This document shows positions 1-64,000 of a stretch of DNA of 64,000 bases, in pieces. This stretch comes from Blastomonas sp. GTDB lineage: Bacteria; Pseudomonadota; Alphaproteobacteria; Sphingomonadales; Sphingomonadaceae. The DNA lies in the NCBI RefSeq assembly GCF_030373265.1, contig NZ_JAUCZC010000004.1, forward strand, positions 124,001 to 188,000. Direction: 5' to 3'. The stretch's first letter is position 1. Each line of letters starts with the position of its first letter. The notes below the pieces were generated by a model. The model saw only the letters and a list, made by a program, of their open reading frames with translations, was not told the origin of the DNA and searched no databases. Both the position numbers and the translations under genes were made by a program.

Positions 1-2
1 TG

Positions 3-464
3 CGCAAGATCCGCCCCGACGCGGATACCGGCGGTGCGATCGTGCATATCGATGGCCGCGTGCTGGGCGAGCACAAGGGGCTGATCCATTTCACCATCGG
101 CCAGCGCAAGGGGCTCGAGATCGGCGGACAGCCCGAGCCACTCTATGTCGTCAAGATCGACGCGGCCACGCGCCAGGTGATCGTCGGCCCGCGCGAGGCA
201 CTGGCAACCCGCGCTGCGCAGGTGGTGGACATGAACTGGATCGGCGGCAGCTATGAAGGCCCGATGCAGGTCAAGGTGCGTTCGCTTGCCAAGCCTGCGC
301 CCGCGCGGATTGAAGGCACCGGGCCGGACCGCAGGCTGGTGTTCCTGCAGCCCGAATACGGCGTCGCGCCCGGCCAGGCCGCGGTGCTCTATGCGGGCAC
401 CCGCGTGCTGGGCGGCGGCTGGATCGCCAGCACCGAGCCGGTCGTTGCCGCCCTCGCTGCCTGA
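3..464 (+). CDS. mnmA: tRNA-specific 2-thiouridylase MnmA, C-terminal part
   Basis: The reading frame is open from the window edge, so the 5' part is missing; 153 residues are visible. MnmA adds the 2-thio group to the wobble uridine of tRNA-Lys, -Glu and -Gln in the cytoplasm. The segment HFTIGQRKGLEIGG followed by EPLYVVKIDA and VIVGPREAL is typical of the MnmA C-terminal tRNA-binding and beta-barrel domains. The catalytic cysteines and PP-loop lie upstream of the window and cannot be checked. The call is confident for the family; completeness of the gene is unknown. Confidence 0.93.
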   Translation, partial: RKIRPDADTGGAIVHIDGRVLGEHKGLIHFTIGQRKGLEIGGQPEPLYVVKIDAATRQVIVGPREALATRAAQVVDMNWIGGSYEGPMQVKVRSLAKPAPARIEGTGPDRRLVFLQPEYGVAPGQAAVLYAGTRVLGGGWIASTEPVVAALAA

Positions 465-516
465 GCGGTTCGCTCTCAACAACCTGCGGCAATTGGGCTA
501 TCCCTTCGCACGGGGG

Positions 517-1854
517 ATGTCCGTGCGCACGTTTGCAATCCTATCTGTGATGACGGCAGCCTGCATGGCCACTGCCCCGGCGCACGCGCAATCATCGGAC
601 GAGGATGGCCTCACCCTCTCGGGTGCGCTGCGCGTGCGCTATGAAATGCTCGAAGGGCAGTACCGCCCCGCCCTGCCGTCCCGCGACGATGGTCTCTTTG
701 TCCAGACCGCCATTGCCGCCGATTATCGCAGCGGGCCATGGCACCTCTCGGCCGAGCTTGTCGACGCGCGCGGCTATTGGATCGATGCGCCCGGGGCCAC
801 CGGCGCCAATGAGATCAACGCGCTCGAGCTCAGCCGCGCGTCTATCGGCTATCGCGACGGGCCGGTGGCGCTGACGGCGGGGCGGCTGCATCTCAACCTC
901 GGCTCGCGCAGGCTGTCTGCCCGCAACGCCTTTCGCAACACGATCAACAGCTTCACCGGGCTGCGGCTCGACTGGAACGGCCCGAACGACGACACCCTCA
1001 CCGCCTTTTATGTCCTGCCGCATACCCGGCTGCCCAACGATCGTGAGGGGGTGATCGCCAACCGCGTCCGCTGGGACCGCGAGAGCTTCGACCTCGCTTT
1101 CTGGGGGGCGCATTACACCCGGCCGGATCTGTTCGATGGCATAACGCTGCAGGCCAACGTCTTCGGCCTGAACGAACGCGATGGCGACAATGGCGCCACG
1201 CGCAACCGCCAGTTGCTGACCGCGGGCGCAAGGCTGCATCGCGCGCCGGAGGCCGGCACGTGGGATATCGACATGGAAGGGGCTGTCCAGACCGGCACCA
1301 TCCGCCAGTCGTTGGCGCCCAATGCGCAGCGCCAGGACGTCAGGGCGTTCTTCGGGCATGCCGAAATCGGCTATAGCGCCGACCTGCCGGGCGATCCGCG
1401 GGTGTCGCTGATGTTCGACATCGCCAGCGGCGACGATCCACGCAGCGCGACGTTCACGCGTTTCGACACTCTGTATGGGGCGCGCCGATGGGAGTTCGGC
1501 CCAAGTGGTATTTTCGGCCCGCTTGCGCGGACCAACATCATCGCGCCCGGGCTGAGGCTTGAGGCAGCACCCGCATCGCGCTGGGACGTGATGGCGTTGT
1601 GGCGCCCCGCTTGGGTGCACAGCCGGCGGGACCGGTTCAGCAACAGCGGTCCTGCCGACCCTTCAGGAACATCGGGCCGATTTGCCGGGCACATGCTTGA
1701 AGTGCGACTCGGCCACTGGCTGATCGAAGACAGGGTGCGGCTGGAGGCCGGTACCGCGCTGCTCACCACTGGCAGCTATCTGGATGACGCACCCAATGCA
1801 CCGGGGTTTGGCGATACCCGTTACGCCTATGGACAGATGATCCTCAACTTTTGA
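517..1854 (+). CDS. alginate export family outer-membrane protein
   Basis: A 445-residue protein with a signal peptide (residues 1 to about 26, ending AHAQ) followed by alternating aromatic/polar beta strands (ALRVRYEMLEGQYRP, ALTAGRLHLNLGSRRL) and ending in ILNF, typical of an outer-membrane beta barrel whose last strand ends in Phe. The pattern fits the Alginate_exp family. The frame is open further upstream, but the ATG at 517 gives a clean signal peptide and avoids overlap with mnmA. The substrate is unknown; family members export alginate or act as general porins. It stands alone, 52 nt after mnmA. Confidence 0.78.
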   Translation: MSVRTFAILSVMTAACMATAPAHAQSSDEDGLTLSGALRVRYEMLEGQYRPALPSRDDGLFVQTAIAADYRSGPWHLSAELVDARGYWIDAPGATGANEINALELSRASIGYRDGPVALTAGRLHLNLGSRRLSARNAFRNTINSFTGLRLDWNGPNDDTLTAFYVLPHTRLPNDREGVIANRVRWDRESFDLAFWGAHYTRPDLFDGITLQANVFGLNERDGDNGATRNRQLLTAGARLHRAPEAGTWDIDMEGAVQTGTIRQSLAPNAQRQDVRAFFGHAEIGYSADLPGDPRVSLMFDIASGDDPRSATFTRFDTLYGARRWEFGPSGIFGPLARTNIIAPGLRLEAAPASRWDVMALWRPAWVHSRRDRFSNSGPADPSGTSGRFAGHMLEVRLGHWLIEDRVRLEAGTALLTTGSYLDDAPNAPGFGDTRYAYGQMILNF

Positions 1855-1865
1855 TCATCGACCGC

Positions 1866-2237
1866 TCAGCGCGCGGCCTCGCGCGCCTTCTCGGTCATCA
1901 GCACACAGCCGAAACCTTCTCTAAACTCGGCCGCTTCACTCGCCATCAGCGGCACCGTCGCATCGATGCGTTTCGCATTGGCGGCTTCGCTAAGGCTGAC
2001 GATCTGCATTCCCGGCTCCAGATCCTTCTCGCAGTCATCAAGCCCGCGCCCGCCGATATAGCGACACGAGCAGACCACCCGCGCCGAATAGGCCGCCCCG
2101 GTCTGGCTGTAGGCGCGCATGGTCGGCCACGCATAGATCAACACCGCCACGATCAGCACCAGAAGCGCCAGCAGCACCCATTTGGCCTTGCTGTGCCCAC
2201 CGCCGCCCTGCATCGCACTGATAATTCGAGTTGCCAT
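1866..2237 (-). CDS. small single-pass membrane protein, unknown function
   Basis: A 123-residue protein with a glycine-rich start, one strong transmembrane helix at about residues 18-40 (VLLALLVLIVAVLIYAWP) and a periplasmic-looking tail with three cysteines (VCSCRYIGGRGLDDC, then GFGC). The ATG at 2237 is chosen because the longer frame has an unlikely charged N-terminus. It is divergent from the serine hydrolase at 2252 with only 14 nt between the start codons, so any promoters lie inside the neighbouring coding sequence. The function is not recognised; a role linked to the hydrolase is inference only. Confidence 0.6.
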   Translation of the reverse strand: MATRIISAMQGGGGHSKAKWVLLALLVLIVAVLIYAWPTMRAYSQTGAAYSARVVCSCRYIGGRGLDDCEKDLEPGMQIVSLSEAANAKRIDATVPLMASEAAEFREGFGCVLMTEKAREAAR

Positions 2238-2251
2238 TGGTCCCCGCCTGA

Positions 2252-3388
2252 TTGATGGATGCAGCCATGAAGCACCGCATTTTCCTCGCCCTTGCCGCAA
2301 CCGGCCTTCTTGGCGCAACCGCTTTCGGCCTTTATGGCATCGAGAGCAAGGCGGCCGACAGCGGCGAGACGATGATCGCCGACGTGCCCGGCGTGTCCAC
2401 TGCGACGCTCAACGCCGAGATCGACAGGCTCTTCGACGAAGACGAGATGGCCGAGACTCGTGCTTTGCTGATCATGCGCGGCGGCGAGATCGTGGCCGAG
2501 CGCTACGCGCCGGGTTACGATCACGACACCCGCTTCATCAGCTGGTCGATGGCCAAGAGCATGACTGCGGTATTGGTCGGCCTGATGGTGGCCGATGGAC
2601 GGCTGGCGCTTGATGCCCCTGCCCCGGTGCCCGACTGGAAGCGCCCCGGCGATCCGCGCGGTGCGATCACGCTGCGCCATCTGTTGCACATGGCATCGGG
2701 CCTGCAGCACACCGAAGCGGGCGATCCGCCGTTTGAATCGGACGAGGTGCGCATGCTGTTCCTCGACGGCCGCGACGACATGGTGCGTTATGCCGCCAGC
2801 CAGCCGCTGGAGGCCGAACCCGGCGCAAAGTTCGAATACTCCACCAACACCTCAGTCATCCTCGCCGACATCATCACCCGCCAGCTCACCGACAGCAAGG
2901 ACCCCGAAATGCGTCGCCGGGCGATGCTCGACTATATGCGCGGGCGGCTGTTCGAACCCTTGGGTATCACCTCGATGGTGCCCGAATTCGACGCATCGGG
3001 CACGATGATCGGCGGGTCGATCATTCAGGGCAATGCCCGCGACTGGGCAAAATTCGGCGAATTCCTGCGCAACAAGGGCTCGATTTCGGGCAACCAGTTC
3101 CTCACCCGCGGCTGGGTCGATTTCATGCTGACCAGTTCGCCCAACAATCCGACCTATGGCGGCCACATCTGGCTCAACAAGCCGAGCGCCGCGGGGCAGC
3201 GCAAGATCCTCTATCCCGATCTGCTCCCCGGCGATGTTTTCGCCGCGCAAGGACATCTGGGCCAGTTCGTCATCGTCAGCCCCAGCCAGCGGCTGACCAT
3301 CGTGCGGCTGGGCAAGACGCAGGACAACGAACTCGAGCCGGTCAAGGAGCAGCTCGGCAGGATCGCGGTGCTGTTCCCGCGGGACTAG
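2252..3388 (+). CDS. class C beta-lactamase-fold serine hydrolase
   Basis: A 378-residue protein with an N-terminal hydrophobic signal (residues about 6-27). The nucleophile motif SMAK (SxxK) lies in SWSMAKSMTAVLVGLM, YSTNT supplies the YxN-like tyrosine, and a C-terminal HLGQF takes the place of the KTG/HxG box. This matches the penicillin-binding-protein-like serine hydrolases that include 6-aminohexanoate-dimer hydrolase (NylB). It probably acts in the periplasm as an amidase or esterase; the substrate cannot be told. An alternative start at 2267 (MKHRIFLAL) gives a shorter, more typical signal peptide. Confidence 0.85.
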   Translation: MMDAAMKHRIFLALAATGLLGATAFGLYGIESKAADSGETMIADVPGVSTATLNAEIDRLFDEDEMAETRALLIMRGGEIVAERYAPGYDHDTRFISWSMAKSMTAVLVGLMVADGRLALDAPAPVPDWKRPGDPRGAITLRHLLHMASGLQHTEAGDPPFESDEVRMLFLDGRDDMVRYAASQPLEAEPGAKFEYSTNTSVILADIITRQLTDSKDPEMRRRAMLDYMRGRLFEPLGITSMVPEFDASGTMIGGSIIQGNARDWAKFGEFLRNKGSISGNQFLTRGWVDFMLTSSPNNPTYGGHIWLNKPSAAGQRKILYPDLLPGDVFAAQGHLGQFVIVSPSQRLTIVRLGKTQDNELEPVKEQLGRIAVLFPRD

Positions 3389-3460
3389 TTGCCCAGGGGC
3401 TAGGCTGACCGCCCTTCCTCTGTCAGACTGGGCGCTGGATCATATCTTGGGGGGTTCGGC

Positions 3461-4093
3461 ATGGGTTGGAAGCAGCAGGGCGGCGTCATTGCGGCATTGG
3501 CAATCCTGATAGCGGGTCATCCCGCCTTCGCGGACCCGGTATCCGCGCAAACGGTGGCCGGACCCGCGTCATCCAATTCCTTTGTCGCAGCGGATTTCAA
3601 GGTGCCGACGCTGGTTGAAACACCCGGCTTCAAGATCGTCCCACTGGGCCCGGAGCTCGTGGACATCGATTTCGCCGCCTATATGTCGTCGATCGAGCAC
3701 CTGCAGCAGACATTCACCCGATCCACCAGCTGGCCGCACAAGGACGTGTCTTCCGCCGATGCGATGAAGGACATGCAGACCGAGCAGGCACGGTTCGAGA
3801 AACGCACATCGTTTGCCTATGCGGTGCTGACCCCCGACGGCAGCCGCGAGCGCGGCTGCGTCTATGTCTATCCCAGCGAGGTCGAGGGCTATGATGCGGT
3901 GGTGACGATGTGGGTCACCAAGGCGGAGTACGACGCAGGCTTCGACGCCGAGCTATACGCCTGGGCCCGCGCGTGGGTGGCGAGGGACTGGCCGTTCGCC
4001 AAGGTCGCGTATCCCGGGCGGAGTATCGACTGGCCGACCTGGGATGCAAAGGTGGCGGCCAGCAAGGGTGTGCCGAATTCGGCATTTCCTTAA
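3461..4093 (+). CDS. exported GNAT-like acetyltransferase-family protein
   Basis: A 210-residue protein with a convincing signal peptide (VIAALAILIAGHPAFA, cleavage near residue 26). The mature part resembles small GNAT proteins carrying an AYAVLTPDGSRERGCVYVYP core strand and a C-terminal WARAWVARDWPFAKVAYPGR segment. GNAT enzymes need acetyl-CoA and are normally cytoplasmic, so export is odd: either it has lost acetyl transfer or it uses the fold for binding. The SD-like GGGGGG lies 7 nt before the ATG. It is followed by a REP pair. The family call is moderate; the signal peptide call is strong. Confidence 0.6.
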   Translation: MGWKQQGGVIAALAILIAGHPAFADPVSAQTVAGPASSNSFVAADFKVPTLVETPGFKIVPLGPELVDIDFAAYMSSIEHLQQTFTRSTSWPHKDVSSADAMKDMQTEQARFEKRTSFAYAVLTPDGSRERGCVYVYPSEVEGYDAVVTMWVTKAEYDAGFDAELYAWARAWVARDWPFAKVAYPGRSIDWPTWDAKVAASKGVPNSAFP

Positions 4094-4108
4094 GGTGGAC
4101 ACTGAACT

Positions 4109-4242
4109 CTCCCCTACCGCTTGCGGGAGGGGTGTCTGAGCCAAAGGCGAAGACGGGGTGGGCCTGCGCCGCAGCCAATTGTGCTCCCAGCCCACCCCGG
4201 TCCGGCAAGCCGGACCTGCCCCTCCCGCAGGCGGGAGGGGAG
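4109..4242. repeat. inverted pair of REP-like palindromes
   Basis: Two G-tract palindromes, 4109-4132 and 4219-4242, are near-exact reverse complements of each other and also pair internally (CTCCC...GGGAG). An inner GGGGTGGGC/GCCCACCCC pair (about 4154 and 4190) and the hairpin TCCGGCAAGCCGGA at 4201-4214 make the whole block foldable. It sits between the convergent GNAT-like and phzF genes and could act as a bidirectional terminator or mRNA stabiliser. Confidence 0.7.
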
Positions 4243-4252
4243 AAACTTGCGC

Positions 4253-5074
4253 TTACCGCAACCGGAACGTGCCAGTCACCACGGTCACACAACTCCCGCC
4301 AAGCACCGCGCGGTCGCCGTCGCCGCCTGCCACTAGAGTGCAGTGGAGCAGCCCGCCGCGCTTGCTCGCTTGGAACGCGGTGAAGCTTGTCCGTCCTAGC
4401 CTTGCGGCCCAAAACGGAGTCAACACCGCGTGCGCCGATCCGGTGACGCTATCCTCGTCGACCCCTGCCCCCGGCACGAATACCCGGCTGAGCACGTCGG
4501 TGTCGCTGCCCGGGGCGGTGCAGATGAACTGGTGATCGCCCAACGCCGCCAGCGTCTTCATGTCAGGCTTGAGCGCGAGCACCTCGTCGGCATGGTCGAA
4601 CAGCAGCACGTGATAATCGCCGGGATAGACATGATATTCCGCCGGAAGCGCCCCCAGCGCCGCAGTCCAATCGGGCAATGGCGCAGGCGATGGCGCATAA
4701 GCCGGCAGCGACAGCGCCAGCCGATCGCCGTTACGCGTGACCACCAGCACGCCCGCCTTGCGCGTCGCAAACCGCACCGTTTCGCCGGTAAATCCGTTCT
4801 CGAAGACGTAATGGCCCGAAGCGAGCGTTGCATGACCGCACATCGCGATCTCGACCGCAGGCGTGAACCAGCGCAGTTCGTAATCGGCCTCGGCACTGTC
4901 GATGGCGACGATGAACGCGGTTTCAGCGAAGTTGTTTTCCTCGCCGATTGCCTGCAGCACAGCATCGTCGAGCCAGGCATCGAGCGGCATCACCGCGGCC
5001 TGGTTGCCGGTGAAAGGCCGGTCGGCAAAGGCATCGATATGGCAATAGGGCAGCGTTTCGGGCGAATATGTCAT
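4253..5074 (-). CDS. PhzF family isomerase/epimerase
   Basis: A 273-residue protein of normal PhzF length. It has the DAF...RPFTGNQAAV start, the catalytic glutamate context NNFAETAF, the CGHATLAS loop and the C-terminal GVDEDSVTGSAHAVL anion-binding motif. PhzF relatives catalyse isomerisation by proton shuttling on small amino-acid-like substrates. Most are not in phenazine pathways, and no phenazine genes are present here. The start codon overlaps the pdxH stop by 4 nt (ATGA), so the two are translationally coupled. The in vivo substrate is unknown. Confidence 0.9.
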   Translation of the reverse strand: MTYSPETLPYCHIDAFADRPFTGNQAAVMPLDAWLDDAVLQAIGEENNFAETAFIVAIDSAEADYELRWFTPAVEIAMCGHATLASGHYVFENGFTGETVRFATRKAGVLVVTRNGDRLALSLPAYAPSPAPLPDWTAALGALPAEYHVYPGDYHVLLFDHADEVLALKPDMKTLAALGDHQFICTAPGSDTDVLSRVFVPGAGVDEDSVTGSAHAVLTPFWAARLGRTSFTAFQASKRGGLLHCTLVAGGDGDRAVLGGSCVTVVTGTFRLR

Positions 5075-5649
5075 GGGTACAGCAGTCCTTCGTCCCAGCC
5101 GGTGGGGGTGCGGGTAAACAGGCGGCGGTGGTGCAGCCGGTGGTCGCGGTCTTCCCAGAATTCGATCCGCTGCGGCGTCACGCGGAAACCTGACCAGTGC
5201 GGCGGGCGCGGCACGTGCTTTTCGGCGAACCGCGCCTCCACCTCGGCAAAGCGGCTTTCGAAGATGCCGCGTTCGGGCAGCGGGCGCGACTGATCGGATG
5301 CCCAGGCGCCGAGCTGCGAGTCGCGCGAGCGTGTGGCGAAATAGGCATCCGCCGTCGCATCATCGACCGGGGTTACCGGCCCTTCGATCCGGATCTGGCG
5401 GCGCAGCGACTTCCAGTGGAACAGCAAGGCCGCGTTCGGGTTGGCAAGCAGTTCGCCGCCCTTGCGGCCTTCATAATTGGTGTAGAACACGAAACCATCG
5501 GGACCATGCCCCTTCAGCAGCACCATCCGCACCGAGGGGTGGCCCGCCGCGTCCGCGGTGGCCAGGGCCATCGCGTTGCTGTCGTTGATCTCGGTTTCGC
5601 GCGCGCGGACGTACCACTCGTCGAATAGGGCAAAGGGATCGTCAGCCAT
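5071..5649 (-). CDS. pdxH: pyridoxamine 5'-phosphate oxidase
   Basis: A 192-residue FMN enzyme that oxidises pyridoxine or pyridoxamine 5'-phosphate to pyridoxal 5'-phosphate. Recognisable blocks are PSVRMVLLKG, FVFYTNYEGRKG (FMN binding), WKSLRRQIRIEG, GAWASDQS and WSGFRVTP...IEFWEDR..RLHHR (substrate binding). The C-terminus ends LLYP rather than the usual RLxP. It is first of a two-gene unit with phzF. It starts 133 nt from the divergent ABA4-like gene, so a promoter probably lies at 5650-5780. Confidence 0.95.
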   Translation of the reverse strand: MADDPFALFDEWYVRARETEINDSNAMALATADAAGHPSVRMVLLKGHGPDGFVFYTNYEGRKGGELLANPNAALLFHWKSLRRQIRIEGPVTPVDDATADAYFATRSRDSQLGAWASDQSRPLPERGIFESRFAEVEARFAEKHVPRPPHWSGFRVTPQRIEFWEDRDHRLHHRRLFTRTPTGWDEGLLYP

Positions 5650-5782
5650 GAATGTCTCGTCCTGCAGGAGCCGGTTTCATTGACTGCCTTAATCCGATAA
5701 GACAGTTCGCGCGGCGTTGCTGCGTCTTAGCGCGCAACGGCCGTGCGATGAACTGGATTTTGCAAAAGGGGCGCTTACCAGG

Positions 5783-6244
5783 ATGTGGGAGCAGATTTTC
5801 GGGGCCGCCAACCTGCTGGCGATGCTCGCCTGGGCGGTGCTGATCCTGGCACCCCGGCGCGAAATCGTTATGCGCGCGCTGTTCTTCGGCCCCGTGCTGA
5901 TCCTCGCTTTGGGCTATGCGACCGGGCTGACCTTGGTGCTGACCGGGGCAGTGCCGACCGGCGGCGGCGCCGATTTCTCCACGATCGAAGGCGTGCGCAG
6001 CATCTTTGCCAGCGATCCCGGGGTCACCATCGGCTGGGTGCACTATCTGACCTTCGACCTGTTCGTCGGCCTCTGGATCGCGCGCAACACCGATGCGCAC
6101 GGTCTGGACGGTCTGAAAGGCCGGCTGATCCAGGCTCCCATCCTGTTCTTCACCTTTGCGGCGGGGCCCTTCGGGTTGGCTTTGTATCTGGGCTTGCGTG
6201 GATTTTTTCTGCGCGGTCGCTCGGATCATCTGATACCGGCTTGA
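5783..6244 (+). CDS. ABA4-like (DUF4281) membrane protein
   Basis: A 153-residue protein with four predicted transmembrane helices (about residues 5-24, 32-56, 78-98 with GWVHYLTFDLFVGLWIAR, and 115-140). The motif HYLTFDLFVGLW and the GPFGLALYL segment near the end match the ABA4-like family, named for the plant neoxanthin synthesis protein. In sphingomonads it is plausibly linked to carotenoid or membrane function, but no carotenoid gene lies nearby. The ATG at 5783 is preceded by a CAGG SD-like site; the longer reading frame lacks a good signal. Confidence 0.82.
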   Translation: MWEQIFGAANLLAMLAWAVLILAPRREIVMRALFFGPVLILALGYATGLTLVLTGAVPTGGGADFSTIEGVRSIFASDPGVTIGWVHYLTFDLFVGLWIARNTDAHGLDGLKGRLIQAPILFFTFAAGPFGLALYLGLRGFFLRGRSDHLIPA

Positions 6245-6269
6245 AATATGCCCTGCCCCAACCCCAGAT

Positions 6270-6291
6270 ATTGTTGTAAATCGGCAACAAT
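6270..6291. promoter_or_regulatory. inverted repeat upstream of DnaJ-like gene
   Basis: ATTGTTG at 6270-6276 and CAACAAT at 6285-6291 form a perfect 7-bp inverted repeat with an 8-nt spacer, 18-33 nt before the possible starts of the J-protein gene. It is not CIRCE (TTAGCACTC-N9-GAGTGCTAA). It could be an operator or a leader hairpin; no regulator can be named. Confidence 0.35.
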
Positions 6292-6323
6292 GGACATTCC
6301 TACCAACGATGGCGACCACATTC

Positions 6324-7253
6324 ATGGCTGATCCCTATGCAATTCTCGGCGTGTCCAAAGGCGCGAGCGAAAAGGACATCAAGAGCGCGTACCGCAAGCT
6401 CGCCAAGGAACTGCACCCCGACTACAACAAGGACAATGCAGAGGCCGCCGCGCGCTTTTCCGAGGTAACCCGCGCCTATGACCTGCTGTCCGACAAGGAC
6501 AAGCGCGCGCGGTTCGACCGGGGCGAGATCGATATCGACGGCAATCCCGCAGCGCCCTTCGGCTTCGGCGGCGGTGGCGGCGGGTATCGCCAGCAGGGCC
6601 GTGCGAACGAGAACGCCGGTTTCTCGGGCTTCGGCAACGATGGCGTCGATTTTGCCGACATTTTCGACGGGCTGTTCGGTGGCCTCGGCGGCGGTGCCAC
6701 CTATCGCGGCGCCGGGCGCAGTTCGGCGCCCAAGGGGGCCAATGTCGCCTACAAGCTCGCAGTCGACTTTACCGACGCCGCCGCGCTCAAGCCGCAGCGG
6801 ATCACGCTCGCCGATGGCAAGACGATCGATCTCAAGCTGCCAAACGGCGTCGAAACCGGCACCAATATGCGTCTTTCGGGCAAGGGTCAGCCCGGCCCCG
6901 GCGGCGCTGGCGATGGCATCGTGACGATCGAAGTGCGTCCGCACCGCTTCTTCCGCCGGGATGGCGACAACGTCCGGCTCGACCTGCCGATCACGCTCAA
7001 GGAAGCGGTGGCGGGCGGTGAGGTTCGCGTCCCCACCGTCGATGGCGCGGTGATGATGAAGATCAAGCCGGGCAGCCAGTCGGGCCAGCAGATGCGGCTC
7101 AAGGGCAAGGGCTTTCACGGCAAGACCGGCGTTCGCGGCGACCAGATCATCGAGCTGCAGATCCGCCTGCCCGAGGCCGGAGATGCGGCGCTTACGAAAT
7201 TCGTCGAAGGCTGGCAGGCGGATTACGATCCGCGCAGCGGCCTGATCGCCTGA
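6324..7253 (+). CDS. DnaJ-like (CbpA-type) co-chaperone without zinc finger
   Basis: A 309-residue J-domain protein. The J domain is at residues 2-65 with HPD in KELHPDYNKDN. A Gly/Phe-rich linker follows (about 75-140, FGFGGGGGGY, FDGLFGGLGGG), then two C-terminal substrate-binding beta domains (VAYKLAVDFTDAA, KGKGFHGKTG). The four CxxCxGxG zinc repeats of DnaJ are absent, which makes it class II (CbpA-type). It stimulates DnaK ATPase in the cytoplasm. The start MADPYAILGV at 6324 is the family-typical one; an in-frame ATG at 6309 would add five residues. Confidence 0.9.
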   Translation: MADPYAILGVSKGASEKDIKSAYRKLAKELHPDYNKDNAEAAARFSEVTRAYDLLSDKDKRARFDRGEIDIDGNPAAPFGFGGGGGGYRQQGRANENAGFSGFGNDGVDFADIFDGLFGGLGGGATYRGAGRSSAPKGANVAYKLAVDFTDAAALKPQRITLADGKTIDLKLPNGVETGTNMRLSGKGQPGPGGAGDGIVTIEVRPHRFFRRDGDNVRLDLPITLKEAVAGGEVRVPTVDGAVMMKIKPGSQSGQQMRLKGKGFHGKTGVRGDQIIELQIRLPEAGDAALTKFVEGWQADYDPRSGLIA

Positions 7254-7266
7254 TCCGCTTGCCGGG

Positions 7267-8160
7267 ATGTCGCGCACCGATCTGCTGAAGCCGAAGAATT
7301 TCTGGCAAACCTACGCGCGGTCGAAGGCGATCGTGATCGAGGTGACAGGCAATGTGTTCGTCCACGGCGGCGTGGTGGCTGGCAACTTTGCCTATTTGGC
7401 ACTGCTCACCATCTTCCCGTTCTTCATCGTCGCAGCGGCGCTGGGCGGGGTGTTCGGCCGCAGCGAATATGGACAGCAAGCGGTGAACGCTTTTCTGGCT
7501 GCGGTTCCGCCCAGCACCGCGGCGGTCATTGCAGCACCGATGGAGTCGGCGATGACGGCGCGGTCCGGCCCGCTGCTGTGGCTCGCGGTGATCGTCGGGC
7601 TGTGGACCACCGGTAGCCTGATCGAGACGATCCGGTCGCTGATCCGCCGGGCCTATGGTGCCACCTCAGACAAGCCGTTCTGGCGTTATCGCCTGGGATC
7701 GGTGGCGCTGATCATCGTCGCGGTGATCGCCACCATGCTCGCGCTCAGCATGCAGGTGGTGCTGGTCGGCGCGGCCGAGGTGATCGCCGCCAGCTTCCGG
7801 TTTCCTGACGACGCGCTGTCGCTGGTGGCGTTCAGCCAGGTGTTCACCTTCCTGGTGCTGCTGGGTATGCTGTATCTCATCTTCGGCATGCTGACCCCCA
7901 CGACCTATCGGCGCGCCAGGCATCCGATCTGGCCGGGGCCTGTGTTCATCAGCATCTGGTGGATGGTCAGCCTTTCGGTGTTGCCGTTTTTCCTCAGCAA
8001 TTTTGCCAATTACGACCTGACCTATGGCAGCCTGGCCGGCGTGATGGTCAGCCTCATTTTCTTCTTCCTCATCGGGCTTGCTATGGTAATCGGGGCCGAA
8101 CTCAACGCGGCGATCGCCCGCGCGCGCGGCGGCGTGCCGCAGAACACAGCTATTGAATAA
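7267..8160 (+). CDS. YihY/BrkB family inner-membrane protein
   Basis: A 297-residue polytopic protein with about six transmembrane helices. The family-typical VVAGNFAYLALLTIFPFFIVAAALGG start and the late YGSLAGVMVSLIFFFLIGLAMVIGAELNAAI match YihY (formerly misannotated ribonuclease BN). The N-terminal KPKNFWQTYARSKAIVIEV is cytoplasmic. The molecular role of the family is not settled. It begins 13 nt after the J-protein gene and ends 10 nt before fabI, so the three are probably co-transcribed. Confidence 0.9.
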   Translation: MSRTDLLKPKNFWQTYARSKAIVIEVTGNVFVHGGVVAGNFAYLALLTIFPFFIVAAALGGVFGRSEYGQQAVNAFLAAVPPSTAAVIAAPMESAMTARSGPLLWLAVIVGLWTTGSLIETIRSLIRRAYGATSDKPFWRYRLGSVALIIVAVIATMLALSMQVVLVGAAEVIAASFRFPDDALSLVAFSQVFTFLVLLGMLYLIFGMLTPTTYRRARHPIWPGPVFISIWWMVSLSVLPFFLSNFANYDLTYGSLAGVMVSLIFFFLIGLAMVIGAELNAAIARARGGVPQNTAIE

Positions 8161-8170
8161 GGATACATCC

Positions 8171-8977
8171 ATGAACGGTTTGATGCAGGGCAAACGCGGC
8201 CTGATCATGGGCCTCGCCAACAACAAGTCGCTCGCCTGGGGCATCGCGCAGCAGCTCGCTGCGCAGGGTGCAGAGCTTGCTTTCTCCTATCAGGGCGAGG
8301 CGCTGGGCAAGCGCGTCAAGCCGCTCGCCGCCGAGCTGGGCAGCGACTTCACCTTTGAATGCGATGTGTCCGATATGGACGCGCTCGACAGTGCCTTCGC
8401 CACGCTGGCCGAACGCTGGCCAACGATCGATTTCGTCGTCCACGCGATCGGCTTTTCGGACAAGAACGAGTTGCGCGGGCATTATGTCGACACCAGTCTC
8501 GAAAACTTTCTGATGACGATGAACATCTCGGCCTATTCGCTGGTCGCGGTCGCCAAGCGCGCACGGACAATGATGCCCAATGGCGGATCGATCGTGACCT
8601 TGAGCTATTACGGCGCCGAAAAGGTGATCCCGCACTACAACGTCATGGGCGTCGCCAAGGCCGCGCTGGAGGCGAGCGTGAAGTATCTCGCCAACGATCT
8701 GGGTCCGGAGAACATCCGCGTCAACGCGATCTCCGCAGGCCCCATCAAGACGCTGGCGGCGAGCGGGATCGGCGATTTCCGCTACATCCTCAAATGGAAC
8801 GAATACAACGCCCCGATGCGCCGCAACGTGACGATCGACGATGTCGGCGGCGCGGGTCTGTACCTGTGCTCCAGCCTGTCTTCGGGCGTCACCGGCGAGA
8901 CGCACCATGTCGACGCCGGCTATCATGTCGTCGGCATGAAGCAGGAAGACGCCCCGGACATCGCTCTGGACCAGTGA
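8171..8977 (+). CDS. fabI: enoyl-ACP reductase (NADH)
   Basis: A 268-residue short-chain dehydrogenase-like enzyme that performs the last reduction of fatty acid elongation. The cofactor loop GLANNKSLAWGIA and the catalytic tyrosine-lysine pair in YNVMGVAK (Y-x6-K) are FabI signatures. AISAGPIKTLAASGIGDF is the substrate-binding loop region. The ATG at 8171 follows an AAGGA SD; an in-frame TTG at 8153 overlapping the upstream stop is less likely. It is the classic triclosan and diazaborine target family. The DUF4160 gene follows after 4 nt. Confidence 0.96.
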   Translation: MNGLMQGKRGLIMGLANNKSLAWGIAQQLAAQGAELAFSYQGEALGKRVKPLAAELGSDFTFECDVSDMDALDSAFATLAERWPTIDFVVHAIGFSDKNELRGHYVDTSLENFLMTMNISAYSLVAVAKRARTMMPNGGSIVTLSYYGAEKVIPHYNVMGVAKAALEASVKYLANDLGPENIRVNAISAGPIKTLAASGIGDFRYILKWNEYNAPMRRNVTIDDVGGAGLYLCSSLSSGVTGETHHVDAGYHVVGMKQEDAPDIALDQ

Positions 8978-8981
8978 GCCA

Positions 8982-9224
8982 GTGCCGACTGTCCTGAGAG
9001 ATCGCGGATTTCGCTATTTCTTTTACTCGGACGAGGGCAGTCCACTTGAGCCGTGCCATATTCATGTCAGCAAGGGCGACGGAGAAGCAAAATTCTGGAT
9101 CGGTGAGGAGATCGCGCTTGCATACAATCATGGATTGAATCGGCGCGATCTGGCATATGCTATGATGGTTGTTCGAGCAAAGCGCAGTCAGTTTGAAAGA
9201 GCGTGGCATGGATATTTCAATTAG
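8982..9224 (+). CDS. DUF4160 protein, putative toxin-antitoxin partner
   Basis: An 80-residue protein. The pattern MPTVLRDRGFRYFFYSDEG then PCHIHVSKGDGEAKFWI and FERAWHGYFN is the DUF4160 signature (P-HiHv, E-AkfWi). It starts with GTG 4 nt after fabI, so translation may be coupled. The next gene (DUF2442) overlaps its end by 17 nt. DUF4160/DUF2442 pairs recur in bacteria and are suspected toxin-antitoxin modules, but no activity is established. Base composition is lower in G+C than fabI, suggesting acquisition. Confidence 0.85.
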   Translation: MPTVLRDRGFRYFFYSDEGSPLEPCHIHVSKGDGEAKFWIGEEIALAYNHGLNRRDLAYAMMVVRAKRSQFERAWHGYFN

Positions 9225-9462
9225 CCCAACCTCGGCCCGTTGCGACGAGGATACCTTGTGGGTTGACCTGTCGGATGGGCGGACGCTGGGCATCCCGCTG
9301 ACGTGGTTTCCTCGCCTGCTGGATGCTACCCCGGAACAGCGTGCCGAGGTCACTTTGTCGCCCGTTGGGCTGCACTGGGACGAAATCGATGAGGATATTT
9401 CCGTCGCAGGATTGATCGCCGGTCGGGGCGATATGACACGACCATCGTCGCGCGCAGCGTAA
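9208..9462 (+). CDS. DUF2442 protein, putative toxin-antitoxin partner
   Basis: An 84-residue protein starting inside the end of the DUF4160 gene (17 nt overlap). The order D(x)LWVDLSDGRTLGIPLTWFPRLLDATPEQR then GLHWDEIDEDISVAGLIAG is diagnostic of DUF2442 (the iHWp-lDeDisv-gLL motif). A short N-terminus (MDISISPTSARC) follows the ATG at 9208. It is probably the cognate partner of the upstream gene; which member is toxin or antitoxin cannot be decided from sequence. Confidence 0.85.
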   Translation: MDISISPTSARCDEDTLWVDLSDGRTLGIPLTWFPRLLDATPEQRAEVTLSPVGLHWDEIDEDISVAGLIAGRGDMTRPSSRAA

Positions 9463-9554
9463 CCGGTTCTGACGCACACCGGTTAGCCATCTGGACAGCG
9501 CAGGCACATTGCCGCAAAGCGCAGGCGACCTTTTGCGCCTGACTGGACTTGCCC

Positions 9555-10625
9555 ATGAGCTTCAACACCTTCGGCCGCGTGTTTCGCTTTACCACCTGGG
9601 GGGAGAGCCATGGCCCTGCGCTGGGCGCGGTGGTCGATGGGTGCCCGCCGGGGTTGCCGATCAGCGAGGCCGACATCCAGCCGTTCATGGATGCGCGCCG
9701 CCCCGGAACCTCGCGCTTTACCACGCAGCGGCAGGAACCTGACGTTGTGAAGATCCTGTCGGGTGCGTTCGAGGGCCGCACCACCGGCACGCCGATTTCG
9801 CTGATGATCGAGAACGTCGACCAGCGCTCCAAGGATTACAGCGAGGTCGCCAAGGCCTATCGTCCTGGCCATGCCGATTATGCCTATGACAAGAAGTACG
9901 GCTTTCGCGACTATCGCGGCGGTGGCCGCTCGAGCGCGCGCGAGACCGCAGCGCGGGTCGCGGCTGGTGGTGTCGCGCGGCTGGTGATACCCGAGGTAAC
10001 GCTGATCGCCTATGTCGCGGAACTGGGTGGTGACAGCATCGACCCTGCCCGCTTCGACGCCGCCGAAATCGCGCGCAACCCGTTCTTCTGCCCCGACCCC
10101 GAAGCCGCCAAGCGCTGGGAGGCCAAGGTCGATGCCGCGCGCAAGGCCGGCAGTTCGCTGGGCGCGGTGGTCGAATGCGTCGCAACCGGTGTTCCGGCCG
10201 GCTGGGGTGCGCCGCTGTATGCCAAGCTCGACAGCGAGCTTGCCGCGGCGTGCATGTCGATCAACGCGGTCAAGGGCGTCGAAATCGGCGACGGCTTTGC
10301 AGCTGCCCGCCTGTCGGGAGAGCACAATGCCGATCCGATGCGTCCGGGGGTCGATGGCGATCCGGAGTTTCTCGCCAACCACGCAGGCGGCATCGCGGGC
10401 GGAATCTCGACGGGCCAACCCGTGGTGGTGCGCGTCGCGTTCAAGCCGACCAGCTCGATCCTCACCCCGGTCGAGACGATCACACGGCACGGCGAGGCCA
10501 GCGAGATCGTCACCAAGGGCCGCCACGATCCGTGCGTCGGCATCCGCGGAACCCCGGTGGTCGAGGCGATGGTCGCGCTGGTGCTGGCCGATCAGAAGCT
10601 GCTGCATCGCGCGCAATGCGGCTGA
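9555..10625 (+). CDS. aroC: chorismate synthase
   Basis: A 356-residue enzyme that converts 5-enolpyruvylshikimate-3-phosphate to chorismate with reduced FMN, the last shikimate-pathway step. The signatures [36 protein letters not shown] and the C-terminal [17 protein letters not shown] are all present. [11 protein letters not shown] is the expected N-terminus; the ATG at 9555 is preceded by an in-frame TTG two codons earlier. It stands alone on the plus strand, 92 nt after the DUF2442 gene. Confidence 0.97.
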
Positions 10626-10767
10626 CCCTATCACGAACCACGTGCAGTTGACGTAAACGTAACGATTCACCGAAGAGCGATTGCCTCTCCGCCCTATCTG
10701 TGTCTAGCATGGCTCCGCAAGCAGCCATCCGCTCAGCAGAGCAGAAGATGGCGCGACTGGAGAGTGA

Positions 10768-12117
10768 ATGACCGTGAACCCTCAAGGGCCAGGCGCCGTG
10801 TTGCCGCCGCCCGGAACGGCTGCGCCTGCGACCGTTTCCACCGCGCCCGTGCCCACCGCTGCCGTACCGCGCGTGATGCTGTGGACGTTGCTCGTCATCT
10901 ATATCTTCAACTTTCTCGATCGGCAGATTGTCTCGATCCTGGCCGAGCCGATCAAGCGCGATTTCGGGCTGAGCGACACGCAGCTCGGGTTGATGACCGG
11001 GCTGGCCTTCGCGCTGTTCTACACGTTGCTGGGCATCCCGATCGCGCGCTATGCCGACCGTAGCACCACCAACCGGGTGTCACTGATCGCCTGGTCGGTC
11101 GCGATCTGGTCCGCGATGACGATGGCGTGCGGCATGGCGCGCACCTTCCCGCAACTGCTGCTGGCCCGCGTCGGTGTCGGCGTCGGCGAAGCGGGGTGCA
11201 CGCCGGCCGCGCATTCGCTGATCAGCGACAGCGTACCACCCGAAAAGCGCTCCTCGGCCATTGCATTCTATGGCCTCGGCATCCCCATCGGATCGCTGCT
11301 GGGCATGGTCATCGGCGGCGGGCTGGCGGACGCTTATGGCTGGCGCACCGCGTTCATGGCGGTGGGCATTCCGGGTATCGTGCTGGCGCTGCTGGTCCCG
11401 TTCCTGATGAAGGAACCGCGCCGCGCCGGAATGGTCGCTGGCGCCAAGCAGCCCGCGGCCAAGGTGCAGGTCCCGGTCCGCGATGCTTTGCGCGAACTGG
11501 CGACTTCGCGCTGCTTCGTGCTGTTGTGCCTGGCGGGCGGCGTCACCGCGTTCCTCTCCTATGGCAAGGCGGTGTGGGTGGCGGTGCTGTTCATCCGCAC
11601 CTTTGAGCTTAGCCCTGGCCAGACCGGCCTGTATCTCGGGGTCAGTGCAGGGATCGCCGGAATGCTCGGCACCTGGATCGGCGGCAAGCTGGCGGACCAT
11701 TTCGGCAAGCGCGACCGCAAGCATCTGCTGACCGGCCCGGCGATCGCGATGGCGGTTGCTGCGCCCATCCTGTTCCTCGCCTATTCCGCCACCGACTGGC
11801 GGGTATCGATGGCACTGCTGTTCCTGCCCACGATCATGAACGCGATGTACTATGGCCCGGCCTATGCCTGCGTGCAGGGACTTGTCCGGCCTGAACTGCG
11901 CGCGGTCGCGGCATCGGTGATGGTGTTTGCGCAAAACCTGATCGGCCTTGGCCTGGGCCCCCTGCTGTTCGGAATGATGTCCGATGGCTTCCAGCCGCTG
12001 GCGGGCGCGGACAGCGTTCGCTGGGTGCTTTATGGCGCAGCCTGGCTTGGCCTGATCCCGGCCTTTCTGTTCTGGCGCGCGAGTTTGAGGCTGACACGGG
12101 AACTCAAGAGCGGGTAA
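10768..12117 (+). CDS. MFS transporter, spinster-like
   Basis: A 449-residue, 12-helix major facilitator. After a proline/alanine-rich cytoplasmic start, the first helix reads LLVIYIFNFLDRQIVSILAEPI. Next come KRDFGLSDTQLGLMTGLAFALFY and the motif A-like loop ARYADRSTTNR, then RVGVGVGEAGCTPAAHSLISD. These are typical of the Spns-like MFS subfamily common in sphingomonads. The substrate is unknown (lipids, aromatic acids and other compounds have been proposed for relatives). A GGAGAG SD precedes the ATG. A 142-nt gap after aroC probably holds its promoter. Confidence 0.88.
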   Translation: MTVNPQGPGAVLPPPGTAAPATVSTAPVPTAAVPRVMLWTLLVIYIFNFLDRQIVSILAEPIKRDFGLSDTQLGLMTGLAFALFYTLLGIPIARYADRSTTNRVSLIAWSVAIWSAMTMACGMARTFPQLLLARVGVGVGEAGCTPAAHSLISDSVPPEKRSSAIAFYGLGIPIGSLLGMVIGGGLADAYGWRTAFMAVGIPGIVLALLVPFLMKEPRRAGMVAGAKQPAAKVQVPVRDALRELATSRCFVLLCLAGGVTAFLSYGKAVWVAVLFIRTFELSPGQTGLYLGVSAGIAGMLGTWIGGKLADHFGKRDRKHLLTGPAIAMAVAAPILFLAYSATDWRVSMALLFLPTIMNAMYYGPAYACVQGLVRPELRAVAASVMVFAQNLIGLGLGPLLFGMMSDGFQPLAGADSVRWVLYGAAWLGLIPAFLFWRASLRLTRELKSG

Positions 12118-12158
12118 AGCGTGGTGCAATGACGTGGTGAAGGGGGACCACACGGACC

Positions 12159-13940
12159 ATGGATGACATCCGCCTGTTCATTGAAAATTGGCAGGCCCAG
12201 ATTGGTCTCGTCATCCTGGCACTGATGTTTGTCGGCTTTGTCATGGAGCGTTTCCCCGCCGCGGTGGTGGCGATCCTCGGCGCATGCTCGTTCCTGTTTC
12301 TGGGCATCATCGATTCCAAGCAGCTGTTTTCGGCCTTCTCGAACAGCGCTCCGATCACCATCGCCGCAATGTTCATCCTGTCGGGCGCATTGCTGCGCAC
12401 CGGCACGATCGACGCGATTGCGGGTGCGATCATCCAGCGCGCGTCCAAGCGCCCCAGGCTGGCTGTCGCCGAGATGTTTTTCGGCGTCTATGTCGCATCG
12501 GCGTTCATGAACAACACGCCGGTGGTGGTGGTGATGATCCCGATCATCCTCAAGCTGGCACAGGCGACCGGATATTCGGCCAAGAAACTGCTCATCCCGT
12601 TGAGCTTCGTATGCATTCTGGGCGGCACGACCACGCTGATCGGCACCTCGACCAATCTGATCGTCGATGCCGTCGCGCGCGACAGCGGGCTGGAAGCCTT
12701 CGGCATTTTCGAGATCACGCCTTACGGGCTGATCGCGGGGGCAGCCGGGATGACGATGCTCGCCGTGTTCAGCACATGGCTTTTGCCCAAGGACAACGAT
12801 GGCCTTGCCGGCGGAGATGCCGACGAGGAATTTCTGACCGAACTGACCATCCGCAATGCCTCCACCCTGCGCGGCAAACCCCTTCGCGAGACGCCTATCG
12901 CCAAACGGTCGAAGATCACGGTCACGGCGATCAAACGCGAGGGGCGTTATCTGCGGCACAATCTGGCCAACGAAATCCTCAATCCTGCAGATATCGTCGT
13001 CATCAGGACAAACCTGCCCGAACTGATGTCGCTGCGCACCAGCGACGATTTCAAGGTCGGCATCGTGCGCAAGGGTGATGCCGGCGCGATGGGCGATGTG
13101 GTGGTCGAGGCCATGGTGGCTCCCAGTCACCCCAGCATCGGCAATCGCCTCTACGACATTCCCTTTCTGTCGATGCTCAACGTGCGCATTTTGGGTCTCA
13201 GCCGGTTTCGCAATCTGCCGCGATCCGATTTGCCCAATGCCAAGATCCATGCTGCCGACAAGCTCATCGTGACGGGATCAAAAGCCGATATCGCCCGGAT
13301 GTATGAGAACCCGAACCTGTTCGGTGTGGCGAACACCAGCGCGCTCGCCTTCCGCCGAGACAAGGCGCCCCTGGCGATCGCGGCGCTGGCGGCCGTGGTG
13401 CTGCTCTCGGCGTTCAACGTCATGGCGATCGAGGTCGCCGCGATCCTGGCGGTCGGTTTCATCCTGATCGCGCGCTGCATCGATGCTGACGAGGCCTGGA
13501 GTTCGATCGACGGCAACGTCCTGGTGCTGATCTTCGGGATGCTGGCCGTGGGATTGGCGCTCGAGGAATCGGGCAGCGTAACGATGGTGGTGAATGCGCT
13601 GGCGCCTTATCTGCAGGGGGTCCCCGTCTGGGCGGTCGTATTTGCGGTCTATGTCCTGTCGGTGCTGCTCACCGAGATCATCACCAACAACGCGGTGGCC
13701 ATTCTGGTCACGCCGATCGTGATCAAGCTGGGGACCGACCTGGGGATCGACCCGCGCCCCCTGGTGATCGCGGTGATGTTTGCTGCCTCGGCCAGTTTCG
13801 CCACGCCGATCGGCTATCAGACCAACACCCTGGTGTATGCAGCGGGCGGCTATCGCTTCACCGACTTCTTCAAGGCCGGTATCCCCCTGACGATCGGGGT
13901 CGGGCTGGCCACATGTTTGGCGATCGTTGCGTTCAGTTGA
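12159..13940 (+). CDS. SLC13-type permease with two TrkA-C (RCK_C) domains
   Basis: A 593-residue divalent-anion/sodium symporter-type protein. Transmembrane helices fill residues about 15-205 and 410-590. The intervening part (about 225-390) contains two TrkA-C-like domains (LRGKPLRETPIAKRSKITV, IGNRLYDIPFLSMLNVRILG). The twin transport motifs are GTSTNLIVDAV and FATPIGYQTNTLVY. Such proteins (SAC1/YfbS-like) move sulfate, dicarboxylates or similar anions and may sense nucleotides through the TrkA-C domains. The substrate is not identifiable. Confidence 0.87.
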   Translation: MDDIRLFIENWQAQIGLVILALMFVGFVMERFPAAVVAILGACSFLFLGIIDSKQLFSAFSNSAPITIAAMFILSGALLRTGTIDAIAGAIIQRASKRPRLAVAEMFFGVYVASAFMNNTPVVVVMIPIILKLAQATGYSAKKLLIPLSFVCILGGTTTLIGTSTNLIVDAVARDSGLEAFGIFEITPYGLIAGAAGMTMLAVFSTWLLPKDNDGLAGGDADEEFLTELTIRNASTLRGKPLRETPIAKRSKITVTAIKREGRYLRHNLANEILNPADIVVIRTNLPELMSLRTSDDFKVGIVRKGDAGAMGDVVVEAMVAPSHPSIGNRLYDIPFLSMLNVRILGLSRFRNLPRSDLPNAKIHAADKLIVTGSKADIARMYENPNLFGVANTSALAFRRDKAPLAIAALAAVVLLSAFNVMAIEVAAILAVGFILIARCIDADEAWSSIDGNVLVLIFGMLAVGLALEESGSVTMVVNALAPYLQGVPVWAVVFAVYVLSVLLTEIITNNAVAILVTPIVIKLGTDLGIDPRPLVIAVMFAASASFATPIGYQTNTLVYAAGGYRFTDFFKAGIPLTIGVGLATCLAIVAFS

Positions 13941-14012
13941 GCTAGCCCTGCCCTTGCGAAGACACGGTGCCATGGCTAGCGTCGGGCGCTGGCGCTGAGC
14001 AGGGGATGCAAT

Positions 14013-15248
14013 TTGGGTTTCTGGTTTCGTATTCCGCTGTGGCAGCGGGTCATCGCCGCTCTCGTGCTTGGCATCGTCACCGGCCTGCTATGGGGTGAAG
14101 GCGCTGTCGCGATCAAATGGATCGGCGACCTGTTCATCCGCGCGATCAAGATGCTGGTCGTTCCCCTGATCTTCTTCTCGCTGGTCGCGGGCGTCGCCTC
14201 GATCGGCGATATCCGCAAGCTTGGTGCGGTCGGTGGCCGCGCAATGCTGCTCTTCCTCGTGACAGGGCAACTGTCCGTCATTCTGGGTCTGACTCTGGGC
14301 ACGCTTATCCAACCGGGACTGGGTGTCGACGCGAGCCTGGCAGGCGTCACCCAGACCCCGGCCCCGCCCCAGACCACTGTCACCGACATGATCTTGAAGA
14401 TGGTGCCGGAAAATGTCGTCGAGGCCATGGCCACGATGGACGTGCTGGCGCTGATCGTGTTCTCGCTTCTGCTCGGGATCGGTATCCTGATGGCCGAAAA
14501 GGACGGCGAACCGGTCGCCAGGATCTTCGATTCGGGTGCGATCATCATGCAGAAGGTGACCATATTGGTCATGGAGCTGACCCCGTTCGGCGTATTCGCC
14601 CTGATGGCGTGGGTGGCTGGAACGTTCGGTTTCGAAGGGCTGATCCCGCTCGCCAAGCTGGTGGCTCTCAATTATATTGGGTGCGCGATCATCATCCTCG
14701 TCATGTACTCTGTGATGATCAAGTTCATGGCCAAGCTACCGGTGATCGATTTCTTCCGCGGGATGATCGATGCCATTGCGGTCAGCTACTCGACCGCCTC
14801 GTCCAACGCCACGCTGCCCGTTACGCTGCGCTGCACCCAGCGCAACCTGGGCGTATCGACCAGCGTCTCCAGCTTCGTGGTGTCGTTGGGCGCGACCATC
14901 AACATGAACGGCACCGCGATGTATCTCGGGCTCGCCACGCTGTTCGGCGCGCAGATTTTCGGGGTCGATCTGAGCTGGGGTGATTATGTCATGATCGCCG
15001 TGACATCGACGCTCGGTGCGGTTGGCGCAGCAGGCATTCCAGGCGCGGGATTGATCATGATGGCGCTGGTGTTCGGGTCGGTTGGCGTTCCTCTGGAAAC
15101 CATCGCGCTCGTGGCCGGGGTCGACCGCATCATGGACATGATCCGCACCACCACCAACATCACCGGAGATGCGGCCGTAGCAGTCACCGTCGCTGCGATG
15201 ACCGGCGAACTCAACCGCGAGGAAATGATCTCTGACGACGACGTTTAA
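14013..15248 (+). CDS. dicarboxylate/amino acid:cation symporter (DAACS)
   Basis: A 411-residue GltP/DctA-type secondary transporter. Signatures are the serine-rich SYSTASSNATLPVT hairpin, the unwound helix 7 SLGATINMNGTAMYLGLA, GAAGIPGAGLIMMALV and DRIMDMIRTTTNITGDAA in helix 8. The frame begins with TTG at 14013, 7 nt after an AGGGG SD; the nearby ATG at 14006 is out of frame. The substrates are probably C4-dicarboxylates or acidic amino acids driven by Na+ or H+. It follows the SLC13-type gene by 72 nt. Confidence 0.92.
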   Translation: MGFWFRIPLWQRVIAALVLGIVTGLLWGEGAVAIKWIGDLFIRAIKMLVVPLIFFSLVAGVASIGDIRKLGAVGGRAMLLFLVTGQLSVILGLTLGTLIQPGLGVDASLAGVTQTPAPPQTTVTDMILKMVPENVVEAMATMDVLALIVFSLLLGIGILMAEKDGEPVARIFDSGAIIMQKVTILVMELTPFGVFALMAWVAGTFGFEGLIPLAKLVALNYIGCAIIILVMYSVMIKFMAKLPVIDFFRGMIDAIAVSYSTASSNATLPVTLRCTQRNLGVSTSVSSFVVSLGATINMNGTAMYLGLATLFGAQIFGVDLSWGDYVMIAVTSTLGAVGAAGIPGAGLIMMALVFGSVGVPLETIALVAGVDRIMDMIRTTTNITGDAAVAVTVAAMTGELNREEMISDDDV

Positions 15249-15254
15249 GCAGGC

Positions 15255-15677
15255 CTATTTTGGCTGTTTGATCAGCTTGACCGGAGTGAACTCACCTAGG
15301 CCGCAGCTCGCACCTGGCATCAGCCCGCCGCCGACGTTCTGCAACACGGTGATGATATCGACATTGCACAGCTGGGTCAGCGATGTCGAATAGCTGAACG
15401 CACGGTCGAAGCCCAGGCTGCCGCACTGGTTGGGCAGCTCGTTGCGATACACCCTGCCCCCCGACATGATGAAGTCGATGGTGCGATCGTCGCGCACCGC
15501 GGTATTGCGGATTTGCGACAGGTTGATGCAGCTTACCGGCTCGCCGGTAATCTCGGCAGGAGGAACCTTCGACTTCTTGGGCGCCTTGTCTTGGGCAATC
15601 GCCAGGGGCTGGAGCGCGAATATAGCAGCTCCGGTGGCGATCAGTCCGGTGGCGATCAGGCGACGATGAAGCGACAT
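15255..15677 (-). CDS. small secreted DUF6491-like protein
   Basis: A 140-residue protein with a signal peptide (LIATGLIATGAAIFALQPLAIAQ). The mature domain is built around CINLSQIRNTAVRDDRTIDF, GGRVYRNELPNQCGSLG and RAFSYSTSLTQLCNVD. This conserved cysteine-containing domain is widespread in sphingomonads (DUF6491). The four cysteines suggest disulfides in the periplasm. The ATG at 15677 gives the cleanest signal peptide. The function is unknown. It converges on the DAACS gene (6 nt between stops). Confidence 0.72.
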   Translation of the reverse strand: MSLHRRLIATGLIATGAAIFALQPLAIAQDKAPKKSKVPPAEITGEPVSCINLSQIRNTAVRDDRTIDFIMSGGRVYRNELPNQCGSLGFDRAFSYSTSLTQLCNVDIITVLQNVGGGLMPGASCGLGEFTPVKLIKQPK

Positions 15678-15753
15678 GGCGGCAGTCCTTCCGGTTCGGG
15701 TGACCGGAAGAATGCCGCATTTCGCCTTTCCTGGCCATGAACAATGGCGAGAG

Positions 15754-16914
15754 TCAGTCCGCAATCATCTCCGCCAGCACCGCCAGACAATCATGCGCCA
15801 GCAGCTTTGACCGTTCCGGGCTCCAACCCTGATCGGGATCGGGCAGGTCGTCATTGTCCTTGAACGGCATTTCCAGCGTCATCGCCACACAGCCATGTGA
15901 CGGGCCGAAGCGCTCGGCAAGCTGGTTGGTCGACATCGACAGATTGGCCCTGCCCGCAGGGGTGCGCGGATAGCCTTTCTCCGTCTGGAAATCGGGCGTG
16001 CGGCTGGCCAGCAGGCTGAGATAGCGTTCGTAGCGCGCGCCCTGCTCTTGGGTTCGCGACGGGATGCCATCGAACCCGGCAATGAACACCGCTGGGATGG
16101 CCTCGTCGCCATGCACGTCCATCGCCCAATGGACACCGGTGGCGTCCATAGCATTGCGCACGCACAGCACTTCGGGGCTACGCTCGGCGGTCGGCTCGTG
16201 CCATTCGCGGTTGAGGTTCACGCCGACCGCGTTTGTGCGCAGGTGACCCCGCACAGAGCCATCGGGGTTCATGTTGGGCACGATGTGCAGCGTGCACTTG
16301 TTGCGCAGCAGCCGCGCATGCGGATCCGCCGGATCGGTGAGCTTCTCGAGCGCGCCTTCCATCCACCATTCTGCCATGCTTTCGCCCGGGTGCTGGCGGG
16401 CATAAAACCACACCTGCACCGGGCCCTCGCCCATCTCCAGACAATCGATCGGTTGGCCGTCGAGGCTGAGGCCCAATTCGCGGTGGCGCACACCGGCGCG
16501 GCTTGCCATCTCGGCGACAAGGTCGTGGTGCCGCTCGATCGAATAGGGTGCGAAGTAGGCGAACCAGGCGACGCCTCCCGTCATCTGGTAGCGGATGGTC
16601 AGCGCGCCTGCCGCTTCGTCATAGGACGTTTCGGTGCGCCCCCAGAAATCGCGGTCCTCGCTGACGCAGGCGCGATAGCCGGGCCAGCCACCGGGATAGG
16701 CCGAATCCTTGAGGCCGGTGATCACCAGTTCCAGCTCGTCGCCCGGCTGAGCCGCGACGCGAAAATGGAACCACTGGAAAAAGTCCGAATCCTTGTCCTT
16801 GCGAATCGCCAGCTCGGCCTGCCAGCCCCCTGAGGGAGCCGGAGAAACCGACTGGACGATGATGTTTCCGGAATCGAATGCGCTTGAAATGCTCGGGATA
16901 GTGTCTGTGCTCAT
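15754..16914 (-). CDS. M14 family zinc carboxypeptidase, cytosolic (CCP/AGBL) type
   Basis: A 386-residue protein with an N-terminal beta domain (about 1-130) preceding the M14 catalytic domain. Zinc ligands are H and E in [15 protein letters not shown] and a later histidine, probably in DVHGDEAIP. The substrate-binding [15 protein letters not shown] and NLNREWHEP are clear, and the catalytic Glu is near [11 protein letters not shown] (VAMTLEMPF). This layout matches bacterial relatives of the cytosolic carboxypeptidases. The peptide substrate is unknown. Its start overlaps the upstream lipoprotein stop by 4 nt (ATGA). Confidence 0.88.
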
Positions 16915-17537
16915 GGAACCTCGATAGTCATTCCGGATTCACCGGGGAAGTCTGTAAACAGGCCCTCGGCCAGTTTGCTGGCATTCAACTGGGTTTCGGC
17001 CATTGGCGAGCCGGCCTTGGCTTCTACCATTGCGCGCCCTTCCCACAGCACGGCTTCGTCCCCGGCGCGGATATTGGCGAACAGCTCAGTAGCGATACGG
17101 TCCTTGGGGCGGCCACCCAGGTTGAGGCCGATGCCCACACCCAGACCCGATCCGAATCCGCCAGTACCACCGCCGACACCGACGCTCACCGGGTTACGCT
17201 GAGGTCCGCCCGCCGCGACCACCATCCGATCGATACGAATCACCGCAGTCTGCACATCGCGGGCAGCGCCTGCGCCGACCGGGAGAACCTGATAGCCTAC
17301 GCGTTCAAGCTCGCGCTCGACCGCAGCCGCATAGCTCCGAAATTCGAGCGACGTCGAATCCATCCCCTCGCCCGCAATGACGCGAATCGGACCACGTCCG
17401 AGTTCGGCGGCGCGATCGGGCGAAACGAAACGCACCGCCTCCACGGGACCGGCAGGCGAGACACAGGCGCCGGCCAGCAACGTCAGTGCCGCGGCCATGG
17501 TCACTGCCAGATTGCGGGGTGTGGGTGTGAAGCCCAT
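16911..17537 (-). CDS. DUF4136-like lipoprotein
   Basis: A 208-residue protein with a lipoprotein signal (ALTLLAGAC, Cys near residue 27) and a glycine-rich membrane-adjacent stretch ([18 protein letters not shown]) before the C-terminal [20 protein letters not shown]. The overall pattern matches DUF4136 lipoproteins of the cell envelope, whose role is unknown. The ATG at 17537 is chosen because it precedes the signal peptide directly. It is translationally coupled with the M14 carboxypeptidase downstream. Confidence 0.7.
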
Positions 17538-17803
17538 GATGTCTGCGCCCTTTCCTGTTTCGGCGACATTCAGGCGCTTGACCTGACCTGCCAGACTGAT
17601 GCCTAACGCAACTGGTGATGAATGACCAATGAAGCGCACAAAAAACGGTTCCATCGGCGGTGGCGATGCTTGACTTTAGCAGCCCCGCCACGTATCCGCG
17701 CCGCTTTCCGGCATGGAAGCTCCAGCACGGCATTCGCGTCATATACGCGGGGTCGCCAGGGGCTTTCGCTGTATCAGAAGTTTCAATCAAGGGCCTGAAC
17801 GTC

Positions 17804-17929
17804 ATGAAGATTCGCAATTCGCTGAAGTCGCTCAAGGATCGCCACCGCGACAACCGCGTGATCCGTCGTCGCGGCCGCACCTACGTGATCAACAAGACCA
17901 ACCGTCGCTTCAAGGCCCGCCAGGGTTGA
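17804..17929 (+). CDS. rpmJ: 50S ribosomal protein L36 (zinc-free type)
   Basis: A 41-residue basic protein, [14 protein letters not shown] then [19 protein letters not shown], identical in plan to L36 of alphaproteobacteria. The CxxC...CxxxxH zinc ribbon of the other L36 type is absent, so this is the zinc-independent (C-minus) form. The start is set by the family; the upstream in-frame extension has no sequence support. It is monocistronic and followed by a clear Rho-independent terminator. Confidence 0.95.
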
Positions 17930-17984
17930 TTCGGCGCGCGCACCGGTCACGGTGCCGAACCGCTTGAAGCTGCGATTATCATGC

Positions 17985-18014
17985 AAAGGCTCCGGCAGGC
18001 TCCGGGGCCTTTTG
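17985..18014 (+). terminator. Rho-independent terminator of rpmJ
   Basis: AAAGGCTCCGG (17985-17995) pairs with CCGGGGCCTTT (18002-18012), with one T-G pair and a 6-nt loop, and runs straight into T residues. A second weaker hairpin (TTCGGC at 17930-17935 with GCCGAA at 17954-17959) lies just after the stop codon. Confidence 0.85.
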
Positions 18015-18037
18015 CTTGCGTGTTCGAGGGGGATTTG

Positions 18038-18661
18038 ATGCAACCGGTTGATGCCATCATCTTTGATGTGGGCAAGGTGCTGTATCAGTGGGATATCCGC
18101 AATCTCTACGCCAAGCTGATCGCAGACCCGGCGGAACTCGACCACTTCTTGGGCAACGTGCTGACGCTCGAATGGCACGACCAGCATGACGCCGGTCGGC
18201 CGCTTTCCGAGATGGTGGCCGAACTGAGCGCGCAATATCCCGACCACGCCGCATTGATCGCGCACTATGTGCCACGCTGGCTGGAGACTATCCCCGGGCC
18301 CGTGCCCGGCATGATCGATCTTGTCGAGCGGCTGGCCTTGCTGGGCTATCCCATTTTCGGCATCACCAATTTCGGCGTCGAGTTCTGGGCGATGTTCCGC
18401 CCCACCGCCCCGGTGTTCGACCTGTTCCAGGACATCATTGTGTCGGGCGCGGAGAAACTAACCAAGCCCGATCCTGCCATCTACCGTCTCGCCATCGATC
18501 GCTTCGGCATCGATCCGGCCCGCACCTTGTTCATCGACGACCGCGCAGAGAACATCGAAGGCGCCATCGCCTGCGGGTTGCAGGGCCATGTCTTCCACGA
18601 CGCCGAAACCTTGTATGCCGACCTTGCAGCAAGGGGCACTCTGGAACTCACCTCGAACTGA
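18038..18661 (+). CDS. HAD-IA family hydrolase (YihX-like)
   Basis: A 207-residue haloacid-dehalogenase-superfamily protein. Motif I is FDVGKVLYQWD: the nucleophile Asp is present but the usual second Asp (DxD) is Gly, as in YihX-type phosphatases. Motif II is FGITNFG, motif III has the lysine in EKLTKPDPAIY, and motif IV is LFIDDRAENIEGA. It is probably a sugar-phosphate phosphatase; the substrate is unknown. The ATG at 18038 lies 24 nt after the rpmJ terminator. Confidence 0.87.
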   Translation: MQPVDAIIFDVGKVLYQWDIRNLYAKLIADPAELDHFLGNVLTLEWHDQHDAGRPLSEMVAELSAQYPDHAALIAHYVPRWLETIPGPVPGMIDLVERLALLGYPIFGITNFGVEFWAMFRPTAPVFDLFQDIIVSGAEKLTKPDPAIYRLAIDRFGIDPARTLFIDDRAENIEGAIACGLQGHVFHDAETLYADLAARGTLELTSN

Positions 18662-18695
18662 CATGCGCACCTGGCACGGCGCCAACTCCGCATCA

Positions 18696-18716
18696 CATTT
18701 TTGCGCAGCAAAAATG
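18696..18716. terminator. hairpin between convergent HAD and pyk genes
   Basis: CATTTTTGC (18696-18704) pairs perfectly with GCAAAAATG (18708-18716) around a GCA loop. The T5 and A5 runs lie inside the stem, so it could terminate transcription from either side, although a classical distal T-tract is missing. Confidence 0.5.
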
Positions 18717-18757
18717 CCTTGGTGTTAGCCTGCCCCTGCCCGACGGCGGCAGGCCTA

Positions 18758-20215
18758 TCAGTCCTTGTAACCCTTCAGTTCTTCGCCGGTCAGCGTGACG
18801 ATGTGCAGCACGTTGGTAGACCCCGGCGTACCGAACGGAACACCTGCCAGCGTGATGATCCGGCCGCCGGCCTCGCCGAAGCCGTGCCGTAGCGCCATGC
18901 GCTTGCCCTTGCCGATCATCTCCTCGAAGCTGCCGATGTCGCGGGTGACCACCGGATAGGCGCCCCACAGCAGCCCGACGCGCCGCGCCGTCTCGCGCGA
19001 CGGGGTGAGCACCATCACCGGCACCGAGGGCCGCTCGCGCGACACCCGTCGCGCGGTCGATCCCGACAGAGTGAAGCAGACAACCGCGCTGACCCTGACC
19101 GTCTTGGCGATTTCGGCGCAGGCTGCCGACAGGGCATCTGCGGTCGTGGAATCTGGCAGTGTCTCAATGAAGTGCACGCGCGCGGCATAGCCGGGGTCGC
19201 TTTCCACTTGCGTCGCGATCCGGTCCATCATGCTGACCGCCAGCTCGGGCCAGTCGCCCGCTGCGGTCTCGGCCGACAGCATCACCGCATCGGCGCCATC
19301 ATAAACGGCGTTGGCGACATCGGAGACTTCGGCGCGGGTCGGCGACGGACTGGTGATCATCGATTCGAGCATCTGGGTCGCAACGACCACCGGCTTGCCC
19401 GAACGGCGTGCGGTTTCGACGATGCGCTTCTGCATCACCGGCACCTCCTCGGGCGCCATTTCCACGCCCAGATCACCGCGCGCGACCATCACCGCATCGG
19501 AAAGCTCGATGATCTCCTCAAGCGAGTTCAGGGCGGCAGGCTTTTCGATCTTGGCGATCAACGCCGCGCGGCCACCGATCAGGCTGCGCGCCTCGGCGAC
19601 GTCGTCGGGGCGCTGGACAAAGCTCAGCGCGATCCAGTCCGCGCCCATCTCGAGCGAGAAAGCCAGATCGCGGCGGTCCTTTTCGGTCAGTGCCGCCATC
19701 GGCACCAGGCTGTCGGGCACGTTGAGCCCCTTGCGGTCCGAGATGAATCCGCCGACCTCCACCGAGCACAGGATCTCGCTCTCGCCCGGGCGCAGCACGC
19801 GCATCACCATCTTGCCGTCGTCGATCAGCAGCCTTTGGCCTTTGTCGAGCGCCGCGAAGATCTCCTTGTGCGGCAGATAGGCGCGCTCGTCATTGCCCGG
19901 CGCCGGGTTCGAATCGAGCGTGAAATGCTGGCCATGCTTGAGGAACGCCTTGCCGCCCTCGAAGGTGCCGACGCGCAGTTTCGGCCCCTGCAGATCGCAC
20001 AGGACCGTGATCGGCCGCTGCAGCTTGGTTTCGATCTGGCGAATGGTGTTGATCGTCTTCGCATGGGTCGCGTGGTCGCCATGGCTCATGTTGACGCGGA
20101 AGGCGTCGGCACCCGCCCGGAACAGCCGTTCGATCATTTCCGGGCTGTTGCTGGCCGGTCCCAGCGTTGCGAGAATCTTGACCTTGCGGCTGCGCTTGGC
20201 GATAGTCCTGCTCAA
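18758..20215 (-). CDS. pyk: pyruvate kinase
   Basis: A 485-residue glycolytic enzyme (phosphoenolpyruvate + ADP to pyruvate + ATP). KVKILATLGPASNSPE and AFRVNMSHGDH open the barrel, KIEKP carries the catalytic Lys, VARGDLGVEM binds substrate, and ATQMLESMITSPSPTRAEVSDVANA is the family signature. The C-terminal domain ends GVPFGTPGSTNVLHIV. The start is TTG at 20215, 7 nt after an AGGGG SD in the leader; no ATG is better placed. It converges on the HAD gene. Confidence 0.96.
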   Translation of the reverse strand: MSRTIAKRSRKVKILATLGPASNSPEMIERLFRAGADAFRVNMSHGDHATHAKTINTIRQIETKLQRPITVLCDLQGPKLRVGTFEGGKAFLKHGQHFTLDSNPAPGNDERAYLPHKEIFAALDKGQRLLIDDGKMVMRVLRPGESEILCSVEVGGFISDRKGLNVPDSLVPMAALTEKDRRDLAFSLEMGADWIALSFVQRPDDVAEARSLIGGRAALIAKIEKPAALNSLEEIIELSDAVMVARGDLGVEMAPEEVPVMQKRIVETARRSGKPVVVATQMLESMITSPSPTRAEVSDVANAVYDGADAVMLSAETAAGDWPELAVSMMDRIATQVESDPGYAARVHFIETLPDSTTADALSAACAEIAKTVRVSAVVCFTLSGSTARRVSRERPSVPVMVLTPSRETARRVGLLWGAYPVVTRDIGSFEEMIGKGKRMALRHGFGEAGGRIITLAGVPFGTPGSTNVLHIVTLTGEELKGYKD

Positions 20216-20328
20216 CTGATTTCCCCTGCACTGGTCTGTGCTGCGACCTCTTGCATCGCAGCGGCATATGTCGAGCGATGCTTAGGCCAGAGCGTCACCA
20301 ATCGCAAAACCTGTATGGAAATAATGTG

Positions 20329-20652
20329 ATGACACAGACCGTCCCTGCTCCGCCAATGGATGTCGACATTCCCGATGACGTGGCCGCAGCCGCGTTCCGC
20401 CGCCTGGTGCGCCATCTGCGTCACCGCCACGATGCCGAAAACATCGATCTGATGGGGTTGGCCGGGTTCTGCCGCAACTGCTTGGCCGACTGGGTGCAGG
20501 AGGCCGGCGGCGCCGAAGATCGCGATTCCGCGCGCCGCCTGATCTACGGCATGGACTTTGCGGAGTGGAAATCGCGCTACCAGGGCGAGGCTAGCGAAGA
20601 ACAGCTTGCCCGGATGAAGGAAAGCGTGGCGAAGAACGCCGACCACTCTTAA
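20329..20652 (+). CDS. DUF1244 family protein
   Basis: A 107-residue protein. The conserved core [30 protein letters not shown] then LADWVQEA and [13 protein letters not shown] is the DUF1244 signature found across alpha- and gammaproteobacteria. It is cytoplasmic and probably a small helical protein; its function is unknown. The CRNC cysteine pair could bind a metal. The ATG at 20329 matches the family N-terminus. It is divergent from pyk (113 nt) and followed by gapR. Confidence 0.85.
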
Positions 20653-20720
20653 GGGAGCGGTCCACCATTTTTCGCGCCGGGAGATTCGCCCGGTGCCCCA
20701 CCCCGACTGAAAGACATATC

Positions 20721-20966
20721 ATGAGCGAACCCATCATGTCGGCTGACGACCAGCTGCGCCTTTTCATCGAGCGTATCGAGCGTCTGGAAGAAGAGAAAAA
20801 GGGCGTCGCCGACGATATTCGCGACACCTATTCCGAAGCCAAATCGCAGGGCTACGACCCCAAAATCATGCGCCAGATCGTGCGTCTGCGCAAAATGGAG
20901 CCGCACGATCGCCAGGAAATGGAGCTGATCCTCGATACCTACAAGGCTGCGTTGGGCCTGGGCTGA
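20721..20966 (+). CDS. gapR: GapR-type nucleoid-associated protein (DUF2312)
   Basis: An 81-residue helical protein: [21 protein letters not shown] followed by [28 protein letters not shown]. This matches DUF2312/GapR, which in Caulobacter forms a tetrameric clamp on overtwisted DNA and assists topoisomerases ahead of replication forks and in 3' parts of transcription units. The start ATG is 68 nt after the DUF1244 stop; a downstream in-frame ATG (MSADDQL) is also possible. Confidence 0.92.
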
Positions 20967-20975
20967 TCCGGAACG

Positions 20976-21470
20976 ATGGCGGCGCTGCATATCCGTGATG
21001 CCCATCCGGCAGACGGGGCAGCGCTCGCCGCGATCTACGCACCCTTTGTGACTGAGACCTGGGTGAGTTTCGAGACGGACGCGCCCGATGCGGCTGAAAT
21101 GTCCGCCAGGATTGCCAGCAATGGCCGCACGCATGCCTGGGTTGTAGCCGAGCTCGACGGGGACATTGCAGGCTATGCCTATGCGAGCCCCCACCGGGTC
21201 CGCGCAGCTTATTCCACATCTGCTGATATCGCGGTCTATGTCGCGCCTCATGGACAAAACATGGGCCTCGGCCGGGCACTGTACACCGCCTTGTTCGATC
21301 GGCTGCGCGCGCGATCCATCCACGCGGTGTTTGCCGGGATCGCCCTGCCCAACCCTGCCAGCATCGCATTGCACGAGGCGATGGGTATGACACCGGTCGG
21401 AATTTACCGCGAAGTCGGCTGGAAGCTGGACGGCTGGCGCGATGTCGGCTGGTGGCAGCGGTTGCTATGA
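20976..21470 (+). CDS. GNAT acetyltransferase, phosphinothricin acetyltransferase-like
   Basis: A 164-residue GNAT enzyme. IRDAHPADGAALAAIYAPFVTETWVSFE and YAYASPHRVRAAY, the AcCoA loop HGQNMGLGRALY, and the C-terminal LHEAMGMTPVGIYREVGWKLDGW are strongly PAT/Bar/MddA-like. Relatives acetylate the alpha-amine of phosphinothricin, methionine sulfoximine or similar amino acids. The physiological substrate is unproven. It starts 9 nt after gapR and is probably co-transcribed. Confidence 0.88.
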   Translation: MAALHIRDAHPADGAALAAIYAPFVTETWVSFETDAPDAAEMSARIASNGRTHAWVVAELDGDIAGYAYASPHRVRAAYSTSADIAVYVAPHGQNMGLGRALYTALFDRLRARSIHAVFAGIALPNPASIALHEAMGMTPVGIYREVGWKLDGWRDVGWWQRLL

Positions 21471-21539
21471 ACCATCTGGCTGGTGTAAAGGCGCGCACCA
21501 GCATTCGCATCACCTCAACTATACAGGCAGACATCCGCC

Positions 21540-22283
21540 ATGGCAGGCCATAGCAAATTCAAGAACATCATGCACCGCAAGGGCGCGCAGGACAAAAAGC
21601 GCTCGGCGATGTTTTCCAAGCTCAGCCGCGAAATTACCGTGGCCGCCAAGATGGGGATGCCTGATCCCGACATGAACCCGCGCCTGCGCCTTGCGGTCAA
21701 TGCCGCCAAGGCCCAGTCGATGCCCAAGGACAACATCCAGCGCGCGATCGACAAGGCCTCGGCTGCCGGCGGCGAAGACTATGAAGAAATCCGCTATGAA
21801 GGCTATGGCCCGGGCGGCATCGCATTGATCGTCGAGGCGCTCACCGACAACCGCAACCGCACCGCCACCAATGTCCGCACCGCGTTCAGCAAGAACGGCG
21901 GCAACCTGGGCGCATCGGGCGCGGTCAGCCACGGCTTCGACCGCATGGGCCTGATCAGCTATCCCGCCAGCGTCGGCGACGAGGAGAAGGTGCTTGAAGC
22001 GGCCATGGAAGCCGGCGCCGACGACATCGAATCCACCGAAGACGGCCACGACATCTGGACCAACATGGAAGACCTTCACGCGGTCTCCGGCGAACTGGAA
22101 AAGACGCTGGGCGAAGCCGAGAGCGTCAAGCTCGCCTGGCGCCCACAGGTTCGCGTCGATGTCGCCGAAGCCGATGCGCAGACGCTGTTCAAGCTGATCG
22201 ACGCGCTCGACGATGACGATGACGTCCAGACCGTCTGGGGCAATTACGAGGTTTCCGACGAGGTGATGGAAAAGCTGGGGTAG
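21540..22283 (+). CDS. YebC/PmpR family regulator/translation factor
   Basis: A 247-residue protein with the unmistakable start [20 protein letters not shown], then [23 protein letters not shown] and [18 protein letters not shown]. The family was described as transcriptional regulators (PmpR controls quinolone signalling); more recent work on relatives points to relief of ribosome stalling at proline-rich stretches. It is the first gene of the yebC-ruvCAB block, and the repeat-bounded DUF559 gene follows after 45 nt. Confidence 0.93.
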
Positions 22284-22290
22284 CTCGAAA

Positions 22291-22329
22291 AAAGCCCCTC
22301 CCCTTCAGGGGAGGGGTTGGGGTGGGGAA
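22291..22329. repeat. left arm of a 39-nt perfect inverted repeat around the DUF559 gene
   Basis: Positions 22291-22329 are the exact reverse complement of 22693-22731. The arm itself contains a hairpin (CCCCTCCCC, TTCA loop, GGGGAGGGG) and a G-rich tail (GGGGTGGGG). It begins 8 nt after the yebC stop and ends at the first base of the DUF559 start codon. Confidence 0.95.
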
Positions 22330-22733
22330 TGGACAACACACTTCGCTTGTCTCTGTTCGCAAAGGAATTGCGCAACAACCCGACCCCATTCGCAATTGTC
22401 CTCTGGAAGTATCTGAAGAGCTCGCAACTCGGCGGCTACAAGTTCCGCCGTCAATCGGTCATCGGTCCGTTTATCTGTGATTTCCTGTGCCCGTCCAAAG
22501 GACTGATCGTGGAGGTGGATGGTGACACGCATGACCCTGTGCGGGACGCGAAACGCGATGCCGCTCTGGCCGAACTGGGATACGTCACCATGCGGTTTAC
22601 GAACTACGAGGTTGGGCAGAGCGTTGAAGCGGTCCTTGATCTGATCCTGCAAAAGTTGGACAGCTTACCTGATCGATGGCCTGGGAAGTTACTTCCCCAC
22701 CCCAACCCCTCCCCTGAAGGGGAGGGGCTTTGA
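22329..22733 (+). CDS. DUF559 Vsr-like endonuclease-fold protein in a repeat-bounded unit
   Basis: A 134-residue protein. [19 protein letters not shown], then [31 protein letters not shown] and [20 protein letters not shown] form the DUF559 domain, a PD-(D/E)xK/Vsr-like fold with Asp and Glu-x-Asp as candidate metal ligands. The start codon sits at the inner end of the left repeat arm. The last 12 sense codons ([12 protein letters not shown]) are encoded by the right arm, and the stop TGA straddles the arm's outer edge. Gene and repeats thus form one compact unit of about 440 bp between yebC and ruvC. Enzymatic activity is unproven. Confidence 0.88.
22693..22731. repeat. right arm of the 39-nt perfect inverted repeat
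   Basis: Exact reverse complement of 22291-22329. It encodes the C-terminus of the DUF559 protein, contains the hairpin CCCCTCCCC-TGAA-GGGGAGGGG, and ends at the ruvC start. The GGGGAGGGG (22719-22727) is placed to act as the ruvC Shine-Dalgarno sequence. Confidence 0.95.
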
Positions 22734-23212
22734 TCATCCTCGGCATTGACCCTGGCCTTGGGACCACCGGCTGGGGTGTTATCCGCTCGGTGGGTAACCG
22801 CCTCAGCCACATCGCCAACGGCCAGATCAAGACCAACGCCAAGGCCACTCTGCCTTCGCGCCTGTTGGAGCTCGACACCGCGCTGGCGGCGATCATCACC
22901 GACTATCGGCCAGACAGCGCGGCGATCGAGGAAATCTACGTCAACAAGAACCCGCAATCGACGCTCAAGCTGGTGCAGGCGCGTGGGGCGCTGATCCTGG
23001 GCTTGGCGCGGGCCGGATTGAGGGTGGGCGAATATGCACCGCGGCTGATCAAGAAGGCGATCGTCGGAACCGGCGCGGCCGAAAAGACGCAGATCGACGC
23101 GATGGTGCAGGTGCTCCTGCCAGGCGTGAAGATCGCCGGACCCGATGCGGCCGATGCGCTGGCGGTGGCGATCACCCATGCGCATCTGGCGGGGCATGAT
23201 AAACTGCGCTAA
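22730..23212 (+). CDS. ruvC: Holliday junction resolvase RuvC
   Basis: A 160-residue endodeoxyribonuclease that resolves Holliday junctions delivered by RuvAB. The acidic catalytic residues lie in [15 protein letters not shown] (Asp), [14 protein letters not shown] (Glu) and [17 protein letters not shown] (Asp pair). The start is TTG at 22730, overlapping the DUF559 stop; both the start codon and the purine-rich SD derive from the right repeat arm. No alternative start exists that would keep the first strand. The protein is full length and should be functional. Confidence 0.96.
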
Positions 23213-23243
23213 CCCCAACTTCTCCCTCGGAAGGGAGAGGGAA
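23213..23243. repeat. REP-like hairpin between ruvC and ruvA
   Basis: Directly after the ruvC stop, CCCCAACTT leads into TCTCCCT-CGG-AAGGGAGA. The layout (CCCCAAC, C-rich half stem, short loop, G-rich half stem) is the same as the right arm of the DUF559 repeat but with a different stem sequence. The G-rich half also serves as part of the ruvA leader. Confidence 0.7.
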
Positions 23244-23252
23244 AGATACAGC

Positions 23253-23852
23253 ATGATCGCCAAACTCACCGGAACACTCGACAGCATCGGGCATGATCAT
23301 GCGGTGATCGATGTCGGCGGAGTCGGCTATCTGGTGTTCGCCTCGTCGCGCACGCTGTCGGGCCTCGCTGCCCGGGGCGACAGAGTGGTGCTGCACACAG
23401 AGATGCAGGTGAGCGAGACCGATATGCGGCTGATCGGCTTTGCATCGGCCAGCGAGCGTGATGGTTTCCGACTGCTCACCGGCGTGCAGGGCGTGGGATC
23501 GAAGGTGGCGCTGGCGATCCTGTCCGCGCTTACCCCCGAAGAGCTCGCGCGGGCCGTGGCGCAGGGCGACAAGGCGATGATCGCCCGTTCGCAGGGCGTG
23601 GGGCCGAAGCTGGCGCTGCGCATCGTCAACGAACTCAAGGACAAGATGGGCGCAATGGCGCTTGGCCCGGCGGGCATGGGTATCCCGGCGCTGGTCGGCA
23701 ATCACGCCGCCGATGCCGTCTCCGCGCTGCAGAACCTGGGCTTCAAGCCCGCCGACGCGGCAAGAGCGGTGGCAGGCGCCGAGGAGGAACTGGGCGAAGG
23801 CGCCAGCCTCGACGCACTGGTGCGGTTGGCGCTCAAGAAGGCGGCGCGGTGA
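23253..23852 (+). CDS. ruvA: Holliday junction branch migration protein RuvA
   Basis: A 199-residue protein. The N-terminal OB domain ([29 protein letters not shown]) is followed by helix-hairpin-helix repeats ([20 protein letters not shown] and [19 protein letters not shown]) and a C-terminal UBA-like domain ([20 protein letters not shown]) that contacts RuvB. It binds Holliday junctions and directs RuvB. The ATG at 23253 is the family start, 40 nt after ruvC. Confidence 0.96.
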
Positions 23853-23863
23853 ACCGCCGCCGC

Positions 23864-23891
23864 TGGACTTCAGGCCACTTTGGGCTATACT
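23864..23891 (+). promoter_or_regulatory. probable promoter of parDE inside the ruv block
   Basis: TATACT at 23886-23891 with TGGACT at 23864-23869 and a 16-nt spacer resembles a sigma-70 promoter. Transcription would begin at or within a base or two of the parD ATG at 23899, giving a nearly leaderless mRNA. The spacing and -10 match support it; there is no experimental evidence. Confidence 0.5.
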
Positions 23892-23898
23892 TTAGTGC

Positions 23899-24150
23899 AT
23901 GGCAGAGCTCACCATCTCCATTCCACCCTCTCTGAAGAATTGGATCGACGCGCGTATCGCTCAGGGTCTTTATGCGGACGCGACAGACTATGTTCGCGAC
24001 CTGCTGCGCCGGGATCAGGAGCAGGCCGCGGACGACAGCGCATGGTTGAGAGCTCAGATCGAGGAAGGGCTGGCATCCGGTATCGTCGATGCCGAGCCGG
24101 AAGATGTTCTAGACGCGATCATCGCCGAAGACCCCGATCTGCGTGGCTAG
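23899..24150 (+). CDS. parD: ParD-type antitoxin
   Basis: An 83-residue protein with an N-terminal ribbon-helix-helix (AELTISIPPSLKNWIDARIAQGLYADATDYVRDLLRR) and an acidic C-terminal tail (EEGLASGIVDAEPEDVLDAI) that should wrap the toxin, the classic ParD plan. The RHH part would bind the promoter for autoregulation. It overlaps the parE start by 8 nt. It lies between ruvA and ruvB, where alphaproteobacteria normally have no gene. Confidence 0.9.
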   Translation: MAELTISIPPSLKNWIDARIAQGLYADATDYVRDLLRRDQEQAADDSAWLRAQIEEGLASGIVDAEPEDVLDAIIAEDPDLRG

Positions 24151-24445
24151 GCTGCGCATCGCAGTTGCGGCGCAGAACGATTTGCGCGACATCAGGATCT
24201 ACAGCAAGGCGGCCTTTGGCGCTGTCACAACCCAGCGGTATCTGAACGGGTTACGGGCCACCTTCAGCCACCTGCGAGCAAGTCCGTTAATCGGTACATC
24301 AGAGGAACATCTGGGTTTCGCAATGCGCAGTTTCGGGTACAAGTCGCATCGCATCTATTTTCGCAGCGCAGACGATGAAGTTCTAATCGTTCGCATTCTG
24401 CACCATGCCAGAGACGTACCGACCTCCATGACCGCCGAACAATGA
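24143..24445 (+). CDS. parE: ParE/RelE-fold toxin
   Basis: A 100-residue basic protein: [23 protein letters not shown], then [22 protein letters not shown] and [25 protein letters not shown]. This is the ParE plan (family members poison DNA gyrase), with the usual arginine and histidine close to the C-terminus. It starts with GTG inside parD (8 nt overlap). Its TGA stop overlaps the ruvB ATG (ATGA), so ruvB translation is probably coupled to the toxin gene. Confidence 0.9.
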
Positions 24446-25464
24446 CCACAGACCGCCTCCTCACCCCCGACCGCATCCCTGAAGACCAGGATGCGGCGCT
24501 GCGACCCAAGACGCTCGCCGAGTTTATCGGCCAGGCGGCAGCGCGCGACAACCTGCGGGTGTTCATCGAGGCCGCGCGCAGCCGGTCCGAAGCGCTTGAC
24601 CACGTCCTGCTGTTCGGTCCTCCTGGGCTGGGCAAGACCACGCTGGCGCAAATCATCGCGCGCGAGATGGGCGTGGGCTTTCGCGCGACCTCGGGGCCGG
24701 TGATCGCCAAATCCGGCGATCTCGCTGCCTTGCTGACCAACCTCGAAGAAGGCGATGTGCTGTTCATCGACGAGATCCACCGGCTCAATCCGGTGGTCGA
24801 GGAAGTGCTCTATCCGGCGATGGAGGACCGCGCGCTCGATCTGATCATCGGCGAAGGCCCCTCGGCGCGCAGCGTTCGGATCGACCTGCCGGCGTTCACG
24901 CTGATCGGGGCGACAACGCGCCAGGGTCTGTTGACCACGCCGTTGCGCGACCGGTTCGGCATCCCGGTGCGGCTCAATTTCTATACCGTGGGCGAACTCG
25001 AAGCGGTGGTAACGCGCGCCGCACGCCTGCTGGGGCTGGGCATCGCCGCCGATGGCGCGACCGAGATTGCCCGCCGCGCGCGGGGTACTCCTCGCGTTGC
25101 CGGGCGGCTGCTGCGCCGGGTGCGCGATTTCGCCAATGTCGCAGGGCAAGCCATGGTGGATGCGACCGCCGCTGACGCCGCGCTCACCCGGCTGGAGGTC
25201 GACCGGCTGGGGCTGGACGCGATGGACCGCCGCTACCTGATGATGATCGCAGACATTTATCGTGGCGGCCCTGTTGGCGTGGAGACGCTGGCAGCGGGGC
25301 TTTCCGAGCCGCGCGACACGATCGAGGACGTGATCGAACCCTATCTGATCCAGCTGGGTCTCATCGCCCGGACGGCTCGCGGCCGCTGCCTCAATGCGCG
25401 CGGCTGGAAGCACCTGGGCCTCAATCCGCCCGAGGGCGCCCAGGAAGGGTTGTTCGACCTGTAA
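24442..25464 (+). CDS. ruvB: Holliday junction branch migration ATPase RuvB
   Basis: A 340-residue AAA+ motor with Walker [12 protein letters not shown], Walker [10 protein letters not shown], sensor 1 [18 protein letters not shown], the arginine finger in that region, and a C-terminal winged helix ([30 protein letters not shown]). It drives branch migration with RuvA. The start overlaps the parE stop by 4 nt. It converges with the following oxygenase gene, leaving only 6 nt between stops. Confidence 0.97.
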
Positions 25465-25470
25465 GGGGGA

Positions 25471-26190
25471 TCAGCCTCTCAGCCAGCCAGTCACCGAATA
25501 GCGGCGATTGGCGGCGGCACGCGTCACTTCCGAGACGCTGTGAAGCTGGGGAACAGTAAAAAGATCCAGCGTGTTGAACCCCGGCATTTCCCCATGGCTG
25601 ATCGTGCCATGGTCTCCGTGGAACAGCAATTGCCCGCCCCATTCAAGCCGCCAGCGGGGTGTGAGCCCAAGAACATAAGCAGCGAACCGATGCTTGCCAT
25701 CCACCGCATCATCGTGCCCGGTGAGAAAATCGCCCGGCGAGTAGGCTGTCGCTTGTGCGTCCGAGAACCGGATAGCACCCTCTCCTGTTATGTCATGGAA
25801 CAGCGCGATGACTGCGGGTGAGGAGAGGAACGTCGCGAGCCCCGCCAGGAGGTCAGCACTCGCGAGCCGGGCGTCAGCATCATCCGGGACACGAATGCTC
25901 TCAAAGCGAAACTGGAAGCCGTTGCGAGCGCCTGCGTAGACGGCCTGATCCAGCGCCGCCGCCTTTCCGGGTTCCATTTGCGCGCGGATATCCCTGTCGA
26001 GCTCGTAGAGCAATTCACCAGAATTGATCACCTGCAGCCAATCCGTTCGCTCGAGAAGCTGGGTATGCAGCGCGGCCGCCGCACTGCTTGCCAGAAAACC
26101 CTGAATCCGCACGCGGCCGTGCCGTTTGTATGCCTGGCGCAACAGACGCGGTTCTAGGTCAGGGTTCAGAGAAAACGAGATCGCAGTCAT
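25471..26190 (-). CDS. 2-oxoglutarate/Fe(II)-dependent oxygenase, prolyl-hydroxylase-like
   Basis: A 239-residue protein. Iron ligands are H and D in LTGHDDAVDGKHRFAAYVL (HxD) and a distal histidine in PQLHSVSEV; the arginine in NRRYSVTGWLRG would bind 2-oxoglutarate. WGGQLLF and FNTLDLFTVP are family core strands. It is clearly related to the protein at 26478. The ATG at 26190 aligns with that paralogue; an upstream ATG at 26217 is possible. The substrate is unknown; relatives hydroxylate proline or other residues of proteins or peptides. It is divergent from the second oxygenase with 287 nt between. Confidence 0.86.
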   Translation of the reverse strand: MTAISFSLNPDLEPRLLRQAYKRHGRVRIQGFLASSAAAALHTQLLERTDWLQVINSGELLYELDRDIRAQMEPGKAAALDQAVYAGARNGFQFRFESIRVPDDADARLASADLLAGLATFLSSPAVIALFHDITGEGAIRFSDAQATAYSPGDFLTGHDDAVDGKHRFAAYVLGLTPRWRLEWGGQLLFHGDHGTISHGEMPGFNTLDLFTVPQLHSVSEVTRAAANRRYSVTGWLRG

Positions 26191-26477
26191 CCACGGCTCA
26201 TGCACCTGCCCGAACATTGGATCAAGCCGGTTGCGTCCTCAGCCTCGTCGGGCATGGCGCTCTGCTGCGTGGTGCGCAAACGCCCCGATGATGCGCCGCT
26301 TCAGCGGTGATCTGCCGACGGGGTGTGCCCCAGGTCAGCGCAGTTCGCCATCGATGGGGCGTTGAACGCGCAGATAGGCTATGGCGCGCCAACCTCCCGA
26401 CCAACGCAGGGTTGAGAGGTGCCCCAGACCCCGCTATGCACGACGCTCGCCAGCACAATGCAGGAAGCCACTTTTCC
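26191..26477. other. intergenic region between divergent oxygenase genes
   Basis: A 287-nt region separating two divergently transcribed oxygenase genes. I see no convincing small gene and no strong hairpin. It should hold the promoters of both units; no regulator site could be recognised. Confidence 0.5.
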
Positions 26478-27227
26478 ATGTCGTCTGTCACACGTGCTCC
26501 GCTCCATCTTCTGGAACTGAACCCGGAACTCGACAGGCAGGCCCTGGCACAGGCATTTGCGGTCGACCGGCGACTGCAGATTCGCAATGTGCTTAAGCCC
26601 GAAGCGGCACGTGAATTGAGACATATCCTTGCGCAGCATACGCCGTGGGGGCTTGCTTGGAACGCTGGGGCAGATGGCCCCCATGGCTTGCGCCCCGACG
26701 AGATGTCGGCGCTTCCTCCATTTGACCAACAGCGCATCGCCGAGAGCGTGGTCGGCGCGGCGCAGCGCGGCGATTATGCTTTCACCTTTGCCCGTTACCC
26801 GATCCTCGATGCCTATCTGGGCCGCTGGGCGCCGGACTCTCCGCATGATATCCTGCTGGAGCACATCAACGATCAGCCCTTTCTGGACCTTATACGATCG
26901 GTGACCGGCATCGGTGAATTGATCAAGGCCGACGCTCAAGCGACGCAATTCGGTCCGTCACAGTTTCTGGGCAAGCACAGCGACAGCCATGTTGGCGAGG
27001 GTTGGCGCATCGCCTATGTGCTCAGCCTGGCCCCAGATGACTGGAAGCCAGACTGGGGGGGCTATCTCAATTTCCTGGACGAGGATGGAGACATCATCGT
27101 CGGCTATCGACCGCGGTTCAACAGCCTGAGCCTTTTTGCGGTGCCGCAGGATCATCTGGTCAGCTATGTCCCGCCCTTTGCCCCGATGGGACGTCTGTCG
27201 ATCACCGGCTGGTTCCGCGACAGATAG
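26478..27227 (+). CDS. 2-oxoglutarate/Fe(II)-dependent oxygenase, prolyl-hydroxylase-like
   Basis: A 249-residue paralogue of the gene at 25471. It has the HxD pair in GKHSDSHVGEGWRIAYVLSL, the distal histidine in PQDHLVSYV, the 2-oxoglutarate arginine in GRLSITGWFRD, and the strands WGGYLNFLDEDG and FNSLSLFAVP. An AGGAAG SD lies 8-13 nt before the ATG at 26478. It is followed after 37 nt by the TPR-oxygenase gene, probably in one transcript. It is cytoplasmic, with no signal peptide. Confidence 0.87.
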   Translation: MSSVTRAPLHLLELNPELDRQALAQAFAVDRRLQIRNVLKPEAARELRHILAQHTPWGLAWNAGADGPHGLRPDEMSALPPFDQQRIAESVVGAAQRGDYAFTFARYPILDAYLGRWAPDSPHDILLEHINDQPFLDLIRSVTGIGELIKADAQATQFGPSQFLGKHSDSHVGEGWRIAYVLSLAPDDWKPDWGGYLNFLDEDGDIIVGYRPRFNSLSLFAVPQDHLVSYVPPFAPMGRLSITGWFRDR

Positions 27228-27264
27228 GCGACGCCATCCGTCCCAGTTTTTGAGGAAGTTTCTG

Positions 27265-29037
27265 ATGCAGGATATTCAGCAGCGGTTCGTGGCCGCACAG
27301 CAGGCCTATGCCGCCGGCCATCTGGCCGAGGCGGAACGGCTGCTCGGCCAGGTCGAACACATTGGCGGCCCCAATGCCGATGTGTTTCACCTTCGTGCTC
27401 TCTGCCGTAAATCGGCTGGAGACCATGCGGCGGCGAACCAACTCTTTGCTGTGGCCCATCAGCATCAGCCGCACGATGTCCAGATCCTGGTCAACTGGGG
27501 AAATCTTCTGGTAGCGGCCGACGACCACGCCGCTGCGGTCGACAAATACGACAAGGCCCTGGTGATCGATCCATCCTTTGCCGACGCGCACTACAACCGC
27601 GGATTGGCGCTGCAACGGCTCAAGCGTTGGCCGGAGGCGCTGGACACATTTGACTGGATGATCGAGGCAGGTCACGGCTCGGCCAAGGTGCATTCCGCGC
27701 GCGGCGCGGTTCTGAAGGACATGGAACGCCCTTATGACGCCATCGCCGCTTTCGATCTTGCGCTGGCGCAGGAGCCGACACGGCGTGTAGCGCTCGCAGG
27801 ACGCGCGCGGCTGGCGCTTGAGACGGGCGCGGATGACACCGTCGACCGGCATATCGCCGCCCTGCAGCAAGCCCAGGGGGACCGCGTGCTCGTCCTGGGC
27901 ATTGTCCAGGCAATGATGGAAAAAGGCGACCTGAGTGGCCTCGACGTTCTCGAGGATGTCTTGCGACAGGATCCGTTGTGGCTGGAGGGACATCACGAAT
28001 TCGCCAAGCTGCGCGCCGAAGCGGCCGAGGGTGACGCTTATGTCGCGCATATTCATGAGGCTATCGCGAAGTACCCCAAGCATCCCGGACTGTATGAAGC
28101 GCTCGCAGCCGTACTGGCTTCGGCAAACGATTTTGGAACGGCGCTGCAGACGCTGCGCGATGGCGAACGCGCATGCGGACCGCAGGCAAACTGGGCGTTC
28201 GAATTCGCAAGGCTGGAAGGCGAGTGCGGCAACTTTGCGCACGCAAAAGCGGCGCTGGCCGCGATGGCCGACACCGATCTGACCCGGCAGACGCGCGGAA
28301 GATTGGCCCTGCGGATGGGCGAGGCTGACGAGGCGGCTGCCTTGCTCGAAGCCCTGGTGGAACGCAGCCCGGACGATATCGTCGGTTGGGCCAATCTGGC
28401 ATTGGCGTGGCGCCTGCTCGGCGACCCACGCCATGACTGGCTGGCCGGTCAACCCGGGCTTGTTCAGTCGTGTGCCCTGGACCTTGATGCGGACGCACTT
28501 TCCCAGGTCGAAGAGGTTCTACGCGGCCTTCACACCGCCAAGGCGCACCCGGTTGACCAGTCGCTCCGCGGCGGCACGCAGACCAAGGGCCGTCTGTTCT
28601 GGCGGCAGGATCGCAAGGTGCAAACGCTGGCCCGGGCGATCGAGGCAGCTGTCGACGGCTTCTGGCGAGGCCTGCCACCGCGCGATGCCAGCCATCCCCT
28701 GCTCAAGCATCGCGACGACAGATTGCGGATTGCAGGCTCCTGGTCGGTCAGGCTGACCGATGCCGGCTACCATGTCCCGCACGTTCATCCGCAGGGTGTG
28801 TTGAGCTCGGCCTGTTACATCGTCGTGCCACCGGAGGCCGACGGACCGGACAAAGCGGGCTGGCTCGAGGTCGGGGCGCCACCGGCAGATCTGGAATTGC
28901 CGCTCGAAGCGCTGGAAACGATCAAGCCGGTACCTGGCCGTCTGGCTCTGTTTCCCAGCTATATGTTCCACGGAACCCGGCCCTTTGCGCAGGGCGAGCG
29001 GATGACCGTCGCCTTCGACGCTCTTCTCAGCCGCTGA
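27265..29037 (+). CDS. TPR protein with C-terminal putative 2OG-Fe(II) oxygenase domain
   Basis: A 590-residue protein. The N-terminal two-thirds (about 1-400) are tetratricopeptide repeats (AQQAYAAGHLAEAERLLGQ, ADAHYNRGLALQRLKRWPEA). The C-terminal 190 residues resemble the putative 2OG-Fe(II) oxygenase family PF13759 with GYHVPHVHPQGVLSSACYIV, the strand LALFPSYMFHGTRPF and a closing RMTVAFDALLS. TPRs probably present a protein or peptide to the oxygenase. A GAGGAAG SD precedes the ATG at 27265. It converges with the TonB receptor gene. Confidence 0.85.
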   Translation: MQDIQQRFVAAQQAYAAGHLAEAERLLGQVEHIGGPNADVFHLRALCRKSAGDHAAANQLFAVAHQHQPHDVQILVNWGNLLVAADDHAAAVDKYDKALVIDPSFADAHYNRGLALQRLKRWPEALDTFDWMIEAGHGSAKVHSARGAVLKDMERPYDAIAAFDLALAQEPTRRVALAGRARLALETGADDTVDRHIAALQQAQGDRVLVLGIVQAMMEKGDLSGLDVLEDVLRQDPLWLEGHHEFAKLRAEAAEGDAYVAHIHEAIAKYPKHPGLYEALAAVLASANDFGTALQTLRDGERACGPQANWAFEFARLEGECGNFAHAKAALAAMADTDLTRQTRGRLALRMGEADEAAALLEALVERSPDDIVGWANLALAWRLLGDPRHDWLAGQPGLVQSCALDLDADALSQVEEVLRGLHTAKAHPVDQSLRGGTQTKGRLFWRQDRKVQTLARAIEAAVDGFWRGLPPRDASHPLLKHRDDRLRIAGSWSVRLTDAGYHVPHVHPQGVLSSACYIVVPPEADGPDKAGWLEVGAPPADLELPLEALETIKPVPGRLALFPSYMFHGTRPFAQGERMTVAFDALLSR

Positions 29038-29142
29038 TATTGATCACATTGTTACGTTCAAGCTGGCGGGGCCATCCCCGTCGGCTTTTGCGCGCCTGAT
29101 CGGCGCCCAAGCTCCGCGAGCGACCCGCATATTCAAGGGCAC

Positions 29143-29177
29143 AAAAAAATGGCGACGAACCGAAGTTCGCCGCCATT
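29143..29177 (-). terminator. Rho-independent terminator of the TonB receptor gene
   Basis: A 13-bp stem with one mismatch (AATGGCG/CGCCATT and CGAAC/GTTCG around a CGAA loop) is followed on the minus strand by a run of seven T residues (29149-29143). The plus-strand flank CCTTTTG is a weaker T-tract, so it may also slow transcription from the TPR gene. Confidence 0.85.
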
Positions 29178-29197
29178 CCTTTTGAGTTTGAACCTGA

Positions 29198-32170
29198 TCA
29201 GAAGTTCAGACGTGCGCTTACGAAGAAGTCACGGCCGAGCGGATCGTAGAAGCCAGGGAAGTTGTTGCCCTGCTCCTGAGCCGCACCAAGAACGACCGGG
29301 GTCTTGTTGAACAGGTTGTTCACACCGGCGGTCAACTGGAAGTTATCCGTCACGGCCACCGAGCCGGTCAGGTCGAAGTAGTTGAACGCACCAACGCGAC
29401 GGTTCGGGAACAGAGCAGGATCCTGATCGGTACGAACCAAACCATTGAAGGTGTTGATGATGCGGGTATCGATACCGGGGCCGTTATAGCGCCAGCGCAG
29501 CGAGATCTGAGCCGGTCCATCGACATAACCGATACGGGCGGTGTGACGCCATTTCGGCAGAGCGATGGTGCCTTCACCGATCGTAACCCGCTCGGGGATC
29601 GCAGCCACAGCCGTGGTGCGATACTCGTCGAGATACGTGCCGAGGAAGAACAGCGTCAGGCGGGATTCGTCCGAACCGGTGAGCGAGAAGTTCAGCGGCA
29701 GGTTGTAGTCGACCTGAACGTCGATACCCGAGGTTTCCAACCGTGCAATGTTTGCCGAAAGCACAGGCGGGTTCACACCGCCCTGACCTTCACCAATAGC
29801 CCCGGTCCCAGGTGCACGTGAACCGGCAAAGATGGAGCAGATCGGGTTGGTCAGATCCTGAGCAACGGTGAAGCAGAGCTGCAACGCGCTGTTCAGACCG
29901 CCACCGAACAGGCTGATCGTGTCCTTCACCTTGATGTTGAAGTAGTCGACCGTGATGTTCAGGCGGGGGATGAAGCTCGGACGGATAACCGCACCAACGG
30001 TGAAGGTATCAGACGTTTCTTCGCCCAGATTGGGGTTGCCACCGAACAGTGCCTGGATCTGCTGGTTCGGCTGCACCGCAACGGTGAAGACGTTGCCAGC
30101 AGGGACGCCATTGGCGACGCAGAGCGCACGAATGGTATCGGTCTGCAAAGCCGGAGGAGTACGGCTGGAGCAGGGATCGATTGCCTGCGGGAAGCCGACC
30201 GACTGGCCACCGAACAGATCCTGCACGTTCGGTGCACGAACCGCGCGCTGATACTGGCCGCGGAAGGTGATGTCCTGGATCGGAGCAAATTCACCACCAG
30301 CAGCGTAGGTCCAGACGCCGCCGACGTTATCCAGCGAGTAATCCGAATAACGTGCCGCACCCGTCACTTCCAGACGGTGAATGAACGAGTCGCTCACCAG
30401 AGGGATGCGAAGTTCGGCGAACGCTTCCTTGGCGTTGTAGCTGCCACCGGTGGGCTGGCCGGCGTTGAAGCCGATCACGTCACCCGATGAAAGGAAGGTA
30501 TCGGGAACGTACGATGCCGAAACGCGACGATACTCACCACCGACTGCGAAACCGATGGGCTCCGAATTGCCGAAGATGCTTCCGAGGGTACCGCTGATCG
30601 AACCGACGATATTCTGGAGATCCGAAGTTTCCAGGTTGGTCGAGTTGATCGTGACATAGTCCAGCGCAGCAGGATCAGCCAGACCCAGGCCAAAGACATT
30701 CAAAGGCACACAACCTGCAGCACGCGCTGCAGCATCACGGCAGCGAGTCACGCCACCAACGGTTTCGGTTTCCAGAGCCGCGCGGAAGCGGCTGATGGCA
30801 ACGTTACCCTGCTGGAACTGCGTGTTTTCCGTCCGCGAATAGCTGTAATACAGGTCATAGTTGATGTTGCTGACGATTTCGCCGCGGACACCGGTGAGAA
30901 TGCGGAATGCCGAGCGACCCTGCTCAGAGTTACGCGGGCCGCTCTGGTTGAAGCGGTAGTTCACGAGTTGCTGTGAACGACCAAGCGCCAGATCAGCAGG
31001 CGTGGCAGCCGCAGCCAATGCAGCCTGGGTAGCAGCATTGAAGAATGGGCTGTTGATCTGCAGGGAAACACCGCCAGGGACCGCACCCGGAGTCGGAGCC
31101 AGTTCCTGGTTTACCTTGCTATTGACATAGCTGAGTTCGGCGTAGGCTTCGATGCCGTCCGTGATTTCATAGCTACCATAACCACCGAACAGGTAACGTT
31201 CCTGGGGAAGCTGCAGATAGTTGTCAGGCGCGAAGTTGTAGAGATCGCCGGGATTCTCGAACGGACGAATGCCACCACCGGTGTTTTGGAAAATCGAACC
31301 GTTTCCGCCGCCGACGCCGGGCAAAGTTGCAATCGGCGTTGCAGCCGAACCGCCGGGAATCAGGCCAACCTCACCACCGCGTGCGGTGCAGGTACCGAGG
31401 GCGCCACCAAGATTGGTGCCTAGACCGGTGCTGGTGTTGGTCGAACCAGCGACGACGCAGCCATCGCCAGCAGCGAAGCGCGAATAAGGACGAGCGCCCT
31501 GGAAGATCGGTTCACGACGGAGGTAGTTACCATAGACGGTAACCTGACCGCGGCCGTCAGCGAACGGGGTGCCAATTGCGAAGTTCACGTCATAGCGTGC
31601 GCCATCGCCCTTGCCGGTCAACGAGTAGTTGCCGCCCATGATGATGCCGTCGATGTCCTGACGCAGACGGAAGTTAACGACGCCTGCGATCGCGTCCGAG
31701 CCGTAAACGGCCGACTGGCCGCCGGTCACAACGTCAACGCCTTCGAGCAGGAACTGCGGGATGGTGTTCAAATCGACGATCTGGTTGGTATCATAGAACA
31801 TCCAGCGGCGGCCGTTGACCAGCACCAGGGTACGCTGTGCGCCCAGGTTACGCAGGTTCAGCGTGGCTGCACCGTTGCCGGGGTTGTTCGAGAAGCTGGT
31901 GACGCCAGGCAGAACCTGCGGCAGCGTGTTCAGCACCTGTTCAACGTTGGTGGCGCCAGAGAGCAGGAACTCTTCTGCGGTCACAACAGCGGTCGGGCTG
32001 GTCGAGCTCAGGTCGGTACGAGCGATACGCGAACCGGTAACAACGATAGCCTGGTTGTCCGATGCGGCGCTTTCATCCGATTGATCCTGCGCCATGGCGG
32101 GAGCAGCAAAGCTGCCAGCAGCCACCAGCAGGCTGCTAGTCAGCAGGCCGATTTTGAAACGAGACGTCAT
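29198..32170 (-). CDS. TonB-dependent outer-membrane receptor
   Basis: A 990-residue receptor. It has a signal peptide (residues 1-27, ending AMAQ), a TonB box-like AIVVTGSRIAR at about 41-51, a plug domain (VEQVLNTLPQVLPG, LNLRNLGAQRTLVLVNGRR, GVDVVTGGQSAVYGSDAIAG) and a long beta barrel ending in FVSARLNF with terminal Phe. No STN signalling domain is present. The plug is of the sphingomonad/Caulobacter type often seen with peptide- or sugar-related gene sets. Convergent TPR/oxygenase genes suggest a functional link. Codon use looks highly expressed. The ligand is unknown. Confidence 0.93.
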   Translation of the reverse strand: MTSRFKIGLLTSSLLVAAGSFAAPAMAQDQSDESAASDNQAIVVTGSRIARTDLSSTSPTAVVTAEEFLLSGATNVEQVLNTLPQVLPGVTSFSNNPGNGAATLNLRNLGAQRTLVLVNGRRWMFYDTNQIVDLNTIPQFLLEGVDVVTGGQSAVYGSDAIAGVVNFRLRQDIDGIIMGGNYSLTGKGDGARYDVNFAIGTPFADGRGQVTVYGNYLRREPIFQGARPYSRFAAGDGCVVAGSTNTSTGLGTNLGGALGTCTARGGEVGLIPGGSAATPIATLPGVGGGNGSIFQNTGGGIRPFENPGDLYNFAPDNYLQLPQERYLFGGYGSYEITDGIEAYAELSYVNSKVNQELAPTPGAVPGGVSLQINSPFFNAATQAALAAAATPADLALGRSQQLVNYRFNQSGPRNSEQGRSAFRILTGVRGEIVSNINYDLYYSYSRTENTQFQQGNVAISRFRAALETETVGGVTRCRDAAARAAGCVPLNVFGLGLADPAALDYVTINSTNLETSDLQNIVGSISGTLGSIFGNSEPIGFAVGGEYRRVSASYVPDTFLSSGDVIGFNAGQPTGGSYNAKEAFAELRIPLVSDSFIHRLEVTGAARYSDYSLDNVGGVWTYAAGGEFAPIQDITFRGQYQRAVRAPNVQDLFGGQSVGFPQAIDPCSSRTPPALQTDTIRALCVANGVPAGNVFTVAVQPNQQIQALFGGNPNLGEETSDTFTVGAVIRPSFIPRLNITVDYFNIKVKDTISLFGGGLNSALQLCFTVAQDLTNPICSIFAGSRAPGTGAIGEGQGGVNPPVLSANIARLETSGIDVQVDYNLPLNFSLTGSDESRLTLFFLGTYLDEYRTTAVAAIPERVTIGEGTIALPKWRHTARIGYVDGPAQISLRWRYNGPGIDTRIINTFNGLVRTDQDPALFPNRRVGAFNYFDLTGSVAVTDNFQLTAGVNNLFNKTPVVLGAAQEQGNNFPGFYDPLGRDFFVSARLNF

Positions 32171-32239
32171 GCGTTTTTCCCCTTGGAGCGTCGCCGTCGA
32201 GAGCGACCGTCTTTTGAAAAAATTGTGGTTGGAAGAGCA

Positions 32240-32270
32240 TTTTTACCCTTCTTGACCTTGGCTTACGCAA
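32240..32270 (-). promoter_or_regulatory. possible promoter of the TonB receptor gene
   Basis: On the minus strand, TTGCGT (32270-32265) and TAAAAA (32245-32240) lie 19 nt apart, about 70 nt before the receptor ATG. The long spacer weakens the call. The leader that follows contains GTCGC/GCGAC complementarity near 32190-32207 and an AGGGG SD before the start codon. Confidence 0.25.
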
Positions 32271-32438
32271 GAAAGCGCCGGAAACGCAACACTCTGTGCC
32301 TTTCAAACATGATGTTTCCGGATGGCTGTAGCAAAAAGGTCACAGAACGGCGCCGCCCCTCCGCGCCCATTGGCAATCCTCGCTTGCAACGATGTTGGGG
32401 TGGCTTAGGGTGCAAACTCACACGTGGGAGACTCATTC

Positions 32439-32996
32439 ATGCGAGCGATCAGGCACCGTAATTTCGTCGCGCTGGCCACTCTTTCGGTTGCAACGGCGCT
32501 GGTGCTGTCACCGGCTGCGATTGCGCAGAAGAAGGCGACTCGAGCCAACCCCGGACCGGTATTCGAAGGCATGTTGCAGTGCAGGTCGATCACCGAGGAT
32601 ACAGCGCGGCTCGCCTGCTTCGATCAGCAGGTCGCGGCTTTTGCAGACGCTGAGAAGACCGGCGAAGTGATCGTGGCCGAGCGGCGCGAAGTCGAAAAGG
32701 CGCGCGAGTCGGCCTTTGGCCTGTCCGTGGGGGACAGTACGCTGCTGCGCGGCCCCGATGGCGAGCCGCTCAAGTCGCTGTCCTCCAAGGTTTCCGACCT
32801 GCGAACCCTGCCCGGCAGCAAGCGGCTGGTGATCAGTCTCGAAAATGGCAGCCGATGGGAACAGACAGACCCGCCCAGTTTCATTTTCTCGCCACGCCCC
32901 GGACAGATGCTGGTCATAGATCGCGGAGCGATGGGAGGATATCGGGCCAAGGTTGAAGGCCGCACCGGGTTTACGCGAGTTCGCCGGGTCGAGTGA
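32439..32996 (+). CDS. secreted protein of unknown function
   Basis: A 185-residue protein with a signal peptide (ALATLSVATALVLSPAAIAQ). The mature part has ITEDTARLACFDQQVAAF, a motif reminiscent of VasI-type secretion-associated proteins (RLACYD). A central charged stretch follows (VVAERREVEKARESAFGL), then a C-terminal beta-rich domain (KRLVISLENGSRWEQTD, RVRRVE). Similar proteins are common in sphingomonads without known role. A GGGAG SD precedes the ATG at 32439; a GTG at 32424 is possible. It is divergent from the TonB receptor. Confidence 0.65.
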   Translation: MRAIRHRNFVALATLSVATALVLSPAAIAQKKATRANPGPVFEGMLQCRSITEDTARLACFDQQVAAFADAEKTGEVIVAERREVEKARESAFGLSVGDSTLLRGPDGEPLKSLSSKVSDLRTLPGSKRLVISLENGSRWEQTDPPSFIFSPRPGQMLVIDRGAMGGYRAKVEGRTGFTRVRRVE

Positions 32997-33331
32997 CGGA
33001 GCGGCTTCGAAGTCGCAGACTTCGTAACCAGACCTGGGCTTGTCGGGCGACGCCCCGACACAGTCCGGATCGATGTGATCGTGTCGATCGACTGCTTGTC
33101 GATGGAGCGCAGCCTTTAGCCGATATCGGACAGCCCGAAGTGCAGATCCGTGCCGAACGCCCCGGCCCAGCGTGGATCACCGCGTTCGATCGGTGCGGTA
33201 TGGTTGCTGGAGTCATCGATCCCAGAAGTCTGCTACCTGGAAAAGCGCGAGACGACGGTCTCAGCTTCGATAGACTTATCGTTGTCGCGTGAATGCAACA
33301 CTCGCTGTTGGCCCATGCTGAGCGACGAAGC
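32997..33331. other. 335-nt region without a supported gene
   Basis: It lies between the secreted protein and the convergent LytM gene. Two hairpins are present: CGAAGTC-GCA-GACTTCG at 33008-33024 and TGTCGGG/CCCGACA at 33041-33060, which may terminate the upstream gene. A 99-codon frame (32993-33292) runs through it, but codon use and residue composition are poor and no family is recognised. The rest shows nothing I can assign. Confidence 0.5.
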
Positions 33332-34264
33332 TTATTTACCGAGGGCACTCATCGCCGGGACCAGATTTTGCGGGTCGATCCTGGCGTCGTTCCACTTCAT
33401 GCTCCAGTGCAGATGGGGTCCCGTCGCGCGACCGGTGGCGCCGATTCGGCCGATCTGCTGGCCCTGCCGAACCCGCTCGCCATCCTTCACGTCGATGGAT
33501 GAAAGGTGGAGAAATGCGCTGTTGAGGCCCATGCCGTGGTCGATCATCAGCAGATTGCCTTCGAGCGAGAATGGAGTTGGCGCGGCCAGGATGACCACTC
33601 CGTCGGCGGGCGCCACGATCGGCGTTCCAGTCGGCCCCGCGACATCCACACCGCTGTGAAACGCGCCGGGCTCGCCTGCATAAACCCGCTGTGATCCGAA
33701 AATTCCCGACACACGGCCCGTCGCAGGCCAGATGAACGGCTGACGCCAGCCAGTGCTGTCAGAAGCTCGCAGCCGAGCGGCGGCAATCATTTCCAGCTCG
33801 GGCTTGCGCCGCGCCATGAAGGCCTCGCTGGGGACTCCGCCGCGCGCGGCAATCGCAATGAACTCGCGCCGCCATGATCGCGGTTCGATCGCGAGTGGTT
33901 CGGCCATGACCGTACCATCGGCGAAGTTGACGGTGAGGACACCCAAAGTCGGCGCATCACGATGAAAGCCGAGCAGAAACTCGCCGTCCTCTGCCAAGGG
34001 CACCTTCACACCGTCGAGATCCAGCGCCACGACGCCGGTCGGTACCTTGCCCCGCAGCAGCGCGCCCTGCACGGGCGGACCGCTCAGCCGGATGCCGCTG
34101 GAAAGCGGCCGTACCGCTCCGAAGGGTCGTGCCAGAAAGTCCGGGCCACTGGCCTGCCCCGACGTGGCGACCGCTGCATCGCCGCGCACCGGCCCGGCCT
34201 GGGCGAGCACTGCGCCGGCACTGCCTGCGAACATCAGGCTCGCTGCTATGCCGATCCGCACCAC
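33332..34264 (-). CDS. M23 (LytM) family metallopeptidase
   Basis: A 310-residue protein with a signal peptide (IAASLMFAGSAGAVLAQ). The C-terminal LytM domain has its zinc ligands in FHSGVDVAGPTGTPIVAPA (HxxxD) and TGPHLHWSM (HxH). The N-terminal part is a beta-rich region (LRGKVPTGVVALDLDGVKV). It probably cleaves peptidoglycan cross-bridges or activates amidases in the periplasm. The start is GTG at 34264, 4 nt after the DUF2093 stop. The xseA-DUF2093-M23 run on the minus strand is likely one transcript. Confidence 0.92.
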   Translation of the reverse strand: MVRIGIAASLMFAGSAGAVLAQAGPVRGDAAVATSGQASGPDFLARPFGAVRPLSSGIRLSGPPVQGALLRGKVPTGVVALDLDGVKVPLAEDGEFLLGFHRDAPTLGVLTVNFADGTVMAEPLAIEPRSWRREFIAIAARGGVPSEAFMARRKPELEMIAAARLRASDSTGWRQPFIWPATGRVSGIFGSQRVYAGEPGAFHSGVDVAGPTGTPIVAPADGVVILAAPTPFSLEGNLLMIDHGMGLNSAFLHLSSIDVKDGERVRQGQQIGRIGATGRATGPHLHWSMKWNDARIDPQNLVPAMSALGK

Positions 34265-34268
34265 GATG

Positions 34269-34493
34269 TCAGCCCTGCCCCAGCGCAGCGCGCACCGAAA
34301 TCTCGCAGGTGGCGTAAGGCTCTTGCCGCTCGACGCTCCAGTAGCGCAACTCTTCCAGATCGATCTTCTGGCCGGTCTGTGCGCACAGCACGTGGTCTCC
34401 TGCGCTCAGCAGGCGAAAGCCATTGGGCATATAGTGCACACGCGCAGCGCGATCTCGGTTTGACATCAGCATGGGGGAATAGTGCTCCATCAT
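34269..34493 (-). CDS. DUF2093 family protein
   Basis: A 74-residue protein. RAARVHYMPNGFRLLSAGDHVLCAQTG then KIDLEELRYWSVERQEPYA is the DUF2093 signature, a small alphaproteobacterial protein with conserved cysteine and LRYWSVERQE motif. The function is unknown. Starts at 34472 and 34466 are also possible because no ATG has a clear SD. It lies between xseA and the LytM gene on the same strand. Confidence 0.85.
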   Translation of the reverse strand: MMEHYSPMLMSNRDRAARVHYMPNGFRLLSAGDHVLCAQTGQKIDLEELRYWSVERQEPYATCEISVRAALGQG

Positions 34494-34578
34494 TTGTGTA
34501 TCGCAGGTTTACGACGCGCTCCTGCTGTTTGAAGGCACAATATGATATTGCGCGCGCGCACGCAAATCTGCCCTGCCG

Positions 34579-36054
34579 TCAGAACAGGCTGGTCTGTCGC
34601 GGCTCGGTCGGTTTGGCCTTGGGCCGCGGCGCATGCGGCGGGGTGCGGCCCGGCGGCGAAACCGCACCATCTGCCGGTATCACCTCGAGCACGCCGTCGC
34701 GAAAATGCAGCGCCAGCCTCGGCTCGCCTGCGGCCGCGGTGCGGTCCAGCAAGGTGCGGCCATCGGCAGCGGCGACCCGCGCATAGCCGCGCTGCAGCGG
34801 GGCGTCGGGGTCGAGCTGCGCCAGCACGCGTTCCAGCCCGGCGAGCCGCTCGCCCGCCCGCGCCGTGATCCGTTCGAGCATGACGGGGTCCAGCTGCAGC
34901 CGCGCCAGCCGCTCGCGTGCCAGCCCTGCCCGCGCATCGAGCACCGCAGGGCGCAGGGCGCCCGAGACCCGGCCCAGCGCTCCGCGCGCGTGCGCGAGCT
35001 GCAGCCCGAGCGCCGCGCGCAGCCGCTCGCCCAGATCATCGGCGCGCTGCTGCTGCGGACTGAGCAGATCTGGCAGCTTTGGAAGCCGCTGTGCGCGCGC
35101 ATCGAGCCGTTCGCGCGCAAGTCCATGGGCGCGGTTGACCGCGCGGCTGGCCCGCAGCCCAAGTTCGCCCAAGGCCCCAAGAAGATCCGCGCGCACCGGC
35201 ACGGCCATTTCCGCCGCAGCCGTCGGCGTGGGCGCGCGCTTGTCGGCGGCAAAATCGGCGAGCGTGGTGTCGGTCTCGTGCCCCACCGCCGAGATCACGG
35301 GAATCGGGCTTTCGGCGATCGCACGGACCACCGGTTCCTCGTTGAAGGCCCACAGGTCCTCGATCGAGCCGCCGCCGCGCGCGACGATCAGAAGGTCGGG
35401 GCGGCTCGCCTCGGGCATTGCGCCAAAGCCGCGCACCGCCGCTGCCACCTGCGCCGCAGCGCCATCGCCCTGCACCAGCACCGGCCAGACCAGCACATGG
35501 CTGGGGAAACGGTCGGCGAGCCGGTGGAGGATGTCGCGGATCACCGAGCCTGTCGGCGAGGTCACCACGCCGATGGTGCGCGGCAGGAACGGAAGCGGCC
35601 GCTTGCGCGCGGGATCGAACAGGCCTTCGCCCGCAAGCCGCGCCTTCAATTTCTCGAACAGCTGCATCAGCGCGCCTTCGCCGGCGAGTTCTAGCGATTC
35701 TATCGTGATCTGATACTTCGAGCGCCCCGGGAAGGTCGTCAGCTTTCCGGTGGCGATGACGTCGAGCCCGTCCTCGGGCGCAAAGTTCAGCCGTTGTGCC
35801 GTGCCCTTCCAGATGATCCCGTCGATCAGCGCCTTGTCGTCCTTGAGCGCGAGATAGCAGTGCCCCGACGCCGCGCGCTTGAAGCCCGAAATCTCGCCGC
35901 GAATCCGCACATGGCCAAAGCGGTCCTCGACCGTGCGCTTGAGCAGGTTCGAGATTTCGGACACCGACAGCGGCGGGGCGTTGTCGCCCGGTGCCATCTG
36001 GGCTAACAGCCCGCCCGAGCGCGAAGCAGCATCATCTGAAAAGGGGTCGGGCAT
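34579..36054 (-). CDS. xseA: exodeoxyribonuclease VII large subunit
   Basis: A 491-residue protein. The N-terminal OB fold reads [44 protein letters not shown]. The catalytic region carries [44 protein letters not shown] and [19 protein letters not shown] long coiled coil with Leu/Arg/Ala repeats follows (about 300-430), ending QTSLF. It degrades single-stranded DNA with XseB, which is not in this window. The ATG at 36054 shares the CATG tetranucleotide with the divergent purD start; an internal start at 36000 is the alternative. Confidence 0.95.
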
Positions 36055-37321
36055 GAATATCCTGTTGGTGGGGAGCGGTGGCCGCGAACATGCCCTGTGC
36101 TGGAAACTGGCGCAATCCCCGCAGGTAGACACCATCTTCGCCGCGCCGGGCAATCCGGGCATTGCAGAGCATGCGACCTGTGTCGAGCTTGCGATGACCG
36201 ATCATGCGGCGGTTGCGGCGTTCTGTGCGGACAATGCCATCGGGCTGGTCGTGATCGGCCCCGAAGCGCCTTTGGTCGACGGGCTTGCCGACAGCCTGCG
36301 CGCCGCGGGTATTCCCGTGTTCGGACCCTCCGCAAACGCCGCGCAGCTCGAAGGCTCGAAGAGTTTCACCAAGGCTTTGTGCGACCGCGCCGACATCCCC
36401 ACCGCGCGCTATGTTCGCGCCAGCCATGCCGCCGAAGCACGCGCGGCTTTGGCCGATTTCGACCTGCCGGTAGTGATCAAGGCCGATGGCCTCGCCGCGG
36501 GCAAGGGCGTGATCATCGCCGAAACCGCCGAAGAGGCCGAGGACGCGATCGGGCACATGTTCGCGGGTGCGTTTGGTGAGGCCGGGGCTGAAGTCGTCAT
36601 CGAGGAGTTCATGACGGGCGAGGAAGCGAGCTTCTTCGCGATCACCGATGGCAGCGCGATCGTCGCGTTCGGATCGGCGCAGGACCACAAGCGCGTCGGC
36701 GAAGGCGATACCGGCCCCAACACCGGCGGCATGGGCGCATACAGCCCCGCCCCGGTGCTGACGGCTGAGCTCGAAGCCGAGGTGATGGAGCGGATCATCG
36801 CGCCGACCGTCGCGACGTTGGCAGCAGAAGGCATGCCCTATTCGGGCGTGCTGTTCGCCGGGCTGATGCTCACCAGCGGGGGCCCCAAGCTGATCGAATA
36901 CAATTGCCGCTTCGGCGACCCCGAATGCCAGGTGCTGATGACCCGGCTGCAAAGCGATCTGGCCGAACTGTTGCTGGCGACCGCGAAGGGCGAGCTTGCG
37001 GACTGCCCCCCTCCCCGCTTCTCGGACGACTATGCGCTGACCGTGGTGATGGCCGCCAAGGGCTATCCCGGCACTCCCGAAAAGGGCGGCGCGATCGCGC
37101 TCGGCAATGTCAGCGACGCAAAGGTCTTCCACGCAGGCACCGCGATGAAGGACGGGGCGCTGGTCGCGAATGGCGGCCGCGTGCTGAACGTCACCGGCAC
37201 CGGCAGCAGCCTGATCGAGGCGCAGCTTGCGGCCTATGCCGCCGTCGACGCGATCACCTTCCCCACCGGCTTCTGCCGCCGCGACATCGGCTGGCGCGAA
37301 GTGGCGCGCGAGCGGGGCTGA
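36053..37321 (+). CDS. purD: phosphoribosylamine-glycine ligase
   Basis: A 422-residue ATP-grasp enzyme for the second step of purine synthesis. [23 protein letters not shown] is the canonical N-terminus. [30 protein letters not shown] and the signature [14 protein letters not shown] follow. The start ATG (36053-36055) overlaps the start codon of xseA on the other strand by 2 nt, so its promoter and SD must lie within xseA coding sequence; GGGG at 36043-36046 fits as SD. Confidence 0.96.
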
Positions 37322-37402
37322 TAGTCACTTCACTCCGGCGCACCATGCGATAAACTGCTTATGCGGACTAAGGGCCAAGCGCTTGGTGCTTATCGGGGAG
37401 GG

Positions 37403-37789
37403 ATGGCCATGAATGACTGGAAACCTTCGGCCTATCCTTCGATTAGCCCATATCTAATCTGCGGCGAGCCCGAGCGGCTGATCGATTTCCTGATCGCCGT
37501 GTTCGACGCAGCATTGGTCCGCCGCTTTGATCGGCCGGACGGATCGCTGATGCACGCCGAGCTCCGAATCGACGACAGCATCGTGATGATTGGCGGAGGT
37601 GCGACCGAGTACCTGTCGGCGCAGGTGCATGTCCACGTTTACGTCCCAGATGCGCAAGCGGTGTATGACCGCGCATTGGCGTCCGGGGCCGCGCCGGTTC
37701 AAACCCCGGTGCGGAAAACGTCCGACGATGACCTGAGAGGCGGATTCACCGATCCGGCTGGCCACCACTGGTGGGTGGCGACCCAGTAG
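37403..37789 (+). CDS. VOC family (glyoxalase/PhnB-like) protein
   Basis: A 128-residue protein: SISPYLICGEPERLIDFLIAVFDAALVRRF, MHAELRIDDSIVMIGG, HVHVYVPDAQAVYDRALASGA and GGFTDPAGHHWWVAT form a PhnB-like vicinal-oxygen-chelate fold. Function ranges from lyases to binding proteins and cannot be told. GGGGAGG precedes the ATG at 37403; a second ATG two codons later is equally placed. It is monocistronic between purD and convergent leuB. Confidence 0.85.
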   Translation: MAMNDWKPSAYPSISPYLICGEPERLIDFLIAVFDAALVRRFDRPDGSLMHAELRIDDSIVMIGGGATEYLSAQVHVHVYVPDAQAVYDRALASGAAPVQTPVRKTSDDDLRGGFTDPAGHHWWVATQ

Positions 37790-37819
37790 CCGGGAAACAG
37801 GGCATCCGGACGCTGACGA

Positions 37820-38881
37820 TCAATCCAGCGCCGCAAGCACCGCGTCGCCGATCGCGGCCGTTCCCATCGTCCCGCCAAGGTCCGCGCCGAGCGCGCCTGC
37901 GTTGAGCGCGCTCGCCACCGCCGCCTCGATCCGCGCCGCCTCTGCCTCAAGCCCGAAGCTGTGGCGCAGCATCATCGCGGCGGAGAGGATCATTGCTGCA
38001 GGATTGGCCAGCCCCTTGCCCGCGATATCGGGTGCGCTGCCGTGGATCGGTTCGTACGCGCCCTTGGTGCCGAACGCGGTCTGCTCCGCGCCCAGCGAGG
38101 CCGAGGCGAGCAGCCCGATCGAGCCAACGCACATGCTCGCCTGATCCGAGAGGATGTCGCCGAACAGGTTGCCGGTGACGATGGTGTCGAACTTGCCCGG
38201 CGCGCGGACCAGCTGCATCGCGGCGTTGTCGACATACATATGTTCGAGCGTGACATCGGGATATTCCGCCGCGACCTCGATTATCACATCGCGCCACAAT
38301 TGCGAGGTTTCGAGCACATTGGCCTTGTCGACCGAGCACAGACGGCCCGACCGGCCTTGCGCGGTGCGGAAGGCGACATGCGCGATGCGACGCACCTCGC
38401 TCTCGCTGTACGACATGATGTCATAGCCCTCCCGCTGGCCATCAGCGGTGGTGCGCATGCCCTTCTCGCCGAAATAGACATCGCCATTGAGCTCGCGCAC
38501 GATCATCAGGTCGATCGCGCCTGCGACCTCGGGGCGAAGCGAACTGTGCGCCTCAAGTCCCGGAAATACCTTGGCCGGGCGCAGGTTGGCGAACAGGCTC
38601 AATTCCTTGCGCATCCCCAGCACCGCCTGTTCGGGGCGCAGATGCCGATCGAGGCCATCGCAGGCGGGATCGCCCACCGCGCCGAACAGGATTGCGTCGC
38701 AGTCGTGCATCAGGCGCAGCGTCTCGGGCGGCAGCGGGTGGCCGTGCACGCGCCACGCCGCAGCGCCGACCAGGCCATCGTGCAGTTCCGTCCCCGGCAG
38801 ATCGAGCGCGCGCAGCACACGCAGCGCCTCGGCCATGATCTCGGGTCCGATGCCGTCGCCCGGAAGGATTGCAATTTTCAT
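37820..38881 (-). CDS. leuB: 3-isopropylmalate dehydrogenase
   Basis: A 353-residue NAD-dependent beta-decarboxylating dehydrogenase of leucine synthesis. [23 protein letters not shown], the substrate arginines around [25 protein letters not shown] (the YFG/Y motif), [30 protein letters not shown] and [21 protein letters not shown] are all standard. Its leuCD partners are not in the window. It is followed by recO after 81 nt on the same strand. Confidence 0.96.
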
Positions 38882-38962
38882 GGTGTGTCCCTGTCAGTTA
38901 TCGCCGCGCGCATAGCGTCCGGTGGCGCAATCAAGCAACATTGTTTTGCGTGAAGGTGGATT

Positions 38963-39697
38963 TCAGCAAGCGATCCGTTTCAGCCGGTCGATCATCATCA
39001 CCCGCGCCGCAAGCGGATCCGCACGACGTTCGGCGAAGAATTGGCGCTCGATGAAGTGCCCGGTGAGCGCAAAGCCCTGCAGCAATTGCTCCCAATCTGG
39101 TTCGGCATCGCTGGTCATGAAGGGAGGCAGCGCCAGCAATTTTTCGGCATAGACCCCTGCGGCGTGCAGCGTCACCGCGCGCCCGGTGCGCGGGCTGACA
39201 TAGGCCAGATCCCCCCGCTCGCCCGTCACCGCGCAACGCGTCAGGTCCAGCCCGAAACCGAGTTCAGTCAGCAATAACGCCTCATACTGCACCATCGCCC
39301 GCGCCCACCACCGCGCCGAGGGCGCAACGCAGACCAGTTCGAGCAACGCCGCCAGCGCCGCGTACAGTCGGGGGAACGGCTGGTCATCGGGCGCAACTGT
39401 TGCCGTCAGCAAAGTCACCCACTCGAACGCCGCCGCCGCCAGCGGCTCGGCATAATACGGCGCGCGGCTGGTCGCGAGCTCGACCGTCAGACTGGCAAGC
39501 TGGTCAGGCGAACGGCTGCGCAATTCCGCCGTCACGAGATTCGCTGGCATCAGCACCGGACGCATCGCTGTCGATCGCCCACCCTGGACATAGCCCGCCT
39601 GCAAACCATGCTCGGGCGTGAACAACCGCGCCACCGCCCCATGCTCGCCATGCTTGCGCACCGTACAGACGATCGCGGAGGTGCGGATTACGGGCAT
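38963..39697 (-). CDS. recO: DNA repair protein RecO
   Basis: A 244-residue protein with the RecO N-terminal OB fold (VIRTSAIVCTVRKHGEHGAVARLFTPEHGLQAGYVQGGRS) and a helical C-terminal domain (YEALLLTELGFGLDLTRCAVTGERGDLAYVSPRTGRAV). The full four-cysteine zinc site of some RecO proteins is not present. It loads RecA with RecR in the RecF pathway. The upstream brnTA module lies 21 nt away on the same strand, so recO could be read from the toxin-antitoxin promoter. Confidence 0.93.
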   Translation of the reverse strand: MPVIRTSAIVCTVRKHGEHGAVARLFTPEHGLQAGYVQGGRSTAMRPVLMPANLVTAELRSRSPDQLASLTVELATSRAPYYAEPLAAAAFEWVTLLTATVAPDDQPFPRLYAALAALLELVCVAPSARWWARAMVQYEALLLTELGFGLDLTRCAVTGERGDLAYVSPRTGRAVTLHAAGVYAEKLLALPPFMTSDAEPDWEQLLQGFALTGHFIERQFFAERRADPLAARVMMIDRLKRIAC

Positions 39698-39718
39698 TGG
39701 GGTGGCGTCAACGCGCAG

Positions 39719-39976
39719 TCAGGCGGCGGTATCGAGCTTGGCCTCATTATCGAGTTGCTCAACGATCCACATCTTGATGAGCGCCTGACGCGAAACACCT
39801 CGGCGCTTTGCTGCACGATCAAGCTTTGACACGATGTCCCCGGGAAAATCGACGTTGACCCGCTTTGCAGGCTCATGCAGCCGACGCGCGGTCGACCAAT
39901 CCAGGTATTCGCTGATGTCCTCGCCATCATCGAACATCCGATCGAATTCTTCTGCGCTAATCACCTTGGGCTTCAT
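39719..39976 (-). CDS. brnA: BrnA-type antitoxin
   Basis: An 85-residue protein with an acidic start (KVISAEEFDRMFDDGEDISEYLDWSTARR) and a ribbon-helix-helix end (KRVNVDFPGDIVSKLDRAAKRRGVSRQALIKMWIVEQLD). The order acidic toxin-binding part then RHH is typical for BrnA/CopG-type antitoxins. It overlaps the brnT 3' end by 20 nt. It would bind the palindrome upstream of brnT to autoregulate. Confidence 0.9.
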   Translation of the reverse strand: MKPKVISAEEFDRMFDDGEDISEYLDWSTARRLHEPAKRVNVDFPGDIVSKLDRAAKRRGVSRQALIKMWIVEQLDNEAKLDTAA

Positions 39977-40226
39977 AATATTTCACCTCTGCTGGACGCC
40001 CCCTTCTCACTGAAATGATGCGGAAAACGCCTTTGCGGATTGTATGGATTGCAGTCCAAACTTTACCGTCGATCTTACCGATCAGCGCGTACCGCATCTC
40101 GCCGGCATGTCGCGCCTCGATGATGAAGCCTAGCCGACCAACCCAAAACGCCTGTGCCTCGACAAAATCGATGCCATGCTTCTCTTTGTTCAGTGCGCTT
40201 TTCGCCGGATCGAACACGAACTGCAT
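39957..40226 (-). CDS. brnT: BrnT-type ribonuclease toxin
   Basis: An 89-residue protein. MQFVFDPAKSALNKEKHGIDFVEAQAFW is the BrnT signature (W/F-D--K---N--KHGI-F), followed by RYALIGKIDGKVWTAIHTIRKGVFRIISVRRGRPAEVKYYE with the conserved RxISxRRA-like core (here SVRRGRP) and late Glu. BrnT is a RelE-fold RNase that halts translation. The ATG at 40226 gives the family N-terminus. It sits 36 nt downstream of uvrC. Confidence 0.92.
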   Translation of the reverse strand: MQFVFDPAKSALNKEKHGIDFVEAQAFWVGRLGFIIEARHAGEMRYALIGKIDGKVWTAIHTIRKGVFRIISVRRGRPAEVKYYEAQGD

Positions 40227-40237
40227 GGGCGTGCAAA

Positions 40238-40252
40238 ATACCAAAACGGTAT
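40238..40252 (-). promoter_or_regulatory. palindromic operator candidate of brnTA
   Basis: ATACC (40238-40242) and GGTAT (40248-40252) form a perfect 5-bp inverted repeat with a 5-nt spacer, 12 nt before the brnT ATG and overlapping TATACC/TATTTT -10-like hexamers on the minus strand. It fits an autoregulatory site for the BrnA ribbon-helix-helix. Confidence 0.45.
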
Positions 40253-40262
40253 AGAAATGCAA

Positions 40263-42206
40263 TCATCCCCGGAAATAGTCATAGACGATCTGCGCCATCG
40301 CCTTGGAGACGCCGGGGGCCATCTGGAGGTCCTGCAGGCTGGCGCTGCGCACCGCTTTTGCCGTGCCGAAGTGCATCAGCAGCGCGCGTTTGCGCGCGGG
40401 GCCGATGCCGGGGACCTCGTCGAGCGGGCTGCTGGTCATCGCCTTCTTGCGCTTGCCGCGGTGCGCGCCGATTGCGAAGCGGTGCGCCTCGTCGCGCAGC
40501 CGCTGGAGATAGAACAAGACCGGGCTGTTGGTCGGCAGCGTGAACTCCTTGCCATCGGGCATGAAGAAGGTCTCGCGGCCCGCATTGCGATCGGGCCCCT
40601 TGGCGACTCCGACCAGAGCGACATCCTCGATACCCAACGTGGCCAGCGCTTCCACCGCAGCCTTGAGCTGGCCCTTGCCGCCGTCGACCAGCACCAGATC
40701 GGGCCAGTCGCCGCCGCTGCGATCAGGATCTTCGCTCTGCGCGCGCGCAAAGCGGCGCTCGAACACCTCGCGCATCATCGCATAGTCATCGCCGGGCACG
40801 GTGTCGGCGCGCTTGATGTTGAACTTGCGATACGCCGCCTTGCGGAAGCCCTCGGGCCCCGCAACGACCATTGCACCCAGCGCATTGGTGCCCTGGATAT
40901 GGCTATTGTCGTACACCTCGATCCGGTCCGGCGGGCCATCGAGCCCGAACAGGTCGGCCATCTCGGCGAGATATTTCGCCTGGCTCGCGCTTTCGGCGAC
41001 GCGGCGCTGGAGTTCCTCGAGCGCGTTGCGCTGCGCCTGCTCGATCAGCCGCTTGCGCTCGCCGCGCTGGGGGACCAGCAGCTCGAGCTTGTGCGCCATA
41101 TTGGCCGACAGCGCCTCGACCACCAGATCGCATTCGAACGGCGTGCGGTCGGTGAGGATCAGCCGCGGTGGTGGCATGTCTTGATAGAACTGCATCAGGA
41201 AGCTGGTGAGGATCTCGGCCTCGTCGAGCTCCTGCACATGCGCGGGAAAGAAGCTGCGGTGGCCCCAGTTCTGTCCGGCGCGGATGAAGAACGCCTGGAT
41301 GCAGACCGTGCCGCCCTGGCTCGCCATCGCGAACACATCGGCGTCGGCTATTCCATTGGCATTGACCGCCTGGCTTCCCTGGATGAAGGTCAGCGCCTTC
41401 AACCGATCGCGATAGGCCGCAGCGCTCTCGAAATCGAGCGCCTGCGCCGCCGCTTCCATCCGCGCGCCGAGCTTGGCCTGGACGTCGGTCGACTTGCCGG
41501 TGAGGAACGCGCGGGCATCGCCGACCAGCGCCGCGTAATCCGCCTTGCTGATGCGGTCGACGCACGGCGCCGAGCAGCGCTTGATCTGGTACAACAGGCA
41601 CGGCCGCGAGCGGTTGGCGAAAAAGCTGTCCGAGCACGAGCGCAGCAGGAACAGTTTCTGCAGCGAATTGAGCGTGCTGGTCACCGATCCGGCGCTGGCG
41701 AATGGCCCGAAATACTGCCCCTTGTACTTCTGCGCGCCGCGATATTTCGACATGCGCGGGAAGTCATGGTCCTCGCGCAGCAGGATATAGGGGAAGCTCT
41801 TGTCGTCGCGCAGCAGCACGTTGTACGCCGGGCGATAGCGCTTGATCAGCTGCGCCTCGAGCAGCAACGCCTCGGCCTCGCTGTTGGTCGTCACGATCAT
41901 CATCGACCGGGTCAGCGACACCATCCGCTGGAGGCGACGCGGCAATTTATCGACCTGGGTGTAGTTGGTCACCCGGTTCTTGAGCATCCGCGCCTTGCCG
42001 ACATACAGCACATCGCCGCGCGCATCGATCATCCGATAGACGCCGGGGCGCGTCGGCAGCGACTTCAGCTGGCTGCGGATCGCGGCGATTCCGGTGTCGA
42101 GATCGGGCGTATCGGCACCGCGCACGCTATACGTCGCCGCTTCCTCGAGGAAGCGGTCGGGCGCGCGCGGGTTGCTGTCATTGGGATGAGCGGGACGGCC
42201 TGCCAT
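40263..42206 (-). CDS. uvrC: excinuclease ABC subunit C
   Basis: A 647-residue nucleotide-excision nuclease. The N-terminal GIY-YIG domain reads PTRPGVYRMIDARGDVLYVGKA (3' incision), a UVR segment follows (AKLGARMEAAAQALDFESAAAYRDRLKAL), then the RNase H-like 5'-nuclease domain (EVYDNSHIQGTNALGAMVVAG, DLVLVDGGKGQL). Tandem helix-hairpin-helix motifs (SPLDEVPGIGPARKRALLMHFGTAKAV) end the protein. Length and domain order are standard. Confidence 0.97.
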   Translation of the reverse strand: MAGRPAHPNDSNPRAPDRFLEEAATYSVRGADTPDLDTGIAAIRSQLKSLPTRPGVYRMIDARGDVLYVGKARMLKNRVTNYTQVDKLPRRLQRMVSLTRSMMIVTTNSEAEALLLEAQLIKRYRPAYNVLLRDDKSFPYILLREDHDFPRMSKYRGAQKYKGQYFGPFASAGSVTSTLNSLQKLFLLRSCSDSFFANRSRPCLLYQIKRCSAPCVDRISKADYAALVGDARAFLTGKSTDVQAKLGARMEAAAQALDFESAAAYRDRLKALTFIQGSQAVNANGIADADVFAMASQGGTVCIQAFFIRAGQNWGHRSFFPAHVQELDEAEILTSFLMQFYQDMPPPRLILTDRTPFECDLVVEALSANMAHKLELLVPQRGERKRLIEQAQRNALEELQRRVAESASQAKYLAEMADLFGLDGPPDRIEVYDNSHIQGTNALGAMVVAGPEGFRKAAYRKFNIKRADTVPGDDYAMMREVFERRFARAQSEDPDRSGGDWPDLVLVDGGKGQLKAAVEALATLGIEDVALVGVAKGPDRNAGRETFFMPDGKEFTLPTNSPVLFYLQRLRDEAHRFAIGAHRGKRKKAMTSSPLDEVPGIGPARKRALLMHFGTAKAVRSASLQDLQMAPGVSKAMAQIVYDYFRG

Positions 42207-42280
42207 GGTCCGCGTGATGTGGCGTCAGCGGGGCGGCAGGTCAATGGGGCTTTGCTTCCAAGACGTGTGCTCAGCTAAAC

Positions 42281-42457
42281 CTTCTCCCTAGATGGGAGAA
42301 GGATAGCGTAGCTTGGCGGCGCAGCCGACTAGCGGAGCTTGGATGAGGGTGAGGCTAGAGTGCGTAACAACGCCAGCGCGGCTGCCCCCTCCCCCAGCTT
42401 CGACTAGGCAGCAGGCTGCCAGGTCTGCGCAACCCTCTCCCTCGAAGGGGAGAGGGG
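42281..42457. repeat. two REP-like hairpins between uvrC and atpF
   Basis: CTTCTCCC-TAGAT-GGGAGAAG at 42281-42301 and CCCTCTCCC-TCGAA-GGGGAGAGGG at about 42433-42457 bracket a region with GGAGCTTGGATGAGGGTGA, a sequence type that often accompanies such palindromes in sphingomonads. The second hairpin abuts the atpF stop and may terminate the F0 transcript. Confidence 0.65.
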
Positions 42458-42465
42458 GGAGGTCG

Positions 42466-43017
42466 TCAATTCAACCGCGTGCCCAATTGGGCGACGGTCT
42501 GATCGACCAGCGACTTGTCCGCGTCAGCATTGTGATTTTCCGCGATCAGCGTCGCGGCAGCGCCAGTGGCGGCAAGCGCCACCTTGTTGCGGATCTCGGC
42601 GATGGCGGCGCGTTCAGCGGACGCGATCTTGTCGGTCGCCATCTTCTGGCGGCGCACGATCAGGTTTTCCGCGTCAGCCTGCGCCTTGGCGCGAATGGCT
42701 TCGGCTTCGGCTTCGGCGCGAGCGTTCATGTCGGCGGCTTCTTGCGTCGCCGCAGCCAGCTTGGCTTCATATTCGCCGCGCAGCTTTTCGGCATCAGCCC
42801 GCAGCGCCTGGGCTTCGTCGAGTTCGGCACGGATCATCGCGATCCGCCGGTCGAGCGAGGCGCCGATCACGGTCGGAACCTTCTTGTAGAGGATGATGCC
42901 GATCAGGATCAGCATTGCCACCGAGACGAAGAAAGTCGCGTTGAGAATGTGGACGCCACCGATCGAGGGATCGGCATGTTCGCCCGCTTCGGAGGCGAGG
43001 ATGATGAGTTCAAGCAT
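42466..43017 (-). CDS. atpF: ATP synthase F0 subunit b
   Basis: A 183-residue protein with one transmembrane helix (about 30-48, TFFVSVAMLILIGIILY) and a long charged coiled coil rich in Ala/Glu/Lys (AELDEAQALRADAEKLRGEYEAKLAAA). It is part of the peripheral stalk connecting F0 to F1. The ATG at 43017 overlaps the end of the b' gene by 8 nt. It is last in the F0 operon; F1 genes are elsewhere, as usual in alphaproteobacteria. Confidence 0.92.
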   Translation of the reverse strand: MLELIILASEAGEHADPSIGGVHILNATFFVSVAMLILIGIILYKKVPTVIGASLDRRIAMIRAELDEAQALRADAEKLRGEYEAKLAAATQEAADMNARAEAEAEAIRAKAQADAENLIVRRQKMATDKIASAERAAIAEIRNKVALAATGAAATLIAENHNADADKSLVDQTVAQLGTRLN

Positions 43018-43504
43018 CAGCCAGCGCTCCCTTGACCGCACGGTTGACCTGCGGTTTGGTGACCTTCGCCGGGGTTAGCCGGGCGACAATATCCTGTGCA
43101 GCTTCCACCGCGACAGCTTCGATCTCTGTCAGAGCAGACGCCTGCTGCGCAGCGATCGCCGCTTCGGCTTCGGCCAGATGGGCCGCGATACCGACATCGG
43201 CATCACGGACCCGGGCTTCGGCTTCGCGCGCACCCTTGGCCTTGGCTTCGGCGGTAATCGCCATCGCCGCGTCGCGGGCACGGGCTTGGGCCTGACGATA
43301 ATCTTCCTCGATCTCGTCAGCGCGGGCATGCGCAGCCTTGGCAGCGGCGATGTCGCCGGCGATCTTGCCCTTGCGCAGATCAACCGTGCCCTGGATCTTC
43401 GGCAGCATCGAACGCCCGATCACGAAATAAATCAGCCCGAACGTGATCACCAGCCAAAAGAACTGGGACCCGTAGGTGGACATGATCTGGTCAATCTGGG
43501 GCAT
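43010..43504 (-). CDS. ATP synthase F0 subunit b'
   Basis: A 164-residue b-type subunit: MPQIDQIMSTYGSQFFWLVITFGLIYFVIGRSMLPKI gives the membrane anchor, followed by a coiled coil (GDIAAAKAAHARADEIEEDYRQAQARARDAA). Alphaproteobacteria carry two unlike b subunits that pair as b/b'; this is the b' member by position before atpF and the MPQ(I/L)xQ start. A hairpin at 43539-43575 separates it from atpE. Confidence 0.92.
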   Translation of the reverse strand: MPQIDQIMSTYGSQFFWLVITFGLIYFVIGRSMLPKIQGTVDLRKGKIAGDIAAAKAAHARADEIEEDYRQAQARARDAAMAITAEAKAKGAREAEARVRDADVGIAAHLAEAEAAIAAQQASALTEIEAVAVEAAQDIVARLTPAKVTKPQVNRAVKGALADA

Positions 43505-43538
43505 ATCAAAGCTATCCGTGGATCAGAATCTTGAAGGT

Positions 43539-43575
43539 GCGAGACGGGACCGACGGCAGGCCGGCCCCGTCTCGC
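43539..43575. promoter_or_regulatory. intergenic hairpin between atpE and b' gene
   Basis: GCGAGACGGG (43539-43548) pairs perfectly with CCCGTCTCGC (43566-43575) across a 17-nt loop that itself contains complementary GGC/GCC. No T-tract follows, so it is more likely an mRNA-processing or partial-attenuation element that lets subunit c be made in excess. Confidence 0.5.
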
Positions 43576-43581
43576 GAATAA

Positions 43582-43809
43582 TCAGGCAACGAAGATCAGG
43601 ATCATCGCCACGACGAACGCCAGCAGACCGAGAAGTTCGGCAGCGGCGAAGCCGATGAACAGGCGACCCTGCTGGCCGTCGGCAGCTGCCGGATTGCGCA
43701 GAGCGCTTTCCAGGAACGAACCGAACACGTTACCCACGCCGATGGCGGCCATGCCGGCACCGATTGCAGCGAGGCCAGCACCGATCAATTTTGCAGCTTC
43801 TGCGTCCAT
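43582..43809 (-). CDS. atpE: ATP synthase F0 subunit c
   Basis: A 75-residue hairpin of two transmembrane helices: AAKLIGAGLAAIGAGMAAIGVGNVFGSFL then a polar loop RNPAAADGQQ and FIGFAAAELLGLLAFVVAMILIF. The proton-binding glutamate is in AAELLGLLAF. The GAG(A)GxGxG-type glycine pattern in helix 1 is consistent with an H+ rather than Na+ ring; no Na+ ligand set is seen. Confidence 0.96.
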   Translation of the reverse strand: MDAEAAKLIGAGLAAIGAGMAAIGVGNVFGSFLESALRNPAAADGQQGRLFIGFAAAELLGLLAFVVAMILIFVA

Positions 43810-43867
43810 TGTAATACTCCTTGGGAATTTTGAGATTGATGAAAAGATTGAGAGCGAAAAGAATAGC

Positions 43868-44653
43868 TTAGTGCAGGTTCACCGCGTCGTTGATGTACAA
43901 CGAAGTGAGCAGCGCAAAGACATAGGCCTGGACGACGGCGACCAGGATCTCGAGGGCGCTGATGCCGACCATCAGCGTCAGGCTGGGCAGGCCGACCATC
44001 AGGCCATAGCCGACGCCGGCGTTGGTCGAGTTGATCACGAAGCCAGCGAGAACCTTGAGCAGGATGTGTCCTGCAGTCATCGCGACGAACAGTCGCAGAC
44101 CCAGGCTGAACGGCCGGACCAGGAACGACAGCAGTTCGACCAGGAAGATGAAAGGGATCATCGGCAGCGGCGTGCCGTGCGGCACGAACAGCGAGAAGAA
44201 GTGCAGGCCATGACGGCCAAATCCGACGATCAGCACGATGGCGAAGCTGACGATGGCGAGGATGCCGGTGATCGTCAGGTGACTGGTCACGGTGAACGGG
44301 TGCCCGCCGACCACACCGATGGGCAGCAGTCCCAGGATGTTCGCGAACAGGATGAACATGAACAGCGAGAACACGTAAGGCGCGTATTTGCGGCCCTCGG
44401 CGCCAATGTTGGCGACCAGCATGTCGTCGATAAAGCCGGTGAAGCTTTCGACCATGAGCTGCCAGCGGCCGGGCACGAGCTCGCGCTTCATGCCGCCCTG
44501 CATGAACACCCACAACGTCACCAGCGTCAACAGCATCCACAAGGCGCTGTTGGTGAAGGCGATGGTCTGCCCAGCGATTTCGAAGCCACCCGGAAACACC
44601 GGTGCGATCTCGAACTGGTGCATGGGGTCGATTTTGCCTGACTCGGCTGCCAC
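43868..44653 (-). CDS. atpB: ATP synthase F0 subunit a
   Basis: A 261-residue, five- to six-helix protein. The essential arginine is in SLGLRLFVAMTAGHILLKVL, and LVAVVQAYVFALLTSLYINDA is the conserved last helix. It forms the two proton half-channels against the c ring. A GTG start at 44653 with an AGAGG SD 12 nt upstream is preferred to the TTG at 44674, which would overlap the atpI stop. Confidence 0.95.
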   Translation of the reverse strand: MAAESGKIDPMHQFEIAPVFPGGFEIAGQTIAFTNSALWMLLTLVTLWVFMQGGMKRELVPGRWQLMVESFTGFIDDMLVANIGAEGRKYAPYVFSLFMFILFANILGLLPIGVVGGHPFTVTSHLTITGILAIVSFAIVLIVGFGRHGLHFFSLFVPHGTPLPMIPFIFLVELLSFLVRPFSLGLRLFVAMTAGHILLKVLAGFVINSTNAGVGYGLMVGLPSLTLMVGISALEILVAVVQAYVFALLTSLYINDAVNLH

Positions 44654-44670
44654 AACCTTACCTCTTCGTA

Positions 44671-45030
44671 TCAATCTTCAGGCTTATCCTGCGGGGACTG
44701 CTGATTTTTCAGCCCCGCCGAATACGCGTTGGAAACCCGGATGATGTTCCTGAAGGCCACGAAAATCCCCAGAGCGAGGAACGTGATCAGGAGCCAGGGC
44801 GATGTGCCCAGCCAGCGATCAAACAGCCAGCCGAACAGCAAACCACCTGCAATTCCCCCAAGCAGATCGGCCAGCACTCGGTTGCCCAGTCGATAATTCG
44901 CATCGACTGCGCCCCCTTTGCCGCTCGCATCGGCCTGCTCCCGCTGCGTTATATCGCGCAGCCGATCACCAATGTGGTCGATCCGCGCGTCGCCGCCAGA
45001 AGGGTCTCGCCCGGGTTCGTTCTCCGCCAT
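44671..45030 (-). CDS. atpI: ATP synthase-associated protein AtpI/AtpZ-like
   Basis: A 119-residue protein with a hydrophilic N-terminus and two transmembrane helices (LADLLGGIAGGLLFGWLFDRWLG and LLITFLALGIFVAFRNIIRV). This AtpI/AtpZ plan is that of the first gene of F0 operons; members assist c-ring assembly or Mg2+/Ca2+ handling. The stop lies 17 nt before the preferred atpB start. Confidence 0.85.
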   Translation of the reverse strand: MAENEPGRDPSGGDARIDHIGDRLRDITQREQADASGKGGAVDANYRLGNRVLADLLGGIAGGLLFGWLFDRWLGTSPWLLITFLALGIFVAFRNIIRVSNAYSAGLKNQQSPQDKPED

Positions 45031-45175
45031 TCGCTTCGCTCCTTGTTATCGGGCCAGAGGCTGCAATATCCAAAAAGTCGCGCAAAAAGCGGCGAGCGGA
45101 CCCGCCAAGGCGCGGCCCGTTTAGAAAGGGCTGGTTCCCAAGTCAATGGTCATGCTGCGCTGCGCCATCGCCCGC

Positions 45176-45208
45176 AAAAAAGCCCGGATTTCAGACGGAA
45201 ATCCGGGC
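45176..45208 (-). terminator. Rho-independent terminator of the ydbH-ynbE-ydbL operon
   Basis: GCCCGGATTT (45182-45191) pairs perfectly with AAATCCGGGC (45199-45208) around a 7-nt loop, and the minus-strand product continues into six T residues (45181-45176). It lies 29 nt after the ydbL stop and separates this operon from the F0 operon read from the same strand. Confidence 0.9.
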
Positions 45209-45236
45209 CTTGTGATTTCTTGGTCCGCGACCGAAG

Positions 45237-45617
45237 TCACGGGCAGCGCGCGTCGCGCACCGGGGGGCTGGAATCGCGAGTCTTCCAGCTGCCATCGGGG
45301 GCCTGGTATTTTTCCCCCGGCTTAGTCCGCGATATCGTGTTGCAGCCGGCGGTGAACGCGAACTGCTCTACCGTCGAGCCTTCAGCCGAAGCGCGGTTGG
45401 TATAGACCTGCTTGCGCTTGAGGTTGATGTCGCTGACCAGCTTCTGCAGCTGACCATCGCCACCACCGACGATGCCCAGATAGCCATCGGGTTTTTCACC
45501 GATCGATCCGTTTTCACGCGCCGCCTCATAAGCAGGATCGCGCTGTGCCGTCGCGGGCACCGCCAGACCCAGCGCCACCAGCGCGGCTATGCCGAAATTG
45601 AAAACTGCCCTGTTCAT
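45237..45617 (-). CDS. ydbL: YdbL family (DUF1318) periplasmic protein
   Basis: A 126-residue protein with a signal peptide (FGIAALVALGLAVPATAQ). The mature domain has the DUF1318 pattern AYEAARENGSIGEKPDGYLGIV, LQKLVSDINLKRKQVYTNRA. A sphingomonad-type extension with two cysteines follows (AFTAGCNTISR, DARCP). In E. coli YdbL works with YnbE and YdbH in envelope lipid homeostasis. The ATG at 45617 overlaps the ynbE stop by 1 nt. Confidence 0.88.
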   Translation of the reverse strand: MNRAVFNFGIAALVALGLAVPATAQRDPAYEAARENGSIGEKPDGYLGIVGGGDGQLQKLVSDINLKRKQVYTNRASAEGSTVEQFAFTAGCNTISRTKPGEKYQAPDGSWKTRDSSPPVRDARCP

Positions 45618-45811
45618 CAGAAAATCTCCGCATTCTCGTCTATCACGGCCTTGGCTTTGCCATCGAGCCGGTAGACGACCTCTTGTTTGATGTTGATGTT
45701 GAGATTGATCACGATCGGCTTGTCGGGCGCCGACACCGTCACGCACCCCCCAAGAACCCCCGCCGCCGCCAGCGCTATCCAAAGGACCGCCGGTTTTCTC
45801 ATCATCGCCAT
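45617..45811 (-). CDS. ynbE: YnbE-like lipoprotein
   Basis: A 64-residue lipoprotein with signal peptide VLWIALAAAGVLGGC and a short mature part VSAPDKPIVINLNINIKQEVVYRLD, the YnbE signature. It is anchored to the outer membrane and in E. coli pairs with YdbH to form an intermembrane bridge. The ATG at 45811 has AGGGG 9-13 nt upstream. An ATG at 45829 overlapping the ydbH stop (ATGA) is also in frame and would add six residues. Confidence 0.88.
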   Translation of the reverse strand: MAMMRKPAVLWIALAAAGVLGGCVTVSAPDKPIVINLNINIKQEVVYRLDGKAKAVIDENAEIF

Positions 45812-45825
45812 CCTCGTTGTCCCCT

Positions 45826-48800
45826 TCATGGACGATCCTCGCTGTCTGGGGGCTGAATGCCCGGGTTTATCGGTGATGTCGTCCCCGCGCCGGTCCCATT
45901 CGGATTGTTGGCCTGTCCGGGCAACAGCCCGAGCAGCGCCGGATCGGTGACATATTGCGTATCATACAACGACCGCGCCGAGGTGATCAGCTGCAGGAAC
46001 GGCGCGCTGATCGTGACGTTGAACTGCAGCGGCAGTTTCTCGACCTGCCGGGTGAGCATATTGCGCGAAGCTCCTTCCCCCTGGCTGAGCCCATCGAAGC
46101 GGATCTTGGTAATCACCTCCCCCGCGAGATCGCCGTCCATCTCGATGATCAGATATTGATAACGCAACGATCGCAGCGCGTTGAAGGCGAAGTTTGCCAT
46201 GGTGCCAAGATCTTCATAGGTGAGCTCACCGACATAGGCGAGCGTGCCGCCATCCTCGATCACCTCGAGCCTGCCGCCACGCACATGGCCGCCGTCCTTG
46301 TCGAACACGATCGGTATCACGCCTGCAAAATGCCCGGTGGCGTTGATGTTCTCGAAATCGAATCCGGCGAGGAACTGCGCCGCATCGACCCGGTCGACGC
46401 GGAAGACCAGCCGCCGCGGCTCTTCGCTGACCAGATCGACCACGCCGGGATCGAGCAACAGGCGACCGCCCGCAAACGGCCACTCGCCACCTTCTACCTG
46501 CATATTGAAATTGGGCAGCAGCTGGTAGCGAATCGTCCCGTTGGCGACCGAAAAGCCCGGATTGACCTCGGCCAGCCGCACCACCTGCCCCGGGCCGGTC
46601 TGCATCCCCAGCAGGTCGCTGAACACGATATCGCCTGACAGGCCGCGCACCGGGCCGAAGGCGGCAGCGAAATCCAGCGAATCGGTGCGGAAGCGCCCTG
46701 TGCTTCCGGTCACGCCATCGGCGGTCCAGTCGATCCGCCCGGTGCCTGCCACACTGCCCCGCGTGTTGGCGATGATACCGAGCACGATGTTGCTGACCAT
46801 CTCGGGCTGCAGCTGATCGTCAAAGGTCAGCCGGTCGACGAACAGGTCGGCATGGCCGGTGACCGAGGACAGGTCGTGCGCAATGGCAACTCGGAGCACG
46901 TCGCGCGCGGTCTGCGGCTCGTCGAGCGTGCCGGTGACCGCGATCCGGTTGTCGGCGAGCGTCAGCCGCATGTCGGTGCTGACCAGGGGCTGGAAGCGCG
47001 CCGGGACCTGCCGGTCGCGCAGCAGCCACTCGTCGCCTGTCACAGCCAGAACCGAATCGGTAAAGCTCCAGCTACCGCTGCCGCGGGTCAGCAGCAGCGG
47101 CACCACGCCGATCGTCGCTTCGGCATCGGCAAAACGCCCTGTCAGCGTGCTGCCAAGATCGACGCTGAAATCCTTTGCCTTGATATGCGTGCCCGCCTCG
47201 GCCTCTCCGATCAGCAGGTCGACATCGGTGAGCCGCGCAGCCCCGGGATAATCCATCTGCATCGCGCCGACCGCCAGCCGCACCGGCGATGATCCCAGCC
47301 GCCCCTGCACCTGCGCCCCACCGCTCAGCCGCGCGGCCATTTGCAAACCCTTAGGCCCCTGGCGCACCATCGGCCGGCCGCGCACCGGGCATAATGTGAC
47401 GGCCTCGCGGTCGGCAGTCAGGCTGGCGAGTTGCAACCGCTCAAACCGCAAGGTCTGGCAGCCATCATACAGGACGAGCCCGGTCGCATTGCTCCACCGT
47501 CCCTGCAGCGGCAACGCCAGCCCGCGCACCGATCCGCCGGGAATGGGCCCCGAGAGCAGAGCCCGTCCGCTGAAGGAGGCAGCGCCTCTGCCGTTCCACA
47601 ACGCGGCAAGCTCGGGCAATGCCAGCGATGCGCCGCTGGCCGCATAGTCTTCCATGCTGATCCGCAGCGCATAGGCCCCCTGCCCGCGCGGGGTGATCCG
47701 CAATTGTGCGCGCGGCAGGCCTTCGCCGCCGGTGGCGATGTTGCCTGCGACCTGAAGATTATCCCCCTGCCGTTGCAGGCTCAGGCTGTTCCCGCCGATC
47801 AGTCGATCGCCGCTCGCGCCGGTCAGCGCCAGGCGGGGAATGGTCAGCGCCAGCATGTCGCCGCCACCACGCGCCTGCAGATCCATCATCAGATCGGACC
47901 CCGGCAGCGCGCGCCGAGCGGCGGCAGCCATCTTTGCCACCAGCGGGCCGATCGGCAGGCTGGCGCTCGCGGAGACGGCATCGTCGAGCCCGGCCAGCCG
48001 CGCGCGATCGACGGTCAGATTTTGGCCCTGGGTCCGCCCCTCGAACGACCAGCCCGGCGACGCGCCGCCGATCCGCAGCACCGCCTCGCCCTTCGCATCC
48101 ACCGTCGCAAAGCCGATCCCCGCTGCCGCCGGAGTGCGCAGTGCCAGATCGATATCGGCATCGATCTGCTGCGCCGTCGCGGCAAAATCGATCTTGCCGC
48201 CCAGCCCCGACGCGCCGAACCCGGATGCGCGAATCGCGCCCGCCGCCGGAACCAGCGATCCGGTCACGCGGTCGAGCGCGACATTGGCCCCTGCACGCAC
48301 CGCAACGGCCGAGCGAGCGATGGCGACGCCCCCGGCCTCGCACGCCAACGCATCGAACCGCACCGGCCCTTCGAACGCCGGGCGCTGGCCCTGGATGCTG
48401 ATCGCGCCATACAGGCTGGGCTTGGTGAGCGTGCAATCGGCATAGGCAAACCGATCACCAACAGCCGCCAGCGTTCCCTTGAAGCCGCCGCGCAGGTCGC
48501 CGCTGCCGTCAACCTTGATACCCACCGCGCCGTAAGGGCTGTCGATCTTGACCCGCGCATCGCGCAGCGTCAGGTCCAGTCGGGGCAGGCTGAACGGTTC
48601 GGTGCTGTCGGTGTAGAGGAACTTGTCGAGGCTGCCGAAGCTTAAGCGGTCGCCCTTCCACTGCCCGAACGCCCGCAGGCCCTCGACTGTGGCGCTGTCG
48701 ACCTTCAGGCCGAACAGGCCTCCGCTGATGTCGATCGTCATCCGTTCGATCGTCGCATCGGGCCGCTCGGGATCGCCGAGCACCAGATTGCGGACGACCT

Positions 48801-49035
48801 GCCGCCCGACGCCGATCGATTCGATCTCGTAGGTCGCTGCCACGCCTTGGCGTTCGAGCTCGGCACCAATCAGGTTTCTCGCGATGTCCTCGCGCTGGGT
48901 CCAGGCGATCAGCCCGATCAATCCCAAAAGCGCTATGCCATACAGTGCGATCTTCAGCGGCCATGCGGTGCCTCGCCACGCCCGCACCTTACGCTCAGGC
49001 GAGATCGCTTCAGCTTCGGTGTCCGCGTCGCTCAT
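45826..49035 (-). CDS. ydbH: YdbH-type AsmA-like intermembrane lipid transport protein
   Basis: A 1069-residue protein with one N-terminal inner-membrane helix (about 30-50, IALYGIALLGLIGLIAW) and a long periplasmic beta-rich body with AsmA/TamB-like repeats. C-terminal blocks are RGLSGDIVFSDLLGMQTGPG, AQFLAGFDFENINATGHFAGVIPIVFD and SLRYQYLIIEMDGDLAGEV. In E. coli YdbH, TamB and YhdP are partly redundant bridges that carry phospholipids to the outer membrane. It is the first gene of the three-gene operon. The ATG at 49035 is favoured over one at 49071. Confidence 0.9.
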   Translation of the reverse strand: MSDADTEAEAISPERKVRAWRGTAWPLKIALYGIALLGLIGLIAWTQREDIARNLIGAELERQGVAATYEIESIGVGRQVVRNLVLGDPERPDATIERMTIDISGGLFGLKVDSATVEGLRAFGQWKGDRLSFGSLDKFLYTDSTEPFSLPRLDLTLRDARVKIDSPYGAVGIKVDGSGDLRGGFKGTLAAVGDRFAYADCTLTKPSLYGAISIQGQRPAFEGPVRFDALACEAGGVAIARSAVAVRAGANVALDRVTGSLVPAAGAIRASGFGASGLGGKIDFAATAQQIDADIDLALRTPAAAGIGFATVDAKGEAVLRIGGASPGWSFEGRTQGQNLTVDRARLAGLDDAVSASASLPIGPLVAKMAAAARRALPGSDLMMDLQARGGGDMLALTIPRLALTGASGDRLIGGNSLSLQRQGDNLQVAGNIATGGEGLPRAQLRITPRGQGAYALRISMEDYAASGASLALPELAALWNGRGAASFSGRALLSGPIPGGSVRGLALPLQGRWSNATGLVLYDGCQTLRFERLQLASLTADREAVTLCPVRGRPMVRQGPKGLQMAARLSGGAQVQGRLGSSPVRLAVGAMQMDYPGAARLTDVDLLIGEAEAGTHIKAKDFSVDLGSTLTGRFADAEATIGVVPLLLTRGSGSWSFTDSVLAVTGDEWLLRDRQVPARFQPLVSTDMRLTLADNRIAVTGTLDEPQTARDVLRVAIAHDLSSVTGHADLFVDRLTFDDQLQPEMVSNIVLGIIANTRGSVAGTGRIDWTADGVTGSTGRFRTDSLDFAAAFGPVRGLSGDIVFSDLLGMQTGPGQVVRLAEVNPGFSVANGTIRYQLLPNFNMQVEGGEWPFAGGRLLLDPGVVDLVSEEPRRLVFRVDRVDAAQFLAGFDFENINATGHFAGVIPIVFDKDGGHVRGGRLEVIEDGGTLAYVGELTYEDLGTMANFAFNALRSLRYQYLIIEMDGDLAGEVITKIRFDGLSQGEGASRNMLTRQVEKLPLQFNVTISAPFLQLITSARSLYDTQYVTDPALLGLLPGQANNPNGTGAGTTSPINPGIQPPDSEDRP

Positions 49036-49151
49036 CCTGCCCTGAATGCGCTGCAATGCGCCCGGTTGCAACGCCGACCGCAGAAAGTGGCCCGAACAAT
49101 CACGGGGACAAAGCGTTTGCTCCGGTCAGGACGACGGATTAACCTCAAACC

Positions 49152-49889
49152 ATGCCCTCCACTTCGCCCGTGCTGCCGTTGCTGGCCGATGCCGAACTGC
49201 CCGATGCGGCCGCTGGCGGCCACCACGGCGCAGGCCACCGCTCGCGGCTTAGGCAGCGTTTGCTGAACGGTGACGGAACCGGGCTGCATGATCATGAAAT
49301 TGTTGAGTATCTGCTGGCGCTGGCGATCCCGCGCCGCGACACCAAGCAACTTGCCAAGCAGCTGATCGATCATTTCGGCGGCTTGGCGGGCGTGCTTAGC
49401 GCCGATGGCGATTCGCTGCGCGCGATATCGGGCATGGGCGAAACCAGCGCTGCGGCGCTCAAGATCGTACAGGTCGCCGCGTCCCGGCTGGTCAGCGAGC
49501 CGGTCCGCCGCCAGCCGATCCTGTCGAGCTGGCAGGCGCTGCTCGACTATCTGCGGCTCGACATGGCACACCTGACCCGCGAGCGGGTGCGGGTGCTGTA
49601 TTTGAACGCCAAGAACATGCTGATCAGCGACGACGCCATGTCCGAAGGGTCGGTCGATCAGGCGGCGATCTACACCCGCCAGGTGATCAAGCGCGCGCTC
49701 GACCTCGGCGCGACCTCGCTGATCCTCGTGCACAACCACCCCAGCGGCAATCCGCAACCCAGCAAGCAGGACATCCAGATCACCCGCGAGATCATCGAGG
49801 CGGGCAAGAGGCTGGGCATCGACGTTCACGATCATATCATCATCGGGCTGGACGGGCATTCGAGCATGCGGTCGATGGGGTTGATGTAG
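49152..49889 (+). CDS. radC: RadC family protein (JAMM metalloprotease fold)
   Basis: A 245-residue protein. The N-terminal helix-hairpin-helix reads YLLALAIPRRDTKQLAKQLIDHFGGLAGVL and AISGMGETSAAALKI; the C-terminal JAMM/MPN+ domain has LVHNHPSGNPQPSKQDIQIT (HxH...D zinc site) and DHIIIGLDG. Despite the name, a repair role for RadC is disputed. It is divergent from ydbH with 116 nt between and followed by a REP pair. Confidence 0.94.
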   Translation: MPSTSPVLPLLADAELPDAAAGGHHGAGHRSRLRQRLLNGDGTGLHDHEIVEYLLALAIPRRDTKQLAKQLIDHFGGLAGVLSADGDSLRAISGMGETSAAALKIVQVAASRLVSEPVRRQPILSSWQALLDYLRLDMAHLTRERVRVLYLNAKNMLISDDAMSEGSVDQAAIYTRQVIKRALDLGATSLILVHNHPSGNPQPSKQDIQITREIIEAGKRLGIDVHDHIIIGLDGHSSMRSMGLM

Positions 49890-49907
49890 ACCGGTCTCAA
49901 GAAACAC

Positions 49908-50062
49908 CCGGTCCCCTGCGAAGGCAGGGGCCCATCACCAAACCTCCGGACAATTCTATTGGGCAGTTTGGAGTGGTCCCGAACGATTCAGGCGCACTGC
50001 AGATGTCGGCTGCACGGGTTGGTCGGCATAGGAGATGGGCCCCTGCCTTCGCAGGGGACCGG
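49908..50062. repeat. 29-nt perfect inverted repeat pair (BIME-like)
   Basis: 49908-49936 is the exact reverse complement of 50034-50062. Each arm is itself palindromic (CCCCTGC-GAAG-GCAGGGG). The 97-nt interior holds no frame of note. The unit sits between radC and the YhiN gene; its core differs from the other palindromes in the window. Confidence 0.9.
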
Positions 50063-50123
50063 TTGAGGTACACACCCCATTCCAACTTGGCGTTTGCCTG
50101 CGCATCCGCCATAGACCCGCGCC

Positions 50124-51311
50124 ATGCCCTCCCCGTCCCCCACTCCCTTTGACGCGATCATCCTCGGCGCTGGCGCAGCGGGGCTGTTCTGCGCGGCGAT
50201 CGCCGGGCAGCGCGGAAAAAGGGTGCTGCTGATCGATCACGCCGATGCGCCCGGCAAGAAGATCCTGATCTCTGGCGGCGGCCGCTGCAATTTCACCAAC
50301 GTGAACACCCAGCCCGACCGTTATATTTCGGCCAACCCGCACTTCGCCAAGTCCGCGCTGGGCCGCTACAGCGCTCAGGATTTCATCGCATTGGTCGATG
50401 CGTATGGCATCGCGTGGCACGAAAAGACGCTGGGGCAATTGTTCTGCGATGGCTCGGCCAAGCAGATCGTCGCGATGCTGCTCGAGGAATGCGACAAGGG
50501 CGGCGTGCAGATCGCGCTGGGCCAGCCGATCGGCGCGGTGACCCATGCCGACGGAAGCTACAGCATCTCCTACGGCACGAAAACCGCGTCCGCCCCGGCG
50601 CTGGTGATCGCCACGGGTGGTCCTTCGATCCCCAAGATGGGTGCGACCGGCTTTGCCTATGATCTGGCGCGACAGTTCGGCCTCAAGGTTGTCGAACCCC
50701 GCCCCGCGCTCGTCCCGCTGACGCTGGGCGGCGAGGAGACCTTGTTCCGCTCGCTCTCGGGTGTCGCGACCGAAGTCATCGTGCGGGCGGGCAAGACCGC
50801 GTTTCGCGAGGCGGCCTTGTTCACCCACAAGGGGCTGTCGGGTCCCGCGATCCTGCAGATATCGAGCTATTGGCGGCACGGCGACCCGGTCGCGGTCGAT
50901 TTCCTGCCCGATACGCCCGCAGGCTGGCTGACCAGCGCCAAGCGCAGCCAGCCGCGCGCCACCTTGCGCAGCACGCTCGGCGGGCTGTTGCCCGACCGGC
51001 TGGCGGCGACGCTCGCCGAGCGGCTGGCGGGCGAAAAGCGCCTCGCCGACCAGAGCGACAAGATACTGGCGGAGGCCGAACGCCAACTCGGCGCATGGGA
51101 TTTCCACCCCAACGGCACCGAAGGCTATGCCAAGGCCGAGGTCACCGCAGGCGGCATCAGCACCGATGGCCTGTCATCGCAGACGATGGAAGCACGCAAG
51201 GTGCCGGGGCTCTACGCGATCGGCGAGGCCGTCGATGTCACCGGCTGGCTGGGCGGCTACAACTTCCAATGGGCGTGGGCCAGCGGCCATGCCGCAGGAC
51301 TGGCTATCTGA
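50124..51311 (+). CDS. YhiN/HI0933-like FAD-dependent oxidoreductase
   Basis: A 395-residue flavoprotein with the dinucleotide fold IILGAGAAGLFCAAIAGQRGKRV followed by the family hallmark KKILISGGGRCNFTN and, late, TAGGISTDGLSSQTMEA and LYAIGEAVDVTGWLGGYN(F)QWA. These are diagnostic for HI0933-like/BaiN proteins. The reaction is unknown (relatives reduce bile-acid-type enones). It is monocistronic; it starts 61 nt after the inverted-repeat unit. Confidence 0.92.
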   Translation: MPSPSPTPFDAIILGAGAAGLFCAAIAGQRGKRVLLIDHADAPGKKILISGGGRCNFTNVNTQPDRYISANPHFAKSALGRYSAQDFIALVDAYGIAWHEKTLGQLFCDGSAKQIVAMLLEECDKGGVQIALGQPIGAVTHADGSYSISYGTKTASAPALVIATGGPSIPKMGATGFAYDLARQFGLKVVEPRPALVPLTLGGEETLFRSLSGVATEVIVRAGKTAFREAALFTHKGLSGPAILQISSYWRHGDPVAVDFLPDTPAGWLTSAKRSQPRATLRSTLGGLLPDRLAATLAERLAGEKRLADQSDKILAEAERQLGAWDFHPNGTEGYAKAEVTAGGISTDGLSSQTMEARKVPGLYAIGEAVDVTGWLGGYNFQWAWASGHAAGLAI

Positions 51312-51330
51312 CGGCCAGCCACGCAGCCGC

Positions 51331-51717
51331 CTAGCGCGTGCGACAGCGCCCGGTATTGGTGTTTTCCACGGTACCGTCGTCGTCATAACGGATCTGCATG
51401 GTATAGCCGTCGGCTGCGATCGAGCGGATCGTCGCTTTGTACCATTTGCCATCGCTCCAGGCGCACGCAATGCGGCTGCCCGCCTGCCAGTCGAACGGAA
51501 CAACCGTGTCCGCCTGCCGGGTTTCCACGTCGCCATCATCGAACCGCACGGTGATGACCGACCCGCTGCGTGATTCGACCACGCCGGGATAGAACACGCT
51601 GCTGCCGCGCCATGGCGAAAGCACCCAATCGCCAACATCCTGCGCCATGGCCGCAGAAGACGATAGCCCTATTGCCAATGCAAGTGCGCCGCTGAAAATC
51701 GAAGTGCGTGATGTCAT
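51331..51717 (-). CDS. secreted Tudor/SH3-like domain protein
   Basis: A 128-residue protein with a signal peptide (FSGALALAIGLSSSAAMAQ). The mature part looks like two Tudor/agenet-type units: VGDWVLSPW...VFYPGVVESRSGSVITVRFDDGD and GSRIACAWSDGKWYKATIRSIAADGYTMQIRYDDDGT. The W/Y-xG/A-V/T...V-V-FDDG pattern is the Tudor hallmark. Such domains bind modified peptides in eukaryotes; a periplasmic copy must have another ligand. It ends with a Cys-containing tail (NTGRCRTR). The family call is by pattern only. Confidence 0.62.
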   Translation of the reverse strand: MTSRTSIFSGALALAIGLSSSAAMAQDVGDWVLSPWRGSSVFYPGVVESRSGSVITVRFDDGDVETRQADTVVPFDWQAGSRIACAWSDGKWYKATIRSIAADGYTMQIRYDDDGTVENTNTGRCRTR

Positions 51718-51882
51718 GATGCTATCCCCCCTCTTGAACACTGACCCAGCAGAAAGAACCTGACATTGCGAACAGCACCGGTCAAATAAATCTCGCAACA
51801 TCGCCGCCGGTGCCGCTTGCGTTGACCTGAATCAATGCGCGGACGCCGCCGAACGGCCAAGCGTCGTGCGAAGGAGCCGACC

Positions 51883-52428
51883 ATGGCAACCGCGCAGCGT
51901 GTTACCCGCTACAGTGCCGTCTCGATCACCCTGCACTGGCTGATGCTGGCGCTGATCGTCGGGGTGTTTGCAGCCATGGAACTGCGGGAATATTTTCCCA
52001 AGGGCACCCCAACGCGTGAAGGCTTCAAATCCTGGCATTACAGTCTCGGCCTGACGGTGTTCGCGCTGGTCTGGGTCCGGATCGCTGCGCGGGCGCTGAC
52101 CCGCGCACCTGCGCCGACGGGAGGCCCTGCCTGGCGAACGCTGCCGGCACGGGCGGTCCACATCGCACTGTATGCCCTGATGCTCGCCATGCCGCTCGCC
52201 GGCTGGGCCCTGCTGAACGCGGAGGGCAGCGCAGCCCTGTTTTACGGCATCGGCCTGCCTGCGCTGATCGGCGAGAATGCGGGCCTGGCATCGCAGATCA
52301 AATGGGCCCATCAATGGGGCGGCGACATCGCCTTCTGGCTGATCTGTGCCCATGCCGCTGCATCGCTGTTCCATCATTACTGGCTCAAGGACGGCCTGCT
52401 ATTCCGCATGATGCCCGCCCCGCGCTGA
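51883..52428 (+). CDS. cytochrome b561 (CybB-like)
   Basis: A 181-residue four-helix di-haem protein. RYSAVSITLHWLMLALIVGVF, KSWHYSLGLTVFALVWVRI, RAVHIALYALMLAMPLAGW and WGGDIAFWLICAHAAASLFHHYW supply histidines on each helix as in YodB/CybB. E. coli CybB is a superoxide:ubiquinone oxidoreductase. It acts in the inner membrane. The ATG at 51883 is preceded by GAAGGAG, a strong SD. Confidence 0.92.
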   Translation: MATAQRVTRYSAVSITLHWLMLALIVGVFAAMELREYFPKGTPTREGFKSWHYSLGLTVFALVWVRIAARALTRAPAPTGGPAWRTLPARAVHIALYALMLAMPLAGWALLNAEGSAALFYGIGLPALIGENAGLASQIKWAHQWGGDIAFWLICAHAAASLFHHYWLKDGLLFRMMPAPR

Positions 52429-52588
52429 TACCGCCCAGACCTCCTTACCGCTCCCCGCGATCAGAGCGGCCCTTCCATCCTCTCAAGCGCTCACCGACAA
52501 TTCGATCGGGTAGGCAAGGAACATAACGCGCAGTTAACGCGTTGTGATTCCTTTATAACCTTACCGATCCAATCGAGGTGACATCACG

Positions 52589-53371
52589 ATGCAGATGGCA
52601 GAGCCTTCCGTCCAATTCGATCGTGAAGCCTATGTCGACCTGCTCAAGCGGTCGATCACGAACTTCCACTATCTGGGTGACGATGCGTCTTTCGAACAGT
52701 TCCGGTGTGTGTCGCACTATGACCTGGACACCGGCGAATGGAAGATCGACCGCGCGGCCTTGCCCGCCACGCTCCTGCGCAAGGGTCAGCTCGATCTCAT
52801 CGAGCAAGCGGTCGTTTGGATCGAGGCCAATCAGGTCCCGGGAGACTATATCGAAGCCGGAGTCTGGCGTGGCGGTGTCATCATACTGCTGCGCGCCCTG
52901 CTTGGCGCCTATGCCATTCCCGAGCGCAAGGTGTTCGCCGCGGATTCGTTTGCTGGCATCCCGTTGAACGTGCGGGCCGTCAACGATCCGGTGGATCTAT
53001 GGACCGATCGCTGGGTGGCGGGCCTGGACGAGGTCAAGAAAAACATCGAACGCTTCGGCATGATGGACGACAGGATCCGGTTCGTCCCCGGGTTTTTCGC
53101 CGACACGCTGCACGCGCTGGGCAATGAGCGATTTTCGCTGATCCGGCTCGATTCCGATTCCTATGACTCGGTCGAGACCTCGCTGGAATATCTCTACCCG
53201 CTGCTGTCGGATGGCGGCGTGATGATCATCGACGATTGGCACCTTCCGGGCTGCCGGATGGCGGTCATGGATTATCGCGCGCATTTCGGCATTACCGATC
53301 CGATTTATGAACATGACGCCAATGCCTATTGGACCAAAAAGGGCTTGGCTCCGCTGCCGGGTCTGGGCTGA
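52589..53371 (+). CDS. TylF/MycF-type O-methyltransferase family protein
   Basis: A 260-residue SAM-dependent methyltransferase. GDYIEAGVWRGGVIILLRALLGAY is motif I of the TylF family, KVFAADSFAGIP follows, and SLIRLDSDSYDSVETSLEYLYPLLSDGGVMIIDDW carries the metal-binding acidic residues. The C-terminal YRAHFGITDPI segment fits the sugar-binding region. Macrocin O-methyltransferases act on antibiotic sugars, but no biosynthetic cluster is nearby, so it may methylate a glycan sugar. GAGGTGA lies 7 nt before the ATG. Confidence 0.87.
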   Translation: MQMAEPSVQFDREAYVDLLKRSITNFHYLGDDASFEQFRCVSHYDLDTGEWKIDRAALPATLLRKGQLDLIEQAVVWIEANQVPGDYIEAGVWRGGVIILLRALLGAYAIPERKVFAADSFAGIPLNVRAVNDPVDLWTDRWVAGLDEVKKNIERFGMMDDRIRFVPGFFADTLHALGNERFSLIRLDSDSYDSVETSLEYLYPLLSDGGVMIIDDWHLPGCRMAVMDYRAHFGITDPIYEHDANAYWTKKGLAPLPGLG

Positions 53372-53417
53372 ACCCATCTCCGGGGATCACCATTGGCCTG
53401 CGATTTCCGATTATCAT

Positions 53418-53431
53418 TGTGCAATTGCACA
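53418..53431. promoter_or_regulatory. 14-bp perfect palindrome upstream of the DEAD-box helicase
   Basis: TGTGCAATTGCACA is a perfect 14-bp palindrome about 105 nt before the helicase ATG. It could be a regulator binding site; no factor is identifiable. Confidence 0.35.
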
Positions 53432-53492
53432 CTTTCGGCTACGCGCAGCCGCTTGCAGCGACGCCCGTTTTTGTGTCGCGCGCGGTTTCGCC

Positions 53493-53519
53493 TGAAGATG
53501 CGAAGCCTTCGCATCTTCA
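53493..53519 (+). promoter_or_regulatory. leader hairpin just upstream of the DEAD-box helicase start
   Basis: TGAAGATGCGAA (53493-53504) pairs perfectly with TTCGCATCTTCA (53508-53519) around a GCC loop, ending 17 nt before the ATG. A 12-bp stem so near the start could regulate translation, for example by temperature or by the helicase itself. Confidence 0.6.
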
Positions 53520-53536
53520 AGACGAATTGATAAGCC

Positions 53537-55633
53537 ATGCCATTTGATACTGTACCCGCCATCCTGTCGGACGCGCTCGACGCGCACGGCTATGACACAC
53601 TGACCCCGGTCCAATTGGCCGTGATCGCTCCTGAAGCATTGGGCCGCGACCTGGTGGTGTCTGCTCAGACCGGATCGGGCAAGACCGTCGCCTTCGGCCT
53701 CGCCATGGCGAGCGACCTGATCGGCGAGGACGGCCGCATCGCGCCCAGCCACACTCCGCAGACGCTGATCGTTGCCCCCACGCGCGAGCTGGCGCTGCAG
53801 GTCAGCCGCGAGTTCATCTGGCTCTATGGTCCGGCGGGCGCGCGCATTGCGACCTGCGTCGGCGGCATGGACGCTTCCAAGGAACGCCGCGCGCTGTCGC
53901 AGGGCGCACAGATCGTCGTCGGCACGCCCGGACGTCTGCGCGATCACCTCGAGCGTGGCGCGCTCGACCTCTCCGGCCTCAAGGTCGCAGTGCTCGACGA
54001 AGCCGATGAAATGCTCGACATGGGCTTTCGCGAAGATCTCGAGGAAATCCTCGATGCGACCCCCGATGGCCGCCGCACGATGCTGTTTTCGGCCACGATG
54101 CCCGCGCCGATCGTTGCGCTGGCGAAGCGCTATCAGCGTAATGCGCACCGCATCTCGACCGTGGGCGCAGACCGTGGCCATGGCGATATCGAGTATCTCG
54201 CAGTGACCGTCGCCCCTGCCGATATCGAGAATTCGGTGGTCAATCTGCTGCGTCTGCACGAGGCCGAAACCGCGATGCTGTTCTGCGCGACGCGCGACAA
54301 TGTCCGTCACCTGCATGCCAGCCTGATCGAGCGCGGATTTTCCGCGGTCGCGCTTTCGGGCGAGCACAGCCAGAACGAGCGCAACGCCGCGCTGCAAGCT
54401 CTGAGAGACCGCCGCGCCCGCGTCTGCGTCGCCACCGACGTCGCTGCGCGCGGAATCGATCTGCCCAGCCTGTCGCTGGTCATTCACGTCGAGCTGCCGC
54501 GCGACATGGACACGCTCAAGCACCGTTCGGGCCGCACCGGCCGCGCGGGCAAGAAGGGCACCGCGCTGATGATCGTGCCCTATCCGCGTCGCCGTCGCCT
54601 CGAATCGATGCTGCGTGGCGCCAATATCAACGCCCAGTGGATCAACGCGCCATCGGCGGAAGACATCCGCCGCGCCGATCACGATCGCCTGCTCGACAAG
54701 TTGCGTGCGCCGGTTGAATCCGATGAAGCCGACCGCGTGCTGGCTGAAAAGCTGCTCGGTGAGCGCACCGCAGAAGACATCGCGATCATGCTGGTACAGG
54801 CGCACCGCGCGCAGATGCCTTTGCCCGAAGAACTGCTCGACGCCGACGCATCGCCGCCGCCGCGCGAGACCGGCCCGCGCGCTGGCTTCGAAGACACCGT
54901 GTGGTTCACGATGAACATCGGACGCCGCCAGAATGCCGACCCGCGCTGGCTGCTGCCTTTGCTGTGCCGCCGCGGCCACATCACCCGCAGCGAGATCGGC
55001 GCGATCCGGCTCGGTGACGAACAGAGCCATTTCGAAGTTCCCCGCGCCGTCGCTGACCGCTTTACCGAAGCGGTCGAGCGCACCGCAGGTGGCGACGATG
55101 GCGACGAGGGCAGCCTGGTGATCGCCCGCGCAGATGGCCCGCCCCCGGGCCACAGCCGCTCGGGTCCAGCGCGCCGTCCCGAAGGACGCAGCGGATCGGG
55201 ATCGGGTTACAAGGGCAAGGGCAATTCCGGCCCGCTCAAGCCGCGTTACGAAGCCAAGGCCTTTGGCGAAAAGAAGCCGTTCGGTGACAAGAAGCCGTTT
55301 GGCGACAAGAAGCCCTCAGGCGACCGCAAGCCCTATGGCGAGCCGCGCGCCTTTGGCGACAAGAAGCCGTTTGGCGATCGCAAGCCGTTTGGTGACAAGA
55401 AGCCTTATGGCGACAAGAAAACCACCGCCGATCGCGCATCGTTTGCCGACAAGCCGCGCGGCCCGCGCAGCGACGGTCCGCGCAGCGATGGACCGCGTTC
55501 GGGCGGCCCCGGTGGCGGCAAGCCTTTCGCTCCGCGCGGCGACAGCCGCCCGCGCCCCGAAGGCAAGCCCCGCTTCGACGCCAAGCCCCGTGGCGAAGGC
55601 CGTCCGAGCGGACCCAAGCGTCCCAAGGGCTGA
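53537..55633 (+). CDS. DEAD-box RNA helicase with DbpA-like domain and repeat tail
   Basis: A 698-residue helicase. Motifs in order are the Q-motif TPVQLAVI, I AQTGSGKT, Ia PTRELALQV, Ib TPGRLRDHL, II DEADEMLDMGF, III SATMPAPI, V ATDVAARGIDLPSL and VI HRSGRTGRAG. A DbpA/CsdA-type RNA-binding domain follows (about 465-515, RQNADPRWLLPLLCRRGHITRSEIG). The tail from about residue 535 is basic and of low complexity, with nine copies of a six-residue unit (KKPFGD-like). It is likely involved in ribosome assembly or cold adaptation. Confidence 0.93.
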   Translation: MPFDTVPAILSDALDAHGYDTLTPVQLAVIAPEALGRDLVVSAQTGSGKTVAFGLAMASDLIGEDGRIAPSHTPQTLIVAPTRELALQVSREFIWLYGPAGARIATCVGGMDASKERRALSQGAQIVVGTPGRLRDHLERGALDLSGLKVAVLDEADEMLDMGFREDLEEILDATPDGRRTMLFSATMPAPIVALAKRYQRNAHRISTVGADRGHGDIEYLAVTVAPADIENSVVNLLRLHEAETAMLFCATRDNVRHLHASLIERGFSAVALSGEHSQNERNAALQALRDRRARVCVATDVAARGIDLPSLSLVIHVELPRDMDTLKHRSGRTGRAGKKGTALMIVPYPRRRRLESMLRGANINAQWINAPSAEDIRRADHDRLLDKLRAPVESDEADRVLAEKLLGERTAEDIAIMLVQAHRAQMPLPEELLDADASPPPRETGPRAGFEDTVWFTMNIGRRQNADPRWLLPLLCRRGHITRSEIGAIRLGDEQSHFEVPRAVADRFTEAVERTAGGDDGDEGSLVIARADGPPPGHSRSGPARRPEGRSGSGSGYKGKGNSGPLKPRYEAKAFGEKKPFGDKKPFGDKKPSGDRKPYGEPRAFGDKKPFGDRKPFGDKKPYGDKKTTADRASFADKPRGPRSDGPRSDGPRSGGPGGGKPFAPRGDSRPRPEGKPRFDAKPRGEGRPSGPKRPKG
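55253..55414 (+). repeat. nine tandem 18-nt coding repeats in the helicase tail
   Basis: Nine consecutive 18-nt units encode AKAFGE, KKPFGD, KKPFGD, KKPSGD, RKPYGE, PRAFGD, KKPFGD, RKPFGD and KKPYGD. The consensus is K/R-K-P-F/Y-G-D. Such repeats are prone to copy-number change between strains. Confidence 0.9.
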
Positions 55634-55655
55634 GCACCGTCCTTTGATTGCCATG

Positions 55656-55790
55656 CCTCAGCCCTCCCTGTCGGGGAAGGCTGAGGAGGGCAAGCGCCAG
55701 CATCCAAGCCTCGTCATCCCCCCGCACACGGGAATTCCGCTTCTGCATAATGCCGAGGAACAAACTGGCCCCCCGCCTGCGCGGGGGTGA
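55656..55790. repeat. REP-like palindromes downstream of the helicase
   Basis: CCTCAGCC (55656-55663) pairs with GGCTGAGG (55679-55686), a hairpin that may terminate the helicase mRNA. Further on, GTCATCCCC near 55713 and GGGGGTGAC near 55782 are inverted to each other, and the second contains CCCCGC-CTGC-GCGGGG-like pairing. This fills most of the 223-nt gap to the convergent efflux operon. Confidence 0.6.
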
Positions 55791-55856
55791 CGGTCAGCAG
55801 GGGTACTGTTTCGTTACGAATGCCCCGAACTCCGGCGTTCGCCGGAATGCAGCATC

Positions 55857-57295
55857 TTATCGTACGGGATCGGTGACAGCCTCGCCGCCGAGCGCGCGAT
55901 ATAGCGTGACCCGGTTGCTGGCTTCGACCAGCTGCGTCGTCAGCAGATTGCGCTGCGCGGTGTACAGCGATCTTTGCGCATCAAGGCTGGTGAGAAACGA
56001 ATCGAGCCCGCCGCGATAGCGCATGTCGGTCAGGCGATAGCTGTCATCTGCAGCGTCGACAAAGGCCCGCGTGGCCCGCAATTGCTCGGTGATCGTGCCG
56101 CGCCGCGCCAGCGCATCGGCGACATCGCGGAAGGCCGCCTGAATCGCACCTTCATAGCCCGCGACGGCGGCATCGCGCTGCGCCTGAGTCTGCGCGACTC
56201 CAGCCTGCGCCGCGCCACCGGCAAACAGCGCATAGTTCACATTGGCGCCCGCCGAGTAATTGAACGCAGCACCGGTAAACAGGGTCGACAGCGCGTTGCT
56301 GGCGAGGCCTGCGAGGCCCGTGAGCGAGATGCGCGGGAACAGCGCCGCACGCGCTGCACCGATCTCGGCATTGGCGGCACGCAGTTCATATTCCGCCTGC
56401 ATCACGTCGGGACGCCGCAGCAGGATCGTGGAATCGAGGCCCGCCGGCAAGGTCTTCACGGCCTCGCCCGCGTCGGCGATCGATTGAGGGAGCAGGGCAG
56501 CGTCGACCGGCGCGCCCACCAGCAGCTGCAGCGCGTTGACATCCTGCGCAACTGCGGTGGTCTGCTGCGCGATATCGGCTTCGGCGGTCGCCAGGATCTG
56601 CTCTGCCTGCCGCAGATCGGTCCGCGGAGCGATCCCGCCCTCGAGCCGCATTCGGGTGAGCTTGACGCTTTCGCGCGCATTGGCAGCCGTGTCCTCAGCC
56701 AGCTGGAGCAGTGACCGGTCGGCGGCATAGGTCAGCCACGCATCGGCAATGTCGCCGATCAACGTGAGCCGGGTCGCCCGCGCGGCCGCCTCGGTACCGA
56801 AATACCGGTTGAGCGCCGCATCGGACAGCGACTGCAGCCGTCCGAACAGGTCGATCTCGAAGGCTGCGACACCGACATCGGCGGTATAGCGGCTGCCTGC
56901 GGTGGAGCGGCTGGCGGCCGGGCTATTGCCGATATCGACATCCTGGTTGCGGTTCTGGTTGGCGGTGCCGTTGTCGAAGCGGGTGCCGCCTGCGCCTGCG
57001 ACGATCTGCGGCAACTGGCTTGCGCGCTGGATGCGGAATTGCGCGCGAGCCGCAGCGATGTTGGCGGCTGCAATCCGCAGGTCGCGGTTGTTGGCGAGCG
57101 CCTGATCGATCACCTGTGCCAGTCTTGGATCGACGAACACCTCGCGATACGACAGCAGCGGCAACGCCGCCTCGCTCTGCGCCAGATAGGCGTCCCCGAC
57201 CGGCCAGGAGGGTGGAACGGGCAGGTCGGGCTGGACATATTTGGGTGCCATCGAACAGCCCGACAGCAACAACGCGGCGATCAGCGCGGGATACC

Positions 57296-57299
<4 letters not shown>
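55857..57299 (-). CDS. RND efflux outer-membrane channel (OprM/NodT type)
   Basis: A 480-residue lipoprotein with signal ALIAALLLSGCSMAPKYVQP and the TolC-fold repeats of the NodT family (YREVFVDPRLAQVIDQALANNRDLRIAAANIAAARAQFRIQRA and LLRRPDVMQAEYELRAANAEIGAARAALFPRISLTG). It forms the trimeric exit duct of a tripartite pump. The start overlaps the pump-gene stop by 4 nt (ATGA). It is last in the operon. Confidence 0.95.
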
Positions 57300-60487
<3,188 letters not shown>

Positions 60488-60496
60488 CGTAGGGGC

Positions 60497-61648
60497 TCAG
60501 CCGCGCTTCGGCGGGGGCGGCGACCCGATAACCTGCGGCTTGCTGGCGGGAACTGCGCGTACAGGAGAGTTGGGCGTGACCTTGGCCAAGCCTTGCACGA
60601 TCACCTTGTCGCCGGGCTTCAACCCCTTGGTGACCACCCAATCGGAGCCGAGCGCACGGTCTGCGGTCACCTGGCGCTCGGTAGCACGGTTCTGGGCGTC
60701 CACCACGAACACGCTGGCTTCACCGCGCGCGCTGCGGCTGAGCGCGGCCTGCGGCACCAGAATGGCATTGGTATTGATCGCCTGGTCGAAACGCGCGCGC
60801 ACGAACATGCCGGGCAGCAGCAGACCCTGGGGATTTGCGAAGCGCGCGCGCAGAGTCACGGTGCCGGTCGCGGCATTGACCATCACTTCAGAAAACTGGA
60901 CGACCCCGCGCGGACCGTATTCGCTGCCGTCTTCGAGGATCAGCGACACTTCGGCACTGGCAGGCACCGAGCCGCCCTGCGCCAGCGACCGGCGCAGCGT
61001 AAGAAGCTCGGCGCTGGACTGCTGAATATCGACGAACACCGGATCGACGCCCTGGATCACCGCCAGCGGGTCTGCCTGGTTGCCGGTCACCAGAGCGCCC
61101 ACGGTAAACAGCGACCGGCCTATCCGACCGGTGATGGGGGCAGGCACCCGGGTGAACTGCAGGTTGACGTCGGCGGTCTGCACCTGTGCGCGGCCCTGCT
61201 GCACGGCTGCGGCCGCCTGGCGCGCGGCAGCGGCAGCGTCGACATACTCCTGGAGCGATACCGCCTGCGCGTCGGCAAGAGGCTTCAGCCGCTCGGCTCG
61301 AATGCGCGTCGCCTCAGCGTTGGCGATCGCGCTGTTCAGGTTGGCGCTCGCCTCTGCCGTGGCCGCGCGATACAGCCGGGGATCGATTTCATACAGGGTC
61401 TGCCCCGCGCGAACCAGCGCGCCTTCCGCAAAGAACCTGCGACGAATGATGCCGGTGACCTGCGGACGCACCTCGGACATCTCGAATGCCGCGATCCGTC
61501 CAGCAAGCTCTACCGAGACCGGGACCGATTTGGCCTGCACGACGACGAACCCGACTTCAGGCGCGGGACGCTCGCCCCCCCTGCCCTCATCCTCACCGGA
61601 ACAGCCGACAAGCGCCAGCGCCGCCAGCCCGGCAAGGGCGACGTGCCT
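60497..61648 (-). CDS. RND efflux periplasmic adaptor (AcrA/MexA type)
   Basis: A 383-residue lipoprotein by a GTG start at 61648 (signal HVALAGLAALALVGCSGED). Then come the membrane-fusion blocks VELAGRIAAFEMSEVRPQVTGII, the lipoyl/hairpin region (EGALVRAGQTLYEIDPRLYRA), FTRVPAPITGRIGRSLFTVGALV and VPQAALSRSARGEASVFVVD. An ATG at 61726 is in frame but would give an unusually long n-region. It is the first gene of the adaptor-pump-channel operon; no regulator gene adjoins it. Confidence 0.93.
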   Translation of the reverse strand, partial: RHVALAGLAALALVGCSGEDEGRGGERPAPEVGFVVVQAKSVPVSVELAGRIAAFEMSEVRPQVTGIIRRRFFAEGALVRAGQTLYEIDPRLYRAATAEASANLNSAIANAEATRIRAERLKPLADAQAVSLQEYVDAAAAARQAAAAVQQGRAQVQTADVNLQFTRVPAPITGRIGRSLFTVGALVTGNQADPLAVIQGVDPVFVDIQQSSAELLTLRRSLAQGGSVPASAEVSLILEDGSEYGPRGVVQFSEVMVNAATGTVTLRARFANPQGLLLPGMFVRARFDQAINTNAILVPQAALSRSARGEASVFVVDAQNRATERQVTADRALGSDWVVTKGLKPGDKVIVQGLAKVTPNSPVRAVPASKPQVIGSPPPPKRG

Positions 61649-61801
61649 CACGATCGTTCGTGTCTGGCGAACGGGAGAATAAATGGCAAACTCGCAGAAA
61701 CTGGGGACACCGTATAGGATTGGCATACCGCATTAGAGGGTTAACCCCTGATCGGGCAAGTTTGTTTCATGCCGTTCGACAAATTTCGCGACGAACAGAA
61801 C

Positions 61802-61815
61802 GTTTCAAGCGAAAC
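61802..61815. promoter_or_regulatory. GTTTC-N4-GAAAC inverted repeat near the efflux operon
   Basis: GTTTCAAGCGAAAC at 61802-61815 is a perfect 5-4-5 inverted repeat between the flavoprotein stop and the efflux adaptor start. GTTCG/CGAAC half-sites flank it at 61775-61797. It could be an operator for the efflux operon, but the regulator is not in the window. Confidence 0.3.
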
Positions 61816-61830
61816 CACCGTGGCGACCGC

Positions 61831-63066
61831 TCAGGCGTGATTGACTTCCTTGATGGGGATGGCGGGATCGGCCAACTCCTGAAGGTCGAGTGGAACCCCC
61901 TCGAGGATTGCCTTGCGCCCTTGCACATAGTCCTTGGTCGCATTGACACAATCGAGCGCGATCACCTTGCCGCCGCGCAGATAGATGACGGAAAAGCTCC
62001 GGGTGGCCGGGTCCCCGCGCACCAGTTCCTGATCATAATCGAGCGAAAGCCCGACCGTCTGCAGCCGCAGGTCATACTGGTTCGACCAGAACCACGGGAT
62101 CGCCTGATACGGCTCTGCCGTGCCCATGATATGGGCGGCGGCAACCTTGGCCTGATCGTTAGCGTTCTGCACCGATTCCAGCCGGATGACACGGTCATTG
62201 GCGAACGCATTGGCATGGGCTGCGCAATCGCCGATGGCATAGATATCGGGCAGGCTGGTGCGGCAGAATTCGTCGACATCCACACCGTTGCCGCCCGCAG
62301 CTCCCGCCGCGATCAGCGGTCCCGTCTGCGCGATGATGCCGATACCGACGATCACCATGTCGGCTTCGATCCGCTCGCCGTTGCCGCAGCGCACCGCCAC
62401 GGCATGGCCCGCCTCGTCGGTTTCGATATGGTCGACGGCATAATTGGTGCGCAGGTCGACCCCGTGCGCGCGATGTTCCTCTTCGAAGAACGCCGACAGC
62501 GATGGGCCTGCGACGCGAGACAGCACCCGGTCGAGCGCCTCGATCAACGTCACCTGCTTGCCCAGCTTGCGCATCACCGCAGCCGCTTCCAGCCCGATAT
62601 AGCCGCCGCCGATGATCGCCACACTTTGCGTCTCGCCCAGCCGCGCCATGATCTTGTCGACATCGGCGCGGGTGCGCACGGCAAAGACGTTGGCTGCGTT
62701 GCTGCCCTTGCAATCCATCATCCGCGGGGTGCCGCCGGTGGCCCAGATCAGATGACCATAGCCAGTCTGCCCGCCACCGCTGATCGTCAACCTTTTGGCG
62801 GCCAGATCGATCGCTGTCACGCGCTTGCCCAGTTGCAGATCGACCTGGCGCTCTGCCCAAAAGCTTTCCGGCCGAAGCAATATCCGCTCGAAGGGCTTGT
62901 CCCCGGCAAGATATTCCTTGGACAAAGGCGGACGCTCGTACGGCGGAAACTTTTCATCGCCGATCAGCGCGACAGACCCGGTAAATCCCATCTGGCGCAG
63001 GCAGATAGCCGCCTGTGCGCCGGCATGGCCCGCGCCGACGATGACGATATCATAGCTGTCCTGCAC
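61831..63066 (-). CDS. FAD-dependent NAD(P)H:ferredoxin reductase-like protein
   Basis: A 411-residue protein of the putidaredoxin/rhodocoxin reductase type. The FAD fold is YDIVIVGAGHAGAQAAICLRQMG, FPPYERPPLSKEYL follows, the NADH fold is VAIIGGGYIGLEAAAVMRKLGK, and LPDIYAIGDCAAHANAF is the second FAD motif; the C-terminal reductase domain contains WFWSNQYDLRLQTVGL. It would pass electrons to a 2Fe-2S ferredoxin for a P450 or dioxygenase, none of which is nearby. The GTG at 63066 follows GAGGAGA, a strong SD. Confidence 0.92.
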   Translation of the reverse strand: MQDSYDIVIVGAGHAGAQAAICLRQMGFTGSVALIGDEKFPPYERPPLSKEYLAGDKPFERILLRPESFWAERQVDLQLGKRVTAIDLAAKRLTISGGGQTGYGHLIWATGGTPRMMDCKGSNAANVFAVRTRADVDKIMARLGETQSVAIIGGGYIGLEAAAVMRKLGKQVTLIEALDRVLSRVAGPSLSAFFEEEHRAHGVDLRTNYAVDHIETDEAGHAVAVRCGNGERIEADMVIVGIGIIAQTGPLIAAGAAGGNGVDVDEFCRTSLPDIYAIGDCAAHANAFANDRVIRLESVQNANDQAKVAAAHIMGTAEPYQAIPWFWSNQYDLRLQTVGLSLDYDQELVRGDPATRSFSVIYLRGGKVIALDCVNATKDYVQGRKAILEGVPLDLQELADPAIPIKEVNHA

Positions 63067-63264
63067 CGGGCCGATCTCCTCAATTCTGGCTGTTGCCAGC
63101 CTATGTTCCCGCGCCAATAGCCGGTTGCCGCTGCGGAAAACAAGCCTGCGCATGCAGCAAGTCACCTGAAGCTGCCGTCAGGAACATTTTGGTTTGACCG
63201 ACGCCGATGCGCCAACTATAGGGCGCGACCTGCCCCGGCTGCATAGCACCGGGCGCGCCGGGAT

Positions 63265-63341
63265 GGCGGAGTAGCTCAGCTGGTTAGAGCGGCGGAATCA
63301 TAATCCGTAGGTCGGGGGTTCAAGTCCCTCCTCCGCTACCA
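63265..63341 (+). tRNA. tRNA-Met (CAT), elongator type
   Basis: A 77-nt cloverleaf. The acceptor GGCGGAG pairs with CTCCGCT (G1-T72 wobble) followed by A and an encoded CCA. The D-arm is GAGCGG-type with GCTCAGCTGGTTAGAGC, the anticodon loop ATCATAA carries CAT, and the T-arm is GGGGGTTCAAGTCCCTC. The overall sequence resembles alphaproteobacterial elongator tRNA-Met; a tRNA-Ile with a modified CAT anticodon is the less likely alternative. Confidence 0.93.
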
Positions 63342-63349
63342 CCGTTAAC

Positions 63350-63603
63350 GTACGATCAATTCCCCCCCTGGGGGGCTCGCCTTCAGCCAGCGCCATGATG
63401 TTCTGCAGTCGGCCGACCATTTCCAACTCGAGACCAGTGCGGCCCGGCGAGGGTGTGAGAACAATGTAATCGATCAGGCTGCGCAGGATATTGCGGCCCG
63501 TGCGCCGGGCGACAGGATTGCGCACCATGTGCATCCGGTTGCAGACCAGCGCGCCTCCATAGATTCCTTCGCGGCACAGGCTGTCATTTTGCGCGCGCCC
63601 CAT
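63350..63603 (-). pseudogene. remnant of a large serine recombinase (site-specific integrase)
   Basis: The frame reads CREGIYGGALVCNRMHMVRNPVARRT, matching the recombinase-domain segment (G-LYxGxLVWNRxxxxxDPxTGRR) of large serine recombinases. It jumps directly to GRNILRSLIDYIVLTPSPG and LELEMVGRLQNIMALAEG, which match the extreme C-terminus of the same proteins. About 150-200 residues in between and the whole catalytic N-terminus are missing. The frame runs on into the antisense of tRNA-Met. This is the decayed integrase of an element that sat beside the tRNA gene. Confidence 0.72.
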
Positions 63604-63872
63604 AGCATTTTAAGGCCGCCCACTTCGGATCGCGTTGAGGGATAGCCGCCCGGCGCAGGCTACGTTTACGACCAAATCGCGCTTCCGCTTCCATCCTGCA
63701 GGTTTGCCGGGACAAAATTTTCTTTGGCCATGCGGAGAAAATCCGCATTCGCGAACCCATGGGTTATCAGCATATTACCTAGACATGGACAGCCGCTTAC
63801 CGATAGTGTCGCTGGCAATCTGGCTCAGCGTCAGCTGCGCCCGGTTGTGTTTTATGTGCGTTACGGCAATCC
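63604..63872. other. intergenic region with palindromes before the partial regulator
   Basis: No gene is supported here. ATGCGGA-GAAAA-TCCGCAT-type pairing at 63730-63748 is followed by the perfect 12-bp palindrome AACCCATGGGTT at 63754-63765. The region is richer in A+T than the rest and may hold the operator and promoter of the gene beginning at 63873. Confidence 0.45.
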
Positions 63873-64000
63873 GTGGAAACAGTTTTGAACCAATCGGGAT
63901 CCCCTCGACGCAGGCTGGACGGCTGGAAGGCGATCGCGGGCTATTTCCGCCGGGACCGCACAACCGTGATGCGCTGGGCACGGGAACGCGACCTTCCCGT
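63873..64000 (+). CDS. start of a DNA-binding regulator, truncated by the window edge
   Basis: From a GTG at 63873 (or a TTG at 63885 with GGAAA upstream) the frame stays open to the window end. It reads SGSPRRRLDGWKAIAGYFRRD then RTTVMRWARERDLP. The LDGWKAIAGYFxRDRTTVxRWARERxLPV pattern is the N-terminal MerR-like or winged-helix DNA-binding motif found in a sphingomonad family where it is followed by TPR or sensor-like domains. The downstream domains are not visible. It lies next to the integrase remnant and may belong to the former island. Confidence 0.6.
   Translation, partial: METVLNQSGSPRRRLDGWKAIAGYFRRDRTTVMRWARERDLP

Follow-up and report, generated by a model that had tools for sequence, protein, structure and literature searches.

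Palindrome-bounded DUF559 nuclease genes as a probable mobile unit that works like a REPtron

Between yebC and ruvC of a Blastomonas genome, a gene of the DUF559 family is enclosed by two inverted copies of a BoxC-like palindrome, and the association between DUF559 genes and such palindromes is, with near certainty, a general one. We consider that palindrome, gene and inverted palindrome probably form a mobile unit, resembling a REPtron in its working but built on an unrelated, Vsr-like nuclease. That these parts would move together is supported by comparison among genomes, namely by the bracketing of the gene, the copying of whole units, derivatives without the gene, empty sites, covariation and selection. 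Because the same pairing of gene and palindrome occurs in many other bacteria, DUF559 is a good candidate for the agent that disperses the repeat.

Within the window (the whole 64,000-nt stretch of DNA that was analysed), the element occupies 443 nt (Table 1). A sequence-only reading had described a perfect 39-nt inverted repeat around a DUF559 gene between yebC and ruvC, with a coding sequence running from the inner edge of the left arm to a stop codon on the outer edge of the right one, and this description holds in both parts. The arms, each 39 nt long, are 100% complementary and make up the longest pair among the 15 inverted repeats listed within the surrounding 3 kb; the left arm supplies its final base to the ATG (22329-22331), while the TGA (22731-22733) opens on the final base of the right arm, so that the last dozen residues of the protein are encoded by the palindrome. 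An alternative, longer version of the protein could start from a TTG at 22317, inside the left arm. A search of 21400-23400 against Rfam returned nothing at the gathering threshold. At 23899-24445 of the window, a pair of short ORFs resembles, as judged by eye, a ParD/ParE-type antitoxin/toxin pair.

Table 1. Features of the element at yebC-ruvC (window positions)
Feature	Position	Strand	Remarks
yebC	21540..22283	+	Left neighbour of the insertion site (Pfam); bare junction in G006
Left palindrome	22291..22329	+	BoxC/TM plan; dispersed elsewhere in own genome
Stem C-arm of left palindrome	22295-22304		Followed by loop TC
Stem G-arm of left palindrome	22307-22316		Followed by loop TT
Third-strand tail of left palindrome	22319-22328		Directed toward the DUF559 gene
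DUF559 gene (PF04480)	22329..22733	+	134 aa; Vsr-like fold
Right palindrome	22693..22731	-	Exact reverse complement of left palindrome
ruvC	22730..23212	+	Right neighbour (Pfam); TTG start overlaps right arm and DUF559 stop

Each arm can fold as a hairpin (-11 kcal/mol; z of -1.9 and -2.3) with its G-rich tail on the gene side, and both arms carry a 10/10/10 intrastrand-triplex motif with zero mismatches, arranged as CCCCTCCCCT-TC-AGGGGAGGGG-TT-GGGGTGGGGA. The earlier reading had called each arm a REP-like hairpin; their plan is that of BoxC/PIT/intrastrand-triplex motifs and not that of GTAG REPs. Neither window arm has the GTAG tag of REPs, and the features of CGTC REPs (a CGTC/TGTC foot, AT at the stem base and a CCA tail) are absent from them as well.

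BoxC/PIT/triplex repeats were discovered in the 1990s. According to Holder et al. 2015, the motif, called BoxC, PIT or TM, has 23 copies in MG1655, with five inverted pairs, is found in more than 260 genomes and is associated with instability; that paper reports no mobility gene nearby and calls the origin of the motif unclear, and its main text names neither DUF559 nor ycjD (PMC4666352). The window palindrome fits this known motif in having a C/T stem arm, a short loop, a G/A stem arm, a short second loop and a G-rich third strand, as well as in its intergenic position and its occurrence in inverted pairs (PMC4666352); it differs from the published account in that it brackets DUF559 genes. 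Searches of open-licence PMC papers returned no account of a link between DUF559 and REP or BoxC/PIT/triplex repeats, and one may have been published elsewhere.

E. coli has a DUF559 gene of its own, ycjD, which is matched in 3365 of the 5426 genomes of this species. Its neighbours in K-12 MG1655 and 118UI are sapF and fabI (formerly envM), and BoxC-plan motifs are present on its downstream side but not upstream (L376, L379); in 118UI one of these motifs overlaps the 3' end of the gene. Among the works to which the BoxC paper credits the discovery of the repeat is one on envM (PMC4666352). Counting against the mobile-unit reading, the flank test described below leaves both ycjD of E. coli and the DUF559 gene of the gonococcus unbracketed, with scores of 9 and 10. 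We considered E. coli as a clean empty-site system and rejected it, as two strains that lack ycjD have an RND efflux cluster beside fabI instead.

The window protein matches PF04480 (DUF559) with 102.9 bits (cut-off 20.6); its Pfam matches list no Y1_Tnp and, at E up to 1, no Vsr family, and PADLOC returned nothing for it. The nearest named relative is Blastomonas sp. AAP53, at 89% identity. In an alignment of 88 sequences, R34, Q35, D44, E55, D57, G58 and R82 (alignment numbering) are invariant; D44, E55 and D57 correspond to D51, E62 and D64 of the window protein, and H68 is nearly invariant. These residues are consistent with a site of the PD-(D/E)XK type. Among structures, the best match to the AlphaFold2 model (pLDDT 93) is NGO0050 of the gonococcus (3hrl; Z 16.3, 42% identity), followed by the homing endonuclease I-Bth0305I (Z 11.7) and by Vsr (Z 10.0); TnsA follows at Z 6.4-6.5, a range that may reflect a mere common fold. 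With dN/dS among three orthologues (G000, G002, G004) at 0.056-0.063 for dS 0.84-1.17, the gene is maintained by strong purifying selection. Between G000 and G002 the 39-nt arms do not differ by a single letter, and G004 departs from them at one base in one arm, whereas in the more distant G005 the same G is missing from both arms, as if the two had been corrected together.

How widely DUF559 genes are bracketed was surveyed in 230 genomes drawn evenly from the class Alphaproteobacteria, 61 of which have PF04480. Flanks of 250 nt per side were compared as ungapped inverted repeats (+1/-2), and a locus counted as bracketed at a score of at least 12. The count covers 93 near-full-length loci, that is, 95 (91 fetched and 4 from the Blastomonas genome itself) minus 2 at contig edges, and leaves out partial PF04480 matches and one DUF559 gene at a contig start. 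Matched inverted palindromes flank 76 of the 93, compared with 23 of 665 other ORFs from the same regions, the flanks being measured from the domain edge for DUF559 and from the ORF edge for the control genes; with ORF-edge windows, 58 of 95 DUF559 loci are bracketed. Raising the score to at least 20 leaves 45/93 against 2/665, and at 30 or more none of the 665 control genes remains, while the window locus scores 39. A bracketed locus is present in 55 of 67 flank clusters and in 44 of 55 genomes. Outside the class, among other Pseudomonadota, 22 of 32 DUF559 loci (15 taken as best matches, a further one being cut and dropped, plus 17 picked from the list) are bracketed, against 3 of 105 controls. 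Loci with DUF559 thus carry palindromes more often than they lack them, a comparison on which the sequence-only reading had staked its case; the 17 unbracketed loci of the class nonetheless count against the mobile-unit reading. Since 11 of 20 Y1/RAYT-like loci, picked by hand, are bracketed in the same ORF-edge test, the rate for DUF559 is close to that of the accepted REP/RAYT example. A further set of named sphingomonad loci (48/48 bracketed, 2 of 50 being too near a contig end) was discarded as independent evidence, the 50 loci falling into 4 site clusters.

Most of the arms share a common plan, CCCTCYCCC-loop-GGGRGAGGG followed by a G-rich tail such as TTGGGGTGAGGGG. Among arms scoring at least 14, 58 of 65 are of this GAGGG type and 7 contain a CGTC-like string, and we therefore rejected CGTC palindromes as the partner of DUF559. 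Left and right arms match at 82% within their own locus, at 33% when swapped within a genome and at 14% when swapped between genomes. The triplex motif occurs in 32 of 55 upstream arms scoring at least 16, where shuffles predict 0.5, and in 9 of 665 control windows; G-quadruplex potential is present in 30 of the 55 against 2.7 expected from shuffles. We prefer the triplex motif as a label, triplex being the published description. Two observations on the arms count against the mobile-unit reading. The G-rich side is directed away from the gene in 13 of 52 loci (score at least 16, unequal G and C). Within genomes, the agreement between protein and arm similarity is lost (rho 0.18, p 0.18) once pairs of at least 60% identity are dropped, and an apparent within-genome co-divergence of protein and arm subtype was set aside, being accounted for by near-duplicates.

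Covariation between gene and palindrome extends to whole genomes. Palindromes were counted in the 230 genomes by the pattern CCCTCYCCN{3,8}GGRGAGGG, which misses some subtypes, such as that of the G194 arms. At least 10 palindromes are present in 26 of 61 DUF559-positive genomes but in 2 of 169 negative ones (p 2e-15), and when one DUF559-positive and one DUF559-negative genome were paired in each of 21 families, the positive one is richer in 14, poorer in 2 and equal in 5. G152 (29 palindromes) and G186 (11) are palindrome-rich exceptions without a DUF559 match, and they count against the mobile-unit reading. For G152, the cause may be that a contig is missing or that a different enzyme is the partner; this is a 1.4-Mb genome, many of whose 29 palindromes stand in doublets (L288, L290, L292, L294, L296, L298, L300, L302). 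Conversely, 12 of the 61 DUF559-positive genomes lack the palindrome pattern, an observation that speaks against the mobile-unit reading. Y1/RAYT genes show no such relation, 6 of 49 Y1-positive and 22 of 181 Y1-negative genomes having at least 10 palindromes (p = 1).

In the Blastomonas genome itself, the arm has 67 matches on both strands, the element included, and the pattern finds 69 palindromes. The four DUF559 genes found there are all bracketed, each by its own palindrome subtype, left matching right, and no Y1_Tnp exceeds the cut-off. Eight gene-less doublets, chosen from strong matches, were inspected, and all eight have their hairpins outward and their G-rich tails inward, which is the geometry of the gene-bearing unit; the DUF559 gene takes the position of the spacer of a doublet. 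Three of the eight continue into GGGGAATGA, and the gene-bearing arm continues into GGGGAATGG. A second GAGGG-type palindrome pair in the window (42280-42456), about 150 nt apart with no gene noted between, adjoins uvrC and an ATP-synthase-like gene (labels from reading the translations).

Several genomes hold more than one DUF559 copy, up to nine in G020, and in five of them a pair of paralogues at unrelated sites shares 70-81% identical DNA across both gene and palindromes. For the G194, G064 and G127 pairs the alignment is bounded on both sides by the outer palindrome edges. For the G104 pair, the BLAST ends coincide with the edges or miss them by a few nt, and a looser alignment extends about 45 nt rightward; for the G079 pair the alignment stops short within the palindromes, and in one copy a palindrome is incomplete.

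The sites themselves are polymorphic, the unit occupying tight intergenic gaps. At yebC-ruvC, nine genomes of the genus were compared: four carry the whole element, two a different palindrome dimer, one has lost much of the gene while retaining both arms, one has a solo palindrome, and G006 has a bare, palindrome-free gap of 25 nt. The possibility that this junction is always filled, which would have told against the sequence-only reading, is thereby answered in the negative. At yqeY-dnaG (61 genomes of the G020 genus searched, 30 examined as loci, 27 resolved; genes by Pfam), the junction is bare in four of 27 (G520, G545, G566, G571), with 14 nt between flank probes and stop and start codons about adjacent; ten have DUF559 (nine by motif, G020 by PF04480), two a GIY-YIG gene inside another palindrome pair (by motif, with Pfam on that of G559), and in 11 neither gene was detected. 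Upstream of dnaG, this tight gap (L148, L408-L437) is, depending on the congener, empty or filled by GIY-YIG units, by other palindromes or by DUF559 units, the last in several subtypes. In L428 (G574) and L435 (G535) the palindromes there belong to one more class, marked by GCAGAGGCGCGGAGGCGCAGAGA and the complement of this sequence, with neither kind of gene detected inside. Counting against the mobile-unit reading, target-site duplications do not rise above chance (mean 1.58 against 1.34 +/- 0.18 permuted, n=53; at least 5 nt in 1/53), though the edges could be placed only to within a few nt. The sufB-sufC gap of Sphingomonas parapaucimobilis YK209 contains a DUF559 gene of 54% identity whose palindromes have the 22-nt core in common with the window element, and among 72,556 plasmid records a megablast search with the window element matches only 7, all of S. 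parapaucimobilis (CP155749 to CP155756), at 84 places.

A mechanism may be outlined from these comparisons. The DUF559 protein, Vsr-like and with a conserved D and ExD, would recognise its own palindrome in single-stranded DNA, where this takes up a hairpin or an intrastrand-triplex fold, and would nick it; host replication or repair could then insert or copy the segment bounded by palindromes into a new place. Doublets without the gene would have arisen from such units by internal deletion and would be moved in trans, as is proposed for REPINs and RAYTs. The likeness to REPtrons and REPINs lies in the small enzyme gene between inverted palindromes, in the gene-less inverted doublets and in subtype-specific genes in genomes with several subtypes (PMC3733652). 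Unlike REP/RAYT, however, the enzyme is a DUF559 protein with a Vsr-like fold and not an HUH Y1 transposase, and palindrome abundance tracks DUF559 rather than Y1. The suggestion of an analogue of REP/RAYT based on an unrelated enzyme gains support from this difference across the 230 genomes. The unit thus works like a REPtron but is placed outside that family, because the Y1 enzyme and the GTAG tag that define it are absent here.

Homing copies a gene into a fixed target. The sequence-only reading had left open whether the unit is a minimal mobile or a homing element, and of these two, movement of the whole unit is favoured by arms shared between paralogues and by empty sites. Under homing, the doublet would be the target: DUF559 would cut gene-less doublets and repair would copy the gene into the spacer, the palindromes having spread by other means. 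The position of the gene at the spacer of a doublet accords with this, as does the fold match to I-Bth0305I, which shares the mobile single-gene logic of the window element; here, though, the palindromes belong to the shared unit, since paralogues have arms as well as gene in common. Homing into pre-existing palindromes is less favoured also because some unfilled sites have no palindrome, the bare gap of G006 at yebC-ruvC and the four bare yqeY-dnaG junctions being no doublets. Precise loss may instead have emptied these sites, but on balance we regard homing as unlikely. Much the same degree of doubt attaches to the view that DUF559 is a passenger, cargo between palindromes that are moved by a distant RAYT, host recombination or replication slippage. 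The palindrome-rich genomes without a DUF559 match and the unbracketed minority of class loci would suit a passenger; Y1 genes that do not track palindromes and are missing over cut-off from the Blastomonas genome, arms matched locus by locus, the rarity of bracketing among control genes and a different palindrome class around GIY-YIG genes would not.

A house-keeping role seems to us very improbable. DUF559 would then be a Vsr-like repair nuclease acting on mismatches or lesions, and the palindromes would be retained next to its gene as transcription terminators or as triplex regulators. This view draws on the Vsr fold, on the strong purifying selection and on Caulobacter VsrA, a protein that contains a DUF559 domain and has been proposed as a mismatch endonuclease (PMC12907096). 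In Caulobacter without the methylase ScmA, the SOS response depends on VsrA (PMC12907096), and at least one member of the family therefore seems to damage DNA in vivo, which counts in favour of the mobile-unit reading; the words 'palindrom' and 'repetitive' do not appear in the main text of that paper (PMC12907096). Vsr is akin to the window protein in fold, and VsrA has the DUF559 domain, but both are marked by mismatch repair tied to a cytosine methyltransferase. Such a role leaves unexplained the presence and absence of the gene at fixed sites, the several copies per genome, the sharing of arms together with the gene between paralogues and the genome-wide covariation with the palindrome. 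The mobile, palindrome-bounded unit accordingly remains our preferred reading.

A parallel pair of gene and palindrome came to light at the site of the C22 DUF559 element of G000. In six congeners (G003-G008) this site is filled by an insert that inverted palindromes of the CGTC type enclose. In G006 the insert is a GIY-YIG gene (Pfam; L272:2083-2409 and flanks), and the other five look alike by eye. With the G006 protein as query, matches were found in 70 of the 230 class genomes. Of 30 loci sampled, 6 were cut by contig ends, and 17 of the remaining 24 are bracketed (L304-L333), as are 27 of 40 taken from the upper part of the match list (L334-L373; controls for the 40: 3/77). Arms scoring at least 14 are of the GAGGG type in 1 of 33 cases and strictly CGTC in 20, several of the other 13 being CGTC-like by eye; the palindrome classes of DUF559 and GIY-YIG hardly mix. 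The paper on CGTC REPs, reportedly by Di Nocera and co-workers, dates from 2013. It describes these palindromes as commonest in alpha-Proteobacteria, mainly as head-to-head dimers, and as having no dedicated transposase, and GIY-YIG does not figure in its main text (PMC3733652). They differ from the window palindrome in sequence, and here they bracket GIY-YIG and not DUF559. A search of open-licence PMC papers for GIY-YIG together with 'repetitive extragenic palindromic' found none.

Taken together with the known pairing of GTAG REPs and HUH enzymes, BoxC/triplex palindromes with DUF559 and CGTC palindromes with GIY-YIG raise the tentative, about evenly balanced but slightly doubtful, prospect that bacterial genomes harbour selfish palindromes as a general class of parasite, every type of palindrome having its own small nuclease of unrelated fold, the latter two moving DNA by a plain nuclease and host repair and with no transposase. 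The spread of BoxC/triplex and of CGTC palindromes becomes directly testable with two small proteins, and one DUF559 protein is encoded in E. coli K-12 (ycjD). If the reading is correct, the REP/RAYT life style would have arisen more than once, on unrelated enzymes, the scattered distribution of a nuclease family without an assigned function would be explained, and a mechanism would be offered for the genome instability reported at BoxC/PIT/triplex motifs.

Beyond the genomes drawn for the survey, five of eight DUF559 loci from plasmid records scored at least 12 and three below, two of these three adjoining DUF1156 or PglX genes of defence-like operons; the three low scores count against the mobile-unit reading. 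Among DUF559 genes of cyanobacterial plasmids (L380, L381, L382, L383), which adjoin PglX or DUF1156 in defence-like operons, two of four are unbracketed by the flank test. In Pseudanabaena (L385), a DUF559 domain and a flanking 52-nt inverted repeat lie within a 4.9-kb reading frame, as if inserted in frame.
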